DNA of 64,000 nucleotides, taken from assembly GCF_027359575.1 (NCBI RefSeq), contig NZ_CP114784.1, positions 124,001-188,000 on the forward strand, in the 5' to 3' direction. This stretch comes from Prochlorococcus marinus str. MIT 0917 (lineage in GTDB: Bacteria > Cyanobacteriota > Cyanobacteriia > PCC-6307 > Cyanobiaceae). The translations under genes were made by a program, and so were the position numbers. Positions within the stretch are counted from its first letter, which is position 1. Each line of letters opens with the position of its first letter. The notes below the pieces were generated by a model, which was not told the origin of the DNA, did not search any database, and saw only the letters and a list, made by a program, of their open reading frames with translations. Positions 1 through 64,000 of this stretch are shown here, piece after piece.

Positions 1-1
1 A

Positions 2-340
2 GAGGCAAATCCTAATGTTTTAAAAGATGCTGGCTTATGTGATTTGACAGCACATTTATGTATTGAATCAACCATCAATTATGCTCTGACTAATGGATGG
101 AAGTTTATGGGTGAGACTAGGCAGGGGCAAGCTCTCTTGGCGTTAGGACTTTCAAATTTTCTTTATTCTCTTCAAAATACAAGTAGTAATGATCTATCAG
201 CCGCATTAAATCGAAGAGAGTCATTATTGAGGCTAGTTGATCCAATTGGACTAGGGGACTTTAGGTGGTTAGCTTTTCAGAAGGATAGTAGTTGCGGTCT
301 GACTTTAAGAAATCGTTTTCTTGAAGAGCCAATTAGCTAA
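2..340 (+). CDS. MidA-like (COG1565) SAM-dependent methyltransferase, C-terminal part
   Basis: The reading frame is open from the window edge, so only the last 112 residues are visible. The stretch DLTAHLCIES, then a GETRQGQALLALGLSNFL segment, then GLGDFRWLAF near the end resembles the C-terminal part of the MidA/NDUFAF7 family, in which a DITAHVDF-like motif is followed by a glutamine-containing loop. Family members are class I methyltransferases; the mitochondrial one methylates an arginine of complex I. The SAM-binding half lies outside the window. The stop overlaps the end of the convergent aroB gene by 8 bp. Family assignment rests on remembered motifs only. Confidence 0.6.
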   Translation, partial: EANPNVLKDAGLCDLTAHLCIESTINYALTNGWKFMGETRQGQALLALGLSNFLYSLQNTSSNDLSAALNRRESLLRLVDPIGLGDFRWLAFQKDSSCGLTLRNRFLEEPIS

Positions 341-1439
341 GTTTTTGCAAGCATTCATGAATCTCTTTATTAGAGATATTATTTAATAATTGTACATCAC
401 CAATTTTTAATGGCATAACGAAACTCACTTTGCCATTTTTAACTTTCTTGTCTCCTTGAAGTGAGCTTAGAACACTCTCTATTTCAAGCTTTGGCCACTT
501 GGTGGGTAAACCTGCTTTTTCTATTAAGTGTTTCTGCCTTTTTGCATCAATATCTTTCCACAATCCCCTCTGAACGGCTAACTGACCTACTGCAACCATA
601 CCCATTGCGACTGCCTCACCATGAAGCCATTTCCCATAACCACAAAGATTTTCTATTACGTGACCAAATGTGTGTCCATAATTTAAGAATGCTCTAACTC
701 CACTTTCCTTTTCATCTTTTACAACAATATCTGCTTTAGATTTTGCAGAACGCTTGATTATTTCTAGTAGTAGTTTCTCATTCATTTTTGAAAGATCAGA
801 AATATTATCTTGCTTCTCTAGAAGTTCGAATAGTTCTAAGTCTGAAATAACTCCATACTTTATTATTTCAGCCATACCTGCTTTAAACTCTCGTGATGGG
901 AGCGTAAATAATGTTTTAGGGTCTATTAACACCAATTTAGGTTGATGAAAAGCACCTATAAGATTTTTACCTTTTGAATGATTTATGCCAGTTTTACCAC
1001 CAATGGAGGCATCAACCATGGCAAGTAGTGTCGTAGGGATTTGGACTACATGAATACCACGCAACCAAGTAGCAGCTGCAAACCCAGTCATGTCTCCAAT
1101 TACCCCACCTCCAAGGGCAATCATTAATGATCCTCTTTCTAATCTCGCTTCATATGCTGCATCGTGTATTAAATCTATAGAAGATTGATTCTTTTGGTCT
1201 TCTCCTGCTTTTATTATTAAAAGTCTTGGATTGTATTCCCTTTCAATCAAACTTTTAATGATGTAATCACCATATTGATCAGAGACTTCTTTATTAGATA
1301 CGACTAATACTTTTAGTCCTTTCCTAAAACCAATATTACATAGTTCATCTCCTATGCACTCAAGACTATTTTTTCCAATAACTATTTCGTATGGGCTGCT
1401 AGTTAAAGAGACTTTTATATGGTGGTTGTCTTTATTCAC
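333..1439 (-). CDS. aroB: 3-dehydroquinate synthase
   Basis: Converts DAHP to 3-dehydroquinate, the second step of the shikimate pathway, in the cytoplasm with NAD and a divalent metal. The 368-residue length is normal. Visible family motifs are GGGVIGDMTGFAAATWLRG (NAD-binding glycine-rich loop), PTTLLAMVDASIGGKTGIN, and the metal-ligand region NYGHTFGHVIE followed by HGEAVAMGM. The start is GTG (MNKDNHH). The gene is transcribed away from purK across a 281-bp gap and converges with the MidA-like gene. Confidence 0.97.
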   Translation of the reverse strand: MNKDNHHIKVSLTSSPYEIVIGKNSLECIGDELCNIGFRKGLKVLVVSNKEVSDQYGDYIIKSLIEREYNPRLLIIKAGEDQKNQSSIDLIHDAAYEARLERGSLMIALGGGVIGDMTGFAAATWLRGIHVVQIPTTLLAMVDASIGGKTGINHSKGKNLIGAFHQPKLVLIDPKTLFTLPSREFKAGMAEIIKYGVISDLELFELLEKQDNISDLSKMNEKLLLEIIKRSAKSKADIVVKDEKESGVRAFLNYGHTFGHVIENLCGYGKWLHGEAVAMGMVAVGQLAVQRGLWKDIDAKRQKHLIEKAGLPTKWPKLEIESVLSSLQGDKKVKNGKVSFVMPLKIGDVQLLNNISNKEIHECLQKLS

Positions 1440-1458
1440 AGTTGTTAGGATATAAGAT

Positions 1459-1488
1459 TTTGATGGTTTATTAAGTTAAATCATCAAA
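1459..1488. repeat. Inverted repeat between aroB and purK
   Basis: Two 12-nt arms (1459-1470 and 1477-1488) pair with one G-U wobble around a 6-nt loop. The repeat lies about 20 bp upstream of the aroB start codon. It is AT-rich and has no T-tract, so an operator or leader hairpin fits better than a terminator. A second short perfect palindrome (10 bp, centred on CGTATACG) lies at 1544-1553 in the same gap. No function can be assigned. Confidence 0.35.
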
Positions 1489-1720
1489 TTATAGAAGTAA
1501 TTATATGTTTGACTAACACATTTAATAATCAAATGATATGTATTCGTATACGATCAGTATTTATTCCGGGATCAAAATAATCACATAGTGGAATATTATT
1601 TGGGTTGTGAATTAAGAATGTTTTTATTAAAATCATAATTTAAACAGTATTTCTGTTTGTTCGCGATTTTGTTGTTTGTCTACAAGTGAGCAAAGCTCTA
1701 ATGATGAGGTCCTTAACTAA

Positions 1721-2866
1721 ATGATTGGGGTCGTGGGTGGAGGACAGCTGGCAATGCTTCTAGTTGAGGCTGGAAAGAAAAGAGATGTTGATGTCGTTGT
1801 TCAGACGACAGCCAAAACTGATCCTGCTGCTAAAAAGACAAATCAAGTTATTTTGCATGATCCTACTAATCCTGTGGGTACAAAACTTCTTGCCGAAAAG
1901 TCTCGCTTGATTACTTTTGAGAATGAATGGGTTGATATCCCTAGTTTACTTCTGCTTGAAAAAAAGGGAGTTACTTTTATCCCTAAACTTCAGTCAATAA
2001 GACCTTTAATTAATAAAATAACTCAAAGAGAGCTATTAAACAGCCTTGATATTCCCTGTCCTGATTGGTTGCCGATACCTTTAAAAAAATCATCAGAAAT
2101 CGACATTCCTGCTGATTGGGGATTCCCTTTGATGGCAAAAGCTGCCAAAGGTGGATATGACGGTAAAGGAACTAAAATTATTAAAAATTCAAAACATCTT
2201 CAAGAATTTTTAGTAGTTGAAAAAGAAGAGCAATGGATGTTAGAGAAATGGGTCTCTTTTGATAAGGAATTATCCATTGTTTCTAGTAGGGATTCAAAAG
2301 GGGTTGTTCGTAGTCTGCCAATCGTAGAAACCTACCAATCCAAGCAGGTTTGCGACTGGGTTCTTGCTCCAGCTGATATTAATCATGACGTTGAACTTAT
2401 GGTTAGAAATGTCGTATCTTCTTTGCTTGCAGAGTTGGATTACGTTGGAGTTATTGCTATTGAATTTTTCTACGGATCTGAAGGATTACTTGTAAACGAA
2501 ATAGCTCCAAGGACTCACAACTCAGGTCATTTTTCCATAGATGCCTGCAATAGTAGTCAGTTTGATCAACAAATATGTATCTCATCTGGGATTAAAGCCC
2601 CAATGCCTGTAATGCTTGTTAATGGAGCTTTAATGGCAAACCTGCTTGGTTTACCAACTAACTATCCAATAACACTTAATCAGAGGCTGGATGATTTAAG
2701 GGCTATGCCTGGCTTAAATGTTCATTGGTATGAAAAAGAAGAAGAAAAGAAAGGTAGGAAGCTTGGTCATGTTACTTATCTCTTGAATAATAAAGATGCT
2801 TTGTCTAGAAAAAAAGAAGCATTGGCTGTTTTAAAAACGATAAGGTCAATTTGGCCTACCTCATGA
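1721..2866 (+). CDS. purK: N5-carboxyaminoimidazole ribonucleotide synthase
   Basis: ATP-grasp enzyme of purine synthesis that carboxylates AIR to N5-CAIR using bicarbonate and ATP. It begins with the characteristic MIGVVGGGQLA and is 381 residues long. The ATP-grasp region is seen in PLMAKAAKGGYDGKGTKI, VEKEEQWMLEKWV and LVNEIAPRTHNSGHFS. An in-frame TAA directly precedes the ATG, which fixes this start. The 6S RNA gene follows about 20 bp after the stop, the order known from cyanobacteria. Confidence 0.97.
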   Translation: MIGVVGGGQLAMLLVEAGKKRDVDVVVQTTAKTDPAAKKTNQVILHDPTNPVGTKLLAEKSRLITFENEWVDIPSLLLLEKKGVTFIPKLQSIRPLINKITQRELLNSLDIPCPDWLPIPLKKSSEIDIPADWGFPLMAKAAKGGYDGKGTKIIKNSKHLQEFLVVEKEEQWMLEKWVSFDKELSIVSSRDSKGVVRSLPIVETYQSKQVCDWVLAPADINHDVELMVRNVVSSLLAELDYVGVIAIEFFYGSEGLLVNEIAPRTHNSGHFSIDACNSSQFDQQICISSGIKAPMPVMLVNGALMANLLGLPTNYPITLNQRLDDLRAMPGLNVHWYEKEEEKKGRKLGHVTYLLNNKDALSRKKEALAVLKTIRSIWPTS

Positions 2867-2884
2867 TGTTATTTTGTTTAGATT

Positions 2885-3070
2885 GTTCTAGTACTGCTTT
2901 GTTGGTATTGGCCTTTTCAAGTGCTCTGATCTGACTCTCTTTCGATATGGGGAGGCTGTCGTGAAAGTAACGTACACCAGTTTTATCTGGAAACGAAGCT
3001 TCACTTTGAATCCCCCTCTGGTTTTTCCAGGTCGATGCTTCTTGGGCCTTACGGCAAAGTGGTACTTACT
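2885..3070 (+). ncRNA. ssrS: 6S RNA (Yfr7 in Prochlorococcus literature)
   Basis: Directly downstream of purK, the conserved position of cyanobacterial 6S RNA, lies a non-coding stretch that folds into a long rod. The closing stem is clear: 2890-2901 pairs over all 12 positions with 3055-3066 (two G-U pairs). The interior is relatively GC-rich and purine/pyrimidine-asymmetric, as expected for 6S. The roughly 180-nt size fits the family. 6S RNA mimics an open promoter and sequesters the housekeeping sigma-RNA polymerase complex. The exact ends are estimated from the stem, not from a mapped transcript. Confidence 0.8.
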
Positions 3071-3177
3071 AAAAAAGTCGATTTAAATTATATAAGTTTT
3101 GAGGATTTAAATAATTTAGGCTTGAATTTTTGTTGGTTATTAGCTCCCTGCTTTTTGGAATGAGCAAACAATAAATT

Positions 3178-3528
3178 TCAAGAGGTTATTTCTCTAGATT
3201 TGCGGACCTTTCGCAGTAGTTCATGATCTTCTCTTGCTCTTTTATCAAGAATGGCTATGTCTCTTCTGGCTTTTTTATCAACTTTTTGAATATCTTCTCT
3301 TGCTCTTTGGTCCAGTAGCGCAACATCTTTTCGTGCCCGTTGGTCGATGTTCTCGAGATCCGCTCTAGCTCGTTGATCAACATTCTCTAAATCAATTTTT
3401 GCTCTTTCGATCATGCTTGTCATTGAGTCGACCATCATTGACAAAGCTGCAGGAACTTGTTTGCCGGAAGCTGAAAAAGAGGGTTGCTTATTAAGACTAA
3501 TTCCATTGTTTGCTTGATTAGAAGCCAT
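3178..3528 (-). CDS. Small protein of tandem 11-residue repeats
   Basis: 116 residues, not recognised as a named family. Residues 1-39 are polar and low-complexity. From about residue 40 to the C-terminus the protein consists of seven consecutive 11-residue units. The five central ones start at 51, 62, 73, 84 and 95 and read D-Q/K-R/K-A-R-x-D-x-x-x-L/I/V. Such hendecads form either a right-handed coiled coil or an amphipathic helix that can lie on a membrane or another surface. The helix is very highly charged, with Arg and Asp alternating. There is no signal peptide or membrane segment. It stands alone downstream of 6S RNA on the opposite strand. Function unknown. Confidence 0.85.
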   Translation of the reverse strand: MASNQANNGISLNKQPSFSASGKQVPAALSMMVDSMTSMIERAKIDLENVDQRARADLENIDQRARKDVALLDQRAREDIQKVDKKARRDIAILDKRAREDHELLRKVRKSREITS

Positions 3529-3754
3529 AGTTTTAATTAAAATTGGCTTGGATTAATTTAGTAGCCATTTTCTTCACTCTTCTATTATCCACTTTTATCT
3601 GCCAAAAAAATTAAAAGCTTCTGAAGAAAAACGAGATGTAATAGAGAGATGCAGCTTTTGCTTGAAGTGCTTATTTCCCTTGTATTTAGTATTTTTTCAG
3701 ATTTCAAAGAAATCTAAATTTTTAGGTTATTAAAAAGCCATCTAAAAAAAATTA

Positions 3755-3994
3755 TTAATAGTATTTCCCCTTTGGATAAAGTCTAGCTATTTTCTGCTTT
3801 TGATTTTCTTGCTCTAGGTTCTTTCTTTTCCGATCCTTGTATGAATCGTCACCTTCATTAAGCCTAAAAAAGACAAAGTAGAACATAACACCTGTAAAAA
3901 TCAATCCTATGAATAGCACCCAAAACCCGATTAATCCTGTAGGGGATAAGTAGTCAACGTTAAAAGAAATATCTCTCATTTTTATTACATACAA
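3755..3994 (-). CDS. Small single-span membrane protein
   Basis: Up to 79 residues. The first ATG gives MYVIKMRDIS; the second, five codons later, is an equally plausible start and neither has a clear Shine-Dalgarno sequence. One hydrophobic segment (about residues 20-45, GFWVLFIGLIFTGVMFYFVF) is followed by a strongly charged tail rich in Lys, Glu and Gln. The C-terminus would face the cytoplasm by the positive-inside rule. No family recognised. Confidence 0.6.
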   Translation of the reverse strand: MYVIKMRDISFNVDYLSPTGLIGFWVLFIGLIFTGVMFYFVFFRLNEGDDSYKDRKRKNLEQENQKQKIARLYPKGKYY

Positions 3995-4167
3995 AGACTA
4001 TTACTTTATATTATCTTTAATAAATAGAAAATGTTGGCATGGCTTGGTCTTTTGCAAATGTAAATTTTTACTTTCAACTTAAAAGACTTATTTGTTTTTA
4101 ATGAGGGTTTTTACGCATTAACTCACAGTAAAATCTAATTAGAATAAAGTTTGTTATTTTTTTTTTA

Positions 4168-4302
4168 ATGGAAGAAACCCATAACTATGCTTTTAACCTT
4201 CTGGTTCCATTAATGGGAATCGCTCCGTTGCTGATGCTATTTATATTAAAAGGCGAGAAGAAATCAAAGACTTCAAAGAGTTGGACTAGATCAACTAATT
4301 AA
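4168..4302 (+). CDS. 44-residue single-span membrane protein
   Basis: Short open frame MEETHNYAFN...RSTN with a hydrophobic core LLVPLMGIAPLLMLFIL followed by a Lys/Ser-rich tail. The shape resembles the small single-helix subunits of thylakoid complexes, but I cannot match it to any named Psb, Psa or Pet peptide. It is preceded by a run of T and no evident ribosome-binding site. Coding status is inferred from the clear membrane-segment pattern only. Confidence 0.5.
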   Translation: MEETHNYAFNLLVPLMGIAPLLMLFILKGEKKSKTSKSWTRSTN

Positions 4303-4530
4303 AATGGTAAAGAAATAAGATATTAATTTCATAAAAATTATTTACCTATTTATAATGTTTCTCTATTTATCTAACTATTTATTCATAAGTAATTTTAAAA
4401 CGTTAAAATATTTCATAAATTTCAAATCTAAATAAATGCCTGTTCGGTCTCCACTCACGTTTACTTTCTCTTTGCGCTATCTTGTTTTTATTAGATATTA
4501 CTCTAAATAATTAAAAGCTAATTTCTTCCA

Positions 4531-4653
4531 ATGCAAAAGCTTAAGACTCAGCAATTTGCAAAGTTTTTTCTAAAAGACTTAAAAACAGAAAAACCTGAAT
4601 ATATAAACGAGAAATATAGAGCTGATAAATTCAATTCCTCATCATCTAATTAA
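4531..4653 (+). CDS. Small basic hypothetical protein (40 aa)
   Basis: Open frame beginning MQKLKTQQFAKFFLKDLKTE and ending SSSSN. It is Lys-rich and probably helical in its first half, with a short serine tail. No family recognised. It lies in an AT-rich stretch between other tiny frames. Amino-acid composition looks protein-like, but nothing else supports translation. Confidence 0.4.
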   Translation: MQKLKTQQFAKFFLKDLKTEKPEYINEKYRADKFNSSSSN

Positions 4654-4912
4654 TTTTTTATTGTATGATTATTTTGACAATAAAAATTGCCTAGTAACTC
4701 TTTATACAATAAATTTTAACGTTCAGGTTTTTTGATAAATCAGATGTATTTTTTTATTTGCACTCTAAAGAATTATAGAGAATGTTATTCTATTAAAATC
4801 ACAGTTAGTCATATGTAATTTATACTTTGTTTTAATGCAAGAATTAAAATAATCTAAATAATCCTACAAAAATATAAAAGAATGCTATTTCTATTCTTAA
4901 TTTTTTGGATGT

Positions 4913-5026
4913 GTGAATAAAACGATTCTGAGCAAAACAACCCTCAAATGGATTTCAGGCCGAGATCCATCTTCTATTGACATAGCTATCATTACTGAAC
5001 TTCTCGGTAAAAAGGAGTTAAGATAA
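4913..5026 (+). CDS. Possible 37-residue peptide (GTG start)
   Basis: A frame from GTG reads VNKTILSKTTLKWISGRDPS...LLGKKELR. An in-frame TAA lies 15 bp upstream of the GTG, and there is no other start. This small block has visibly higher GC than the surrounding intergenic DNA, which is the main reason to list it. No family recognised. It could equally be a fragment of a decayed gene. Confidence 0.3.
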   Translation: MNKTILSKTTLKWISGRDPSSIDIAIITELLGKKELR

Positions 5027-5149
5027 CGTGTATTAACATGTGATTCAAATATAAAATCGTTAGAAATACTATTTAATTTTTATGAGCGTTGGTAAGTGCA
5101 TTTACCTAAAAAAGTTTTGTTAATTAATCTAGAAATATATATTTTTCAA

Positions 5150-5179
5150 TAGTAAATTTAGTTACTACTAAATTTACTA
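5150..5179 (+). repeat. Perfect 13-bp inverted repeat abutting a start codon
   Basis: Arms 5150-5162 and 5167-5179 are perfectly complementary around a 4-nt loop (TACT). The repeat ends 2 nt before the ATG at 5182 and so covers the whole region where a ribosome-binding site would lie. It could be an operator or an mRNA hairpin controlling initiation; there is no T-tract for a terminator. Confidence 0.55.
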
Positions 5180-5181
5180 AT

Positions 5182-5328
5182 ATGAAAACCGCTCAAGATA
5201 GATATTTTGAATGTTTAGAAGTTTGTATTGAAGATGAACAGGGCAAATCTTGTCGCCAAGTATGCGCACCTATTCTAAATGATGATCCTTCTGACCACCC
5301 TAAAGTTCCATTAACTAATAATCATTAA
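5182..5328 (+). CDS. 48-residue twin-CX3C protein
   Basis: Small acidic protein with two CX3C motifs: Cys11/Cys15 and Cys24/Cys28, separated by eight residues (FECLEVC and SCRQVC). Paired CX3C motifs on two short helices are typical of disulfide-stapled helical hairpins or of small metal sites. No signal peptide is present, so a cytoplasmic thiol or metal role is more natural than an exported one. No named family recognised. The start codon directly follows a perfect inverted repeat. Confidence 0.6.
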   Translation: MKTAQDRYFECLEVCIEDEQGKSCRQVCAPILNDDPSDHPKVPLTNNH

Positions 5329-5511
5329 ATTTTTACATTTAAAAATCCTAAACTTAAAATATTTAGCCCTGAAACTATATACAAAATATAGATAATTTCA
5401 GTCTCCAAAATTTCTATAGTATTCTTTATTTATTTTAATGGTCACTTTATTGATTGGAAGTGCTTTTCGGTTTTCAAATTAGCTAGAATTTATTAAATTT
5501 TTACACAAATT

Positions 5512-5670
5512 ATGGATACTCCTATTATGCATATAAATTTTTTCAATGCATTGCTGGCTCTTTATGTGATTGGTTATCAGTTCTCTATATGCTTGGATTG
5601 GAGTTGGATACCAATGAATAAAGAAGATTATCAACTCCCCTATCAAGATAAATGGAGTAGTACAAGTTGA
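5512..5670 (+). CDS. 52-residue hypothetical membrane-associated protein
   Basis: Open frame MDTPIMHINFFNALLALYVIG...KWSSTS. One hydrophobic stretch (about residues 9-28) is followed by a Trp/Tyr-rich polar tail (DWSWIPMNKEDYQLPYQDKW). The profile suggests one membrane helix with a short exposed tail. No family recognised and no obvious ribosome-binding site. Confidence 0.45.
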   Translation: MDTPIMHINFFNALLALYVIGYQFSICLDWSWIPMNKEDYQLPYQDKWSSTS

Positions 5671-5861
5671 TAGATTAAAAAGTTCACTAATCTTTTCGTG
5701 ATTTTTTGAAATTAGAAGATAAACTTTTTAAAAAATATTATTAATATATCTAAACGATCTAATAATATCAATAAATATTCCAAAGGTAGAATTCAGATTT
5801 AACTCAGTTAATTTAATTATTTTTTTTAATATATAGTTTTTAATATAGACCTTATTAATTT

Positions 5862-6092
5862 CTATATACTCTGAACCACATGAAACAAACCAAATGAATA
5901 CCCACCTATAAGTATCCAACCGAGAATAGCTGAAATTATAGTCGATCTTCTATTATGCCTTCTTATTGCATTTTCAATCATTTCATTTACGTCTTCTCTA
6001 TTTATTAAATTTGTAGGTTGTGGATTGGTAGAAGTCATGGGTTTATGTAAATTTGATGCTTTGAGTTTGTTTGTAAATCGCTGCTTAACCAA
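5862..6092 (-). CDS. Small C-terminally anchored membrane protein
   Basis: Up to 76 residues. A second ATG at residue 19 (MTSTNPQPTN) gives a 58-residue product that is perhaps more likely. A polar N-terminal half contains an acidic-basic helix (REDVNEMIENAIRRHNRR), followed by one hydrophobic segment STIISAILGWILIGGYSFGL near the C-terminus. The N-terminus is expected to be cytoplasmic. No family recognised. Confidence 0.6.
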   Translation of the reverse strand: MVKQRFTNKLKASNLHKPMTSTNPQPTNLINREDVNEMIENAIRRHNRRSTIISAILGWILIGGYSFGLFHVVQSI

Positions 6093-6504
6093 TTTACTTT
6101 TGAGAAAGAATTAGCTTAAGGAAGCAATTTCGGCCTATCTTTTTAGCTATGCTTAATAGAAACAGCAAAGGGTGGCTAAAAAGCGGGCAATGAATTCATA
6201 TGTAAATAATTGTTAAGACTATAAAGGATTTTTGTAGAAGTTGTGTAGGTAAAATCACTTTATTTGCTTTTTGCTCCAATCAATTGAATACTAAGTTAAA
6301 TATGGGAAGTTTTGAAATTTGATTTATTTAAAAAGAACAGGGTGCATTTTTTTTATCAAAGTTAATCCATGCCAAGCCCATGTAGTAAATAAATTTTGTC
6401 TTTTATTTAATAGTTTGGTTGTTAATTAGTCATTCAATTAATCGTTGCCGCCATAAAAGGGAGTCTGCTTCCACAGTTGATTGAGAATAATGTAATAATA
6501 AAGT
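6093..6504. other. Intergenic stretch without a recognised gene
   Basis: About 410 bp of AT-rich DNA. The only structure seen is a pair of perfect 9-bp complementary arms (6139-6147 and 6175-6183) 27 nt apart, too loose to call a terminator. No convincing coding frame, tRNA or ncRNA signature was found. Confidence 0.4.
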
Positions 6505-6660
6505 ATGAAAAATCTTTCACCAATAGATATAGACCATCACTTGGAAAAGCTTGAGTTCGCTTTGGCGATTTCTCAGACTATTGGTGATAAGAATAAATCA
6601 GCTAAGATTAGAGCTCAGCTAAAGATGATTGGCTATAACAAGCAAGAGCCTGGTACGTAA
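6505..6660 (+). CDS. 51-residue helical hypothetical protein
   Basis: Open frame MKNLSPIDIDHHLEKLEFAL...NKQEPGT. It is soluble and probably two short helices, with a Lys-rich second half (GDKNKSAKIRAQLKM). No family recognised. The surrounding DNA is non-coding, and the amino-acid composition is normal for a small cytoplasmic protein. Confidence 0.5.
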   Translation: MKNLSPIDIDHHLEKLEFALAISQTIGDKNKSAKIRAQLKMIGYNKQEPGT

Positions 6661-6724
6661 AATTACTTTTAAAGTAGAAAAGTTTTTTTATACTTACGAA
6701 GAAAGCCTATCTATTAAATCAAAA

Positions 6725-7180
6725 TTATATATTACTTTCGTTATTATCTGATTCGTTCTTTTCTAAATGCTTTCTAGCCAGAAAAGAATATGATGCTTGG
6801 TGTTTTTCCTTCCATTCTTTATGCTCTTTTATTTGTTTTTTTAATTTTTCTAAACTCTCTTTTTCTTCTGGATAAACCCTCTCTAAGTATTCAGGACTTA
6901 AGTTGATATTACCTTCAAATTCATAAACCATTTCCTCGAATGATTCACCTATTCCAAGGATATCTGCCATGAAATCTTCAAACTCATCAATATTTATTTC
7001 TTGAAGAACTTTTCTTAACTTACTTTGGCTTGATTCTTCTGGCTCCCATTCTTTTTTTAGAACGTGAAGAAGATTAAGCTGGCCAATTCTATCTAGAAGA
7101 TCCCACTTGGATGCATCATCGGCTGAGTAAAAATAGGAGCCATCACCAGACTGATAAAACTTGCCTCTTTCTTTATCCAT
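6725..7180 (-). CDS. Hypothetical protein, acidic and helical (151 aa)
   Basis: Soluble protein with no membrane segment. The N-terminus (GKFYQSGDGSYFYSADDASKWDLLDRIG) is aromatic and polar. The middle is acidic (EINIDEFEDFMADILGIGESFEEMVYEFEG). The C-terminal third is a Lys/Glu-rich probable coiled coil (about residues 105-145). No family recognised. The frame is well isolated and long for this AT-rich region, so coding is likely. Confidence 0.75.
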   Translation of the reverse strand: MDKERGKFYQSGDGSYFYSADDASKWDLLDRIGQLNLLHVLKKEWEPEESSQSKLRKVLQEINIDEFEDFMADILGIGESFEEMVYEFEGNINLSPEYLERVYPEEKESLEKLKKQIKEHKEWKEKHQASYSFLARKHLEKNESDNNESNI

Positions 7181-7401
7181 TTATATTAAGTGGAGAACGT
7201 ATTAAATCTTCTATCTCAGGTTTACAGTGGTAATACATTTGATTCGATTTGTTTATGACTAAATTTGATTTTAGTAATTTATTTGATTTTATTATATACG
7301 TATTAGGATAGCAATCATTTTCATATCTTTCTGTTCTTTTGATTGTTTTTAGATTTATTATTTGTTTGGATTATTAATATTATAGTTTGAGTTATTAAAT
7401 A

Positions 7402-7809
7402 TCATTTTTCATCAAAGAAATCTAATGGAAAGGGGCCAATAGTTCTTGATGGCAATGAATTGTCATAATTCTGACAACCAATTAAAATACCTTCTCCCAG
7501 ACCAAATTCAATTCTTGCGTGAATTTCCCCTGATTTTTGATTAGCTTTTAAGAATATTGGACCGTCAATACTTGGTAATTTTATGCATTTCATTTCATTG
7601 AGTTTAAATTTTTTTTCTATTCTTCTGACTGCATTAAGTCCTTTTTTTAATGAAGGTGACATCACTCCTATCGTTATCCAATCTGATTTCTGAATAATAA
7701 GACTAAGTTCATTAAATAGTATTTTTGATTGTTTTTTATCTAATTTTGGAGCAGATCTCAATTTATCAAGGTCTTCTAATGTGTAGATATCGACGTTTGT
7801 TTTAGACAT
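7402..7809 (-). CDS. DUF1824 family protein
   Basis: 135 residues, soluble. The pattern SDWITIGVMSPSLKKGLNAV in the middle, GPIFLKANQKSGEIHAR, and a C-terminal GEGILIGCQNYDNSLPSRT followed by IGPFPLDFF matches what I know of the cyanobacterial DUF1824 family, whose function is unknown. Both flanks are non-coding, so it is probably monocistronic. The assignment rests on remembered motifs; a profile search against PF08854 would decide it. Confidence 0.65.
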   Translation of the reverse strand: MSKTNVDIYTLEDLDKLRSAPKLDKKQSKILFNELSLIIQKSDWITIGVMSPSLKKGLNAVRRIEKKFKLNEMKCIKLPSIDGPIFLKANQKSGEIHARIEFGLGEGILIGCQNYDNSLPSRTIGPFPLDFFDEK

Positions 7810-8030
7810 TTAAATCATAATTACTTATTTTATCAGCAATATTAGTTTTTTTCTAGTATTAATTTTCTTTTAGGTATTTATCTTTGCTTTTGAAATAGAT
7901 TGAAAACTAAAAATCTATAAAATATTTACTAAAGCAACATTCAAAAAATTATCTAATAAACAAATAATATTTATTAGGAGATCTTTCTGAAAATCTTTTA
8001 AATCTAATCATGGATTGCATTTAATCTCTT

Positions 8031-8222
8031 TCAGTTGAGATTGTTAGATTCTTCTATTCTCCTGGATTCATGCAATTGTTCTAATTCGTTATATATGTCA
8101 CGTAATATTGTCTGTATTTGATCTGAATTCTCTATAGCACCTAGCGAATTCATTGCTTTTAAAAGGCTTTCTTTAGCTTCTATTAAAGCTCGACATTGCG
8201 TGCTACCCGCTTCGGAGGACAT
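8031..8222 (-). CDS. Small helical hypothetical protein (63 aa)
   Basis: MSSEAGSTQCRALIEAKESL... with Leu/Ile/Glu patterning suggesting two amphipathic helices (about residues 10-28 and 34-57). Soluble, with one Cys. No family recognised. It stands alone on the minus strand. Confidence 0.6.
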   Translation of the reverse strand: MSSEAGSTQCRALIEAKESLLKAMNSLGAIENSDQIQTILRDIYNELEQLHESRRIEESNNLN

Positions 8223-8380
8223 CTTTGTTTTAGTTGTTGCTTCTTTTTATTATATCTTTTATTTTAAATGATTAATTTTCTTTCAATTTTTTTAAATTTT
8301 TATTTCTTTAACTTCACTTTAGATTTTAGGCTTGACGAAGCCTGCTTTTTTAATTAAAAACAAAATTAAGAATTGATTTT

Positions 8381-8653
8381 TTGATGAAAAAAGTAGAAAA
8401 CTTAGAGGCCCCTATTGGTTGGCTCATAGATCCTCAAAATAAATGGGCTATTCATTTTGACTTTAAGGAACTTACTAATGAAAATATCTCTGCTGATTTT
8501 ACGATTGATATGTGGGGAGTTGTTCAAAGTGGTAAACCTATGACATTTAAAAGCAGAAGAAAGGTCACAAAGGAAGATTCACTTAAGACTTGGAATCAAT
8601 TGCTTTCATCAAATTGGGTTGAATTTGATTTTGATCGAGATAAGACTATTTAA
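8381..8653 (+). CDS. DUF1651-like protein
   Basis: 90 residues; two adjacent ATGs make the start uncertain by one codon. The pattern GWLIDPQNKWAIHF near the N-terminus, then GKPMTFKSRRKVTKEDSLKTW and NQLLSSNW near the C-terminus, matches the picocyanobacterial DUF1651 family (a GWL-x-DP opening, a K-SRR block, a W-x-x-L-x-x-x-x-W ending). Function unknown. DUF1651 genes are often multicopy and found in variable regions of marine cyanobacteria, which suits this neighbourhood. Confidence 0.65.
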   Translation: MMKKVENLEAPIGWLIDPQNKWAIHFDFKELTNENISADFTIDMWGVVQSGKPMTFKSRRKVTKEDSLKTWNQLLSSNWVEFDFDRDKTI

Positions 8654-8722
8654 AAAGCTTTTTAATTTATGTGCATTATCTTTTTTATTGGTTATGATAA
8701 ATACTTATTTATAATTTAAAAA

Positions 8723-8983
8723 TTGCAAAATACTTTCCAAAAACTTCTTAAATTAGCGTTTATATTCTCAACTTTAATTACTGGATGGACTTCAATCGTT
8801 TTATTATCAAATTCAACATTTAATTTAGAGATTAAGGCCTTAATAACTAAAATGTATTTGAATCAAAAGAATTTCATTGTTAATGTTCAGGAGCTTTCAC
8901 TTTTATTGGTAAAAGATGCCAATGAGCGTTTTTCTGAAAATAATCAAAGCATAATTCAATTAAAAAATTCAAAACCAGATTAA
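8723..8983 (+). CDS. Hypothetical protein with N-terminal membrane anchor
   Basis: 86 residues from a TTG start (no ATG or GTG is available upstream). An N-terminal hydrophobic segment (about residues 8-29, KLAFIFSTLITGWTSIVLLS) is followed by a mostly helical, polar C-terminal half. It could be a signal-anchor; no clear signal-peptidase site. No family recognised. No Shine-Dalgarno sequence is visible. Confidence 0.5.
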   Translation: MQNTFQKLLKLAFIFSTLITGWTSIVLLSNSTFNLEIKALITKMYLNQKNFIVNVQELSLLLVKDANERFSENNQSIIQLKNSKPD

Positions 8984-9061
8984 TAAATAATATTTTTACA
9001 TTATATTTAAGATAAACGACTATTATTAATTCGTAAATGATTAATTAGAAGATTAATAAAA

Positions 9062-9532
9062 TTGTCAAATAAAACACTTTATCTTGCTTCTCCATATGGT
9101 TTCTCTGATCATTGGAGGCTGAAGCTTTTACCTGAATTTATTACTAAACTTGAGTCTATGGGGGCATGTGTTTGGGAACCCTTTGCTAGAAATATTAATA
9201 TTGATATTTCAACTCCTGGTTGGCCTAATAAAGTTGCTTCTTCAAATTTAAATGATTTGAGGCAAGCTGATGGTTTATTTGCAATAGTTAATGGGACGCC
9301 TCCTGATGAAGGGGTAATGGTTGAGCTTGGGGTCGCTATAGCATTAGGAAAACCTACATTTCTTTTTAGAGACGACTTTCGTAAATGTACTGACTCTGAT
9401 GAATACCCGCTTAACCTAATGATTTTCCTGGCGATACCCTCTGATTCATGGAATAATTACTATTATTCTTCTTTAGATGAAATTGATTGTAAAAGTAAGG
9501 CGATTTATAAATGGTTAAGAGAAGAGATTTAA
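9062..9532 (+). CDS. Nucleoside 2-deoxyribosyltransferase-like protein
   Basis: 156 residues from TTG. It opens with LYLASPYGF, followed by a DLRQADGLFAIVNG strand and the signature PPDEGVMVELGVAIALGKPT. In the NDT family (PF05014) a Glu in the last block is the nucleophile that attacks the deoxyribose C1; Glu88 is the candidate here, with Asp82 nearby. The family exchanges or hydrolyses nucleobases on deoxynucleosides or nucleotides. Relatives occur in bacteria and phages. Substrate cannot be inferred. It sits in the small-orphan zone just before a possible MTHFR-fold protein, about 100 bp apart. Confidence 0.8.
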   Translation: MSNKTLYLASPYGFSDHWRLKLLPEFITKLESMGACVWEPFARNINIDISTPGWPNKVASSNLNDLRQADGLFAIVNGTPPDEGVMVELGVAIALGKPTFLFRDDFRKCTDSDEYPLNLMIFLAIPSDSWNNYYYSSLDEIDCKSKAIYKWLREEI

Positions 9533-9631
9533 TGGATATAATTTTCATAGTTTTATAGGAACCAAATTAAGTACTGTCCTATTTATATATGATAGGATTT
9601 ACCATGAAATTCAATTTATAGTATATGGTAA

Positions 9632-10477
9632 ATGCATGATATTCTATTTAACATGAATAATGTAAGGATAGAGATATCGTTTAAATCTTTTAATGAACTT
9701 CGTAAGATTCTTTCTTTTTATCAGAGAAATAACCTTTATAAAATTAATATACCTTGCAAGGATACGTTAAATAAAGATTTTCTATTAGAGTCGATTAAAA
9801 TTGCAAAAGTAGAGTTTCCAAATATAGATATTATTCCTCATTTTAGTATTCTGCATGAATTCAAGAGGAATAGGATTAACACTCAAAATTCTTTAATTAG
9901 CTTTATTCAGTCCATAAAATATTTTGGTTGTAAGCAGGTACTTCTTATCTCTGGTTCTAAAAAAAGGTCTACATTAGATTCTGTTTCTGCTCTATCTATG
10001 CTAAAGGATAACCCTTTATTTTTTAATGAAGAGATTTCTTTTGGCGTGGCATTTAATCCTTATCTACCAGGTTTTTTGTTTGATGAAGAGATTGCAAGAT
10101 TAGAAAAAAAACTTAAATCAGGCTTGGTAAGTTCTATCTGGCTTCAATTTGGTACTGATTATAAACTTCTAACAAGTAGGATCGAAATACTATCAACTCT
10201 GATTTCAAAGACTATTAATAATAAATCTAAAATTTCAAAAATTATGATATTTGGAAGTATTTTAATTCCATCAAGACAATTTCTAGCGAGATTTAAATTT
10301 AGACCATGGAAAGGTGTTTATTGTTCTAGTGAGTTTTTAGAATCACTAGACTCGGCTAATGAACTAGTTACACAATTATCAACAACATATAGACAGTATG
10401 AAATTTTCCCAATAATTGAAACTAATACTTCTACAGAACATGATTTATATAAATTAAAAATGACTCTTAAATTATAA
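9632..10477 (+). CDS. Possible TIM-barrel protein distantly like methylenetetrahydrofolate reductase
   Basis: 281 residues, Lys/Ile/Asn-rich. A run of features follows the MTHFR order: an IIPHFSILHEF strand, then FGCKQVLLISGSKKRST (compare the ALRGDP strand), then SFGVAFNPYLPG, then ARLEKKLKSGLVSSIWLQFG (compare the K-x-x-AGA-x-F-x-x-TQ segment). The catalytic and FAD-contacting residues of true MetF are not obvious, so a divergent or non-catalytic relative is more likely. An ATG seven codons downstream is an alternative start. Same strand as, and just after, the NDT-like gene. Confidence 0.45.
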   Translation: MHDILFNMNNVRIEISFKSFNELRKILSFYQRNNLYKINIPCKDTLNKDFLLESIKIAKVEFPNIDIIPHFSILHEFKRNRINTQNSLISFIQSIKYFGCKQVLLISGSKKRSTLDSVSALSMLKDNPLFFNEEISFGVAFNPYLPGFLFDEEIARLEKKLKSGLVSSIWLQFGTDYKLLTSRIEILSTLISKTINNKSKISKIMIFGSILIPSRQFLARFKFRPWKGVYCSSEFLESLDSANELVTQLSTTYRQYEIFPIIETNTSTEHDLYKLKMTLKL

Positions 10478-10979
10478 ACACATCAAATTTATTTATCTAA
10501 AGGTATGATTTGATATGTTTATTTTATTAATTAAAGTTCTAGTCTTAATTTTATAAATTGAGAAATCTTTGTTTATTTGAAAATCGATTGATTACTAAGC
10601 TGTGATTTTATATGTCTAGAAAATCTACCTCATTGAATGCTGGTACAAATCAAAAAAAACTATTTTACAGGAGTAACGCTTGTGTGGATTTTTCTATATC
10701 AATACGTATTGCATTACTTTGCTAGCTTGTTCATCTCTTCTCTTTTCCATGAAAGAAAGTTATCTTTTGTGTTATGAAAACCTTTTTCCTTTTTGAGTTA
10801 ATAATTTTTCGCGATAATAATTTATCCTTTTACCTTTTAAATCTTCTCTGATTCTTTTTAGTTGGATTTAGTATTACTCCTTTGAATCTTGTTATAGTTT
10901 TTTGTTTGGTTGAAGTCGACCTATTCTTCGCAGTCGATCGAAAATTCCATTAATTTAGTTTAAAGGAACAACTTAAAAA
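10478..10979. other. Intergenic stretch without a firm gene
   Basis: About 500 bp. One 37-codon frame from the ATG at 10612 is open but has no supporting features. The rest is AT-rich with no tRNA, terminator or recognisable ncRNA. The AAGGA at about 10962 probably serves the next gene. Confidence 0.4.
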
Positions 10980-11183
10980 ATGTTTTCATCAAGAAAAAAA
11001 ACACCTAAAAAGAGCGTTTCTCAGTCAAATTCTTTTGCTGCTGATACCTTTTTGCTTAGGAGAGGATCTGAAGCTACCAGGTATAAGGTCGCTTCCTTGA
11101 TGATGTTTGTTGCTGGTTTTGGCTTGCTAACTTTAGGAACTTGGGTCCTTAATGATTTTAATTTTCTTACTTTTACAAACTGA
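10980..11183 (+). CDS. Small basic membrane protein (67 aa)
   Basis: MFSSRKKTPKKSVSQSN... A strongly basic N-terminal tail (Arg/Lys in residues 5-12) leads through a polar stretch to one hydrophobic segment (about residues 38-58, VASLMMFVAGFGLLTLGTWVL). The positive-inside rule puts the N-terminus in the cytoplasm. AAGGA about 13 bp upstream is a plausible ribosome-binding site. The opposite-strand frame over the same DNA is its shadow. No family recognised. Confidence 0.65.
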   Translation: MFSSRKKTPKKSVSQSNSFAADTFLLRRGSEATRYKVASLMMFVAGFGLLTLGTWVLNDFNFLTFTN

Positions 11184-11326
11184 TCAAGCAAGTTAACTTT
11201 TTTAAAAAATGAAGGTTTCAATCTTTCATGCTATTTTGACACTTAATTAGTAAATCCTTATCTTTATAAGCTATCAATTAAAAATTCGCACTTATTACTC
11301 TAAGGTTAAGTAATCGCAATAATTAA

Positions 11327-11662
11327 ATGTCAAATTCTTGGGATGAATATTTCGCACATTACTCTGATTGGGACGAATCACATTGTTTTAATGTAAGACT
11401 GGAACTCAAATTTGAGGAAGAGATCAAGAAGCTTGGTTATGTCGAATACGTTAACTCTGATGATATGTATCTAATAGATAATAATATTTCTAATAAAAAC
11501 CTCCCAATAAGTAAAACTTATAAAAAGAATAAAAATGAGCTCTTCTTATCTTTTGAGGTGCCTTATGATTGGTCGATTGATACGGATTGGGAGGATAAGG
11601 CTCTTGTACTCCTTGGGCTATGTGATGAGTGGGTAATAGACTCTTCTGTAGAGGATAAATAG
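11327..11662 (+). CDS. Acidic hypothetical protein (111 aa)
   Basis: Rich in Asp, Glu and Trp (MSNSWDEYFAHYSDWDESH..., ending DEWVIDSSVEDK). Soluble, with no membrane segment. The Trp/Asp-rich ends and central charged strands suggest a small alpha/beta domain. No family recognised. The frame is isolated and looks coding. Confidence 0.65.
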   Translation: MSNSWDEYFAHYSDWDESHCFNVRLELKFEEEIKKLGYVEYVNSDDMYLIDNNISNKNLPISKTYKKNKNELFLSFEVPYDWSIDTDWEDKALVLLGLCDEWVIDSSVEDK

Positions 11663-11718
11663 TAATTATTTTAGTATTCTTTTAAATTTGAATTTATAAA
11701 TTTCTTTTTTACTTATTT

Positions 11719-11985
11719 CTATGAGTAGAAAATAAGTGCAAGACCTTTTTGAGTTAAATAAAATTCTTTCTCTTCTCTACTTAAGTCCATTGCTAATTCC
11801 TCTCCTTCTTTTATAGCTTGTTCATAAGGAGGTTTTGAGTGAGAATTTCCTTTGAAAATTGCTGCTATTCCTAATGGAGTCGCATTCCATGCGAAATTAG
11901 CTGTTTCTCCAATCGGAGGCTGATTTAACGCTTCTTCAAGAAGATTTGATGAATTTGATTTTGGTCGAGTTGCTGTTGATGTCAT
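11719..11985 (-). CDS. Hypothetical protein (88 aa)
   Basis: MTSTATRPKSNSSNLLEEAL... A polar N-terminus is followed by NQPPIGETANFAWNATPLGIAA and an acidic helix (AIKEGEELAMDLSREEKEF). Soluble, no Cys. No family recognised; the sequence is not low-complexity and coding is likely. Confidence 0.6.
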   Translation of the reverse strand: MTSTATRPKSNSSNLLEEALNQPPIGETANFAWNATPLGIAAIFKGNSHSKPPYEQAIKEGEELAMDLSREEKEFYLTQKGLALIFYS

Positions 11986-12182
11986 GCTTATTTTTAAGAT
12001 TTCTTATAAAAAGAACTTTTTAGTGATCCTTAAAAGAACAATGCATTCACTTTCTAACTCATTGGATTGTTTTATGCGTCATTTTTGTTGATCTCTGCAT
12101 TCTTTATAATGGCCCAGCCTTTTAATTATTTACTAGTTTTAGATAGATTTTGATTTAATAAAATCATTTTAAAATATTCATA

Positions 12183-12578
12183 TTATTTATTTTTTTCCAT
12201 TTCTTGAAATATAATAAATTGTTTAAACTGTTCAAATAACTCTTCGTTAAACTTTTCTCTGGATTTGGATACATTAACCTCTGAATTGTTGTTGTACGGT
12301 TTTATGTTGTAAGTTATACCATTATCTGAGATTAATTCATCAAGATCATTATTTCTGGAGTATGAATTATCATTATTATTTTCCTTGCCATAAAGTTTCT
12401 TTCTAAATAGATCATTATTACTTTGAATATCAAGTCCCAATCTAGCTTTCAACGCCTCTTCGACTAATATACCTACTACCTTTGACTGGCTTAGTTTTTC
12501 TTTATTTGCAATTTTGGTTATTGTCTCTTGAGCCTTAATTGATGGAAGATAGCCAATCCTTTTTCTTATGGAGGGCAT
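12183..12578 (-). CDS. Ribbon-helix-helix (CopG/Arc-type) DNA-binding protein
   Basis: 131 residues. Residues 1-48 read as a beta strand followed by two helices (RKRIGYLPSIKAQETITKIA, then KLSQSKVVGILVEEALKAR), the pattern of RHH repressors that bind DNA as dimers through the strand. The rest is an Asn-rich linker (about residues 53-105) and a short C-terminal helix. RHH proteins often act as antitoxins or plasmid-type repressors; no toxin is recognisable next to it. A 58-residue frame lies 83 bp upstream on the same strand and may be co-transcribed. Confidence 0.65.
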   Translation of the reverse strand: MPSIRKRIGYLPSIKAQETITKIANKEKLSQSKVVGILVEEALKARLGLDIQSNNDLFRKKLYGKENNNDNSYSRNNDLDELISDNGITYNIKPYNNNSEVNVSKSREKFNEELFEQFKQFIIFQEMEKNK

Positions 12579-12661
12579 ATATAGAGATTTAGATTAACTT
12601 TAATTTACTTTGGCTTTTGGTTTGATTCTAAATATTTTTTTATTCCTTGACCTAATATTTT

Positions 12662-12838
12662 TTAAAATATCCAATCAGCCAACATTATTTTTGCTTTCTC
12701 AAATTCATTATTAGCCTTAAGCTCATTTATTTTTTTTAGTGCTGAATAAGCCATTTCTCCTTTATCCCAAAAACGAATGTGATTTATAGGGCTTAAAAGA
12801 TTAGAATCAATACCAGATTTTGTATTTTTTTTAGGCAT
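12662..12838 (-). CDS. Small hypothetical protein upstream of the RHH gene (58 aa)
   Basis: Open frame MPKKNTKSGIDSNLLSPINH...MLADWIF. Basic N-terminus, then a helical Lys/Glu-rich half (GEMAYSALKKINELKANNEF). Soluble. Same strand as the ribbon-helix-helix gene, 83 bp apart, so an operon is possible. No family recognised; whether it is a partner of the RHH protein is speculation. Confidence 0.5.
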   Translation of the reverse strand: MPKKNTKSGIDSNLLSPINHIRFWDKGEMAYSALKKINELKANNEFEKAKIMLADWIF

Positions 12839-13012
12839 TAGTCTCTATATAAGGATTTATTTCTAAATTTGAATTAAATATTCATATTCAATTCCAGAAT
12901 AGACTATTGACTCACCGTTCTATAAAATCCAAAAAAAATACTGAAATAAATTCTATAGGGATTTAGTACTACAAATAGTTGATTTCTCAAATATTTTACT
13001 TTGATAAAGTAT

Positions 13013-13228
13013 CTAGTTCTTTTTGTCTTCTGGAAATTCTGGTTTCTCTTTCTTCTTTCTCCTGCCGTCTGAAAGCTCTAGTAAAGTTGAAAGTTGTTCA
13101 TATACTGATCTGAGTGATGATAACTCTGGCAGTAAACCATCATTCCTGAGGTCTTCATCCATATATCTAAGCTCTTGTCTGACATAGGAGAGAATTGATT
13201 TTGCTTCATCTCTTTTTGGGCCAGCCAT
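13013..13228 (-). CDS. Small protein, paralogue A of a pair (71 aa)
   Basis: MAGPKRDEAKSILSYVRQEL... It is clearly homologous to the protein at 16271-16474. Shared blocks are KR-x-E, YVRQELR/YIRQELR, GLLPELS, a VY-x-x-L spacing and a Lys-rich KPEF ending. The sequence predicts two helices joined at the GLLPELS turn with a basic tail. No named family. A frame offset by one base over the same DNA (13078-13260) is a shadow. Confidence 0.75.
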   Translation of the reverse strand: MAGPKRDEAKSILSYVRQELRYMDEDLRNDGLLPELSSLRSVYEQLSTLLELSDGRRKKKEKPEFPEDKKN

Positions 13229-13392
13229 ATTTTTTTAAATTTTTTGAAAAGATACAACAAAAAAGAACTGAATTAATATTTCAACTGCGAATCAAGACAA
13301 TGTTTCTTTATTTAATATCACTTTTGGTTTAAATTATAATCTTACTTAATTTTTTAATTTATCTTTGACTCAATAAATAAAAGTAATAAATA

Positions 13393-13430
13393 AATAATTT
13401 ATATATTATATTATTAATATATAAATTATT
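13393..13430. repeat. All-AT perfect inverted repeat
   Basis: Arms 13393-13408 and 13415-13430 are perfectly complementary over 16 bp with a 6-nt loop, made only of A and T. It lies 13 bp before the ATG of the flavoprotein gene at 13444. It may be an operator or a weak leader hairpin, or a chance product of the extreme AT content. Confidence 0.45.
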
Positions 13431-13443
13431 GTAAGTTTATTTT

Positions 13444-14658
13444 TTGATGATTTCAGATCTTGTCATTATTGGTGGTGGAGCCTCTGGTTTTATGGGGGCA
13501 ATCACAGCTATTAATAGTGGACTTCGATCTGTAGTAATACTAGAAGGTACCTCAAAAGTACTTGAAAAAGTTAGAATTAGTGGTGGTGGTAGATGTAATT
13601 TAACTAACTCATGTTGCGAGATCTCAAATTTAGTAAATAATTATCCGAGAGGAGAAAAGCAACTAATAGGTTTATTTAATAGATTTTCTACAACTCAAGC
13701 TTTTGATTGGTTTGAAAAAAAAGGACTAAGTCTTAAAATAGAGAAAGATGGCCGAGTATTCCCCAGTTCTGATTCTTCAGAAGAAGTTGTAAAATGTTTG
13801 ACGTCTGTTGCTAAAAGATCTGGTGTAAAGATATTCACTAATTCTCATGTAAAGCAAATTAGCAAGATAAATGAGGGCTTCAATTTATTAGTTAAAGGAA
13901 AGAATTCGTATGAAACAAAAAATGTTTTGATTTGTACTGGGGGGCATCCTAGTGGTCGCAGATTGGCTAAAAGTCTTGGACACTCAATTGTTAAACCTGT
14001 GCCATCTCTTTTTTCGTTTTCTTCTTCTGAAAACTCATTAAGAACTTGTTCAGGTATAACTTTGAATGTTCAAATTAAACTTACCGTTAACAAAAAAAGA
14101 TTTACCGAAACAGGTCCTGTTTTGATTACTCACAAAGGCTTTAGTGGCCCAGTGATTTTAAGGCTCTCTGCATTTGGTGCAAGAAATCTAAACGCAAATA
14201 AATACAATGGTGAATTAAGAATAAATTGGCTTTGTATTAATGAGGATGAAGCTAGATTAAAAATTGATTTATATAAATTAGAGAATGGTAAGAAATTAGT
14301 ATTTAATAATAAACCTTTTCCTAAGATACCTAGAAGCTTATGGAAAGCTCTTCTATCAAGCTTAAATATTGATACCAAATTAAAATGGTCGGATATTTCT
14401 AAATTTGAAAAAGAGTCTTTGGTGAAATCTTTAATAATGAAAAAATACTTAATAAATAGTCGTGGTCCTTTTGGTGAGGAATTTGTAACTGCTGGTGGAG
14501 TATCACTTAAGGAAATTAATTTTAAAACTATGGAAAGTAAATTATGCAAAGGGCTATTCTTTGCAGGAGAAGTCCTAGATATTGATGGTGTTACTGGCGG
14601 TTTTAATTTCCAGCATTGCTGGACAAGTGGATGGGTGGCAGGAAATTCATTTGTTTGA
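13444..14658 (+). CDS. BaiN/YhiN (HI0933) family flavoprotein
   Basis: 404 residues. It starts with an FAD-binding Rossmann motif (DLVIIGGGASGFMGAI) and the family signature VRISGGGRCNLTNS about 45 residues later. The C-terminal FAD-contact block includes VTAGGVSLKEI and FFAGEVLDIDGVTGGFNFQ. This is the usual arrangement and length (about 400) of HI0933-family NAD(P)/FAD oxidoreductases. Substrate in cyanobacteria is unknown. Two adjacent ATGs leave the start ambiguous by one codon. An AT palindrome precedes it. The minus-strand frame at 14130-14549 is its shadow. Confidence 0.9.
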   Translation: MMISDLVIIGGGASGFMGAITAINSGLRSVVILEGTSKVLEKVRISGGGRCNLTNSCCEISNLVNNYPRGEKQLIGLFNRFSTTQAFDWFEKKGLSLKIEKDGRVFPSSDSSEEVVKCLTSVAKRSGVKIFTNSHVKQISKINEGFNLLVKGKNSYETKNVLICTGGHPSGRRLAKSLGHSIVKPVPSLFSFSSSENSLRTCSGITLNVQIKLTVNKKRFTETGPVLITHKGFSGPVILRLSAFGARNLNANKYNGELRINWLCINEDEARLKIDLYKLENGKKLVFNNKPFPKIPRSLWKALLSSLNIDTKLKWSDISKFEKESLVKSLIMKKYLINSRGPFGEEFVTAGGVSLKEINFKTMESKLCKGLFFAGEVLDIDGVTGGFNFQHCWTSGWVAGNSFV

Positions 14659-14739
14659 ATTTTTCATAAATAGATTTACTCCCTATGTGTGTTTAAGTTC
14701 TATACCTTCGAAATACTATTAATATAGATAAATTTATAT

Positions 14740-14823
14740 TTACCCAAGTGAGGCAATTAGTGCCGGTATTGCAACTGCTATTAGACCAACAGCAGCTGTC
14801 GCAGTAAGTAATGATGTGCTCAC
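14740..14823 (-). CDS. Possible 27-residue hydrophobic peptide
   Basis: A frame from GTG reads VSTSLLTATAAVGLIAVAIP followed by ALIASLG and a stop. It is almost entirely one membrane helix, the size and look of the smallest photosystem or cytochrome b6f subunits, but it does not match one I can name. An in-frame TAA lies two codons before the GTG. The block is less AT-rich than its surroundings, which favours a real gene. No ribosome-binding site is visible. Confidence 0.35.
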   Translation of the reverse strand: MSTSLLTATAAVGLIAVAIPALIASLG

Positions 14824-15008
14824 AGCTTATTTGCTTTTAAAGTAATTATACATAATAGATTTTATTGCTCTTGTAAAGATTAATACTATTTATTAGAACT
14901 TTCTACGCTCCCTTATCATTGATCAAAATAGTTAATTCAAAGGGCTAAAAATTTAATAAATAAGCTCTAAATTAATTCTTATACTAATTCCTGAAGCACT
15001 TAAGATCA

Positions 15009-15066
15009 AAAGCACCTAGACCTTTACGATGAGTATTAATACTTATCGTAAAGGTCTAGGTGCTTT
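15009..15066. repeat. 58-nt palindrome with no loop
   Basis: The two 29-nt halves (15009-15037 and 15038-15066) are reverse complements apart from one G-T position; the outer 22 bp on each side are perfect. There is no spacer and no T-tract, so it is not a typical terminator. It lies in a 466-bp gap, about 60 bp upstream of the DoxX gene. It could be a cruciform-forming element, a protein-binding site or a small mobile repeat. Only one copy was noticed in the window. Confidence 0.85.
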
Positions 15067-15124
15067 GCTTCCACGCTTTATGCGCTTACATCTCTAAAGT
15101 CCATTGCATTAGTTATGGGTTAAA

Positions 15125-15679
15125 TTGCTCAATTCAATCTTCTATAAATCAGTATTCAAAAATTTTGCTTTTCTTGTTTTAAGAGTTTTTACTGGATCAC
15201 TTTTAATACATCATGGATTTGAAAAGCTAAATGATATTAACAATTTTGCTGATGCTTTTGTACGCCCTCTGCACCTACCCTTTCCTATTACACTTTCCTA
15301 CGTGGCTGCGGGGTCTGAAATCGGTGGAAGCTGGTTGTTGATACTCGGCCTTGGTACAAGATTAGGAGCTGCTGCAATACTTGGGACCATGAGTGTAGCT
15401 ATCTACCATGCAATCGTTACTTCAGGTTTTAATATTTATTTGTTAGAACTTTTAGCGCTTTACTTTGCGTCTGCTTTCTCGATAATTTTGTTGGGACCAG
15501 GTATGTTCTCTGCTGATTATCTAATCAAGGAAATACTTAAAACTAGGCTTCATTTTATTACTTCAATTTTTAATAATGATCCATCAAACAAATTACTATT
15601 GCCTTCAAATAGTGAATTAAATAAATCTATAAAACAAAAGAAATCATTTGAATTTCCCTTTTCTAGCTTTTTATCTTGA
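15125..15679 (+). CDS. DoxX family membrane protein
   Basis: 184 residues from TTG (the nearby ATG at 15113 runs into a stop). LVLRVFTGSLLIHHGFEKL is the typical DoxX opening. It is followed by membrane helices with SYVAAGSEIGGSWLLILGLG and TRLGAAAILGTMSVAIYHA, giving the usual four-helix layout. DoxX proteins are integral membrane proteins linked in some bacteria to redox and thiol stress; the cyanobacterial role is unknown. The polar C-terminal tail of about 45 residues is longer than the minimal domain. Confidence 0.8.
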   Translation: MLNSIFYKSVFKNFAFLVLRVFTGSLLIHHGFEKLNDINNFADAFVRPLHLPFPITLSYVAAGSEIGGSWLLILGLGTRLGAAAILGTMSVAIYHAIVTSGFNIYLLELLALYFASAFSIILLGPGMFSADYLIKEILKTRLHFITSIFNNDPSNKLLLPSNSELNKSIKQKKSFEFPFSSFLS

Positions 15680-15689
15680 TGATGGATAA

Positions 15690-16004
15690 TTATTTTTTAC
15701 TAACTTCTTTCTTTTTTGTTGATAAGTAGAACCACATCCAAGTGGGTAATGTAATAAAAAAACCAATTAGTATGATATAGCTTCTTGTAGTATTCCAAGC
15801 TGCTTCATCACATTTTTCTTTAATTTTGCTAGAAGGGATTACTTTACTGCTTAAATTTCTACAAATATTTAGCCCATGTATACTAAGAGTGCCATAAGTT
15901 ATGGCTGTTGGGACTGTTGCAAGGGATATTGCGAGTATTAAATTGCCCAGCCTCAGGTTGAGGTCTTTTCTTTTTTGTTGATCCATATATATATTTTTAA
16001 CCAT
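15690..16004 (-). CDS. Two-span membrane protein (up to 104 aa)
   Basis: Begins MVKNIYMDQQKRKDLNLRLG; the ATG at residue 7 is an alternative start. Two hydrophobic segments (about residues 19-40 and 73-93) flank a polar loop with two Cys (NICRNLSS... KEKCDEAAW) that would lie outside the cytoplasm and could form a disulfide. A basic C-terminus (TKKKEVSKK) follows. It converges with DoxX, 10 bp apart. No family recognised. Confidence 0.65.
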   Translation of the reverse strand: MVKNIYMDQQKRKDLNLRLGNLILAISLATVPTAITYGTLSIHGLNICRNLSSKVIPSSKIKEKCDEAAWNTTRSYIILIGFFITLPTWMWFYLSTKKKEVSKK

Positions 16005-16270
16005 ATCTAAGATATGGCAAAGTATATTTGTTATTTTTTTACAAAGCAGTAAGCCTTTTCGGCATTGGCTCTACAATTTTTACTCTCAATCTTTAAAATT
16101 CAATATCTCTCTGATTTTCTTGTAAATAATAGTTTTATATGTTTTATGTAATTAAATTGCTTGAAAGTTTGGAGATAACTTGTGGGTTTATAAATTTTGT
16201 AAATTTGTAGATGCTTTATATACTAATATTAGGCTAAGGCTAACTCCTAGTTGCAATTAGCTATTTTATA

Positions 16271-16474
16271 ATGTCCACAAGTAAGAGAGAAGAAGTTAGT
16301 TCGCATTTGCGTTATATCAGGCAAGAACTTCGGGACTTGGATCAAATGCTTGGCCAGTATGGCTTATTGCCTGAGTTGTCTGAGCTGAAAGAGGTCTATA
16401 ACTCTTTAGATGCTCTTCATCAATTACTTTCAGGTAAAGTTAAAAAGAAACCTAAGCCCGAGTTTGACGATTGA
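16271..16474 (+). CDS. Small protein, paralogue B of a pair (67 aa)
   Basis: MSTSKREEVSSHLRYIRQEL... aligns end to end with the protein at 13013-13228 (opposite strand, 3 kb away). It shares YIRQELR, GLLPELSEL, the VY-x-x-L-x-x-L spacing and a KPKPEF tail, roughly half of positions identical by eye. Two predicted helices and a basic tail. Conservation of a duplicated copy argues that both are expressed. Function unknown. Confidence 0.75.
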   Translation: MSTSKREEVSSHLRYIRQELRDLDQMLGQYGLLPELSELKEVYNSLDALHQLLSGKVKKKPKPEFDD

Positions 16475-16578
16475 AATCATTAATTACTATTTGAATAAAA
16501 ATTTAAAATAGATTGGATAAATTTTTTATTTTAATGTTTTCTACTATGCATTTTTCAATGGTGCTTGCAAAAAAATAA

Positions 16579-16827
16579 ACTACTAACAAAATATACTTAA
16601 GAAAAACAAGTGAACTAATAAATGATGAAACTTGGAAAATCCAGTATAAGAAATGGAAAAAATTAAAACCATATGAAATTAAATTGATTGATGGTGTGCC
16701 TAAAAGTCAATCTCAGGCTTGGCTCTTGAATTCAATGTGGTGTGAATGGTTGGATTTGAAAAAAATAAATGTGTCTGAATTATCTGTAAATGACATTTCT
16801 TCTTTGAATGATCCTTGGAAAGGCTGA
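16579..16827 (+). pseudogene. Protein-like frame without a normal start codon
   Basis: The frame opens after a TAA (16576-16578) and reads TTNKIYLRKTSELINDETWK...LNDPWKG for 82 codons. It has a clearly protein-like, Trp-rich composition (WKIQYKKWKKLKPYEIKLID, SQAWLLNSMWCEWLDL). No ATG, GTG or TTG occurs in its first third. Upstream of the TAA, the same frame has an ATG (16534) giving a 14-codon peptide. Either a nonsense mutation has split the gene, or initiation uses a rare codon such as ATA, or a TTG at 16684 gives a short product. No family recognised. Confidence 0.45.
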
Positions 16828-16845
16828 TATTATTATCTCTATTAT

Positions 16846-17922
16846 TTACATTCTTGTTGAAAAATAATTTTTTTCTAATATGTCATTAATAATTATTTCT
16901 TTAACAAATACCTGAATAACTACAGCCATTGGAATTGCTAACAACAGTCCAAGTGGTCCAAAAAGAATAGTGAATATAAATTGTGCAGTGATTGTTAACC
17001 CTGGTAGTAACTTGACTTGCTTGTGCATTATTGAGGGAGTTATTACATAGCTCTCTATATTTTGAATTACTATATATAAGCCAAGAACAGCAACTGCTTT
17101 CCATGGAGTATCTAGCAATGCAACAGAAAGAGGGAAAATAGTACTTATTGTTGGGCCTACATTTGGTATAACATTTAATACACCAGCTATTAAAGCATTT
17201 GCTATTACAAGTTTTATTCCTAGTAAATAAAGTCCAACAGAAGTAATTATTACTACAAATATTGAGCTTATTAGAACTCCAGCCATCCAACTACTTAAAG
17301 CATTACCACATCTTAATAAAATAGTTCTTGCTCTTCTTCTATAAAATGATGGCACTAGTAATATAGCAACCTCTCTGTATGAGTTAGGCTGTAAAGTTAT
17401 CATTAAGCTGACTGAGATTATAAAGAACAATTGTAGAATTCCTATCCCAACATTACTTACCAAACCAACCAATTTTGTGATGCTATCTGTTACACCACTA
17501 GCAAGAGTTGCACCATCTGGAATCATGCTAATCTTATTTGTCAAGATTGTTCTATCGGATAAATTAGGAATATTATCTTTATATATAATCTCAGCAAAAT
17601 TGAAAAAGGTATTTATTGAAAGTTCCCATAGTTTGCTTACCGCTGATGGTATTTGATTGATTAATTCTTGAAATTCGCTTGTGAATTGCGGGATTATTAT
17701 TACTATTGAAATACTTGAAATTAGTAATATGGAAATTATTGTTAATACTAAAGATACCCACCTAGGAATTTTAAGAAAAACTCGTATTTTGCCAGTAATA
17801 GTACAAAGAGCCATGGCTATGATTATTGCAGCAAAAAATAATATGATTATTTCTCTTAAACCCCATAAAATTAATACAGAAATAATTAAAGCTGTAATAG
17901 ATAGAAAGCTAGTCGTTTTCAA
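16846..17922 (-). CDS. AI-2E family (PerM-like) membrane permease
   Basis: 358 residues, very hydrophobic. Two N-terminal helices, a long soluble-looking loop (about residues 80-140, ITSEFQELINQIPSAVSKLWEL type), then further helices. The family motif region is seen as NVIPNVGPTISTIFPLSVAL, followed by QNIESYVITPSIMHKQVKL (usually N-E-x-x-x-x-x-P-x-x-M/I). AI-2E family members export small molecules or exchange ions; the substrate here is unknown. It precedes psb28 and mnmH on the same strand in reverse order; only 9 bp separate it from psb28. Confidence 0.88.
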   Translation of the reverse strand: MKTTSFLSITALIISVLILWGLREIIILFFAAIIIAMALCTITGKIRVFLKIPRWVSLVLTIISILLISSISIVIIIPQFTSEFQELINQIPSAVSKLWELSINTFFNFAEIIYKDNIPNLSDRTILTNKISMIPDGATLASGVTDSITKLVGLVSNVGIGILQLFFIISVSLMITLQPNSYREVAILLVPSFYRRRARTILLRCGNALSSWMAGVLISSIFVVIITSVGLYLLGIKLVIANALIAGVLNVIPNVGPTISTIFPLSVALLDTPWKAVAVLGLYIVIQNIESYVITPSIMHKQVKLLPGLTITAQFIFTILFGPLGLLLAIPMAVVIQVFVKEIIINDILEKNYFSTRM

Positions 17923-17931
17923 TTTGATTAA

Positions 17932-18273
17932 TTAATTATTAGAGAGAGAATTTGCATGCCTGGAGGCGAAACGCAAAAATCTCTTGAATTCTTTTTCTGT
18001 ATTCCAATTATAAGTAGACTTTAGTTCCTTTACATGATCTTCTGAAATAGATAAATCTATTTTTTTAGTTGTGAGCTCACCTTCGGAATCTATTAAATAC
18101 ATTTTCTGTACTAATTTGTAATTCTTTAGTGTAATTGTTGTAGGTTTAACAAATTTATATACTGCTTTACCTCTTTTGCCATCTTGATTCCTATACAAAC
18201 GTATTTCAGGATGATTTTTCTCGCTCTTACCTTTTATAAATTGAATCGCTACATTCTCATTGCTTTCAGTCAT
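17932..18273 (-). CDS. psb28: Photosystem II assembly protein Psb28
   Basis: 113 residues, the family size. VAIQFIKGKSEKNHPEIRLY at the N-terminus, a central KMYLIDSEGELTTKKID, and FKRFLRFASRHANSL near the C-terminus match Psb28 (compare I-QF-x-x-G, P-x-VRLTR, MYLIDEEGEL, RFMRFMERYA). Psb28 is a cytoplasmic-side factor that binds photosystem II assembly intermediates at CP47. It lies between the AI-2E permease and mnmH on one strand. Confidence 0.9.
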   Translation of the reverse strand: MTESNENVAIQFIKGKSEKNHPEIRLYRNQDGKRGKAVYKFVKPTTITLKNYKLVQKMYLIDSEGELTTKKIDLSISEDHVKELKSTYNWNTEKEFKRFLRFASRHANSLSNN

Positions 18274-18313
18274 TTTTCGTTGGATTTAATTAATATACTT
18301 ATCCTTTAAAAAA

Positions 18314-19366
18314 CTATAAGGGATTAAGGTTCTCATTTAAGATTTTATTTAAAGATGATTTTATGTTTAGTCCACTAAGATTAATTGAATTTATATTGTT
18401 TGTTTTTTTTAGTTCATATTCATAACACTTATCATAATAATCAAGCATAGCTTCACAGGCTTTTGACCATTCTTTTTTCTCAATAGCAATTAATGCCTCT
18501 TTTGTTCTTTGTGGCCCTAATCTTTTTTTTATTCTATTTACAGCATCTTTTAATTCAGTTTGAGAATTTTGACTATAAAGATTGACTAAATTTTCCACAC
18601 GTTCATTTTTAGTCTTTATTATTTCAATGATTGGTGCTTTTTTCATTTTTGTATACAAATTATTTGGTATGCGACATTTTCCTAGATTAGAACTTTCAGC
18701 TTCAATCCATATCTCAACAGCCTTGGTTTTGTGAAACTCATCAAGAGATTCTGCGAGAATATTTTCAAATTGTTGTGTTGTAGGTTGTTCCTTCATCCCT
18801 AATGAACCAAAACTACTTCCTCTATGATTGGCAATTCCCTCTAGATCAATTACATGTATATTTTCTTTGTTGATGTAATTTAGTAGATCTGTCTTTCTTG
18901 TGCCTGTTTTACCTCCGATAAGTCTTATGGGTAAATCAGCCTCAAATTGATTTAAAGCCCATTTTCTATAGCTTTTGTATCCACCCTCTAATAAATATGT
19001 ATTAATACCAATTGTTCGTGCAAGCCAGGCAAAGGCACTAGATCTCATGCCACCTCTCCAGCAATATAATCTTAATGATGTATTTCCCCCTTCTTCTTTT
19101 GTTGTCAATTGAAGGACTCTATTTAATAGTTTTTTAATGTTAGGAAGAGTTACTTTTAATCCATTAAATATTGCTTTTAAGCGATTCTCTTTTTTATAGC
19201 TTTTACCAATTATTTCTCTTTCGATATCAGAAAATAAGGGGATGTTAATAGCGCCAGGCCAATGACCTTGACAAAATTCGCTAGGACTTCTTACATCAAC
19301 AATTGGACTGCTTAAATTTCGAAAATCCGTTAAGGGGTAGCTCTTGTTGGTAGGTTTCTCTGACAT
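18314..19366 (-). CDS. mnmH: tRNA 2-selenouridine synthase
   Basis: 350 residues. The N-terminal rhodanese domain starts with IVDVRSPSEFCQGHWPGAIN and contains the catalytic Cys102 in LYCWRGGMRSSAF. A P-loop-like segment GGKTGTRKTD (about 151-160) begins the C-terminal half. The enzyme replaces sulfur with selenium on wobble 2-thiouridine of tRNAs, via a geranylated intermediate in E. coli. No selD is visible nearby, so whether selenium is used here cannot be told. It is divergent from the GUN4 gene with 41 bp between starts. Confidence 0.92.
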   Translation of the reverse strand: MSEKPTNKSYPLTDFRNLSSPIVDVRSPSEFCQGHWPGAINIPLFSDIEREIIGKSYKKENRLKAIFNGLKVTLPNIKKLLNRVLQLTTKEEGGNTSLRLYCWRGGMRSSAFAWLARTIGINTYLLEGGYKSYRKWALNQFEADLPIRLIGGKTGTRKTDLLNYINKENIHVIDLEGIANHRGSSFGSLGMKEQPTTQQFENILAESLDEFHKTKAVEIWIEAESSNLGKCRIPNNLYTKMKKAPIIEIIKTKNERVENLVNLYSQNSQTELKDAVNRIKKRLGPQRTKEALIAIEKKEWSKACEAMLDYYDKCYEYELKKTNNINSINLSGLNIKSSLNKILNENLNPL

Positions 19367-19407
19367 AGTATTAGTTCCTAGGTCATTTTAGGGCTGCAGT
19401 AGAATCA

Positions 19408-20124
19408 ATGACTGAAGAAAAAGCACATCCAAGTAAGGAGAGCATAGAGGATTTATTGAAGTCTTTTAAGATGGCTTCAGAAAGAAAACGACTTGCGTCT
19501 TTAAGTGGTTTAGAAGAAAGGGCTGAAGAGCTTACTAGCCTTGGAGCAAGTTTGATGTCTGGATTTGATCCTGGTATTTGTGACTGGACTCCTGGCTTCA
19601 TTTTGCAACTCATTCATAAAACTGATGAAAATTTCATAAAAAATACTCTTAATTGCGATGATTTTTCTTGGTTTGAGGCCCCATCAGAAGTTGGTATCGA
19701 TTATTCACCTCTTCAGGGCTATTTATTAAATGAATGCTATGAGGATGCTGACCGCTTTACAAGTTCAAAACTTAGAGAACTTGCAGGCGAAAAGGCGGTA
19801 AAAAGAGGATATGTTTATTTTTCCGAGGTTGAATCAATACCTTCTATTGATTTATTAACTTTGGATAAGCTATGGATTGTTTATTCCAGAGGGAAATTTG
19901 GCTTTACTGTTCAAGCAAAAATATTAGATTCATTAGGTGGAAGATATGACAAGCTTTGGCCTCGAATTGGTTGGAAAAAAGATGGAATATGGACTAGATA
20001 TCCTAAAGCGTTTGATTGGTCAATTGAAGCACCAAATGGTCATATGCCTTTGGTTAATCAACTGAGAGGTGTTCGATTGATGGATGCCTTGCTAAACCAT
20101 CAAGGATTTAAAGCTAAAAGTTGA
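19408..20124 (+). CDS. gun4: GUN4-domain protein
   Basis: 238 residues. An N-terminal helical region of about 85 residues (with SERKRLASLSGLEERAEEL) precedes a GUN4 domain. It is recognised by DYSPLQGYLLNECYEDADRF, IPSIDLLTLDKLWIVYSRGK and FGFTVQAKILDSLGG, matching the pattern L-x-x-G-x-W-x-x-AD-x-x-T...LW-x-x-YS-x-G-x-FGFS-x-Q. GUN4 binds protoporphyrin and Mg-protoporphyrin and stimulates Mg-chelatase at the chlorophyll branch. Several GUN4 paralogues can occur, so this may not be the Mg-chelatase partner itself. Confidence 0.88.
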   Translation: MTEEKAHPSKESIEDLLKSFKMASERKRLASLSGLEERAEELTSLGASLMSGFDPGICDWTPGFILQLIHKTDENFIKNTLNCDDFSWFEAPSEVGIDYSPLQGYLLNECYEDADRFTSSKLRELAGEKAVKRGYVYFSEVESIPSIDLLTLDKLWIVYSRGKFGFTVQAKILDSLGGRYDKLWPRIGWKKDGIWTRYPKAFDWSIEAPNGHMPLVNQLRGVRLMDALLNHQGFKAKS

Positions 20125-20253
20125 CCATTTAATTATTAATGCTTAATTTTTTCTCATAGAATACTATTTATGACTTAAGTTGAAAAATGTATTTAGCTTC
20201 AAGGCTAATTCTTTGAAAATAAGATTAATCTACAAGGAATATTTAAATTAATT

Positions 20254-20646
20254 GTGAATCATTATAAAAATTGGGCTGTATTTATTCATCCCTCTACTTT
20301 AAAACTAGCATCATTTGTTGAAACTCTTTTAGAACCTGTAAAATGTAGAGAAACAGCAAAAAAGATTGAATTGGGATTGCATGAGGCTCTTGTAAATGCT
20401 GTGGTTCACGGAAACTTGTCTAATCCTAAAAAAATTATTCGTGTTAGAAGAATTCTTACTCCTAACTGGTTCGTTTGGCAAATTCAAGATGAAGGATTAG
20501 GCATAGTAAAAAATAAAAGGTTGAGTTCTTTACCTTTGGAAATTGATGTTAATAGTGGACGAGGAATTTATTTAATTCATAAGTGTTTTGATGATGTCAG
20601 ATGGAGTAGTAAAGGTAATAGACTTCAATTATCACTAAAGAAATAA
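20254..20646 (+). CDS. RsbW/SpoIIAB-like anti-sigma factor ATPase domain
   Basis: 130 residues from GTG. The GHKL ATPase N-box is HEALVNAVVHGN and the G1 box is QDEGLGI. A second glycine-rich box is GRGIYLIHKCFDDVRW. This is a stand-alone HATPase_c domain of the serine kinase/anti-sigma type, which in other bacteria binds a sigma factor or phosphorylates an anti-sigma antagonist. No partner antagonist is seen next to it. Confidence 0.82.
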   Translation: MNHYKNWAVFIHPSTLKLASFVETLLEPVKCRETAKKIELGLHEALVNAVVHGNLSNPKKIIRVRRILTPNWFVWQIQDEGLGIVKNKRLSSLPLEIDVNSGRGIYLIHKCFDDVRWSSKGNRLQLSLKK

Positions 20647-20650
20647 GTCT

Positions 20651-20908
20651 TTAATGACTTTTACATCCTGTATCTTTTATTTCTTCTCTTATCCATAATA
20701 AGGCTTGATTAAGTAAGTCTTCTATTTCTTCGTCCTCACCATCATTAATTAATTGTGAAATTGCGGAAATAATTAATTCAGCACTTCTTCTTTTTTTGTT
20801 TCCCCTAAATTCATGCCAGTTGTAATTATTAAGACTGATTTCATCATGGAGCTCCCTAACAAGTAACTTAACTTTTTCTGGCCAAATGTAGTTGTATTTT
20901 TTTACCAT
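20651..20908 (-). CDS. Small conserved-looking protein, DUF6439-like
   Basis: 85 residues, soluble and helical. WHEFRGNKKRRSAELIISAI followed by an acidic segment and ALLWIREEIKDTGC is the pattern I associate with a small picocyanobacterial family (DUF6439); this is from memory and moderately secure. It converges with the anti-sigma-like gene, with 4 bp between stops, and lies in the same direction as the methyltransferase gene upstream of it (50 bp gap). Function unknown. Confidence 0.6.
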   Translation of the reverse strand: MVKKYNYIWPEKVKLLVRELHDEISLNNYNWHEFRGNKKRRSAELIISAISQLINDGEDEEIEDLLNQALLWIREEIKDTGCKSH

Positions 20909-20958
20909 AATACTAAATTACTTGTGATTTTTTTATATTATTTTTTTTTGATTAAAAA

Positions 20959-22020
20959 TCAAACTTGTTTGTTTGCCTTCCATACTTTAGTCATGAAATG
21001 GGATTCAGAAGTTATTGAGGAAAACCCACTTTCTTCTAATCTTAGGTTTATGTTATCAACTATGTAATCTCTATAATATGGTTCATGGAATATTTTATGA
21101 AAGTTTTCCATGATTGGAGTGAATTTTGGAGAATCTTCTATTTGAATCGAGTCTGCAAGAACAAGTGTTCCGCCAGGTTCTAACAATCTAAAGCATTCGT
21201 TCAAAACATTTTGGCGCGCATCTCTAGGGAGTTCGTGAAATAGAAAAACACAAGTTAATGCTTGAAAACTCTCCGATTTATAGGGCATTTTTTCTGCATT
21301 TCCTTTTGTCAGTTGAACAAGATCACCACTTCTGGAACTTAGATATTTACTTGCTTGCTTTAGATATGAACCTGACAAATCAAGACCATAAAGTTCAACT
21401 TGAGGTAATGCACTTTGTATTTGCTGGAGTGTTCTTCCAGTTCCTGTAGCTATATCTAAAACTTTTACTTTCTTTGATTTTTCAGTTAAATATTTTCTTA
21501 GTCCGGTTTTCAAAGGAGATAAGACTCTTCGTCTCATAGAGTCGGCCGTTCCATTGAAAAGAATTTCAACTTGTAAATCATAAATTTCAGCAGAGTGTTC
21601 ACTTAGGTAACCATCTGTTTGGTGATGAAAATTTTGTAAATAGTAGTCAGGGTAATCTTCCTCATTTATATTTCTGGGGATTTCTCTAGTTTTATTTTTT
21701 TTACGCCTCTTCCAAGTTTGGGGCATATCTAGCCAAACCAAGGGATATTTCTTTGCCCATTCCAACCATGGAGCTTCGAACAGCTGGGATTTTGGGTAAA
21801 TTCCTGCCTCTGCCTCTTTCCAATCAATAATTTCAAGATTTTCCATTGATCTTCTAACTTCTTTTATTAGTTCTTGATTGATTGGGAATTCCCCTGGAAC
21901 TGCTTCAGGTGCAAACACTTCCATTAACTTTGTACTCAACTCTTTATGCGCTAACCCAGCAAGAGTTTTTCCTTGTTGGAGAGTGTGATATGCAAATTTT
22001 TTAAGGCTTGGCGCTGCCAT
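20959..22020 (-). CDS. Class I SAM-dependent methyltransferase
   Basis: 353 residues. An N-terminal region of about 180 residues (helical, with several Trp/Pro-rich stretches such as QLFEAPWLEWAKKYPLVWLD) precedes a Rossmann methyltransferase domain. Motif I is VKVLDIATGTGRTL; then ELYGLDLSGSYLKQA (motif II), LTCVFLFHELP, and LLEPGGTLVLADS. The domain is UbiE-like. The extra N-terminal region is characteristic of a cyanobacterial/plastid group of unknown substrate. Same strand as glnA, but separated from it by a strong terminator. Confidence 0.85.
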   Translation of the reverse strand: MAAPSLKKFAYHTLQQGKTLAGLAHKELSTKLMEVFAPEAVPGEFPINQELIKEVRRSMENLEIIDWKEAEAGIYPKSQLFEAPWLEWAKKYPLVWLDMPQTWKRRKKNKTREIPRNINEEDYPDYYLQNFHHQTDGYLSEHSAEIYDLQVEILFNGTADSMRRRVLSPLKTGLRKYLTEKSKKVKVLDIATGTGRTLQQIQSALPQVELYGLDLSGSYLKQASKYLSSRSGDLVQLTKGNAEKMPYKSESFQALTCVFLFHELPRDARQNVLNECFRLLEPGGTLVLADSIQIEDSPKFTPIMENFHKIFHEPYYRDYIVDNINLRLEESGFSSITSESHFMTKVWKANKQV

Positions 22021-22080
22021 GAACCAGTTATTAATTTCTGTATTATCTAACAGATTTAATTGATTGGTGACGAGTTAAAT

Positions 22081-22125
22081 AAAAAAAAATTAAGGTCTAT
22101 GCATATTTCTACATAGACCTTAATT
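22081..22125 (-). terminator. Rho-independent terminator of glnA
   Basis: Reading the minus strand, two perfectly complementary 14-nt arms (22112-22125 and 22088-22101) flank a 10-nt loop and are followed by a run of at least seven T. It lies about 30 bp after the glnA stop and before the methyltransferase start, so it separates the two genes. Confidence 0.9.
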
Positions 22126-22157
22126 GTGTAATCTAAAAAATAAAAAAGAGATAGATT

Positions 22158-23579
22158 TTAGGCGTCGTAGTACATAGTGAATTCATGAGGATGAGGCCTT
22201 TGTCTTAGTTGCTGAACTTCTTCGTATTTAAGTTCTATCCAGTTATTAATGAAATCATCTGTAAATACGCCACCTTCAGTCAAATAACTGTTGTCACTTT
22301 TTAATGCCTCTAGAGCATCGTTTAATGAGGAGGGAACAGTGTCTATTTTTGCTAATTCATCTGATGGGAGTTCAAAGAGGTCAACATCGACTCCATCTCC
22401 CGGGTCAATTTGATTCTTGATTCCATCAATACCTGCCATCATCATTGCTGAAAAAGCAATGTAAGGGTTAGCTAAGGCATCACCAGAACGGAATTCAAGT
22501 CTCTTTGCTTTAGGACTTGGTCCGGTTAAAGGAATTCTTACTGCAGCTGATCTATTGCCTTGTGAATAAACTAAATTTACTGGAGCTTCGAAACCTGGAA
22601 CTAATCTTTTGTAGCTATTGGTGGTTGGATTTGTGAATGCTAGAAAAGAAGGAGCATGCTTAAGTATTCCTCCTATATACCATTTAGCCGTTTGAGATAA
22701 ATTGGCGTAGGTGCCCTCTCCGTAAAATAAAGGTTGACCGCCTTTCCATAAGCTTTGGTGAACATGCATTCCTGTTCCATTGTCATTGAAGACTGGTTTA
22801 GGCATAAAAGTTGCAGTCTTTCCATATTTTTTGGCTACATTTCTTACTATGTATTTGTAAATCATTACATTGTCTGCTGCGTTTATTAGAGGAGCAAATT
22901 TCATTCCCAATTCATGTTGGCCAGCTCCGGCTACTTCATGGTGATGTTTCTCAATTGGTATTCCCAATTCACCCATCAGCAGAAGCATCTCAGACCTCAT
23001 GTCTTGAGCTGTATCGTTAGGGGAGACTGGGAAATATCCTTCTTTTAGTTGAATTTTATATCCAAGATTTCCTCCTTCCTCTACCCTCCCTGTATTCCAT
23101 GGGGCTTCTATGGTATCTACGCTGTAAAAACTTCCACCTTCACCTGAGTTATATCTGACATCATCGAAAATAAAGAATTCTGGTTCAGGGCCGAAGAAGG
23201 CTGCATCTGCAACACTCGTGCTTCCTAAATAATCCAATGCTTTTTGTGCCAATGCTCTTGGACATCTGGCATAGGGCTCTCCACTTCTTGGCTCTTGAAT
23301 TGAGCAAATAAGGCTGAGAGTTTTATGGTGATAAAAAGGGTCTATCCAGCTTGTGGAAGGATCTGGAACCATCGCCATATCAGATTCGTTTATAGCTTTC
23401 CAACCGCGAATGGAAGAGCCATCAAATGCAAGTCCTTCTGTAAAAGAGCTTTCTTCAATGAGATCTGAAGCTACGGTTAAATGTTGCCATTTACCGTGTA
23501 AGTCAGCGAATTTTAAATCTATTAGCTCGATGCCCTCATCCTTGATTTGACGTAGAACATCTTGAGAGGTCTTGCTCAT
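22158..23579 (-). CDS. glnA: Glutamine synthetase, type I
   Basis: Makes glutamine from glutamate, ammonium and ATP; entry point of nitrogen assimilation. From the ATG giving [16 protein letters not shown] it is 473 residues, the usual GSI length; an ATG six codons upstream (23597) is less likely. Visible motifs: [36 protein letters not shown], the ATP-binding [19 protein letters not shown], and NRSAAVRIP. The tyrosine that is adenylylated in enteric enzymes is replaced in DVDLFELP, which fits cyanobacterial enzymes controlled by other means. A candidate NtcA promoter precedes it and a terminator follows it. Confidence 0.97.
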
Positions 23580-23615
23580 GATGAATTTAATTTGCAACAG
23601 ATATACTTAATTATG

Positions 23616-23657
23616 AACGTAATAACCGATTGCATCTCTTTTTGTATTAAGAAGCAC
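23616..23657 (-). promoter_or_regulatory. Candidate NtcA-activated promoter of glnA
   Basis: On the minus strand GTG-N8-TAC (23657-23644) is one base from the NtcA consensus GTA-N8-TAC. It is followed after 22 bp by TACGTT (23621-23616), which fits the TAN3T -10 box. This spacing is that of class II NtcA promoters, and glnA is a classic NtcA target. The predicted transcript start is about 30 bp before the ATG at 23579. The one-base deviation keeps this an inference. Confidence 0.6.
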
Positions 23658-23805
23658 TTTTTTTAGATTTTTAACAGAAAACTTTGATTGTTTTTTGTCT
23701 AGTAGGACAATTCTAGCAAATTCCTATTGCAATACCTAAAAAAAACACCCCGACTTTGCCTATCGCCTTTTAGGCTCTTATAGATATAAAAAGCGATCTG
23801 TTTTC

Positions 23806-24966
23806 TTGGCCACTCAAATTCTTCCTTCTGTTGATAATCAACATCGTAAAGATTTTGGTCCAACTGTCTCTCCTGAAAGGTTATTGCTTGGGCCTGGCCC
23901 ATCAAATGCAGATCCTGCTGTTCTGAAAGCTCTCTCTCAGCCTCCCATTGGTCATTTGGACCCTTTCTATGTGGATTTGATGAGTGAGGTTCAAGAGTTG
24001 CTTAGATATGCTTGGCAAACTAGCAATCGGTTAACACTTCCAATGAGTGGTACAGGAAGTGCCGCAATGGAGGCAACTCTAGCAAATGTTGTTGAGCCAG
24101 AAGATACGGTTTTAGTTGCTATCAAAGGATATTTTGGACATCGACTTGCGGATATGGCAGGTAGATATAAGGCAAATGTAGAAACTATTCAGAAGGATTG
24201 GGGTAAAGCATTCTCACTTGAGGAAATAGAAGATGCATTAAAAAAATATAACCCAACTGTTTTGGCAATTGTTCATGCCGAAACATCAACTGGTGTTTGT
24301 CAACCTATGGATGGAATTGGTGATTTATGCAGAAAATATAATTGTTTACTTCTTGTCGATACTGTTACTTCTTTGGGAGGAGTTCCTCTTTATTTGGATG
24401 AGTGGAAAATTGATTTGGCTTACAGCTGCAGTCAAAAAGGGTTAAGTTGCCCTCCAGGACTAGGTCCTTTTTCAATGAATCAGAGAGCTGAAAATAAAAT
24501 GACTAATAGAAAAGATAAAGTTCCAAACTGGTATTTAGATGTCTCTTTGCTAAATAAATATTGGGGCAGTGATCGTGTATATCATCATACGGCTCCTGTA
24601 AACATGAATTTTGGCATTCGAGAAGCTCTTAGATTGTTGGCTGAAGAAGGATTGGAAGTTTCATGGGATAGACATACAAAAAATGCCAAATCTCTTTGGA
24701 ATGCCTTAGAAAATATTGATTTGGAATTACATGTAAAGGAAGAATTGCGCTTGCCTACTTTAACGACAGTGAAAATACCTGAGGGAGTTGATGGTAAAGC
24801 TTTTACCAAGCATTTACTAAATAACTTTGGGGTTGAGATAGGAGGTGGCCTTGGTGATCTTGCTGGAAAAGTATGGAGAATTGGTTTAATGGGATATAAC
24901 TCGACCTCTACTAATGTAGAGAAAATAATAAATATTTTTGAAACTGAATTACCTAAGTTTAGATAA
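23806..24966 (+). CDS. Class V aminotransferase, serine/alanine-glyoxylate type
   Basis: 386 residues from TTG. RLLLGPGPSNADPAVLKAL and GHLDPFYVDLM open the fold; LPMSGTGSAAMEATLAN binds the cofactor phosphate. VDTVTSLGG leads to SCSQKGLSCPPGLG, where Lys211 should hold PLP. This is the pattern of alanine- or serine-glyoxylate aminotransferases, which in a cyanobacterium would serve photorespiratory glycolate recycling. Which amino donor is preferred cannot be read from sequence. It is divergent from glnA and overlaps the 3' end of tadA by 18 bp. Confidence 0.88.
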   Translation: MATQILPSVDNQHRKDFGPTVSPERLLLGPGPSNADPAVLKALSQPPIGHLDPFYVDLMSEVQELLRYAWQTSNRLTLPMSGTGSAAMEATLANVVEPEDTVLVAIKGYFGHRLADMAGRYKANVETIQKDWGKAFSLEEIEDALKKYNPTVLAIVHAETSTGVCQPMDGIGDLCRKYNCLLLVDTVTSLGGVPLYLDEWKIDLAYSCSQKGLSCPPGLGPFSMNQRAENKMTNRKDKVPNWYLDVSLLNKYWGSDRVYHHTAPVNMNFGIREALRLLAEEGLEVSWDRHTKNAKSLWNALENIDLELHVKEELRLPTLTTVKIPEGVDGKAFTKHLLNNFGVEIGGGLGDLAGKVWRIGLMGYNSTSTNVEKIINIFETELPKFR

Positions 24967-25488
24967 AATTTTATCTCTAGATAAAACTCTTTTGTCTTTA
25001 AACCAATCTACAATTATCTTTCTAGATTCTTCTTCCATTATTCCTCTTTCAATCAACATGTTGTGATGAGCACTTTTATGTTCCGCAAGATTGATAGTTC
25101 CACCTAGTGCGCCTCTTTTTGGGTCTTCAGATCCATAGATAATCCTTCCCATCCTTGCTTGTATTAGAGCGCCTGCACACATCGGACATGGCTCCAGATT
25201 TACTATCAATGTACAGTCATTAAATCTCCAATCATTATTTATCCAAGAAGCTTGTCTGAGAGCTACTAATTCAGCATGACCTAAAGGATCTTTCAGTGCC
25301 TCCCTTCTATTTCCTCCATATCCTATACATCTTCCTCTTTTGTCGAGAATAACTGCGGCGATTGGAACTTCCCCTCCTTCTCCCACAAGCTTTGCTTTGG
25401 TTAGCAATCTTGCCATCCACTTTGTTTTTTCTTTCTGACTTAGTTCGATTGGTTTTGACAATTTTTTAGGTGTTTGGATAATTATCAA
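24949..25488 (-). CDS. tadA: tRNA-specific adenosine deaminase
   Basis: Deaminates wobble A34 to inosine in tRNA-Arg(ACG). The zinc site is complete: His71 and catalytic Glu73 in HAELVALRQA, then Cys101 and Cys104 in LEPCPMCAGALIQARMGRI. GSEDPKRGALGG follows, as in TadA. The first ATG gives 179 residues; the ATG at residue 25 (MARLLTKA) is the more usual start, leaving about 155 residues. The 3' end overlaps the convergent aminotransferase gene. Confidence 0.92.
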   Translation of the reverse strand: MIIIQTPKKLSKPIELSQKEKTKWMARLLTKAKLVGEGGEVPIAAVILDKRGRCIGYGGNRREALKDPLGHAELVALRQASWINNDWRFNDCTLIVNLEPCPMCAGALIQARMGRIIYGSEDPKRGALGGTINLAEHKSAHHNMLIERGIMEEESRKIIVDWFKDKRVLSRDKILSKLR

Positions 25489-25568
25489 ATAAAATGGTTA
25501 TCTAGAGATTAATCATTTTTTTGGTTTGAACTGGATCATCCAATACTACAAATAGAGACTTATTTTCT

Positions 25569-26939
25569 TTGGACCCTTTTGCATCACCTCACAATTTAGA
25601 TAAAGAACTATATTCTTTACTTGTTCAAGCTTCAAGTAATCTTTGTGATTGGTTTTCCGAATCAGGTAGTCAAGGTCCAATACCTGATTCATTTGACTTG
25701 CCAGAGTTCTTCCCGGCAAAACAAGGCGTTTCCAATAAAGTTTTATTGAGCGAACTTCAAGTATTAATGAATGGTTCCTATCGACCAGCTCATCCAGGTT
25801 CCCTTGCTCATTTAGATCCACCTCCTCTATCAGCTTCAATTGTTGGAGAGCTGATTTGTGCAGGTTTAAATAATAATCTTTTAGCCGAAGAATTATCACC
25901 TAGCTTGTCATACTTGGAAAGAGACCTATGTAAATGGTTTTGTCAGAAGTTGTGTCTTGGTGATATTTCTGGAGGTGTAGCAGCAAGTGGGGGGAGTTTA
26001 AGTAATTTAATGGCTTTAGTAATTGCAAGAAATATTGCTGGACTAGAGAGTGATCCGAGTGCTGTCTTTTTTGCTAGTGATGATTGCCATGTCTCATTCT
26101 CAAAAAATCTGCGGATAATGGGTTTGAAACAGGAATCTCTTCAAAGAGTTCCTACTGATGAAAATGGTAAATTAATAATTTCTAATTTATATTTAAGTTT
26201 AAATAAAATTAAATCTGAGGGTAAGAAATGCTTCGCTGTTGTCGCGACAGCAGGAACTACTGTCAGAGGAGCTATTGACCCACTCTCTGAAATCGCTGAA
26301 TTTTGCCAAAAGGAAAAAGTCTGGCTTCATGTCGATGGTGCAATTGGTGGGATTTATGGCCTATCCACAAAGACTTCAGGTATTGTTCAAGGTTTGGGCT
26401 CTGCCGACTCAATAACTGTTAATCCACAGAAATTGTTGGGTATAGCAAAAACTTCTTCTTTGCTACTTGTAGCTAATAAAAATCACCTTTCTTCTACTTT
26501 TTCAACTGGACTACCTTATGCAGAACCAATTACAGGGAATGACTTTCATGGAGGAGAACTTGGAATTCAGGGAACTAGATCCGCCGAGGCCTTGAAATTG
26601 TGGGTTGGCTTAAGACAATTAGGTGAAGAGGGTATTGAAAAAATACTTTTGGATTCTATTAGACGAAGATGTTATTTAGAATCAATAATTGATTCATCAA
26701 AATTTAAAATAATATCTGGACCACTTCATCTTTTGGCTATAACGCCAATCAATTATACTTCTTCTCAAGCGGCGGATTGGTCTATAAAAACAAGAAGCTC
26801 ATTGTTGGACAATAATTTTATGCTCTCAAGGCCAATGTATGGAAATCGATATTATTTAAAAGCTGTTATGGGAAATCCCAATACTAAATTTGATGATATA
26901 AAAATTTTAGCTAATCTTATTAATCAATCAATTATTTGA
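25569..26939 (+). CDS. PLP-dependent decarboxylase, group II
   Basis: 456 residues from TTG. RPAHPGSLAHLDPPPLSASI starts the domain. GGVAASGGSLSNLMAL binds the PLP phosphate, His174 in DDCHVSFSKN stacks on the ring, and Asp256 in WLHVDGAIGG and Lys288 in SITVNPQKLLGIAKTS complete the cofactor site. The layout is that of the aromatic-amino-acid/diaminobutyrate/glutamate/aspartate decarboxylases. Cyanobacterial members have been suggested to make diamines or beta-alanine; substrate cannot be fixed from sequence. It is divergent from tadA, with about 80 bp between starts. Confidence 0.85.
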   Translation: MDPFASPHNLDKELYSLLVQASSNLCDWFSESGSQGPIPDSFDLPEFFPAKQGVSNKVLLSELQVLMNGSYRPAHPGSLAHLDPPPLSASIVGELICAGLNNNLLAEELSPSLSYLERDLCKWFCQKLCLGDISGGVAASGGSLSNLMALVIARNIAGLESDPSAVFFASDDCHVSFSKNLRIMGLKQESLQRVPTDENGKLIISNLYLSLNKIKSEGKKCFAVVATAGTTVRGAIDPLSEIAEFCQKEKVWLHVDGAIGGIYGLSTKTSGIVQGLGSADSITVNPQKLLGIAKTSSLLLVANKNHLSSTFSTGLPYAEPITGNDFHGGELGIQGTRSAEALKLWVGLRQLGEEGIEKILLDSIRRRCYLESIIDSSKFKIISGPLHLLAITPINYTSSQAADWSIKTRSSLLDNNFMLSRPMYGNRYYLKAVMGNPNTKFDDIKILANLINQSII

Positions 26940-26946
26940 TTTTAAA

Positions 26947-27111
26947 ATGAATAATGATTTTTTTAACAAAAAAAATATACTTGCTTTAGCAACGGCTTTA
27001 ATATCAATTACTATTGGCCTAATTTATTTGGCATTGGTTTTTGTTTTGGATTTTAGAGGTCCGATGAGCCCTCCACCTTCCGAGGCTTTGATCTCGGCGG
27101 TAGTTTTTTAA
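26947..27111 (+). CDS. 54-residue membrane protein overlapping the next gene antisense
   Basis: Open frame MNNDFFNKKNILALATALIS... with one long hydrophobic segment (residues 10-35), then FRGPMSPPPSEALISAVVF. Its last 59 bp lie opposite the end of the DUF697 GTPase gene. The membrane helix lies in unshared DNA and the proline-containing tail in the overlap. It starts 7 bp after the decarboxylase stop, which suggests co-transcription. No family recognised. Confidence 0.5.
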   Translation: MNNDFFNKKNILALATALISITIGLIYLALVFVLDFRGPMSPPPSEALISAVVF

Positions 27112-28606
27112 ATTTATTTTCCACTAAAGGATCAATAACCCTCTCATAAGCTCTTCGTATAAAACTTTTGAAATACTCATCTCTTTTATTTAAGTTGTAA
27201 TGAAATTCAACAACTTCTTGGATTCCACCATCTCCCCAATTTTGGTCTTGTTGGAAATAAGTTATAAAACTTGCTCCTGCAATTCTAGTAAGCCAGGATA
27301 CACTTACACCTTGAATTACTTTGCTAACAATTAATGTTGGGAGTGACAGACTTAATGTTGAGCTTATTAGTGAAACTCCACCTTGAACTAAACCCATAGT
27401 TGCAAGAGTTTTTCCTACCGAAATTGCTAAATTCTTTGCTCTTTCTTTTGTAATTTCAACACCATAGATTTTTGCTATCTCAATAACCATTTGAGCATTA
27501 ACAGCCGCTGCGGCGATCATATCGACAACGGGTAATGGTGTCAGTATTAATGCTCCGCTGCTGAGCCAACCATACTTGTCAACACACTTTTTGGCTGATT
27601 GACTCCTTTGCTTAACTAATAATTTTTTACCTTCTTTCCCAAGATTGCTGCATTGAATCAATATATTATCTGCGATTAGCTCTTCACCTTCTTCATGAAG
27701 TATATTTGCTAATCTTCTAATTAAAATATCGATTTCAGGTTCTGGTTGATATGGCTTTTTGCCAGGGATTGCAATTGTCTGAGGAGATGCGGATGTACAA
27801 ATAATATCTTTTGTCTCAATAAAATCACTACATCTGGAATTTAGAATTTCTATTAATCTTTTTTCTTCATTTTCTCCTCTTAAATCTATTTTATTGAGAA
27901 CAAGTAAGAGTCTTTTGCCTGATTTAGATAAACTCCTGATTATTCTTGTTTCTTCAGAACGTAAATCTCCTTCTATTACTACTAATATTAAATCAGCTTT
28001 TCTTGCTTCTAATAATGCACTCTTTTCCCTTTCTCTGCCTCCTTTACCCGCTTCTAATATTCCAGGTGTATCAATAATTCTTATCCCTCTTGACAGCCCT
28101 TTGAGTTTTAAACGGAAGGTCTCTTTTCCTATTGTGGTTCCCATCTCAGGACTAACTTTACCTACTATTCTTTGTAAAAGAGCTCTTATTAGTGAGGTTT
28201 TACCACTAGAGCCAATTCCAAAAACTACTAAAAAAATATCTCCTCTATCTAACTCTAATGAAACTCTATCCTTTTCATCCTTTAGGGCTTTTGCTTTGAC
28301 TTTATCATTAATTAATCTGATTAACTGATCAATACTTTTTAATGATTTACCTGCAGCTTGCTTTTTGTTAATTAATGAAAAATCAATTGAATTCTTATCA
28401 CTCTTAATCTGAAATATCGATTGCAGACTATTTTTTAACCAATCTATTTTCTTTGAATAATATAAACCGGCTATTAATAAAAATGTAATTAATACGGCAG
28501 GAATATTGATTAATCTAATTATTGCTCCAACTAAGCCTACAAATATCAAACTAATTAAAGTTATAAACATATATAAGATTATTTTTTTTGAATTATAAGT
28601 TTTCAT
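27053..28606 (-). CDS. Membrane-associated GTPase with DUF697-type C-terminal domain
   Basis: 517 residues. Two N-terminal membrane helices (about 8-50), then a GTPase domain with G1 GIGSSGKTS (131-138), G3 IIDTPGILEAG, G4 VLNKIDLRG and G5-like CTSASP. The C-terminal half is hydrophobic and contains LTPLPVVDMIAAAAVNAQMV, the DUF697 (YcjF/Era-like membrane) signature, followed by KIYGVEITKERAKNLA. Such proteins are common in cyanobacteria and plastids, but no role is established. The plus-strand frame at 27894-28328 is its shadow. Confidence 0.88.
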   Translation of the reverse strand: MKTYNSKKIILYMFITLISLIFVGLVGAIIRLINIPAVLITFLLIAGLYYSKKIDWLKNSLQSIFQIKSDKNSIDFSLINKKQAAGKSLKSIDQLIRLINDKVKAKALKDEKDRVSLELDRGDIFLVVFGIGSSGKTSLIRALLQRIVGKVSPEMGTTIGKETFRLKLKGLSRGIRIIDTPGILEAGKGGREREKSALLEARKADLILVVIEGDLRSEETRIIRSLSKSGKRLLLVLNKIDLRGENEEKRLIEILNSRCSDFIETKDIICTSASPQTIAIPGKKPYQPEPEIDILIRRLANILHEEGEELIADNILIQCSNLGKEGKKLLVKQRSQSAKKCVDKYGWLSSGALILTPLPVVDMIAAAAVNAQMVIEIAKIYGVEITKERAKNLAISVGKTLATMGLVQGGVSLISSTLSLSLPTLIVSKVIQGVSVSWLTRIAGASFITYFQQDQNWGDGGIQEVVEFHYNLNKRDEYFKSFIRRAYERVIDPLVENKFKKLPPRSKPRKVEGSSDL

Positions 28607-28624
28607 GTAATAATTACTATTTGT

Positions 28625-29101
28625 TTAATAATATATTTTTGATTTGTGTTTAATTATATCAATTATAAAACATATTACAGCAATATTTATTGATACATCT
28701 GCTAAATTGAAAATAGGAAAATTAATTGGAACTAGCTCTAGAAAGTCAAGTACATAACCTTTAAATAATCTATCAATACCATTGCCTACAGTCCCGCCTA
28801 AAAGATATGCAAGTCCAATAAAATTCCAATAGGATTTTGGTGGTGACCTTAAAATAATTGTAATTAATAATAATGAGGCGACAACACTTGTAATTGTAAG
28901 AAAGTTAGTTGAGTTGCTAAAAAGACTAAATGCAGCTCCTTTGTTTTGTACTAGGGTGAAATTTAATAAATTAGGTATAATATTTTTTGTTCTTTCAAAG
29001 CCTAATGTACTTAATACTAAGTACTTACTAACTTGATCTGATAAAACAATAAAAAGAGAGTAAATTAGTATTTTCATTTTTCTACTCTTGCAAGAAATCA
29101 T
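28625..29101 (-). CDS. lspA: Prolipoprotein signal peptidase (signal peptidase II)
   Basis: Cleaves lipoprotein signal peptides before the lipid-modified Cys. Motifs: SDQVSKYLVLSTL in helix 1, NKGAAFSLF, GGTVGNGIDRLFKGYVLDF with the first catalytic Asp, and FNLADVSINIAV with the second. I chose the ATG at 29101 (158 residues) because it overlaps the bioY stop as ATGA; a longer frame begins at 29155. Four membrane helices, plasma membrane. Confidence 0.93.
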   Translation of the reverse strand: MISCKSRKMKILIYSLFIVLSDQVSKYLVLSTLGFERTKNIIPNLLNFTLVQNKGAAFSLFSNSTNFLTITSVVASLLLITIILRSPPKSYWNFIGLAYLLGGTVGNGIDRLFKGYVLDFLELVPINFPIFNLADVSINIAVICFIIDIIKHKSKIYY

Positions 29102-29670
29102 TTTACTATTAATATACGTTTTAATAATATTGAAAATAGACTTATTGATATGCATAGTAATAATTGATTTGGAAAAGGTATTAAAGTATTTATCAAAATA
29201 AGATCGGATAATGAATTCGACCAGTTTCCAAATATTTTACCAAAAATTAGATAAATAATACCTGTAATATGCACAATGCATAATGATATAACTGTATAAA
29301 ATGAATAATTGATTAAATTAGCTTTCGAAGCCTTTTTTGATAAAAAACCACATGTCCAAGCAGCAGGAATAAATCCCAATAAGTACCCAAATTCATTAGT
29401 TAAGATATAACCAACACTTCCTCCTCCATGAAAAATAGGTAAATAGAATAACCCTATAATCAAATACGAAATTGCAGAAATTGTTCCTATTTCGGGTCCA
29501 CAAAGCAATGAAGTCAAAAGCAGCCCTTGGATTTGCCAGTTGCTTTGAAGTGAGATGTTTGAGAGGGATAGGTCTTCTTGAGGAAAAATTATTGATGATG
29601 GTATCATTGCGCATATTATGATTAACATTACGCCTGTTATTGCTTTTAATCCGCTACTAAATTTGTGCAA
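29098..29670 (-). CDS. bioY: BioY, biotin-binding S component of an ECF transporter
   Basis: 190 residues, about six membrane helices. WQIQGLLLTSLLCGPEIGTI, then SYLIIGLFYLPIFHGGGSVG and GYLLGFIPAAWTCGF are the BioY signature (glycine-rich loop followed by the last core helices). BioY captures biotin and is energised by EcfA/EcfT or, in some bacteria, works alone. Neither ECF ATPase nor EcfT is in the window. It is translationally coupled to lspA by a 4-bp overlap. Confidence 0.88.
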   Translation of the reverse strand: MHKFSSGLKAITGVMLIIICAMIPSSIIFPQEDLSLSNISLQSNWQIQGLLLTSLLCGPEIGTISAISYLIIGLFYLPIFHGGGSVGYILTNEFGYLLGFIPAAWTCGFLSKKASKANLINYSFYTVISLCIVHITGIIYLIFGKIFGNWSNSLSDLILINTLIPFPNQLLLCISISLFSILLKRILIVK

Positions 29671-29754
29671 TGAATTTAATTAGCATATCTTATATATTAT
29701 TATTTACAAATTGATTGATATGTCAATAAGATCATTCATAGTTATTTAGTCAAA

Positions 29755-29976
29755 ATGAAATTTCAGGTTGGAGAAAAAGTAGCCTTGCAGGTTCCTTTGC
29801 CTTATTTGAAGACATCAGATTCTGTATCAATACTGAGACCGCCGGATCTAGTCTCTCTCGATGAGGTTGGCATAATAATTGGAATAAGACCAAATGATTT
29901 ATTAGAAGTGAAATTTAGAAGAGGTAATTTCTTGATTCCTTCTGAAAGACTTAAGATTTTGGGTAAAGATAGCTGA
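29755..29976 (+). CDS. sipA: SipA-like (DUF3148) regulatory protein
   Basis: 73 residues. KFQVGEKVALQVPLPYLKTS, SILRPPDLVSLDEVGIIIG and VKFRRGNFLIPSERL follow the SipA pattern (a small beta-barrel with YLKTADPMPMLRPPD and G-x-FLL). In Synechococcus elongatus SipA binds the ATP-binding domain of the NblS histidine kinase, which controls high-light and nutrient-stress genes. Assigned from remembered family sequence; no NblS gene is in the window. Confidence 0.75.
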   Translation: MKFQVGEKVALQVPLPYLKTSDSVSILRPPDLVSLDEVGIIIGIRPNDLLEVKFRRGNFLIPSERLKILGKDS

Positions 29977-29995
29977 CAATTAAATGATACTTGAA

Positions 29996-31234
29996 TTAGC
30001 TTTTCCAGTTTTTAATGATTTTCCTAATAACTTCTTTGTTACTACAAACGCTTAGCAATGGGTTCTTTAAATATTTATTAGCAGCATCCTTGATTTCTTT
30101 ACTGGTTATACCTCCGAGTCTTAGAAGAATTTCCTTATCGTGATCCTTTGTTAGACCAATTCCTAGAATGTGAGCTTTGTGCTCCGCTCTTTGACTAATA
30201 CTCTGTAAAGAATGTGCCATTTGACCACGAAATTTTATCTTTACAAGATCTAATTCTTCAGGAGAGATTTCAATATTAATAATTTTTTCCCAGCATTCTT
30301 TTAGTAATTGAAGAGTAAGTATTGCTTTCTCTTCAGTCGTAGAAGCGTGCATAATAAATGGTGTTTGATTTTCTCTGATAGGATGATAAACTCCTGCTTC
30401 ATAAACCACTCCATACTTTTCTCTGAGAATCTTAAATAATAAACTTGACATTCCATAACCTAAGTAACATGATAATAATCTAAGCAAAATATCAGATTTA
30501 CTATCATATCTAATTGTTGATTTACCAAGTAGCAAAATGACTTGTTTGGTATTTAATGAACGTATGCAAATATTAGTTTTCTGTTTATATTTTAGTTCGA
30601 TTTTATTATACGATTTATTTTGATTATTAAGAATTTTACTAATACCCTTAAATGCAATTGAATTTTCTATATAACTTTCTATATTAATTGGAAACTTTCC
30701 TGAAATTACTAAGTTCTTCTTTCTATAAATTAATGAACTTGCAAATGGCATTATATGCTCTTTCTTGATTTTATTTATATCATCTATTGATCCCAGTGGA
30801 TCATGTCCATATGGACCATCACCGTATACCATCTTTCTCCATCCATCAAAAGCGATTTGATATGTACTCTCTTTTTGTCTTTTAATGGCTTTTATCGTTA
30901 GATCTTTTTCTAATTCAATTTGATCTATTTGAAGTACAGGTTTTGTAATCATCCAACCAATTAAAGGAAGAAGTTTATAAGCATCACTTTCGACACATTT
31001 AAGACTTATTAGAAGACCATCTTCGTATGTATCACAGTTTAAATTTGCGCCAGAACTTTCTACAATTTCAGCAATTTGTCTATTATTGTATGGACCACAA
31101 CCTCTAAGCATTGTTGCGCTTAAAAGTTGATGGATTCCTTTTCTATCTTTTGGATCATTTCTGCTACCTTCTTCTATCCAAAGTTTAGCGGACATTATAT
31201 TTTTGCTATTAAGTTTGTCTAGGATTATGTTCAT
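29996..31234 (-). CDS. M16 peptidase-like protein, inactive subunit
   Basis: 412 residues with the M16 fold pattern. At the position of the zinc-binding HxxEH motif the sequence is HQLLS (His35-Gln-Leu-Leu-Ser39), so the catalytic Glu and second His are missing. The C-terminal half keeps the second M16 domain (KILREKYGVVYEAGVYHPIR, compare R-x-x-x-GLAY). Bacterial and plastid M16B enzymes often pair an active and an inactive subunit. It overlaps the active partner by 4 bp (ATGA). Confidence 0.88.
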   Translation of the reverse strand: MNIILDKLNSKNIMSAKLWIEEGSRNDPKDRKGIHQLLSATMLRGCGPYNNRQIAEIVESSGANLNCDTYEDGLLISLKCVESDAYKLLPLIGWMITKPVLQIDQIELEKDLTIKAIKRQKESTYQIAFDGWRKMVYGDGPYGHDPLGSIDDINKIKKEHIMPFASSLIYRKKNLVISGKFPINIESYIENSIAFKGISKILNNQNKSYNKIELKYKQKTNICIRSLNTKQVILLLGKSTIRYDSKSDILLRLLSCYLGYGMSSLLFKILREKYGVVYEAGVYHPIRENQTPFIMHASTTEEKAILTLQLLKECWEKIINIEISPEELDLVKIKFRGQMAHSLQSISQRAEHKAHILGIGLTKDHDKEILLRLGGITSKEIKDAANKYLKNPLLSVCSNKEVIRKIIKNWKS

Positions 31235-32469
31235 ATTAATTTCTCAGGTTCGGCAATTAATGTAAATGCATTTTCTGGATTAAATAAAGGAAAAATTAAT
31301 TCATTTAGACGTGATGTTGTCCAGTAAGAAATGTCATCTATTGATTTTAATATCGCTTGGTGTCGACCCCATAGAGCCTGATTCCCTAATGTTGAGGCAA
31401 TTTGAGTACTCAACTCTAGACTAAAGTAAATATTATTTATAACTAATTTTTTTGCACGTTCCAAATCCTTATTAGTAACTAAATCTTTACTTAATTCTTT
31501 GAGAATGTTATTAATTTCAATTTCTGCAATTTTAAGATTTTCTTCGGAACAACTTACATCTAAAAGAATTAATCCACCCTTTTCAAGGATTTGTAAATCT
31601 ATATCTATTGATTCAATAATACGTTTTTTTTCTCTTAATTCTTTAACAATAATACTACTTTTACCTTCGCATAAGATTGTGGCAGCTATTTCTGCTCCTA
31701 AAATTAAGATCTGCTCTTCTGCAGGTGGAAGTTCCCAGGCTTTCAATATTCTTACTCCTTCAAGTCTTGGAATAGTTTCTTTTTTATACCCTTTTTTAAA
31801 GTTAGCTTTGTATCTTATAGCTGTCTCTTTTGATATTGTTTTTAATTCCTTAAGTTTACTATTGTTGATTATTGAATAAATTTCGCTAGGCAAATCTCCT
31901 GCTACACATAGTGTACAATTTTTACCTACATAATGATTTTTGTGGAATAGTTTCATTTGTTTAGGATTTATACTTTTAACAGTATTTTTGTCACCAAGTA
32001 TTGGTTTCGAGTATCTATGAGGTGTTAAACATTCCTTTAACAATTTCATATAAATAATTTCATCTGGCTGCTCAATATTTTGTGCAATTTCCTCTAAAAC
32101 TACTTCTTTCTCCATTTCAAAGGCATCTTTTTCAATTCTAGGAAATAATAATAATTCTAATATTAACTTTAGTCCTTCTTCTGTTTTTTCTGGGGGTACT
32201 AGAACGTGATAGTGAACATCGTCTAGCCCAGTTGCTGCATTACTACTTCCACCGAGAGATTCAACTTTTAAATCGAATTCACCTTCTTTTAGGTTCTTAC
32301 TACCTTTAAATATCATATGCTCTAAGAAATGTGCCATCCCTTCTTCATCTTTCATTTCATAAAGACTTCCTCCCTTGCACCAAAAGTCAATACAAGTCAG
32401 CGTTGATTGTTCTATATCCGCTACAACACATGTAGCACCATTAGGCAAGGACCAATGATTTACGTTCAT
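31231..32469 (-). CDS. M16 family zinc peptidase, active subunit
   Basis: 412 residues. The inverted zinc motif HFLEH (His47, Glu50, His51) is followed about 75 residues later by the third ligand region EMEKEVVLEEIAQ. GSSNAATGLDDVHYHVLVP is typical of processing peptidases. Probably forms a heterodimer with the adjacent inactive subunit, making a clam-shell chamber that degrades or processes short peptides. No signal peptide, so cytoplasmic. Plus-strand frame 31499-31879 is its shadow. Confidence 0.92.
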   Translation of the reverse strand: MNVNHWSLPNGATCVVADIEQSTLTCIDFWCKGGSLYEMKDEEGMAHFLEHMIFKGSKNLKEGEFDLKVESLGGSSNAATGLDDVHYHVLVPPEKTEEGLKLILELLLFPRIEKDAFEMEKEVVLEEIAQNIEQPDEIIYMKLLKECLTPHRYSKPILGDKNTVKSINPKQMKLFHKNHYVGKNCTLCVAGDLPSEIYSIINNSKLKELKTISKETAIRYKANFKKGYKKETIPRLEGVRILKAWELPPAEEQILILGAEIAATILCEGKSSIIVKELREKKRIIESIDIDLQILEKGGLILLDVSCSEENLKIAEIEINNILKELSKDLVTNKDLERAKKLVINNIYFSLELSTQIASTLGNQALWGRHQAILKSIDDISYWTTSRLNELIFPLFNPENAFTLIAEPEKLI

Positions 32470-32838
32470 TCTAAATATCTTAAAGCACCTTAAATCATTA
32501 TCCTATATTAATATATGCTAATAAGATTTAGAAAATTAAAATAATTTGGTTTTAATTTTCTAAATTGTAAAAAATTGATTTTATATTTATATGATTTTTA
32601 TATATATTTATTATTTCATATTTAAATTATCCTTATTTAGTAGATTTATTCGTGATATCTTATCGTTTTTCTAAATTCATCCTTTGAACCCTTTGCTCAT
32701 ATTCACTTGTATTTAAATAAAAAATTTGTTATTTAGTTCTTTTGAGCCTTAATAATTATATAATATTGTCTAAACATATCTATAAATAAACAGTTTCTAT
32801 GAATCTATGTCAAACCCTTTTAGCTTGAGTTCTTTGTT
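32470..32838. other. Divergent intergenic region, no gene seen
   Basis: About 370 bp of extremely AT-rich DNA between the M16 pair and pcyA. It must contain promoters for both directions. I saw no convincing regulatory motif, terminator or coding frame. Confidence 0.4.
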
Positions 32839-33564
32839 TTGGAGTCAGTTTTTTGCACTCAAAGTAAATTGAATCCTCTTTTGCTTGAGGCGTTCGAACT
32901 TATCAAGAATAGAATCAATTCGTTGACTGATTTAGAACCTTTATACATTGACCCTAGGTTGAGCAAGATTTACAGCAACCTAAATAATGAGGAATTATTT
33001 ATTATCAACGAGTTTTATCAATCAAAAGGATTTAGAAAAATTCATTTGGAAGTTGCAAAGCTTGGAAAGTCATTGCAAATTCTCCATTGTGTCTTTTTCC
33101 CTGACCCTTGCTATGAACTTCCCATATTTGGTGCGGATTTGGTTGTTAATTCAAATAATATTTCCGCCGCCATTGTTGATTTGTCACCTGTTGGGAAACA
33201 TCTGCCTGATTTCCTGATTTCTCAAATGAGATCATTAAAAGTGCCCAAATTCAGTGAACCGGGCAAGCTGCCAGAATGGGGATTTATCTTTTCTCCGTAT
33301 GTATGCTTTATTCGTCCAGTTGATTTTCTTGAAGAAAAACTATTTTTAGAATTAATTGATCAATATTTGTCACTACTATTGTCGTTATTAGTTAAGGTAG
33401 GAGAAGACGAAATTAATTCGTTGGATACAATGGATAGACTTAAGTATCAAAAACGATATTGCCTCAATCAAAAACGTAATGATAAAACCAGAGGTATTTT
33501 AACTAAATTTTTTGGTTCATCTTGGGCAGATGAATACATAAATAAAATCCTTTTTGAATGTTAG
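32839..33564 (+). CDS. pcyA: Phycocyanobilin:ferredoxin oxidoreductase
   Basis: Reduces biliverdin IX-alpha to phycocyanobilin using ferredoxin. 241 residues from TTG. The catalytic set of the Synechocystis enzyme (Glu76, His88, Asp105) appears here at a constant offset of five: Glu71 (HLEVAKLG), His83 (LQILHCVFFPDP) and Asp100 (LPIFGADLVV). SAAIVDLSPVGKHLP is also typical. Prochlorococcus lacks phycobilisomes, so the product may serve residual phycoerythrin or a photoreceptor; no lyase or apoprotein is in the window. Overlaps the next gene by 7 bp. Confidence 0.93.
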   Translation: MESVFCTQSKLNPLLLEAFELIKNRINSLTDLEPLYIDPRLSKIYSNLNNEELFIINEFYQSKGFRKIHLEVAKLGKSLQILHCVFFPDPCYELPIFGADLVVNSNNISAAIVDLSPVGKHLPDFLISQMRSLKVPKFSEPGKLPEWGFIFSPYVCFIRPVDFLEEKLFLELIDQYLSLLLSLLVKVGEDEINSLDTMDRLKYQKRYCLNQKRNDKTRGILTKFFGSSWADEYINKILFEC

Positions 33565-34475
33565 TTATGTTTAAATATTCATCATTAAAATTTTTATTTC
33601 TTTTAGGTATCTCACCTTTATGCGCTTTCTTAATTAGTGGATGTAATAATAAAGATTTAAAATTAAATCAACCCCTCAAGGAGATTGAAGTCGTTGATAG
33701 GCTCGAAGGCGTGGCTGCTTTGGGCCAATTAAATCCTCTTGGCGAAGTAAGAAAATTAGCTGCTCCAACTAGTGGAAAGGGTGGTACACCAAGATTGTCT
33801 AAATTATTAATTCAAGAAGGTGACTCTATTCTTAAGGACCAAATCTTAGCTGTTTTTGATAATCGTCCTAAACTTGAAGCTAATTTGAAATCTGCGAAAG
33901 CTAATTTGGATATATTAATGAGTGAAATTAGGATAAAAAAAAGGGAAATCAATAGATATCAAACTCTTGTTGATAAAGGAGCAGTAGCAGAAATTGTGTT
34001 AGACAAGATGAAAGACGATTTGTTTATTTCTGAGACCAAAATTTTAAAGCTTAAATCAGCTATTGATGCAATTAACGTTGATTTAAAACAAACACAATTA
34101 AAAAGTCCAATTGATGGGATTGTTCTGCAAATCTTAGTTCGTGAGGGAGAGAGACCTAATTCGTCTGGTGTAATTAATGTTGGCGCCAACCAATTAATGG
34201 AAGCGCTTATTGAAGTATATGAATCCGATATAGATAGAGTTCAAGTGGGTCAAGCTGTTAATTTAATTAGTGAAAATGGAGGATTTGATGGGTCTTTAAG
34301 TGGTCAAGTGAGTTTGATCAGCCCACAAGTCAGGCAAAGAAGAGTGCTTTCAACCGATCCAACTGGCGATGCTGATTCAAGGGTTGTTGAGGTTAGAGTT
34401 AAGCTTGATAATTCATCAGCGAAAAAGGTTTCTCACCTAACTGGAATGAAAGTCATTGCTCGTTTTCAGCCGTAG
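33558..34475 (+). CDS. devB: DevB-like membrane fusion protein of an ABC exporter
   Basis: 305 residues (or 302 from the ATG at 33567). An N-terminal hydrophobic segment ends in LISGC, a lipobox, so Cys29 is likely lipidated. It continues with a biotinyl-lipoyl-like half (RLEGVAALGQLNPLGEVRKL), a coiled-coil hairpin (about residues 110-180) and LKSPIDGIVLQILVREGERP, the HlyD-type return half. Links an inner-membrane exporter to an outer-membrane channel. Followed by devC (1-bp overlap) and devA, the Anabaena devBCA order. Overlaps pcyA, so may share its transcript. Confidence 0.88.
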   Translation: MLVMFKYSSLKFLFLLGISPLCAFLISGCNNKDLKLNQPLKEIEVVDRLEGVAALGQLNPLGEVRKLAAPTSGKGGTPRLSKLLIQEGDSILKDQILAVFDNRPKLEANLKSAKANLDILMSEIRIKKREINRYQTLVDKGAVAEIVLDKMKDDLFISETKILKLKSAIDAINVDLKQTQLKSPIDGIVLQILVREGERPNSSGVINVGANQLMEALIEVYESDIDRVQVGQAVNLISENGGFDGSLSGQVSLISPQVRQRRVLSTDPTGDADSRVVEVRVKLDNSSAKKVSHLTGMKVIARFQP

Positions 34476-35650
34476 TGGAATTAAATAATTTTTTAAACAA
34501 AAGAAAAATACCTCTTGCTTGGCTTTTGCTGACAAGACAACCTTTACGAATATTGGTAGCTATTGCAGGAATATCATTTGCTGGAATCTTGATGTTTATG
34601 CAATTAGGTTTTAGAGATGGTTTGTTTGATGCAAGTGTTACTGTTCATAAGTTATTTGACGCAGATTTAGTATTAATTAGTCCCCGCTCAAAAAGTTCAA
34701 TAAGTATGAGTGGGTTCCCTCGAAGAAGATTAGTTCAAGCAATGGCACATAAGGATGTTACTGGAATAACTGCGGTTAATTGGAATTTTCTGCTTTGGCG
34801 AAACCCTGAAAATTTATCAACAAGATCTATTCTTGCTTTAGGTTTTGAGCCAAATAAGCCATTGTTGATTGATTCTGATTTTGAGAGAAAGGCTAAAACT
34901 TTAAAAAACAAAGGAAGGGTTTTATTTGATGATCTTTCCAGAGATGAATTTGGACCTATATCTTCATGGTTTAAATCAGGACGTTTAGTTGAAACTGAAG
35001 TCGCAGGTAAAAGAGTTAGGGTTTCTGGAATAGTCAGTTTAGGTCCTTCCTTTGGTGCAGATGGGAATTTAATAACTAGCAGAGAGACATACTTAGAATT
35101 ATCTCCGGGTAATCCCCAAGGAAGTATTGAAATTGGTTTGGTAAGGTTAGATAAGGGATCTGATATTGAAAAAGTTGTTCGCTCTTTGAATATAAGTTTG
35201 CCTAGTGATGTTAAGGTTATGTCTTTGAAATCATTTATAGATTTTGAAAAGAATTATTGGAAAAGTAGTACATCGATTGGATTTATTTTTACATTGGGTG
35301 CTGCAATGGGATTTATTGTTGGTTGTGTAATTGTTTATCAAATTCTCTATAGTGATGTTAGTGATCATTTGCCTGAATATGCAACCTTAATGGCTATGGG
35401 ATATAACTTAAGAAGCCTTTTAGGAGTAGTAGCTAGAGAAGGATTTATTTTATCAATAATGGGATATATTCCTGCATATATTTCTGGACAAGCTTTGTAT
35501 GCTTTGGTTAGATTATCAACTAAATTACCTGTTGAAATGAGTTTTAGTAGAGCATCTATTATATTTTGCTTGATACTTTTTATGTGTATGGGATCTGCAT
35601 TAGCAGCCATGAAAAAATTGGCAGATGCGGATCCTGCTGAGATATTTTAA
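34475..35650 (+). CDS. devC: DevC-like ABC exporter permease
   Basis: 391 residues from GTG, whose first base is the last base of the devB stop. Four membrane helices: one after residue 20 (RILVAIAGISFAGILMFMQL), then a large periplasmic domain, then three near the C-terminus around SIGFIFTLGAAMGFIVGCVI and EYATLMAMGYNLRSLLGVV, the FtsX-like core. This is the MacB-type permease that works with DevB and DevA. Substrate unknown; in Anabaena the relative exports heterocyst glycolipids, which this organism would not make. Confidence 0.9.
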   Translation: MELNNFLNKRKIPLAWLLLTRQPLRILVAIAGISFAGILMFMQLGFRDGLFDASVTVHKLFDADLVLISPRSKSSISMSGFPRRRLVQAMAHKDVTGITAVNWNFLLWRNPENLSTRSILALGFEPNKPLLIDSDFERKAKTLKNKGRVLFDDLSRDEFGPISSWFKSGRLVETEVAGKRVRVSGIVSLGPSFGADGNLITSRETYLELSPGNPQGSIEIGLVRLDKGSDIEKVVRSLNISLPSDVKVMSLKSFIDFEKNYWKSSTSIGFIFTLGAAMGFIVGCVIVYQILYSDVSDHLPEYATLMAMGYNLRSLLGVVAREGFILSIMGYIPAYISGQALYALVRLSTKLPVEMSFSRASIIFCLILFMCMGSALAAMKKLADADPAEIF

Positions 35651-35684
35651 TGAATGAATTTAATGTTTTAAATTTAAATAATTT

Positions 35685-36377
35685 ATGAAAAATATAAACA
35701 GTAATATTTTAAATATTGCATCTTTGAATCATTGGTATGGGCAGGGAGAAATGAGAAGGCATGTTCTCCAGTCTATCTCAATGGAAATATCTCCAGGCGA
35801 GGTTGTTGTATTGACGGGACCATCAGGATGTGGAAAAACCACTCTTTTAACTTTGATTGGAGCTCTTCGTAAAGTTCAAGATGGTGACCTTGAAGTATTT
35901 GGTAAACAACTTTTTGGAGCCAGCCGAAAAACTAGACAGAATCTTAGAAAAAATATTGGAATGATTTTTCAGGGGCATAATCTTTTGAGATGTCTTACCG
36001 CTGAACAAAATGTCCAAATGGGTGCTGACCTTTTAAATGGATTTTCATACAAGGCTAGAAGGGCTCAGTCTAGAGAATGGCTTAGAGCTGTTGGATTAGA
36101 AGACCACTTATCTAAGCTTCCGCATGATTTATCAGGTGGGCAAAAACAGAGAGTTGCCATTGCTAGAGCTCTTGCCGCTAGACCAAAATTACTATTAGCG
36201 GATGAACCAACATCTGCATTAGATAGTTCAACTGGTAGAGAAATTGTTGATTTGTTAAAAAAACTAGCTTTAGAACAATCCTCTTCAGTGTTGATGGTTA
36301 CTCATGATCCGAGAATATTGGATGTAGCAGATCGTCTCTTGCGAATGGAAGATGGTCAAATATTGCCCTCTGTTTAG
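35685..36377 (+). CDS. devA: DevA-like ABC exporter ATPase
   Basis: 230 residues. Walker A is GPSGCGKTT, the Q-loop region is MIFQGHNL, the signature is LSGGQKQRVAIARAL, Walker B is LLLADEPTSALD and the switch is VTHD. LolD/MacB-type ATPase, completing the DevBCA exporter 34 bp after devC. An ATPase of this class drives the mechanical opening of the MacB-type permease rather than transport through it. Confidence 0.92.
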   Translation: MKNINSNILNIASLNHWYGQGEMRRHVLQSISMEISPGEVVVLTGPSGCGKTTLLTLIGALRKVQDGDLEVFGKQLFGASRKTRQNLRKNIGMIFQGHNLLRCLTAEQNVQMGADLLNGFSYKARRAQSREWLRAVGLEDHLSKLPHDLSGGQKQRVAIARALAARPKLLLADEPTSALDSSTGREIVDLLKKLALEQSSSVLMVTHDPRILDVADRLLRMEDGQILPSV

Positions 36378-36412
36378 TAAATTAGTTATATATAAATTCG
36401 AAGGAACTTAGT

Positions 36413-36568
36413 ATGTCCAAAAGACGAAATCTTAAGAAAGAGAAGCAAGAGAGAAACCGAGCTTATGCCAGGAAATTTAAGAAACGTAAGCTTCGCAATG
36501 ATGGTAGAGGAGAAGGTGCAGGCAATGGAGTTACAGGAACTGCAAACAATGGTGGAGCTGCAGATTAA
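36413..36568 (+). CDS. Small basic protein with Gly/Asn-rich tail (51 aa)
   Basis: MSKRRNLKKEKQERNRAYAR...NNGGAAD. The first 29 residues are strongly basic (KKEKQERNR, KFKKRKLRN) and look like a nucleic-acid- or ribosome-binding helix. The last 22 are Gly/Ala/Asn-rich and probably disordered. A good AAGGA lies 8 bp before the ATG, unlike most small frames here, so translation is likely. No named family. It follows devA by 35 bp. Confidence 0.65.
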   Translation: MSKRRNLKKEKQERNRAYARKFKKRKLRNDGRGEGAGNGVTGTANNGGAAD

Positions 36569-36659
36569 TAAATCGATTTTCAATTTGAAAAATATTTTTT
36601 TTAAAATCTTTAATTTAAAGTTTTTGAAGAAAAGAATTTGATTTTTTTTTTGATATAGG

Positions 36660-37589
36660 ATGTTAATTAGCGTTGTTATACCGACTTACAACAGACTTTC
36701 GATACTAAGAAAGTGTCTATATGCATTAGAAAATCAAATTTTGAATGTTGAAATTCATAATTTTGAAATTGTATTAGTCGATGACGGTTCAACAGATGGG
36801 ACAGTTGAGTGGCTAAGAAATAATATTGAGACTTTTCCTCATTTAAGGCTTTTTGAACAATCCCATGGAGGCCCTGCTCTTGGAAGAAATCTTGGTGTGG
36901 AAAAGTCGGAAGGTGAATTAATTGTTTTTATAGATAGTGATCTAGTTGTTGACAGATATTTCCTTATGAACCATATTAATACCTTGTTCAGAGCCTGGGA
37001 AAAACTTGGTAATAGAAAATGTTTTACCTATGGATCAGTCATAAATACTTCTAATTTTAATAATCCAAATTCTGAACATTTTAAACTTCAAGACTTGTCT
37101 TGGGCTTACTTCGCCACTGGAAATGTTGCTATTGATAAAAAGGTTTTAGAAATATCAGGCCTTTTTGACACATCTTTTCGGCTATATGGTTGGGAAGATT
37201 TGGAATTAGGAGAAAGACTAAGAAATATGGGAGTTAAACTTATCAAATGTCCAAAAGCTATTGGATACCATTGGCATCCTGCTTTAGCTCTTGATCAAAT
37301 TCCTCAGTTAATTCGAACTGAAAAAGAGAGAGCAAAGATGGGATTAGTCTTTTATCGTAAGCACCCAAGCTTGAGGGTTAAATTTATAATTCAATACACT
37401 TTATTTCATCGTTGTCTTTGGGAATTTTTAACTTTTGGTGGACTTATTAATACGAAGACTCTAAGACCTCTTTTGGCTTTTCTAATTAAGAATGGTCAAT
37501 CTGGCTTGGCTATGGAATTGTTAAGACTTCCTCTTAATTTGATTGGAGTGAGGCAAATTTTTAGAGAAGCATCATTAATTGGACTCTGA
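36660..37589 (+). CDS. Glycosyltransferase family 2
   Basis: 309 residues. GT-A fold: SVVIPTYNRLSILRKCL, the nucleotide-binding VLVDDGSTDGT (Asp41, Asp42) and the metal-binding VFIDSDLVVD (Asp92-Ser-Asp94). GWEDLELGERLRNMG is the acceptor-site ED motif. The C-terminal region (about 230-309) is helical and may associate with the membrane. Acceptor and sugar are unknown; nearby genes (devBCA, rpsB) do not clarify this. Confidence 0.88.
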   Translation: MLISVVIPTYNRLSILRKCLYALENQILNVEIHNFEIVLVDDGSTDGTVEWLRNNIETFPHLRLFEQSHGGPALGRNLGVEKSEGELIVFIDSDLVVDRYFLMNHINTLFRAWEKLGNRKCFTYGSVINTSNFNNPNSEHFKLQDLSWAYFATGNVAIDKKVLEISGLFDTSFRLYGWEDLELGERLRNMGVKLIKCPKAIGYHWHPALALDQIPQLIRTEKERAKMGLVFYRKHPSLRVKFIIQYTLFHRCLWEFLTFGGLINTKTLRPLLAFLIKNGQSGLAMELLRLPLNLIGVRQIFREASLIGL

Positions 37590-37636
37590 TGCGCCATGGT
37601 TTGTTAAATTAGTATCGCAATTTAAAACCGCACACC

Positions 37637-37729
37637 TGACTGTTTCGGGTGATAAATAAATAATGATTGTTTAATCATTATTTAAGTTATCCCTGTTGGG
37701 TGGAGGCGAACCCGGAACCCACAAAAAAC
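37637..37729 (+). promoter_or_regulatory. Structured 5' leader of rpsB
   Basis: Three possible hairpins precede the rpsB start. ACCTGA can pair with TCGGGT at about 37634-37650. A perfect 12-bp hairpin follows at 37657-37684 with a 4-nt loop. A GC-rich element just before the ATG (about 37697-37722) pairs GGGT with ACCC in two alternative ways. Leaders of rpsB in other bacteria bind free S2 to repress translation, so an analogous role is possible. No known motif is matched. Confidence 0.4.
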
Positions 37730-38422
37730 ATGGCTGTAGTTTCTCTCTCAGAGATGATGGAAGCTGGTGCTCACTTTGGGCATCAGACAAGAAGATGGAA
37801 TCCCAAGATGTCCCGTTACATCTATTCTGCTCGTAATGGTGTTCATATTATTGATCTGGTAAAAACGGCTGTTTGCATGAACAGCGCCTATAAGTGGACA
37901 AGAGGAGCTGCAAGAAGCGGTAAAAGATTCCTTTTTGTAGGGACTAAAAAACAAGCTTCAGAAGTGGTTGCTCAAGAAGCTATTAGGTGCGGAGCTTCTT
38001 ATGTCAATCAAAGATGGTTAGGAGGTATGCTTACAAATTGGACAACTATGAAAGCAAGAATTGATAGGCTAAAAGATCTTGAAAGAATGGAATCGAGTGG
38101 TGCTATCGCAATGCGCCCCAAAAAGGAAGGAGCCGTATTACGTAGAGAATTAGAACGATTGCAAAAATATCTAGGTGGACTTAAAGGAATGAGACGTCTG
38201 CCTGATGTTGTTGTTTTAGTTGATCAAAGGCGAGAAACAAATGCTGTTTTAGAGGCCAGGAAACTTGATATCCCATTGGTTTCAATGCTTGATACTAATT
38301 GTGACCCAGATCTTTGCGAGATTCCAATACCATGTAATGATGATGCTGTTCGGTCTGTTCAACTAGTTTTGGGGAGATTAGCTGATGCTATTAATGAGGG
38401 AAGACATGGCCCCAATGAGTAG
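37730..38422 (+). CDS. rpsB: 30S ribosomal protein S2
   Basis: 230 residues from [20 protein letters not shown], the conserved start; a frame extends to 37667 but the extra 21 residues do not belong to S2. Motifs include [38 protein letters not shown] and [16 protein letters not shown]. Binds the 30S platform together with S1-dependent mRNA contacts. Followed by tsf after 57 bp, the near-universal rpsB-tsf order. Confidence 0.98.
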
Positions 38423-38479
38423 TTAGCATATTTATTTAATAAATTCTTACTTACCTTTTTCTCACTACCCTTAAATAAA

Positions 38480-39136
38480 ATGGTGGACGTAACAGCTAAA
38501 CTCGTTAAAGAACTGCGAGATAAAACATCCGCAGGAATGATGGATTGTAAAAAAGCCCTTATCGAAAATAAGGGTGATATGGATAAGTCTATTGAGTGGT
38601 TAAGACAAAAAGGCATTGCAAGTGCTGAAAAGAAATCAGGTAGAGTTGCCGCTGAGGGCGCTGTAGGTAGTTACATTCATACAGGTTCTCGTGTAGGTGT
38701 TCTTCTAGAGTTGAACTGCGAGACTGATTTTGTTGCTAGAGGTGATTTATTTCAAGGCCTTTTGAGAGACTTATCTATGCAAGTAGCCGCTTGTCCAGGT
38801 GTTGAATATGTAAGTGTTGATCAAATTCCAGAATCAATTGCCAACAAAGAGAAAGAAATAGAGATGGGAAGAGATGACCTTTCTGGTAAGCCTGATCAAA
38901 TAAAAGCTAAAATCGTTGAAGGAAGAATAGGAAAGAGATTAAAAGAAATGGCTCTCCTAGAACAGCCTTTTATAAAAGATAGTTCAATAAATGTTGAAGA
39001 GTTGGTAAAACAAGTTGCTGGAAAAACTGGAGAAAATATAAGAGTTCGACGATTTACTAGATATATACTTGGTGAAGGCATTGAGGTTAAAGGACCTGAC
39101 TTTGCAGAAGAGGTCGCATCTATGACTTCAGGTTGA
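38480..39136 (+). CDS. tsf: Elongation factor Ts
   Basis: Nucleotide exchange factor for EF-Tu. 218 residues. It opens with [20 protein letters not shown] and contains [25 protein letters not shown], then [20 protein letters not shown]. The short length with a single core repeat is typical of bacterial/cyanobacterial types. The stop overlaps the TTG of the next gene by 3 bp. Confidence 0.97.
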
Positions 39137-40338
39137 CCTTGTCTAAAAAAAAGCATTTATTTGACTCTAATTTTGATCCTTTAGATCAAATAAATTTACT
39201 TAAGGACAAATGTAATAATATATCTCCTATGTTATATAGGGTAAATTCTTTTTATCTAGAGGAACTAAGAAACTTACTTCCTCAAACTATAAAAACTTCA
39301 TTATTCTCTCTCATTACAGATAGACTTGGAGATGATTTTGGCTTCTCAACATATAGCTCAAGAAAAATATTCCAGTTGAAAATTGATAAATTAGTTTCAG
39401 ATAATATGTCATTAATAACAATTGAACATTTAAATGAATTGGCTAATAAAATTGATGAAGAGAATATTCGTCATTTAAATAATGCTAAAGATGGAATGTT
39501 GCATACACTAAATAAGAAAAAAGATTCTGATAAATCAGAATCTTTTAGCAGTGCTAACTCTATTAATATTAGTTCCATTCCTCCATTAGATAACTTATCA
39601 ATTACTGAAGGATGGAATGGAGAATTAAAAGCTCCATATTCATTAGATGACAAAGAACCTTATCTAAACAGTAAAATATCAGAAAAAGACGATTTAATTA
39701 AAAATTCAAATAATGAATATCATTCATTAAAAGATGATATTAATAATTCCGATACTTTAAATTTGAGAAGTAAAGATATTGAAATTTTACAGTCAATATT
39801 TGCCTTGACTGATGAATCTAATACAAGTCAAATAGATTCAAAAACAGATGATTCATCTTATGATCCTAACTCTACTGGAGATGTGAAAAGCAATCGCTTT
39901 TTACCACAATCACCTATTGGATTATATGAATGGATGATTTCTATAGATACAGCTTTGGTTCGAAGATTGCGTGACCTTTCACATTCCATCAATACTGAGC
40001 TTTTAAAATCTGGCTTGTTAAATACGCTTGTACCAATTAATGTTTTAGATGCTGCATTGTCAGGCCAATTAATTTCTTCTAAATCCATATCCAATATTCT
40101 TACTTTTAAATTACCAACGAATAATCCATTAGCTTCTGGAGGATTAGACATTGATTGCTTGTTAATTACACCTTCGGATATGGAATTTGATAATCCAAGA
40201 CTTAGAAAAAATAGAACTAATATTAAACATTATCAAAATGTACTCTTAGGTATGATTAAACAACAACGTTACTGGCAAGGTCGCTCCGTAGCAGATGAGG
40301 TTAATAAAGAATGGTGGAAGGATACAACCAAAATATAA
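39133..40338 (+). CDS. Unrecognised protein between tsf and recG (401 aa)
   Basis: From TTG overlapping the tsf stop. Three parts: an N-terminal helical domain (about 1-115, [20 protein letters not shown]...), a Ser/Asp/Asn-rich low-complexity linker (about 120-255), and a helical C-terminal domain (about 260-401, with [37 protein letters not shown] and [15 protein letters not shown]). Soluble. The two ordered ends separated by a long disordered linker suggest a scaffold. Its tight packing between tsf and recG implies co-transcription. I do not know a family name. Confidence 0.75.
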
Positions 40339-42851
40339 GCAGCACTGAGTTTACATCTACTCCTGATAGCAAATCGAGTGAACTAGTATCTTGGATTCGA
40401 TCTTTACAACAAGCTTTAACAGTTGAAGTTGATCGTGGGTTTATTAATATTCAAGGAAGAACAAACAAATTTTCTTATTTTGTAAGTGGATATTTATTAA
40501 GCTGCCCTTCCACAGCTGTTAATCAAAGTCATCTTTCTAAATTAAAGGAATTAGCTTCAGATTATGAAAGATATTCAACTATGTCTACAGATGATAGGCG
40601 TAGAATAGTTGTTCAGACAAGACAGACTCTTCATAATCTATATAAAGAGCAAGAAGGTGCAAAGCATATAGAAGTAAATAAAATTAAGATAAAAACGTCG
40701 CATGACTCATCTGCTTATAGGAGAGGTTCATCGATAAATTCATTAAGTTTAGGAAGCTCTATTTCGGCTATTAAAGGGGTAGGAGCAAAACAAGCTGAGA
40801 GATTGTCTTCATTGGGTCTAATCTTAATTCGGGATCTCATAAATTATTTTCCTCGTGATTATGTTGATTACACTTCACTGAAAACCATTAATAAAAGTCA
40901 AGTTGGCCAGAATGTAACTATCGTCGCAAAAGTTAGACGTTGTAGTTCATTTAAAAGTCCTAAAAACCCAAATCTTTCAATTCTTGAGTTGTTTATAAAA
41001 GATAAGACGGGAGGAATGAAAGTTACTAAATTTTTTGCTGGTCGTCGTAATAGTAGTATTGCTTATGTAAAATCTCAGCAAAATTTGTACGCTGTTGGCG
41101 CGACTGTTGCGGTAAGCGGGCTAGTTAAGGAAAGTAGATATGGTAAGTCATTAAATGATCCTTTAATAGAAATCATAGATAGTCATAATGGTTATTTGAA
41201 ATCTAAATTAATTGGTCAGATATTTCCTGTTTATTCTCTAACTGAAGGAATTACTGCTGATAAATTCAGGGATCTAGTACAATCCATTCTTTTTTTGACA
41301 TCTGAAATAAAGGAGCCACTCCCTAAAGATACATTAAAAAGACTAGACTTACCTACGAAGAAAGAAGCTTTTTTTTATATTCATAATCCTGAAAATTCTA
41401 GGACTTTAGCTAAAGCAAAAAGAAGAATTGTGTTCGAAGAGTTTTTATTGTTGCAGGTTAGTCTTCTTTTAAGACGAGAATTACATAAGAAATGTAATTC
41501 TCCTCAATTAAGTATTGAGCTAAGTAGTAATAGCCTAGTTAAGAAATTTTTGAGTATTCTTCCTTTCTCTCTCACCGATGCTCAAAAAAGGGTTTTAAAG
41601 GAAATTGAAGCAGATATAGTTAAATCTGAACCAATGTCTCGACTCTTGCAAGGGGATGTTGGGAGTGGAAAAACTGTTATCGCTATTTCAGCACTTCTGA
41701 CTGCAGTACAATCAGGATGGCAGGCTGCTTTTATGGCACCAACTGAGGTACTTGCTTCACAACACTATCAAACATTAAGTAAATGGATACCTGAACTTGG
41801 AATAAATACTGATCTATTAACTGGTTCTACCCCTAAGTCTCGTCGTAAAGAAATTCTTACTGATTTAGTCAATGGATCTACAAAAATTCTTGTAGGAACT
41901 CATGCATTATTTGAAGACCCAGTTGTATTTGATCGACTTGGTCTTGTTGTTGTAGATGAACAACATCGCTTTGGCGTTAAGCAGAGGAATAAGCTTTTGA
42001 ACAAAGGCTTGCAACCTCATTTGCTGACAATGACTGCTACACCCATTCCTAGAACCTTGGCACTTACTCTGCATGGTGATCTCGATGTTAGTCAATTAGA
42101 TGAACTTCCCCCTGGTCGAACTCCTATCAATACTCAGCTGATATCACCTAAAGAAAAAGAGTTTGCCTATGATTTAATAAGGAGTGAAATCAATAAAGGA
42201 CATCAAATTTATGTTGTTCTACCTTTAATCGAAGAGTCCGAAAAACTTGAACTCAGCTCAGCTGTTGACGTACATCATCAATTGTCTACTGATGTTTTTT
42301 CAGATTTTACTGTTGAATTACTACATGGGAAAATGAAAAGTGTGGAAAAGCAAGAGGTCATTCGTAATTTTCTTAACAAAAAAAGTGACATTTTAGTTTC
42401 CACGACGGTTATAGAAGTAGGTGTTGATGTTCCCAATGCCAGTGTAATGCTAATAGAAGATTCTGATCGTTTTGGACTTGCTCAATTGCATCAATTAAGG
42501 GGACGTGTTGGGAGGGGAGCATCGAAGTCATACTGTCTCTTGAGCCATCAAAATAAAAACAAATCATCTCGGCAAAGATTGGAAGTTTTGGTTAATTCCA
42601 ATGATGGATTTGAAATTTCTGAAATTGACTTGCGGTTTCGTGGACCAGGACAAGTCTTAGGTACCAAACAATCAGGGTTGCCTGATTTCGCGTTAGCATC
42701 ATTAGCTAATGATGCTGATGTTCTTGAACTTGCGCGGAATGAGGCTCGAAATATTTTAGATTCAGATCCTAGTCTTACAAATAACTTTATGCTTCGTTCG
42801 CTTATAAAAGAACAGTGGGAAAAACTGAAGATTGGTAATAAATTAAATTAA
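40311..42851 (+). CDS. recG: ATP-dependent DNA helicase RecG
   Basis: 846 residues, longer than the about 690 of E. coli because of an N-terminal extension of about 145 residues (helical, SELVSWIRSLQQALTVEVDR). Wedge domain follows AIKGVGAKQAERLSSLG. Walker A GDVGSGKTVI (about 448), DEQH box VVVDEQHRFGV (about 547), and later ATPIPRTLALTLHGDLD, STTVIEVGVDVP and QLRGRVGRG. Rewinds stalled forks and branched DNA. The start overlaps the previous gene by 28 bp, so an internal start is possible. Confidence 0.96.
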   Translation: MVEGYNQNISSTEFTSTPDSKSSELVSWIRSLQQALTVEVDRGFINIQGRTNKFSYFVSGYLLSCPSTAVNQSHLSKLKELASDYERYSTMSTDDRRRIVVQTRQTLHNLYKEQEGAKHIEVNKIKIKTSHDSSAYRRGSSINSLSLGSSISAIKGVGAKQAERLSSLGLILIRDLINYFPRDYVDYTSLKTINKSQVGQNVTIVAKVRRCSSFKSPKNPNLSILELFIKDKTGGMKVTKFFAGRRNSSIAYVKSQQNLYAVGATVAVSGLVKESRYGKSLNDPLIEIIDSHNGYLKSKLIGQIFPVYSLTEGITADKFRDLVQSILFLTSEIKEPLPKDTLKRLDLPTKKEAFFYIHNPENSRTLAKAKRRIVFEEFLLLQVSLLLRRELHKKCNSPQLSIELSSNSLVKKFLSILPFSLTDAQKRVLKEIEADIVKSEPMSRLLQGDVGSGKTVIAISALLTAVQSGWQAAFMAPTEVLASQHYQTLSKWIPELGINTDLLTGSTPKSRRKEILTDLVNGSTKILVGTHALFEDPVVFDRLGLVVVDEQHRFGVKQRNKLLNKGLQPHLLTMTATPIPRTLALTLHGDLDVSQLDELPPGRTPINTQLISPKEKEFAYDLIRSEINKGHQIYVVLPLIEESEKLELSSAVDVHHQLSTDVFSDFTVELLHGKMKSVEKQEVIRNFLNKKSDILVSTTVIEVGVDVPNASVMLIEDSDRFGLAQLHQLRGRVGRGASKSYCLLSHQNKNKSSRQRLEVLVNSNDGFEISEIDLRFRGPGQVLGTKQSGLPDFALASLANDADVLELARNEARNILDSDPSLTNNFMLRSLIKEQWEKLKIGNKLN

Positions 42852-42948
42852 CTTTTTGAAAAGTTTCTGCTATTGAACACTTTTGTTTTTTGGGTAGAAT
42901 TAAAAAAATTTTTTAAGCGAAAAACTTTTAATACTTATATTCTTACAA

Positions 42949-43707
42949 ATGATAAAGTTGAGGCCTTGGAATAATATCAAAATAAATGACTGTAATGAGC
43001 CTTTAATTTCTATTCCACAATCTATATTTCGTTTAACACCTCATCCTTATATGTCGTTAGGTGCTCCATATTTAACTGGAGCTGATCCATGGGTTTTACG
43101 TAGAGGTGTTTTAAAACGATTAATACGTGCTCAAAAAAAACTTTCCGAAATTAATCCCAAATTGCAATTGGCTTTGTTTGATGCTTGGAGACCTATCTCT
43201 GTCCAAAAATTTATGTTTAATTACACTATTCAAGAAACTTGTAAGTCGAAGGGAGTTGATATTAATGATCTTTCAGTCAATGGAGGTATCAATGATGTAA
43301 TTGAGGAGGTTGGCCGTTTCTGGGCAAAACCATCTTCTGATCCTCTTATGCCGCCTCCGCACAGTACTGGTGCAGCTATTGATTTGACACTTGCTGATAT
43401 AACTGGTAAGGCATTAGATCTTGGTGGGGAAATAGATTTTATTGGACCTGAATCTAGTCCTGACTTTTATAAGAAAGACTCTTTTATGATGCCTGATTCA
43501 AAATATCACGTTTTTCAGGATAGAAGATCTCTATTGTTTTCAGTTATGGAACAGGCTGGTTTTGTTCAACACCCAAACGAATGGTGGCATTTTAGCTATG
43601 GAGATCAATTATGGTCTTGGTTAACGAAGAAAGGTAATGCTATTTATGGGGGTGCATTTGAGGTGAGTAAAGACATTACACTTTCAGAGCCAAGTTTAGT
43701 CACATGA
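42949..43707 (+). CDS. VanX-like D-alanyl-D-alanine dipeptidase (M15D)
   Basis: 252 residues, no signal peptide. LQLALFDAWRPISVQKF carries the conserved Arg81. The zinc ligands His138 and Asp145 are in PPPHSTGAAIDLTL. The catalytic Glu211 and third ligand His214 are in NEWWHFSYGDQ. This is the complete VanX/DdpX active-site set. A cytoplasmic D-Ala-D-Ala dipeptidase would recycle or salvage peptidoglycan precursors; vancomycin resistance is not implied without VanA and VanH. The 3' end overlaps the convergent sulfite reductase gene by 64 bp. Confidence 0.88.
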   Translation: MIKLRPWNNIKINDCNEPLISIPQSIFRLTPHPYMSLGAPYLTGADPWVLRRGVLKRLIRAQKKLSEINPKLQLALFDAWRPISVQKFMFNYTIQETCKSKGVDINDLSVNGGINDVIEEVGRFWAKPSSDPLMPPPHSTGAAIDLTLADITGKALDLGGEIDFIGPESSPDFYKKDSFMMPDSKYHVFQDRRSLLFSVMEQAGFVQHPNEWWHFSYGDQLWSWLTKKGNAIYGGAFEVSKDITLSEPSLVT

Positions 43708-45788
43708 TCTCCAAGACTAGATGATGTTCCAGTATCTTTCCAGCTAAGGAATAAAGGTTCTAATGTCTTCTCTAATTCATTGATAGGCATCTTTTGTAGA
43801 TATGGAGTTGCCAATCTTTGTAAATTAGTGCTACCACCCAGCCATAGTTGGTATTGATTTAGACCACTACCAACAAGAGCTAACTCTGCCATATATGGGC
43901 GAGCACATCCGTTTGGACATCCTGTAACTCTGACTAATATTGATTTATTAATATCTAGGGATTTTAACTGATTGTTTATTCGTTCCAATAGCTCTGGCAA
44001 AAATCTCTCTGCTTCTGTCATTGCAAGTCCACATAATGGAAGAGCTGGGCAAGCCATAGCATGTCTGGCTAATGGTTCTGGACTCTCTGGGTCTGAAAAA
44101 CCTATGTCATCTAGAGCATTCTTTACGCTGGTTTTTTGATAATTACCAATATTACACAAAAGTAAATCTTGGTTGGGAGTTAAACGTATATCCAATGCGA
44201 ATTTTTCAACTATATTTCTTAGCCCTTTCTTTACATTACCAGTAAGCCTACCAGATAATAGTGGTATCCCAACAAACCACAGTTTCTCTGACTGTTGATG
44301 CCAGCCTAAATAATCTTCAAGTATTGCATCCCCTTCGTTTCTTAAGGTCCCAATTCGTTTCCTAAAATATTTCGTTGTTAGCTGTTTCTTAAACCAATCA
44401 ACACCCATGTCATGCAAAACATATTTAAGTCTTGAGTGCCTTCTGGTTTTTCTATCTCCATAATCTCTTTGAAGAGCGAGAATAGATTGAACAAGCTCTA
44501 ATATGTATTTTCCTTCTACAAAACCAATGGGATCTGCTATCCTCGCGAATGTCGTATCTAAGTTGTGCGTTCTACCCATACCTCCTCCTACGTAGACATT
44601 ACACCCTTCTATAGTTCCTTTTGCATTAGTGAACGTCACTAGTCCTATGTCATGAGTAAGAATATCAACAGAATTATCACCTGGTACTGTAGTTGCACAT
44701 TTGAATTTTCTTGGTAAGTAGGTTGCACCATATAAAGGTTCATTTTTGTCCCCACTAAAAACACCTGGATTTTGTTGAAGCTTTCTGGTCCTTTTGACTT
44801 CAGAGGTTGGCTTGATGGCATATTTTATTTCGCCATCAACCCATAAATCAATGTAGGTTTTCTCAGCTTTCTGGGGCGATAAAGCATCGGCAATATCATT
44901 AGCTAATTTTCTCGCAGCAGGATAAGATCCTTTTTCGTAAGGTGCCGCTGGAGCCATTACATTCCTGTTGACGTCTCCACAAGCCGCAAGAGTCGATCCC
45001 ATTGACCTCACAATTGTTCCTATTACTTCTTTTATATTTCCTTTTTTTATTCCATGCATTTGGAAGCATTGACGAGTAGTTGCTCTAAGTGTTTTATTCC
45101 CTAGTCGATCAGAGAGATCATCTAATGCTACAAATAGGGGCCCAGGAACCAAACCAGCTGGATTTCTTAGCCTCAGCATCATTTGCCAATCTTTACCTGT
45201 GCCGCCTCTTTTTCTATGTTCCCGATCATCTTGTTGATAGCTACCATGGAATTTTAAAAGCTGTACTGCGTCGTTCGTAAAGTGATCGCTGTCGTTTATT
45301 AATTCGCTTTGTAAGGGTTCATTTAAGTAATTACTATCAGCTTTAAATTGTTCAAATTTCGCTCTAGGGGAATTATTAGCTATGCATGGCGAAGGGACAG
45401 TCTTTTCTATATCTTCAGCACTTGTACTTACATTGTCCTCGAAATTCATCAGAGCTTCAATAGCTGCATTACTGAATCCAGCATCTTTTAAGTCTTTTTT
45501 TATGTTTTTTGGTGATTCTTTCGAATTATTATTTTTTATAGACTCCAGTTTTATTCCCTTAGGTAAGGATTTGTTGATTTGCTTGGCTTCTTCTTCCCTG
45601 AGCTTTTCATTGAATTTTTGTTGAATAGCTATTTCTGCCGAGCTTATATTCTCTTCTGCTTCTTCTTTAGTGTTACCTATTTTTTTTACTACATCACACG
45701 TTCCAAAAGCATCCCTTAATTTACCCCTCGGTACTGCAACCCTGAGGTAAAAACCTGATCTTCCTGGTATTTGTATAATCTTAGGCAA
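43644..45788 (-). CDS. sir: Ferredoxin-sulfite reductase with a recombinase-like N-terminal extension
   Basis: Reduces sulfite to sulfide with six ferredoxin electrons. The catalytic part starts about residue 140 (FHGSYQQDDREHRKRGGTG at 180 onward). The siroheme/4Fe-4S cysteines are Cys580 and Cys586 (ACPALPLCG) and Cys624 and Cys628 (TGCPNGCARPY). From Met114 the protein is 601 residues, the usual length. Before it, about 113 extra residues begin MPKIIQIPGRSGFYLRVAVP and continue FGTCDVVKKIGNTKEEAEEN. This resembles the N-terminal arm of phage-type tyrosine recombinases, not sulfite reductase. Start is TTG at 45788 for the long form or ATG at 45449 for the normal one. Confidence 0.93.
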   Translation of the reverse strand: MPKIIQIPGRSGFYLRVAVPRGKLRDAFGTCDVVKKIGNTKEEAEENISSAEIAIQQKFNEKLREEEAKQINKSLPKGIKLESIKNNNSKESPKNIKKDLKDAGFSNAAIEALMNFEDNVSTSAEDIEKTVPSPCIANNSPRAKFEQFKADSNYLNEPLQSELINDSDHFTNDAVQLLKFHGSYQQDDREHRKRGGTGKDWQMMLRLRNPAGLVPGPLFVALDDLSDRLGNKTLRATTRQCFQMHGIKKGNIKEVIGTIVRSMGSTLAACGDVNRNVMAPAAPYEKGSYPAARKLANDIADALSPQKAEKTYIDLWVDGEIKYAIKPTSEVKRTRKLQQNPGVFSGDKNEPLYGATYLPRKFKCATTVPGDNSVDILTHDIGLVTFTNAKGTIEGCNVYVGGGMGRTHNLDTTFARIADPIGFVEGKYILELVQSILALQRDYGDRKTRRHSRLKYVLHDMGVDWFKKQLTTKYFRKRIGTLRNEGDAILEDYLGWHQQSEKLWFVGIPLLSGRLTGNVKKGLRNIVEKFALDIRLTPNQDLLLCNIGNYQKTSVKNALDDIGFSDPESPEPLARHAMACPALPLCGLAMTEAERFLPELLERINNQLKSLDINKSILVRVTGCPNGCARPYMAELALVGSGLNQYQLWLGGSTNLQRLATPYLQKMPINELEKTLEPLFLSWKDTGTSSSLGDHVTKLGSESVMSLLTSNAPP

Positions 45789-45789
45789 T

Positions 45790-45813
45790 GGTACCTACAA
45801 CGGTACCTACACT
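45790..45813. repeat. Two-copy 12-bp tandem repeat upstream of sir
   Basis: GGTACCTACAAC at 45790-45801 is followed directly by GGTACCTACACT at 45802-45813, identical in 10 of 12 positions. It lies immediately upstream of the TTG that opens the long sulfite reductase frame and contains two GGTACC palindromes. It might be an operator or part of a recombination junction. Confidence 0.5.
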
Positions 45814-45968
45814 GTATCATTTTTCGTGTTGGTTAGTGCCTATTTGTTCAAATAAAACCATGCGTAAAAAAAGATCTATTAATTGAATATTAAATATTTT
45901 CTAGGACACAGAATGTAGAAGTAATTCAAATTTAGATCTAATCTTGTTACGAACATAAGGAAATTTTT

Positions 45969-48131
45969 TTGTCTACTTACCTCTTAGAAATCGGCACTGA
46001 GGAACTACCAGCTGATTTGGCTGAATCTGTTATTGCCCAGCTTGATTTAAATGTAACTAACGACTTGAATTCTTCTCAAATAAAATTTAGTGAAATAAGA
46101 GTTACTACTACTCCTAGAAGAATTGCATTAACGATTGAAGGGATTTCTCTATATTCTGAAGATAATATTTCAGAACGCAAAGGTCCCCCTGTCTCTCAAG
46201 CTTTTCATGATGGCAAACCTACAAAAGCTGCAATTGGTTTTGCTAGAAGATATGATCTTTCTCCTGAAAAATTAGAAATTAGAGAAACTCCAAAGGGAGT
46301 ATTTGTTTTTGCGAAATTAATTGAGAAAGGCAAGCCCGTTAAGACTTTATTGGCTGATTATTTACCTGGATGGATCAGCAAGCTTCAAGGAAGAAGGTTT
46401 ATGAGATGGGGAAAAGGTGATTTTCGCTTTTCGAGACCAATCCGTTGGATTGTTTCTTTGATTGATTCAGAAGTTTTACCTTTTAGAATTCCAGGGTGCG
46501 ATCCAGAAATTCAAATTGGTAAAATTTCTAGACCACATAGATTGCATGGCTCAACATTAGAAATAAAAAATGCAAAAACTTATTTTAATCAGTTGCAGGA
46601 TGTCGGAGTAACAGTTGACAGAAATAGACGCCTTGCAAATATCAAAGATTTAGTTCTTAATCATGAAACAAATAAAAAAGTTAAGCCTGATCTGACTGAA
46701 CCCCTTTTAAATGAACTTACTGATTTAGTTGAGTCTCCTTTACTTGTGAATGGGAGTTTTGATGAATCTTTTCTCGAATTACCCCCTGAGGTTTTGTCCA
46801 CAGTGATGAAGGTTCATCAAAGGTACATACCTTTATATAAAGAAAATGTTGACTTTGATCCATTATCGCTTGACTCAAGAAATATTTTACTTCCTAGTTT
46901 TTTGTGCATTAGTAATGGCTTATCTTCAGCAAAAGAAAATATTATTTTAGGTAATGAAAAAGTATTAAAGGCAAGGTTTTCTGATGCTTCATTTTTTATA
47001 AAGTCAGATTTATTAATTGATAGTTCTGCACGTATTAATAAATTAAATGATGTGACTTTTTCTGAAGGATTAGGTTCTTTATATGAGCGTGTAACCCGAA
47101 TTGAATGGCTTGTTAAATTATTGACATCAAAACTTAAATTTGATCAAGAGGATATTGAGAAGTCTGTGAAAGTTGCACATTTTTCTAAACATGATTTAGT
47201 TAGTAACATGGTTGGTGAGTTTCCAGAATTACAAGGAATAATTGGATCTAAATATTTACTTCATGAGGGTGAATCAAGAGATGTATGCCTTGGTGTTTTG
47301 GAACATTACAAACCCAAAGGATCTGCAGACGCTCTCCCCTCAAACAATCTTGGCAATGCGGTTTCATTAGCTGAACGTTTTGAATTACTTTTCAGTATCT
47401 ATGCCAAGGGAGAAAGACCTTCTGGCTCATCTGATCCATATGCTTTGCGAAGGGCTGCTAATGGAATTTTGTTGATTTTATGGAATAAAGATTGGCAATT
47501 AAATATCAATGAAATACAAAATGATGCACTAATTTTTTGGCAGCAACTTTTTCCTTCTCTTCCTTTTGAAATAAATAGTCTTTCCAACGATTTAAAGGAA
47601 TTCTTTCGTCAAAGGATCATTAGTTTATTAGAGGAGAAAGATATCGACCTTGATATTATTCAGGCAATTGCAGGAGATACAACTCCAACATCAAATTTGT
47701 TAGATGATCCAACTGACGTTTATTTTCGCACTACATTATTAATGGAAATGAGGAAAAATAATACACTTAATTTGTTGCAAGCTGTTGTGACTAGAGCCTC
47801 TAAGTTGGTGTCTAAAAGTTCTCTCCCCAAAGATGTGATAGATCCTTCAGGTTTTGTAGATAAATCACTATTTGAGAAGGTTTGTGAAATCGAAATGTTT
47901 AATGTTTTGGAGAAATTAAAACCTCTAGCGGTCAATAGTGATCGTGTTAAATATAAATTGTTAGCTGATGGTCTAGTTTCAAGTGCTGAAACTCTAGCCA
48001 ACTTTTTTGATGGAGAAGGAAGTGTAATGGTTATGACAGATGATATTAATATAAGAAATAACAGACTAAAACTATTGACAATACTTAAGAATCAGTCATT
48101 GAAGCTTGCTGATTTCAGCAAGCTTAGTTAA
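45969..48131 (+). CDS. glyS: Glycyl-tRNA synthetase beta subunit
   Basis: 720 residues. Starts YLLEIGTEELPADLAESVIA, the family opening; RRFMRWGKGDFRFSRPIRWI and VVHKRY-like STVMKVHQRYIPLY follow. The C-terminal anticodon-binding part ends the protein. Works as an alpha2beta2 enzyme with GlyQ, which is not in the window. The start is TTG with AAGGA about 10 bp upstream. Its last codons form an inverted repeat. Confidence 0.95.
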   Translation: MSTYLLEIGTEELPADLAESVIAQLDLNVTNDLNSSQIKFSEIRVTTTPRRIALTIEGISLYSEDNISERKGPPVSQAFHDGKPTKAAIGFARRYDLSPEKLEIRETPKGVFVFAKLIEKGKPVKTLLADYLPGWISKLQGRRFMRWGKGDFRFSRPIRWIVSLIDSEVLPFRIPGCDPEIQIGKISRPHRLHGSTLEIKNAKTYFNQLQDVGVTVDRNRRLANIKDLVLNHETNKKVKPDLTEPLLNELTDLVESPLLVNGSFDESFLELPPEVLSTVMKVHQRYIPLYKENVDFDPLSLDSRNILLPSFLCISNGLSSAKENIILGNEKVLKARFSDASFFIKSDLLIDSSARINKLNDVTFSEGLGSLYERVTRIEWLVKLLTSKLKFDQEDIEKSVKVAHFSKHDLVSNMVGEFPELQGIIGSKYLLHEGESRDVCLGVLEHYKPKGSADALPSNNLGNAVSLAERFELLFSIYAKGERPSGSSDPYALRRAANGILLILWNKDWQLNINEIQNDALIFWQQLFPSLPFEINSLSNDLKEFFRQRIISLLEEKDIDLDIIQAIAGDTTPTSNLLDDPTDVYFRTTLLMEMRKNNTLNLLQAVVTRASKLVSKSSLPKDVIDPSGFVDKSLFEKVCEIEMFNVLEKLKPLAVNSDRVKYKLLADGLVSSAETLANFFDGEGSVMVMTDDINIRNNRLKLLTILKNQSLKLADFSKLS
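48102..48125. terminator. Hairpin in the last codons of glyS, possible terminator
   Basis: Perfect 11-bp arms (48102-48112 and 48115-48125) with a minimal loop lie inside the end of glyS and are followed by AT-rich DNA with a short T-run after about 12 bp. Convergent chlP ends 28 bp away. The hairpin may act as a shared terminator, but the T-tract is poor on both strands. Confidence 0.45.
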
Positions 48132-48152
48132 TTATTTTAGTTAATATTGGTA

Positions 48153-49487
48153 TTATTTTTTACTGGTTTTTATACCACCTTTAATCGAACTTACCGCTAA
48201 CATTTTATTAACTTCTTTATCATCTCTCACTGCACTTGGTACTGGCTTGTATGTGCTTGGTGCTAGTGCTTTTCCTCTTAAAACCGAACCAATTGTTAAT
48301 AGGGTAAGTTTTAGTTGTTGAAGCGGCTTCATGGCGACCACAGTTTTATAGAGATAGCTATCAAATGTAAGTCTTTGAACATCCATGTCTCCGCACATCT
48401 CTACAAAAGCTTCTCTTGCTCCATCACTGGTATAAAAAATTCTTTGGAGGATATCTAAAACTGTATATGTGGTCCCATACTTTTTATCCCATTTTTTTAA
48501 ATATTTTTTGAGGTCATTCTCTGTGGGTATTATTTTTCCATTTTGACTTGATTCGACAATTTGCTCGGCACACATCCTTCCACTTTTGGCAGCAAAATAA
48601 ATTCCTTCTCCTGAACTTTTGGTTACATAACCAGCGGCATCTCCAACTAGAGCCATTCTTCCGACAACTCTTCTTGGCCTTGGATGCTCAGGAATTGGAT
48701 GAGCTTCTACTTTAATGACTTCTCCATTTACGAGCCTCTTCTTTGCTCTCTCTCTAACACCAATCTGGAGACTTTTTATCAAACCACCATTTTGTTTCAT
48801 TGTCCCTGTTCCCGCAGCTACATGGTCGTATTTTGGAAAGACCCAGCCATAGAAATCAGGTGATACATCTGTACCTACATACATTTCGGCTCTGTCTTCG
48901 TAATATTTCATTTCCTCTTTAGGAAGTTTTATCCTTTCTTGAATTGCTACTGCATAGTTGTAATCACCAGCATCCATTGCTTTTGCAACTCTGCTAGTTG
49001 CACCATCTGCCCCAACAATTAAATCCACCTCAAGTTGCTTGCCTTTCTCTTCAGATTGGTCATTCAGTATTTCGGTGTAATGCAGTGTATATGGACCTTG
49101 CTTATTAGTACCAGTTTCTATTTTTGATACCAATCCATTTACTAAAGTTGCACCAAGTTCTGCGGCGCGATTTCTCATAAAAGAATCCATAACTTCTCGC
49201 CTCAACATGCCTATATATTCTTTGTCGCTTCCTGGATAAATATCATCCAAAATAATATCTACTTCTCTATTTGATGGAGATATCATTTTCATGTTCCTCA
49301 CTTTCCTATCAATAATTGATTCAGGAAGATCAAATTCAGAAACCATACACAATGGAATCGCTCCTCCACATGGTTTTGCATTATCAAGCTTTCTCTCGAA
49401 AATCCAAGTTTTAATTCCCGCTTTAGCCAAAATTTCTGCAGCGCATGATCCACTGGGACCACCACCAATAACAGCAACTCTTAACAT
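48153..49487 (-). CDS. chlP: Geranylgeranyl reductase
   Basis: Reduces the geranylgeranyl group to phytyl for chlorophyll and tocopherol. 444 residues. N-terminal FAD motif VAVIGGGPSGSCAAEILA, then FERKLDNAKPCGGAIPLCMV, VDLIVGADGATSRVAKAM, and GDAAGYVTKSSGEGIYFAAK near the C-terminal FAD contact. Length and motifs match cyanobacterial ChlP. It converges with glyS and is divergent from the VanY-like gene. Confidence 0.95.
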   Translation of the reverse strand: MLRVAVIGGGPSGSCAAEILAKAGIKTWIFERKLDNAKPCGGAIPLCMVSEFDLPESIIDRKVRNMKMISPSNREVDIILDDIYPGSDKEYIGMLRREVMDSFMRNRAAELGATLVNGLVSKIETGTNKQGPYTLHYTEILNDQSEEKGKQLEVDLIVGADGATSRVAKAMDAGDYNYAVAIQERIKLPKEEMKYYEDRAEMYVGTDVSPDFYGWVFPKYDHVAAGTGTMKQNGGLIKSLQIGVRERAKKRLVNGEVIKVEAHPIPEHPRPRRVVGRMALVGDAAGYVTKSSGEGIYFAAKSGRMCAEQIVESSQNGKIIPTENDLKKYLKKWDKKYGTTYTVLDILQRIFYTSDGAREAFVEMCGDMDVQRLTFDSYLYKTVVAMKPLQQLKLTLLTIGSVLRGKALAPSTYKPVPSAVRDDKEVNKMLAVSSIKGGIKTSKK

Positions 49488-49624
49488 CTTTGGATGAAAA
49501 ATTTAGTTCTCTATATATAAAACTTACATCCTTATCTCATAGAAAGTATAAAGATTGGAGATACTCGTTACTATCGAAACATCATTTTTGTGAATTCCAA
49601 TTGTTTTGACCATAAGCAGATCGT

Positions 49625-50335
49625 ATGAATTACCAAGATGACATCCCGCTGGCAAAAAGGATTAGATCCATTAAAACCTTTACTAACAAGTCTTTTTTGC
49701 CTTTAGGACTTCTATTAGTTGGATTTTGTATATCGTTAACGTTTTTAGCTGATAAATCATTTTTACGCCAAACAAAATCTTTAGATGATTCCATTAACTC
49801 CACCGAGACAAATAAAAATAAAAGTTTGTTGGGCCATCTGCCTTACCCTGAGGCTTTGAAAAATGAGTTAATTCTTTTCTCTCCAGGTATTTACGTTCAT
49901 AAGGAAATTTATGAAAATTTTAAGGAAATGCAATTAATGGCGGCCCAAAGAGGCGTTTCTTTACAACTATTAAGTGGTTATAGATCAATTGATTTGCAAA
50001 GAGATATTTTTTACGAAAATAAATCTATTAGAAATCAAACTGCTGTAGAGCGTTCTATGGTTTCAGCTCCTCCTGGCTATTCTGAACACAGCACAGGATA
50101 TGCAATCGATGTTGGTGATGGGAATTATCCAGATACTCATTTTGAGGTTGAATTTGAACAAACGCCTGCTTTTAAATGGATGAAGAGGTTTGCCCCTAAA
50201 TATCATTTTGTTCTTTCTTTCCCACCCAATAACAAACAAGGAGTAAGTTATGAGCCTTGGCATTGGAGATTTGAAGGGACTGTTAATGCTTTGAGAAAAT
50301 TTGAAGCTGCCAATAAAATTACAAAATTCAAATAA
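49625..50335 (+). CDS. VanY/LdcB-like D-Ala carboxypeptidase (M15B)
   Basis: 236 residues. One N-terminal membrane helix (about 25-43) followed by a periplasmic peptidase domain. LQLLSGYRSIDLQRDIF, then the zinc ligands His155 and Asp162 in SEHSTGYAIDVGD, and Glu210 and His213 in YEPWHWRFEG, complete the active site. Trims D,D- or L,D-linked alanine from peptidoglycan stem peptides outside the plasma membrane. It is the second M15 peptidase in the window but not linked to the first. Confidence 0.9.
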   Translation: MNYQDDIPLAKRIRSIKTFTNKSFLPLGLLLVGFCISLTFLADKSFLRQTKSLDDSINSTETNKNKSLLGHLPYPEALKNELILFSPGIYVHKEIYENFKEMQLMAAQRGVSLQLLSGYRSIDLQRDIFYENKSIRNQTAVERSMVSAPPGYSEHSTGYAIDVGDGNYPDTHFEVEFEQTPAFKWMKRFAPKYHFVLSFPPNNKQGVSYEPWHWRFEGTVNALRKFEAANKITKFK

Positions 50336-50467
50336 TTTTGACCTAATTTTTTTTACTTCTAATTTTTTATTCGATATTTTAATTGGCATTTAAAACAGCT
50401 AAATGAAGTCATGGTGAGATATTCTTTAAATTTCTATTAACCAAAGAAATTTTAATTTTTTTAAATT

Positions 50468-52270
50468 ATGAGTTTTGATATACAGGCCATAAGGAATATC
50501 GCAATAATTGCTCATGTTGATCATGGTAAGACAACTTTGGTTGATGCACTTTTAAATCAATCTGGGACTTTTAGAGATAACGAGGAAGTCCCAACTTGTG
50601 CGATGGATTCAAATGATTTGGAACGTGAAAGAGGCATAACAATTCTTTCGAAAAACACAGCTGTTACATATAACGAAACCCGTATAAATATTGTTGATAC
50701 TCCAGGTCACGCTGATTTTGGAGGTGAAGTCGAGAGGGTTTTGGGTATGGTAGACGGCTGTCTTCTTGTTGTTGATGCCAACGAGGGACCAATGCCCCAA
50801 ACTCGATTCGTTCTAAAAAAAGCTTTAGAGCAGGGCTTAAGACCTATTGTTTTTGTAAATAAAATTGATCGTGCAAGAGTAGAACCCGAAACCGCGGTAG
50901 ACAAAGTTTTAGATCTGTTTTTGGAATTAGGAGCTGATGATGATCAATGTGATTTTCCTTATTTATTTGGGAGTGGATTAGGTGGTTTCGCAAAGAATGA
51001 AGTCAAAAGTGAAAGTGATAATATGAAACCTTTATTTGAAGCAATTATTAGGCAAGTTCCTCCCCCTGTAGGTGATCAGAATAAGCCCTTACAATTACAA
51101 GTCACCACACTTGATTACTCAGATTTTTTAGGAACGATAATTATTGGAAGAGTACATAATGGTGTTATTAAAAATGGCCAAAGGACTTGTTTGATAAAAG
51201 AAGATGGGAGTATGAAAAAAGGAAGGATTAATAAACTATTAGGATTTAAGGGATTAAAAAGAATTGAAATTGATGAAGCAAATGCTGGAGATATTGTCGC
51301 CTTAGCTGGATTTGAAGATGTTTCTATTGGAGAAACCGTAGCCTGTCCTGATGAACCGAAACCTTTACCTCTAATAAAGGTAGATGAGCCAACATTGCAG
51401 ATGACTTTTGTTGTAAACGATTCTCCATTTGCTGGGAAAGAGGGAAAGTTTGTAACCAGTCGTCAGTTGAAGGATCGTTTAAAAAAAGAGCTTCTTACGA
51501 ATGTTGCATTAAGAGTCGAGGATACAGATTCACCTGATCGTTTTTCTGTTAGTGGGAGAGGAGAGTTACATCTAGGAATTCTTATAGAGACAATGCGAAG
51601 AGAGGGGTATGAATTTCAAGTTTCTCAACCACAAGTCATTTTTAGAACAATTGATGAAATTAAATGCGAACCGGTTGAGACCCTAGTCCTTGATGTTCCT
51701 GAGGCTTCTATTGGCGCTTGTATTGAAAGCCTTGGGGTTAGAAAAGGTGAAATGCAAAATATGGAAACGGGCACTGATCATCGAACTCAACTTGAATTTG
51801 TTATCCCATCAAGAGGCCTAATTGGATTTAGGGGTGAGTTTATTCGTTCAACAAGAGGTGAAGGCATTATGAGTCATTCTTTTTTTGAATACAGGCCATC
51901 TGTAGGAGATTTTGAACAAAGGAGAAATGGAGTCCTTATTTCATTTGAAGAGGGTGTAGCTACTTTCTATTCCTTAAAAAATGCAGAAGACCGTGGACAA
52001 TTTTTTATTACTCCTGGAGCTAAAGTTTATAAAGGAATGATTATTGGAGAGAATAATCGCCCACAAGATCTTGAATTAAATATTTGCAAAGCTAAACAAC
52101 TTACCAACATGAGATCAGCTGGTGCAGATGAGTTAGATCAATTGCAATCCCCAATTGAAATGACATTAGAAAGAGCTCTTGAATACATTGGACCAGGGGA
52201 GATGTTGGAAGTTACTCCTGAATCTATAAGACTGAGAAAAATTAATGCAAAGAAAAATTTGAAAAAATAA
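50468..52270 (+). CDS. typA: Ribosome-associated GTPase TypA/BipA
   Basis: 600 residues. EF-G-like translation GTPase: G1 [15 protein letters not shown], effector/G2 [16 protein letters not shown]3 [14 protein letters not shown]4 FVNKIDRA. Domain V and the C-terminal TypA-specific region include [20 protein letters not shown]. Supports ribosome assembly and stress growth. The stop shares one base with the DUF309 start. Confidence 0.97.
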
Positions 52271-52650
52271 TGACTTTTGTAGATAAACAAGATGATTTAT
52301 TTATAAATGATTATCGTTTTGAAATAGGAATGAAATTATTTAATTCTTGCCAGTGGTACAAATCTCACGATGTTTTTGAAGAGATATGGCATGAGACTGG
52401 TGGGGTTGAAAGGCAGTTGATACAGGGAATATTGCAAGTAGCTGTTGCGCAAGTTCATCTAGAAAATAGCAATCTAAATGGAGCGACGATACTTTACGGA
52501 GAAGCATTGGGTAGATTAAAAAGATTTCATTTAGGTAATTTTGGATTAGATATTGAAGGGCTTTCTAAATGCGTTTCAATGAGATTGAAATTTCTACAAA
52601 TTGGTAAAGACCTTTCTGGTTGCAGCGTGCCCGTTCTCAGTTTCCTTTGA
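52270..52650 (+). CDS. DUF309 protein
   Basis: 126 residues, all helical. FNSCQWYKSHDVFEEIWHET followed by ERQLIQGILQVAVAQVHLEN and a GEALGRL stretch is the DUF309 pattern (H-D-x-x-E-x-x-W, then LIQGLIQ-x-A). Function unknown. Translationally coupled to typA (stop and start overlap by one base), an arrangement that suggests a related role. Confidence 0.85.
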   Translation: MTFVDKQDDLFINDYRFEIGMKLFNSCQWYKSHDVFEEIWHETGGVERQLIQGILQVAVAQVHLENSNLNGATILYGEALGRLKRFHLGNFGLDIEGLSKCVSMRLKFLQIGKDLSGCSVPVLSFL

Positions 52651-52786
52651 AAATTTTGTTAAGTCTCTTACAGTTTTGCAATTTAAAGTGCGATGATTTC
52701 ATATTATTTTTCTAGTTATCCTTTTTTGCTTAGGTTCAATTTCATCAATCCAAATTATAAAGATAGACATTCTGCATAAATCAAAA

Positions 52787-54352
52787 ATGGAATTTAAAAG
52801 AATCAATAAAATAAAATTACCTGATCAGCACTTTTATGAGATATTTTTACCTGTTTTATTTATAATCATAGGTCTATTTGGTGCATTTAATCATGCTCTT
52901 TGGAGGGATGAGATGCAAGGATGGCTAGTGGCTTGGCAAAGTGATAATTTAATAGATTTATGGAAAAATAACGCACCATCCGGACATCCTATCCTCTGGT
53001 CATTATTAATTTATTTTTCGAAAAATATTACTAGTACACCCATAAGCATGCAACTGATGCATTGGTTTTTAGGTAGTTTAGCAATTATAATTTTTTGGAG
53101 ATTTAGTCCTTTTGATCTAACTACTAAAGCCATATTTACTTTTGGATATTTTCCTTTTTGGGAATATTTTATTGTGTGTCGTCATTATGTTATAGCAGAA
53201 TTAATAATATTTATTTTTTGTTCTATTTATCATTTAAAAGAGAAAACTTACATACCATTCTCTTTGTGTATTGGCCTTTTGGCTAATACTCAAGCTTTGT
53301 CCTGGTCATTAGCATTTGCTATTGGAATGACTCTAGTTTTAGATTGGTTCTTAAATCCTAATCAACGAAAAAATTATAAAAGCAACAAAAATTGGATTAT
53401 AGATTTAACTTCTAGTATCACTATCTCTTCTGCGCTATTGTGTTTTGGAGCTTTTAGTCTTCTTCAAGTAAGAGATTCAGTTAAGTTACTTTCTTCTTTT
53501 ATTGATTTACGTCATTTTCTTAGAGTGATAGGACAGGTTTTTGGAGGTTATATGCTTATTATTCCTAATTCAAGTAGATCGTTTGATTTAGTTTTATGTG
53601 CTTTAATTACTTTGATTTTGCTTATTAGTACAGTCACCTTTATTAAATCTTATCGTCCAGCATTAATTTATTTTTTTAGCGGTATTATATTTTTGTTTCT
53701 TTTCAACTATTTTTTATTTTTGGGTGATGGATCAAGACATTATGGATATTATTTTCTATTGATTATTACTTCAGTATGGTTGGCACTAGCTAATCAAGAT
53801 CAGCAATTTATATTTTCTAATCACCAAAATTTATTCACTAAAGGTAATTTATTTCATTTCCCTAGATTACTTACCATTTGTTTAACTATACATTTTGTTG
53901 TTGGGATTCATATGGTTATCAATGACTTTCGGGTACCGTATTCTAGTGGAAAGGAAACTGCTCAATATATTCAGAATAAAGGATGGGAGGATTTTCCAAT
54001 ATTTGCAACTAGAGATGTTGAAGTGGCTACAGTTTCGGGATATCTTGATAGAGAATTCTACTTGCCTGAATTGAATGGATATGGAAGTTATGCTCAGTGG
54101 GCTAATCGACTTATATTAGACAGGAGTAATACAAAAACATTTGATGAAGTTCAATTATATTTAGATAAATTTCCTAATGTAAATAAATTATTACTACTTT
54201 TAAGTAATCGATCATCTATTAAGAATTTGGAGCCAGGTGATGTCCCTCTTTACTTTGAAAAATTTAGTGTAATTGCTGATTCAAAATTTGAGAACTCCTT
54301 TCATGATTCAGAGATGTTCTACTTATATTGGGTTGAGAGAATTGTTGATTAA
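52787..54352 (+). CDS. Polytopic GT-C-like glycosyltransferase, putative
   Basis: 521 residues with about ten to eleven membrane helices. The first helix is followed by HALWRDEMQGWLVAW; an acidic pair in this loop (Asp41, Glu42) is where GT-C enzymes (PMT/RgtA type) bind the lipid-sugar metal. NAPSGHPILWSLLIYF follows. The C-terminal about 120 residues are soluble and outside. GT-C enzymes transfer sugars from polyprenyl phosphates. It lies between DUF309 and lptB, with 136 bp before it and 75 bp after. Family inferred from topology and motif. Confidence 0.55.
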   Translation: MEFKRINKIKLPDQHFYEIFLPVLFIIIGLFGAFNHALWRDEMQGWLVAWQSDNLIDLWKNNAPSGHPILWSLLIYFSKNITSTPISMQLMHWFLGSLAIIIFWRFSPFDLTTKAIFTFGYFPFWEYFIVCRHYVIAELIIFIFCSIYHLKEKTYIPFSLCIGLLANTQALSWSLAFAIGMTLVLDWFLNPNQRKNYKSNKNWIIDLTSSITISSALLCFGAFSLLQVRDSVKLLSSFIDLRHFLRVIGQVFGGYMLIIPNSSRSFDLVLCALITLILLISTVTFIKSYRPALIYFFSGIIFLFLFNYFLFLGDGSRHYGYYFLLIITSVWLALANQDQQFIFSNHQNLFTKGNLFHFPRLLTICLTIHFVVGIHMVINDFRVPYSSGKETAQYIQNKGWEDFPIFATRDVEVATVSGYLDREFYLPELNGYGSYAQWANRLILDRSNTKTFDEVQLYLDKFPNVNKLLLLLSNRSSIKNLEPGDVPLYFEKFSVIADSKFENSFHDSEMFYLYWVERIVD

Positions 54353-54427
54353 CCTCATATATGAGATCTATAGTTTATTATCGAATAATTCTTATGTATA
54401 AGCTTCTACCTGATAGGTTCTATTGAA

Positions 54428-55153
54428 ATGACTCTACTTATTGAGAGTTTGTACTTAACTTTATCCAATAAAAATATTGTAAAAAACGTTAATTTAAATG
54501 TTAACCCTGGGGAGGTCGTTGGACTTTTGGGGCCAAACGGTGCGGGTAAAACTAGTACTTTTAATATGATCGTGGGTCTGATTAAGCCAAATAAAGGCAA
54601 TATCTACTTGGATGGAAATAGTATTGAAAATTTTTCGATGACAAAAAGAGTTCAATTAGGAATAGGTTATTTACCTCAAGAACCAAGTGTTTTTAGAAAT
54701 CTTACAGTTATTGAGAATTTGGATATTGCGCTTTCTCAAGCTAAGTTATCAATTTCTCTTTTTAGGAAAAAACGTGAAGAATTGATTGAGGAATTTAATT
54801 TGGTCTCTTTCCTTGATCGCTTGGGACATCAACTTTCCGGTGGAGAAAGACGCAGATGTGAAGTAGCAAGAGCGTTAGCTGTAGGACGTTTGGGGCCGAA
54901 ATTTTTACTTTTAGACGAGCCTTTTGCAGGAATTGATCCTATAGCTATTAATGATCTACAGAATTTAATTAAGAAGTTAAAAAATAAGAATATAGGTATA
55001 TTAATTACTGATCACAATGTTAGAGCAACATTGGCTATAACCGAAAGATCTTATATCCTTAATCAAGGTGAAATTCTTGCAGACGGATCTTCAGATCAAC
55101 TAACAAGGAATGAGGTTGTTAAACAGAGTTATCTTGGTAATTCATTCGATTAA
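54428..55153 (+). CDS. lptB: LPS transport ATPase LptB
   Basis: 241 residues. Walker A LGPNGAGKTSTFNM, Q-loop GYLPQEPSVFRNLTV, signature LSGGERRRCEVARALAVG, Walker B FLLLDEPFAGIDP, switch His in ITDHN. LptB powers extraction of LPS from the plasma membrane with LptF and LptG. Followed after 3 bp by an LptF/LptG permease. The periplasmic LptC and LptA are not recognisable in the window. Confidence 0.95.
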   Translation: MTLLIESLYLTLSNKNIVKNVNLNVNPGEVVGLLGPNGAGKTSTFNMIVGLIKPNKGNIYLDGNSIENFSMTKRVQLGIGYLPQEPSVFRNLTVIENLDIALSQAKLSISLFRKKREELIEEFNLVSFLDRLGHQLSGGERRRCEVARALAVGRLGPKFLLLDEPFAGIDPIAINDLQNLIKKLKNKNIGILITDHNVRATLAITERSYILNQGEILADGSSDQLTRNEVVKQSYLGNSFD

Positions 55154-55156
55154 GCT

Positions 55157-56344
55157 ATGTTTAATAACATATTTTTATTATCTAGAGTTCAAAATTTACT
55201 AGAAAGGAAATGCAAAATAATTCCGTTGTTAGATAGATGGATACTTTTTGAATTACTACCTCCTTTATTGTTTTCAATAGCCGCTTTTACCGTCGTATCT
55301 CTTTCGGTAGGAGTTATTTTTGATTTGATTAGAAAAATAGTTGAGATTGGTCTACCTTTCTCTGTTGCTGTTCAGATTCTATTGCTAAAATTACCTAGTT
55401 TTATTGTTATTTCTTTCCCTATGGCAATGTTACTTTCAACCTTATTAGCTTATGGAAGTCTAAATGATAATAGTGAAATAAAGGCATTGAAAAGTATTGG
55501 TATATCAATATATAGACTGATTTTACCTGGCTTAATCTTATCGATATTTATGTCATATTTGACCTTCATTTTTAATAATAATATTGTTCCAAGTACAAAT
55601 AAAAATGCTGAAATCATGTTAGCAAATTCCTTAGGTAAATCTTTTACAAATGAACAGGGAGAAGATATTATCTTTTCAAAGAAAGGAGAAATTTTAGATC
55701 CATATTCAAGCTATAAAAAAAGAGGAGTTACTCACCTTTTTTATGCTTGGAAATTTATTGATGGGCAAATGTTGGATGTCACAGTAATTGATTTTTCAAA
55801 ATTGGGCTTCACTCAAATGCTCAAGGCAAAAAAAGGAATTTGGAATAGTGATAAAAATAATTGGGAGTTTTTTGAAGGAGATATTTTGACACTTAGTCCT
55901 GACGGAAGTAATACAAGAACAAAATTCTTGAGTTTTTTATATCCATTAGGTACTGAACTTACAAATATTGCTCAACTGCCAAAAGATGCTAATGATATGA
56001 ATTTAGGAGAAGCGAATACGGCTTTGGAGTTATATCGAAGTAGTGGCAATATTAAAGAAGCAAGAAGAATGAAAGTAAGAATTCAAGAAAAATTTACTTT
56101 ACCAATAGCTTGTTCAGTTTTTGCTTTGATTGGTTGTAGTTTTGGTGTAATGCAAAAAAAAGGAGGGGGCCGAAGTCAAAGTTTCGGGTTAAGTATTATT
56201 TTGATACTTATCTATTACATTTTGAGTTTTAGTTTTAGTTCTCTTGGAGTCAAAGGAATAATAAATCCTTTCTTTGCTGCTTGGTCTCCTGTCTTTTTGT
56301 CTATGTTAGGAGGAAGTTTCTTGTTAAAACAGGCAAGCAAATGA
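55157..56344 (+). CDS. LptF/LptG family permease
   Basis: 395 residues. Helices flank a large periplasmic beta-jellyroll (about 150-285): LLDRWILFELLPPLLFSIAA, FPMAMLLSTLLAYGSLNDNS with EIKALKSIGIS as the coupling segment, and three C-terminal helices around FTLPIACSVFALIGCSFGVM. Cyanobacteria often have only one LptF/G-like gene, which would form a homodimer with LptB. Three bp from lptB. Confidence 0.92.
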   Translation: MFNNIFLLSRVQNLLERKCKIIPLLDRWILFELLPPLLFSIAAFTVVSLSVGVIFDLIRKIVEIGLPFSVAVQILLLKLPSFIVISFPMAMLLSTLLAYGSLNDNSEIKALKSIGISIYRLILPGLILSIFMSYLTFIFNNNIVPSTNKNAEIMLANSLGKSFTNEQGEDIIFSKKGEILDPYSSYKKRGVTHLFYAWKFIDGQMLDVTVIDFSKLGFTQMLKAKKGIWNSDKNNWEFFEGDILTLSPDGSNTRTKFLSFLYPLGTELTNIAQLPKDANDMNLGEANTALELYRSSGNIKEARRMKVRIQEKFTLPIACSVFALIGCSFGVMQKKGGGRSQSFGLSIILILIYYILSFSFSSLGVKGIINPFFAAWSPVFLSMLGGSFLLKQASK

Positions 56345-56381
56345 CCTGATCTTTCTAAATAATCTCTAGTTGCTTTTATCA

Positions 56382-57329
56382 ATGCTTGATTTTCAGTCAA
56401 ATAATTTTCCTTTTGACCCCGTTGTTTCTCTTGGGTTTGTAGCCTTTCTTTCCTTATTAATTGCATTGCCTATCTCGTTTTGGTCAGTTGCTGGTAGCCG
56501 TGATTCCTCAAAAGCTAGATTTTTAGTCGCAATTTCCAACCTTTTTCTAACTAGTCAATTGATTCTGAGATGGTGGCAATCGGGACATTTCCCAATTAGT
56601 AATCTCTATGAGTCTCTTTGTTTTTTGACTTGGGGTTGTACCTTGACTCAACTTTTCGTTGAAAGATCATGGCGCTCCCCAATAGTTTCTGCGGTGGCGA
56701 CTCCTATCTCATTACTTTCAATAGGTTTTGCTAGTTTTGTTTTACCTGAGAATTTGCAAACTTCTGCTCCTTTAGTTCCAGCACTTAGGTCTAGTTGGTT
56801 GGTAATGCATGTGAGTGTAATTATGTGTTCTTACGCTGCATTACTAATAGGTTCGATTTTGTCTTTTGGTGTCTTTCTTGTTGATGGAACAAAGCAATTG
56901 AATATCCGTAATAGCTCATTTGGGTCTGGTTCGTTTAGGCGAATTTCTGAGCTATATCTTGATGACAGAAATGGGAACCTAAATTCAATAGATCCGGTTG
57001 AATTTACAAATGCTGAGCAACTTGACTCTTTAAGTTATAGATCAATAACGGCTGGTTTTTTGTTGCTTACAGTAGGTCTTATTAGCGGTGCTGTTTGGGC
57101 TAATGAAGCTTGGGGTAGTTGGTGGAGTTGGGACCCTAAAGAAACCTGGGCTTTGATATGTTGGTTGGTTTATGCGGCTTATTTGCATACTAGGCTAACA
57201 AAGGGATGGCAGGGGAAAAAGCCTGCATTGCTTGCTATAGCAGGCTTTTTTGTTATTATTGTTTGCTATATTGGAGTTAACCTTCTTGGAGTTGGTTTGC
57301 ACAGTTATGGTTGGTTTTTTGGTACATAG
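56382..57329 (+). CDS. ccsA: Cytochrome c biogenesis protein CcsA
   Basis: 315 residues from the ATG at 56382 (a TTG four codons earlier also exists). Polytopic. The heme-binding WWD domain is [20 protein letters not shown], and the conserved His residues include those in NLYESLCF-adjacent helices, VMHVSVIM and [11 protein letters not shown]. It is the heme lyase of system II with CcsB. A terminator-like hairpin lies within its last 40 codons. Confidence 0.93.
57216..57251. terminator. Terminator-like hairpin inside the end of ccsA
   Basis: Perfect 11-bp arms (57216-57226 and 57240-57250) with a 13-nt loop; each arm carries five A or T on its outside, so the structure ends in a T-run on both strands. 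On the minus strand it lies about 100-130 bp after the rpe stop and would be a good rpe terminator. On the plus strand it would stop ccsA about 25 codons early, unless translation suppresses it. Confidence 0.6.
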
Positions 57330-57347
57330 TAATTAATATTTAACTAG

Positions 57348-58100
57348 CTATTTTTCTATAATTATTCCATTCTGTGCATCATTAGCTACTTTCCTTAGTG
57401 CCTCACAACCTTCTTTAAGTGTTGGATAAGCAAACATACCGCTTCCTGCTATGAAACAATTTGCCCCTGCAGCGCAGCATTGAGATAATGACCAATCTGC
57501 TTTTATTCCTCCATCAACTTCTATATCAACATTGTATCCATTTTCTATAATTAGTTTTCTTAATTTAGTGATTTTGCTGAGCATTGTTGGAATATAAGCT
57601 TGCCCGCCAAATCCAGGGTTAACAGTCATTACTAGAACGTGATCAACCATATCAAGCACATCCTTGACCATTTCCATTGGAGTATGAGGATTAATGGCTA
57701 CGGAGGGAGACCCTCCTAGTTGACGAATCCTGCCAAGAATTCGATGAAGGTGAACATTAGCTTCAGCATGAGCAATTACAACTCCTGGCTCTCCGTTTGA
57801 ACCCTTACTTGCTTCTACATATCCCTCAAGCATGGTTTCACAATTGTATTGACTAACCATTAACTGAGTCTCAAATGGAACTTTGCAATACTTTCGGCAT
57901 GCGGAAATCATTTCAGGACCGAATGTGAGATTTGGAACGAAGTTCCCATCCATTACATCAAATTGAATTCTGTCTACACCCGCCAATTCAAGCTCTTTTA
58001 CGCATTGCCCCATGTTTGCCCAGTCTGCTGGCAAGACTGAAGGGATTATTTGGACTGGACGGTGTTCAGAAAAAATTGCTGAGGAAATTGATTGGTTCAT
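57348..58100 (-). CDS. rpe: Ribulose-phosphate 3-epimerase
   Basis: Interconverts ribulose-5-phosphate and xylulose-5-phosphate in the Calvin and pentose phosphate cycles. 250 residues, TIM barrel. IIPSVLPADWANMGQ (usually SILSADF), IQFDVMDGNFVPNLTFGP, MTVNPGFGGQAYIP and IEVDGGIKADW are all present. The extra N-terminal about 15 residues are normal for marine cyanobacteria. Convergent with ccsA, divergent from glpX. Confidence 0.97.
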   Translation of the reverse strand: MNQSISSAIFSEHRPVQIIPSVLPADWANMGQCVKELELAGVDRIQFDVMDGNFVPNLTFGPEMISACRKYCKVPFETQLMVSQYNCETMLEGYVEASKGSNGEPGVVIAHAEANVHLHRILGRIRQLGGSPSVAINPHTPMEMVKDVLDMVDHVLVMTVNPGFGGQAYIPTMLSKITKLRKLIIENGYNVDIEVDGGIKADWSLSQCCAAGANCFIAGSGMFAYPTLKEGCEALRKVANDAQNGIIIEK

Positions 58101-58134
58101 TGTTTTTTGTCTTGTGGCAGAGAGTCTATTAATT

Positions 58135-58162
58135 CATGGTCACAAGTTCTAGTGTGACCATG
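58135..58162. promoter_or_regulatory. Inverted repeat between rpe and glpX
   Basis: Perfect 10-bp arms CATGGTCACA and TGTGACCATG flank an 8-nt spacer. The repeat lies 35 bp upstream of rpe and about 140 bp upstream of glpX, two Calvin-cycle genes on opposite strands. GTCACA-N8-TGTGAC resembles the form of a CRP/FNR-type site but with wider spacing. No T-tract. A second 10-bp palindrome (58264-58273) lies nearer glpX. Confidence 0.4.
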
Positions 58163-58300
58163 CACTGATACAGTAATTATTGCTTATCAACAGATAATAA
58201 GTTTTTTGTGAGTACTTTTTTCTGAGCATTTTTCAATGCCCTCAATTACTTACAATATTGTCTGCCTTAAGGCGTAAATTTCTTTACCTAGCTGCAAAAA

Positions 58301-59305
58301 GTGGATCGTACTCTCGTCCAAGAAATTCTTGAAGTAGTTGAGCAAGCTGCAATTGCTTCGGCTCAATTGACTGGTTTGGGTCAAAAAGATGAGGCTGATG
58401 CCGCTGCCGTGGAGGCAATGCGAAAAAGAATGGGAACGATTCAGATGCAAGGAAGGATCGTTATTGGAGAAGGAGAAAGAGATGAAGCTCCAATGCTTTA
58501 TATCGGAGAAGAAGTTGGATCAGGAACAGGTCCTGGAGTTGATTTTGCGGTAGATCCTTGTGAAGGGACAAATTTATGTGCCAACAGCCAGCGTGGTTCG
58601 ATGGCTGTATTAGCAGCTTCAGATAGGGGTGGATTATTCAATGCTCCAGATTTTTATATGAATAAATTAGCTGCTCCACCAGCCGCTAAAGGCAAAGTTG
58701 ATATCAGAAAAACTCCTACAGAAAATATAAAAATCTTGAGTGACTGTCTAGGTATAGCAATAAGTGATTTAACCATTGTTGTTATGGATAGAGCTAGACA
58801 TAAAAATTTGGTTTCTGAAATCAGAGCTACTGGTGCCAGAATTCAGCCTATCTCAGATGGAGATGTCCAGGCGGCAATAGCATGCGGCTTTGAGGGGACT
58901 GGTACGCATTGCCTAATGGGTATTGGTGCTGCTCCTGAAGGAGTTATTTCAGCAGCTGCCATGAGGGCACTTGGAGGACATTTTCAAGGACAACTTGTTT
59001 ATGATCCCGCAATAGCTCAAACATCAGAATGGGCTGACTATACAAAAGAGGGAAATATAAAAAGATTGAATGAAATGGGCATAACTGATATTGACAAGAT
59101 CTACGAAGCAAATGAACTTGCTTCAGGAGAAAATGTTGCTTTTGCTGGTAGTGGGATCACAGATGGATTGCTTTTTGATGGAGTTAAATTTGAAAAAGAT
59201 TTCACCAGAACGAGTAGCCTTGTGATTAGTACGCTTGATCAAACAGCAAGATTTACTAATACCGTTCACATCAAAGATGGTGCTCAAAGCATCTCTTTGA
59301 AGTGA
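58301..59305 (+). CDS. glpX: Fructose-1,6-/sedoheptulose-1,7-bisphosphatase, class II
   Basis: 334 residues from [23 protein letters not shown] opens the class II (GlpX) family. [57 protein letters not shown] carry the metal and phosphate residues. In cyanobacteria this single enzyme supplies both FBPase and SBPase for the Calvin cycle and is redox- and AMP-regulated. Followed by hemA 30 bp later. Confidence 0.96.
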
Positions 59306-59335
59306 GATTTAAGTAAATAAAGTAAGGGGCTGCTT

Positions 59336-60661
59336 ATGCATATTGCTGTCGTCGGTCTTAGCCATCGCACGGCCCCAGTCGAAGTGCGAGAAAAGCTAAG
59401 TATCCCGGAAGAAAGCGTTGAAAAATCGTTTAATAATTTAAAGAAAATTGATCAAATATTAGAAGTTTCAATATTGAGTACATGTAACAGGCTTGAAATT
59501 TATAGCTTAGTTAAGGACCCTCAATTAGGAATAGAAGCAATTAAATCTTTTCTTCTTGAATTTTCAGGCCTTGAAGATGAGACTTTGTCCCCACATTTAT
59601 TTAACTTTGTCCAAGAGAAAGCAGTTTCTCATGTGATGAGAGTTTCAGCTGGTTTGGATAGTTTGGTTTTAGGAGAGGGACAAATCCTTTCTCAAGTAAA
59701 AAAAATGGTACGTCTTGGCCAAGATCATCAAAGTCTCGGCCCTATCCTAAATAGACTATTAACACAGGCAGTTAGTACTGGTAAACGCGTAAGAAGCGAG
59801 ACAAATCTTGGAACTGGTGCAGTTTCTATAAGTTCTGCGGCTGTAGAACTAGCTCAATTAAAACTTGGTCAAGCACACGGAAGAGACCAATTAATGAGCT
59901 TAGAAACTGAAAAGGTTGCAGTTGTTGGGGCTGGAAGAATGAGTCGTTTATTGCTTCAGCATCTTCAATCAAAAGGATGTTGCTCACTTACTCTTTTAAA
60001 TAGAACGAAGAAAAGGGCTGAGGACCTTTCAGCAGCATTTCCCGATATTCAAATTGATTGTCAATTAATAGATGAGCTTGATAGCTGTCTCTCACTTAGT
60101 ACTCTTGTCTTTACTAGTACAGCTGCCAATGAGCCAATAATTGATGCTGCAAAATTGAATAAAATCGATAGAAAACCTTTGCTAAGACTTATTGATATTG
60201 GAGTCCCGAGGAATATTTCTTCTGATGCAAAATCAGTTTCTGGGATTGAATCTCATGATGTTGATGATCTTCAAGAAGTCGTATCGAGAAATCAAGAAGC
60301 AAGGCAAAAACTTGCCTTAGAAGCGGAAGGTTTGATAGATGAGGAGTGTCGTATTTTTCTGGAATGGTGGGATAGTTTAGCGGCAGTTCCTACTATTAAT
60401 TGTCTTAGATCTGGTTTGGAGTCAATAAGGAAAGAAGAACTTCAGAAGGCATTAAGCAGAATGGGACCTGATTTCTCTGCTAGAGAACGAAAAGTTGTTG
60501 AGGCATTAAGCAAGGGCATCATTAACAAAATACTTCATACCCCAGTGACGAAATTAAGAGCACCTCAATCAAGGAATGAGCGTAGAGATGCTCTTGATGT
60601 GATTGAAAAACTTTTTAATCTCGATGTTTCTAGTTCTTTAAACAAGCCCAAAAACAACTGA
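59336..60661 (+). CDS. hemA: Glutamyl-tRNA reductase
   Basis: First committed step of tetrapyrrole synthesis: reduces Glu-tRNA(Glu) to glutamate-1-semialdehyde. 441 residues. Catalytic Cys50 in LSTCNRLEIYS, RVSAGLDSLVLGEGQILSQV, NADPH motif VAVVGAGRMSRLLLQHL, and SRNQEARQKLALEAEGLIDE. The start is MHIAVVGLSHRTAPVEVREK. Its place beside glpX and glgC follows the cyanobacterial cluster. Confidence 0.97.
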   Translation: MHIAVVGLSHRTAPVEVREKLSIPEESVEKSFNNLKKIDQILEVSILSTCNRLEIYSLVKDPQLGIEAIKSFLLEFSGLEDETLSPHLFNFVQEKAVSHVMRVSAGLDSLVLGEGQILSQVKKMVRLGQDHQSLGPILNRLLTQAVSTGKRVRSETNLGTGAVSISSAAVELAQLKLGQAHGRDQLMSLETEKVAVVGAGRMSRLLLQHLQSKGCCSLTLLNRTKKRAEDLSAAFPDIQIDCQLIDELDSCLSLSTLVFTSTAANEPIIDAAKLNKIDRKPLLRLIDIGVPRNISSDAKSVSGIESHDVDDLQEVVSRNQEARQKLALEAEGLIDEECRIFLEWWDSLAAVPTINCLRSGLESIRKEELQKALSRMGPDFSARERKVVEALSKGIINKILHTPVTKLRAPQSRNERRDALDVIEKLFNLDVSSSLNKPKNN

Positions 60662-60766
60662 TATTGTTATTTACTTTTGAATTTCTTACTACATATCACT
60701 TTTTTCTGGATTAATGAGCACTCTATCCAGTAGGTTTGCTCCAAATAGCCGATTAATAGTGCCTTC

Positions 60767-62062
60767 ATGAAGAGAGTACTTGCCATCATACTTGGCGGTG
60801 GAAAAGGATCACGCCTATATCCATTAACCAAAATGAGAGCAAAACCCGCTGTTCCATTAGCCGGTAAATATCGACTAATAGATATTCCCATAAGTAATTG
60901 CATAAATTCGGACATCAGTAAAATGTATGTTCTTACTCAATTCAATAGCGCTTCACTAAACAGGCATATTGCGCAAACTTATAATCTCAGCGGACCTTTT
61001 GGACAAGGTTTTGTTGAGGTTTTGGCTGCTCAGCAGACACCAGAAACACCATCTTGGTTTGAGGGAACTGCTGATGCTGTACGAAAATATCAATGGCTTT
61101 TTCAGGAGTGGGATGTTGATGAATATTTGATTCTCTCTGGAGATCAGCTTTATCGTATGGATTACAGCTTATTTGTTGAACAGCATAGAAAAACAGGAGC
61201 AGATTTAACAGTTGCAGCTTTGCCAGTTGATTCAGCTCAAGCTGAAGCATTCGGTTTGATGCGCACTGATGAATCTGGCAATATTAAGGAATTTCGTGAA
61301 AAACCAACTGGTGATTCTTTGAAAGCAATGGCTGTGGATACTTCAAGGTTTGGCTTGGAAGCAAGTGAGGCTAAAGAGAAACCTTATTTGGCTTCAATGG
61401 GAATTTATGTTTTTAGTCGTTCTACTCTTTTTGACTTGTTAAATAAATTTCCCTCCTATACAGATTTTGGAAAAGAAATTATTCCTGAAGCTTTGGGAAG
61501 AGGAGATAAACTCAAGAGTTATGTGTTTAATGATTACTGGGAGGATATAGGAACTATTGGTGCATTTTTTGAATCGAATTTAGCCTTAACTCAGCAACCG
61601 ACTCCTCCTTTTAGTTTTTATGATGAAAAGTTCCCTATTTACACTAGGCCTAGATATTTGCCTCCTTCAAAAATTGTAGATACCCAAATAACTGACTCAA
61701 TAGTTTCCGAGGGGTCAATACTTAAATCATGTAGCATTCACCATTGTGTATTGGGAGTAAGGAGTCGAATTGAAAGTGACGTTGTTCTGAATGAAACCCT
61801 GGTAATGGGATCTGATTTTTATGAGTCTTATGAAGAGAGAATAGCTCTAAGAAATGGTGGGGGTATACCATTAGGTGTTGGACAAGGAACAACTGTTAAA
61901 AGAGCAATTCTCGATAAAAACGCTCGAATCGGAGACAATGTGACGATAGTCAATAAAGACAACGTGGAAGAAGCTGATCGTGCAGATCAAGGTTTTTATA
62001 TTCGTAATGGAATTGTTGTTATCGTCAAAAATGCCACAATTCCAGATGGAACCATTATTTGA
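60767..62062 (+). CDS. glgC: Glucose-1-phosphate adenylyltransferase
   Basis: Makes ADP-glucose for glycogen. 431 residues. [55 protein letters not shown] and FREKP are the conserved nucleotide and substrate elements. The C-terminal left-handed beta-helix ([20 protein letters not shown]-type) binds the activator 3-phosphoglycerate in the cyanobacterial enzyme. Preceded by 105 bp and followed by gnd after 159 bp. Confidence 0.97.
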
Positions 62063-62221
62063 TTTTTATTTAATGCATTAGAAATTTAGTAAGCCTAATT
62101 TTTCAAGATTCTATTATTAAATATTTTTTAAAGAATCCTTCATCCCTGACATTGAGCCCATTAATGCAGCGAAATGATTCCACAGTCGTCACACTAACTC
62201 AAGTAGAAATTTATTAACTTA

Positions 62222-63640
62222 ATGACCAAGGCACATTTTGGATTAGTCGGTCTTGGAGTAATGGGTGAGAACCTTGTCCTTAATGCAGAGAGAAATGGTT
62301 TTTCTAGTGTGGTCTATAACCGTACTTATCAAAAAACTGAAGATTTCCTTCAAGGTAGAGGTTTAAATAAATCAATTCAAGGAGCGAAGGATCTTCAAGA
62401 ATTTGTATCAAAGCTGGAACGTCCAAGAAGAGTATTAATGATGGTTAAGGCTGGATCAGCTACTGATGCTGTAATTAATCAAATTTCGCCTTTCCTCGAG
62501 GAAGGGGACTTACTCATTGATGGTGGAAATGCCCAATTTATGGATACTGAAAGAAGAGTAAAAGAACTTGAGAGTAAGAGTTTTGGTTACATCGGAATGG
62601 GTGTATCAGGAGGAGCGAAGGGGGCTTTGGAAGGACCAAGCATGATGCCTGGTGGCACAAAGACTTCTTATGACGCCATAGAGAGTTTGTTGAACAAAAT
62701 GGCTGCTCAGGTAGAAGACGGCCCCTGTGTGACTTACATCGGCCCAGGAGGATCAGGACATTTTGTTAAGACCGTTCACAATGGTATTGAATATGGGATC
62801 GAGCAAATATTGGCTGAGGCCTATGACTTGATGAAGAGAGTTTGTGGAATGAGCGGTGATGAGATGGCATCTGTTATGGGCTATTGGAATAAAACCGAGG
62901 AGCTTTCCTCCTATCTTGTTGAAATCACAGAGGCATGTTTACGAGTTAAGGATCCTGATGATAGTTCCGATCTTGTTGAAAAGATAATGGACAAGGCGGG
63001 CCAGAAAGGTACTGGCTTATGGACAGTCGTAAGCGCGCTTGAACTTGGTGCTTCTGTCCCAACTATCTATGCATCTTTGAATGGAAGGGTTATGAGTTCG
63101 ATGAAAGATCAAAGAAATTATGCAGAAACAATTTTGAACGGCAATAAGCCTTCGTTTGTTGATTTTGGAAAGCCTTCTGATGGAATGCCTTTGCTTATGG
63201 ATGCAGTCGTTTTGGCTACAATAGCTAGCTATGCCCAAGGTATGGACATTTTACGACTTGCTTCTGATGAATATAATTACGATCTTGACATGCCCTCGAT
63301 AGCTCAAATATGGAAAGGTGGTTGTATAATAAGGTCTACTCTTTTGAGTCGTATACAGGATGCATTTAAAAAAGATCCGAAGTTAAGCAATCTTATTCTA
63401 GATAGTTGGTTTACTGAACAGGTAAATAATCGTCTTTCTGGTCTGACTCAGGTTGTTTCTGCTGCTGCTAATGCTGGAATTCCAGTTCCGTGTTTAAGTA
63501 GCACTCTTGATTATTTAAATAGCTTTAGAACCTCTAGACTTCCCCAAAATTTGGTTCAGGCAATGAGAGATTGTTTTGGCTCTCATACTTATGAGCGCGT
63601 AGACAAAGCCGGATCATTTCACACTGAATGGATTGATTGA
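62222..63640 (+). CDS. gnd: 6-Phosphogluconate dehydrogenase
   Basis: Oxidative pentose phosphate pathway: 6-phosphogluconate to ribulose-5-phosphate with NADP. 472 residues. FGLVGLGVMGENLVLNAERN binds NADP, IGMGVSGGAKGALEGPSMMP is the substrate loop, and GPGGSGHFVKTVHNGIEYG carries the catalytic Lys. Feeds back into the Calvin pool. pgl starts 5 bp later. Confidence 0.98.
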   Translation: MTKAHFGLVGLGVMGENLVLNAERNGFSSVVYNRTYQKTEDFLQGRGLNKSIQGAKDLQEFVSKLERPRRVLMMVKAGSATDAVINQISPFLEEGDLLIDGGNAQFMDTERRVKELESKSFGYIGMGVSGGAKGALEGPSMMPGGTKTSYDAIESLLNKMAAQVEDGPCVTYIGPGGSGHFVKTVHNGIEYGIEQILAEAYDLMKRVCGMSGDEMASVMGYWNKTEELSSYLVEITEACLRVKDPDDSSDLVEKIMDKAGQKGTGLWTVVSALELGASVPTIYASLNGRVMSSMKDQRNYAETILNGNKPSFVDFGKPSDGMPLLMDAVVLATIASYAQGMDILRLASDEYNYDLDMPSIAQIWKGGCIIRSTLLSRIQDAFKKDPKLSNLILDSWFTEQVNNRLSGLTQVVSAAANAGIPVPCLSSTLDYLNSFRTSRLPQNLVQAMRDCFGSHTYERVDKAGSFHTEWID

Positions 63641-63645
63641 TACTA

Positions 63646-64000
63646 ATGACTAAATATGAAATTCAAGTTTCAGAAGACAAAAACTCTCTCGCTCAAGCTG
63701 CCTCTGATTTGATTGCTCAGATTGTTGAGTCAACTTTAAAAATTAAAAATAAAGCAAAAATTGCCCTTTGTGGTGGTTCGACTCCTAAGGCTGCTTATTC
63801 TTTATTGGGTAAAAAAAATATTGATTGGATGAACGTCGATTTGTTCCTTGGAGATGAAAGATGGGTTGACAATGAATCTCAAGATAGCAATTGCTTTCTA
63901 TTGAATAATTCATTATTTAAAGAAGGTAACCCTTCCCTACAAGCATCATTTTTTAGTGTTTCAACCGTTGAATTAGCATCGCCAGAGGAAAGTGCTAAAG
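63646..64000 (+). CDS. pgl: 6-Phosphogluconolactonase, N-terminal part
   Basis: Hydrolyses 6-phosphogluconolactone, the step before gnd. The first 118 residues are visible before the window ends. KAKIALCGGSTPKAAYSLLG is the family substrate loop and DLFLGDERWVDNESQDSN is the second conserved block. Starts 5 bp after gnd, forming an operon. This family is also called DevB in old cyanobacterial annotation, unrelated to the ABC exporter subunit. Confidence 0.92.
   Translation, partial: MTKYEIQVSEDKNSLAQAASDLIAQIVESTLKIKNKAKIALCGGSTPKAAYSLLGKKNIDWMNVDLFLGDERWVDNESQDSNCFLLNNSLFKEGNPSLQASFFSVSTVELASPEESAK

Follow-up and report, generated by a model that had tools for sequence, protein, structure and literature searches.

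A fused sulfite reductase gene at the sir locus

The window analysed here is a stretch of 64,000 nucleotides from Prochlorococcus marinus str. MIT 0917. On its minus strand lies a sir gene in which a ferredoxin-type sulfite reductase is preceded by a domain of integrase type. The gene, its segments and the elements directly upstream are listed below by their positions in the window.

43644–45788, minus strand: fused gene with a TTG start, encoding in 714 aa an integrase-type arm domain, a linker and a ferredoxin-type sulfite reductase
45786–45788, minus strand: TTG start codon, replaced by GTG in some relatives; no other start-type codon ahead of residue 203 is common to 29 of 29 sequences
45600–45788, minus strand: arm-type, putatively DNA-binding domain, residues 1–63 (integrase homology, AlphaFold model, dN/dS 0.052)
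45438–45497, minus strand: conserved helical segment KDLKDAGFSNAAIEALMNF, residues 98–117 (dN/dS 0.057)
45387–45437, minus strand: fast-evolving segment, the probable fusion junction, residues 118–134 (dN/dS 0.45)
43647–45386, minus strand: sulfite reductase proper, residues 135–714 (NCBIfam matches)
45790–45798, minus strand: copy 2 of the tandem repeat, GTAGGTACC, a proposed operator or arm-type site (no binding data)
45802–45810, minus strand: copy 1 of the tandem repeat, GTAGGTACC, spaced 12 bp from copy 2
45811–45816, minus strand: TACAGT, a -10-like box directly next to repeat copy 1 and inferred to be the promoter

Sir and a convergent vanX-like gene (42949–43707) overlap at their 3′ ends by 64 bp (43644–43707).

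A first-pass annotation, made from the sequence alone, had proposed that the sir frame begins with about 113 codons foreign to sulfite reductase. The foreign N-terminus was confirmed, as the NCBIfam sulfite reductase models span only residues 135–707 of the 714-aa frame. The model NF010029 is met (E 4e-223, 741.8 bits for a cut-off of 457), and TIGR02042, which describes ferredoxin-dependent sulfite reductase, scores slightly below its cut-off of 731.5 (E 1e-217, 723.6 bits). The proposed length held only in part. Non-fused Sir proteins begin about 25 residues ahead of the SPCIAN motif, and the fusion junction probably lies at residues 118–134, where dN/dS peaks; hence the foreign part exceeds 113 residues. 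The first codon was corrected from ATG to TTG, and the in-frame stop reported upstream was confirmed as a TAG located shortly 5′ of the start, within the repeat.

Selection on the extension and choice of start codon

Calculated over 29 full-length sequences, dN/dS amounts to 0.052 in residues 4–63, 0.144 in residues 64–97, 0.057 in residues 98–117, 0.45 in residues 118–134 and 0.075 in Sir. The arm domain is under strong purifying selection, tighter than that acting on Sir itself (0.052 vs 0.075).

The extension could have been an annotation artefact, the true start lying near Met114 and the upstream frame being open by chance. In support of this, the 601 aa counted from Met114, which the first-pass annotation had taken as the normal length of Sir, do match the length of non-fused Sir. 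However, Met114 is missing in 4 of the 29 genomes, the codons upstream of it are under strong purifying selection and no alternative start codon is common to all sequences, so that the artefact is all but excluded. A start at Met114 was rejected in favour of the TTG or GTG at residue 1, found in all 29. Because this codon is the sole shared start-type codon before residue 203, the long form of 714 aa is very probably the product actually made, although no protein data are available.

Distribution and genomic setting

A search with residues 1–138 recovered the extension in 30 of the 41 genomes of the window's genus, including all 17 that are at least 90% complete. Among 201 genomes of the family, Sir matches extend to residue 1 or 2 only in this genus and in the sister lineage AG-404-P15 (G082). 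In the other family genomes they start near residues 120–143, except for a few that reach closer to the N-terminus, in some cases across stop codons. The named records of the fusion are all from Prochlorococcus single cells. The extension is thus not a feature of all Prochlorococcus Sir proteins. Its presence in all of them without a sign of acquisition, or a lack of integrase similarity, would have refuted the first-pass proposal, and neither was found.

Fused and non-fused genomes have the same neighbours, recG, vanX and glyS, and the ancestral order is recG-vanX-sir-glyS. Hence the fusion arose at the original position of sir, on the side facing glyS. The first-pass annotation had left undecided whether the frame is a genuine fusion or the remnant of an integration event. 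A genuine fusion is favoured, because the module is under selection (dN/dS 0.052), fixed across the genus and located at the ancestral locus.

The N-terminus is homologous to the arm domain of tyrosine recombinases

The extension had been likened to the arm of phage-type integrases, of the DUF6538 type. Searches of residues 1–138 against Pfam, PHROGs and NCBIfam gave no significant integrase match, and DUF6538 (PF20172) was not among the Pfam matches; hence an intermediate was needed. In the congeneric genome G005, residues 1–138 gave an extra match in a separate frame, which encodes a tyrosine recombinase of 422 aa (Phage_integrase 1.1e-7, Phage_int_SAM_5 8e-8). Residues 10–60 of this recombinase match DUF6538 at E 1e-4 with 22.3 bits, under the curated cut-off of 27. 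Sir residues 1–63 are 43% identical to its N-terminus over 63 aa (E 3e-11), and a profile-versus-profile comparison (hhalign) of the Sir extension with the integrase N-terminus gave a probability of 99.7. The Sir N-terminus is homologous to the integrase arm domain, the similarity being far beyond chance; the proposed integrase origin therefore held through the G005 recombinase and not by direct profile search. G005 carries both the sir fusion and this integrase, about 43 kb apart.

The basic and glycine positions shared with the integrases include residues invariant in the arm (R10, G12, Y14, P20, L24 and K36); the row of locus L118, mis-framed in the first version of the mixed arm alignment, was omitted thereafter. 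The hhalign alignment pairs Sir residues 1–114 with residues 1–105 of L118-like integrases. Residues 98–117 may thus also derive from the integrase linker, a possibility that is only weakly supported, as pairwise shuffles gave p values of only 0.007–0.2. The fused Sir is not an integrase and carries the integrase arm only, since Pfam found no match to Phage_integrase, the catalytic domain with its R...HxxR...Y motifs, and the remainder of the protein is Sir.

Further integrases with the same arm occur in other genomes of the family. The arm was not found outside this family in a phylum-wide sample of 292 genomes, and searches of viral contigs and GenBank phages returned no relative of either the extension or the G005 integrase. 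No tRNA or Rfam family was detected near the integrases; the window is also without tRNA.

The AlphaFold model of the Sir arm places strands at residues 3–5, 13–18 and 32–38, followed by a long helix at 41–74, with a pLDDT of about 90 across residues 10–65. This predicted beta-beta-beta-alpha order is that expected of an arm domain. Comparison with solved structures gave no confirmation of the fold. Foldseek found nothing significant in PDB or BFVD, a PDB sequence search with the arm profile gave no match, and in VIA-align the arm domain of a P4-like integrase (3rmp_C; Z 3.0, rmsd 3.7, 54 aligned residues) was tied with unrelated chains.

A conserved tandem repeat precedes the sir start codon

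The two GTAGGTACC units sit immediately 5′ of the sir start codon, 12 bp apart. This spacing is invariant in 30 of 30 genomes, and both units are exact in 28 of them; in AG-404-P15 the pair consists of GTTGGTACC twice. The first unit is abutted by TANNNT in all 30 genomes, and by TACAGT in 28. Across the 30 genomes, identity reaches 98% in the repeat pair, compared with 92% in the adjacent coding start and 83% in the upstream DNA. In six genomes, 1–2 extra bases displace the pair relative to the sir frame, which shows that it is conserved as DNA; conservation as protein was rejected on account of this frame offset. The strong conservation could possibly reflect a promoter or translation constraint instead. 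TACAGT is only inferred to be the sir promoter box, in the absence of a mapped transcription start, and a strict scan for the two sigma-70 hexamers gave no match. Even when up to 3 mismatches are tolerated, the genome of the window contains the pair only once, hence any regulation through it would concern sir alone.

The same layout is found in most related integrases

At most of the integrase and fusion loci, a tandem direct repeat with a period of 12–13 bp ends 0–15 nt before the start codon. Usually only 0–4 of 400–500 shuffles match the score of such a repeat; as background, 22 of 9134 equal-sized stretches of the window reach a score of 10. Integrase loci of this arm family in which a pre-start repeat is generally seen are L061, L118, L121, L122, L124, L126, L128–L132, L184, L187, L191, L192 and L195. 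A clear tandem pair is missing in about a third of the related integrases. The copies are near-identical within a locus and the units vary between loci (GGTAGGACC, GGTTGGGAC, GGTCCTGCA, GTTGGAACC, TGTATGACT, TTTGTCAGTCA and others). Of 21 integrase and fusion loci, 13 have TANNNT directly next to the repeats, compared with 4.5 expected. The arm and the DNA repeats of sir were captured together.

Arm identity correlates with repeat similarity across 21 loci (Mantel rho 0.46, p 2e-4). L118, the integrase nearest to the Sir arm (47–56% identical), also has the repeat nearest to that of sir (TGTAGGTAC). The correlation is consistent with the arm domain recognising the repeats as arm-type sites; no binding data exist, and shared descent alone would yield some correlation.

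It could be argued that integrases of resident mobile elements use the sir repeats for landing or control, and would cross-regulate or integrate at sir without any binding by Sir itself. The presence in G005 of both the fusion and an integrase with the same arm about 43 kb away would support this. However, G005 alone in the genus has a full-length close relative, whose start region reads TGGTAGGACCATTTGGTAGGACC-TT-TTG and whose repeat, GGTAGGACC, differs from that of sir, and genomes lacking such an integrase also conserve the sir repeats. We regard this possibility as very unlikely.

Two further features of these loci were observed. A motif TCGACCTG(A/G)A lies about 50–110 nt upstream of the integrase starts in L061, L122, L124, L128 and L130–L133; it is possibly the core of an attachment site, and no tRNA or Rfam family was found at it. 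Truncated integrase frames of 69–253 aa that retain the arm domain occur in L131, L132, L133 and L137, those of L131 and L132 also retaining repeats. Such frames may be intermediates towards fusions, or decaying elements.

A second fusion, to a Rieske oxygenase

The same arm is fused to a Rieske ring-hydroxylating oxygenase in two genomes of another Prochlorococcus genus (L134 and L135). The fused frames are located as follows.

L135:511–1833 (= L193:5311–6636), plus strand: Rieske fusion, with an exact tandem pair before the start in L135
L194:1086–2402, minus strand: Rieske fusion

These proteins match Rieske (PF00355) at about 1e-12 and Ring_hydroxyl_A at about 1e-11; their matches to DUF6538 (E 0.028–0.09) are below the cut-off. 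In L135 the pair is an exact GGTTCTACC repeat with TAGCAT abutting, and in L134 the repeats are diverged and not significant as a pair. At both loci the neighbours, read from the sequences, are what we take to be beta-ketoacyl synthases, short-chain dehydrogenases and acyltransferases.

In a tree of the arm built on 66 columns, in which the deeper forks are unresolved, the Sir arms form one group (88/93) and the Rieske arms another (99/96), and two label changes are needed. The Rieske fusion is a second capture, separate from and independent of the sir fusion. No unfused relatives of the Rieske protein were found at E 1e-30 in 201 family genomes, which is uninformative, as this sample was not shown to include the two known carriers.

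A possible autoregulatory role of the fused sulfite reductase

We cautiously favour, as the best explanation of these data, the domestication of an integrase arm, which would bind to its own tandem site and thereby autoregulate sir. In this scenario, a picocyanobacterial tyrosine recombinase gene would formerly have lain between glyS and sir. A deletion would then have joined the front end of the integrase (promoter box, two arm-type sites, start codon, arm and linker) to sir, whose native start was lost. A domain able to bind DNA would thus be retained in the fused Sir, and the double site matching this domain would overlap the start of both transcription and translation of sir. Sir molecules bound at the tandem GTAGGTACC sites would repress sir, as self-repressing integrases do, and Sir would thereby sense its own abundance, perhaps also its cofactor or oligomeric state. 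The deletion route (after integration), DNA binding, autoregulation and its sign, and metabolic gating are all inferred, without binding, transcript or protein data. Self-repression is, by analogy, the most economical reading, as the fusion keeps the box, the double site, the start and the arm.

Precedents exist for parts of this scheme. Integrase genes with a promoter that overlaps the arm sites are negatively autoregulated, as shown for IntS of KplE1, where the arm site P′1 covers part of the -10 box (PMC2951348); paired 11-bp arm sites were described in mycobacteriophages (PMC3203893). With KplE1 intS the fused gene shares an arm-domain protein and a putative arm site over what is inferred to be its own promoter region, but it encodes a metabolic enzyme, has lost the recombination function and its autoregulation is inferred only. 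With the picocyanobacterial tyrosine recombinases that have a DUF6538-like N-terminus, it shares about 63 N-terminal residues, the pre-start tandem repeats and the -10-like box, but lacks the core-binding and catalytic domains, the rest being sulfite reductase. Like trigger enzymes such as PutA, BirA and NadR, the fused Sir combines a metabolic enzyme with a presumed DNA-binding domain and could act on the expression of its own gene; its module differs in deriving from a recombinase arm and in having arrived with its presumed operator. An earlier description of such an enzyme was not found in the open-licence literature searched and could exist elsewhere.

Alternatively, only the expression signals may have mattered, sir having gained a new promoter and start codon while the arm is a non-regulating passenger kept for stability or solubility. 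This remains possible: the -10-like box, the repeats and the start codon were captured as a single block, and no binding data exist for the arm. However, the arm is more constrained than Sir (dN/dS 0.052 vs 0.075) and shares its basic and glycine positions with the integrases, the double repeat is held at exact spacing, and the same pairing of arm and repeat recurs on the Rieske enzyme. It could also be that the arm confers general DNA binding, making Sir nucleoid-associated, with self-regulation being minor. The plastid sulfite reductase DCP68 is indeed a DNA-binding protein that causes compaction and reduces transcription (PMC4154389), so that a Sir that binds DNA would have a precedent, although by other means. 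Against this, a specific matching double site lies at the gene's own start and nowhere else in the genome (up to 3 mismatches), and no integrase arm is known in the plastid enzyme, which differs from the fused Sir in its DNA compaction. General DNA binding is hence unlikely, and autoregulation of sir through the tandem site remains the preferred reading. This idea can be tested directly, as it involves a short domain and a 21-bp site.

A bolder reading, to which we give rather less credence, is that integrase front ends (promoter box, tandem operator and arm) are portable self-regulation cassettes in marine picocyanobacteria, transferred on at least two occasions to iron-sulfur enzymes (sulfite reductase and a Rieske oxygenase), each of which would repress itself and maybe read its own cofactor state. 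The self-regulation proposed for sir would in itself be a new route from mobile elements into host regulation, in which a DNA-binding domain and its own site move together, instead of a stray promoter. The recurrence on the Rieske enzyme suggests a general mechanism. In the case of sir, the recipient is a core metabolic enzyme, and the fusion has become fixed in a whole genus of an abundant phototroph of the ocean. As dedicated regulators are few in Prochlorococcus, self-regulating enzymes would matter in this organism.
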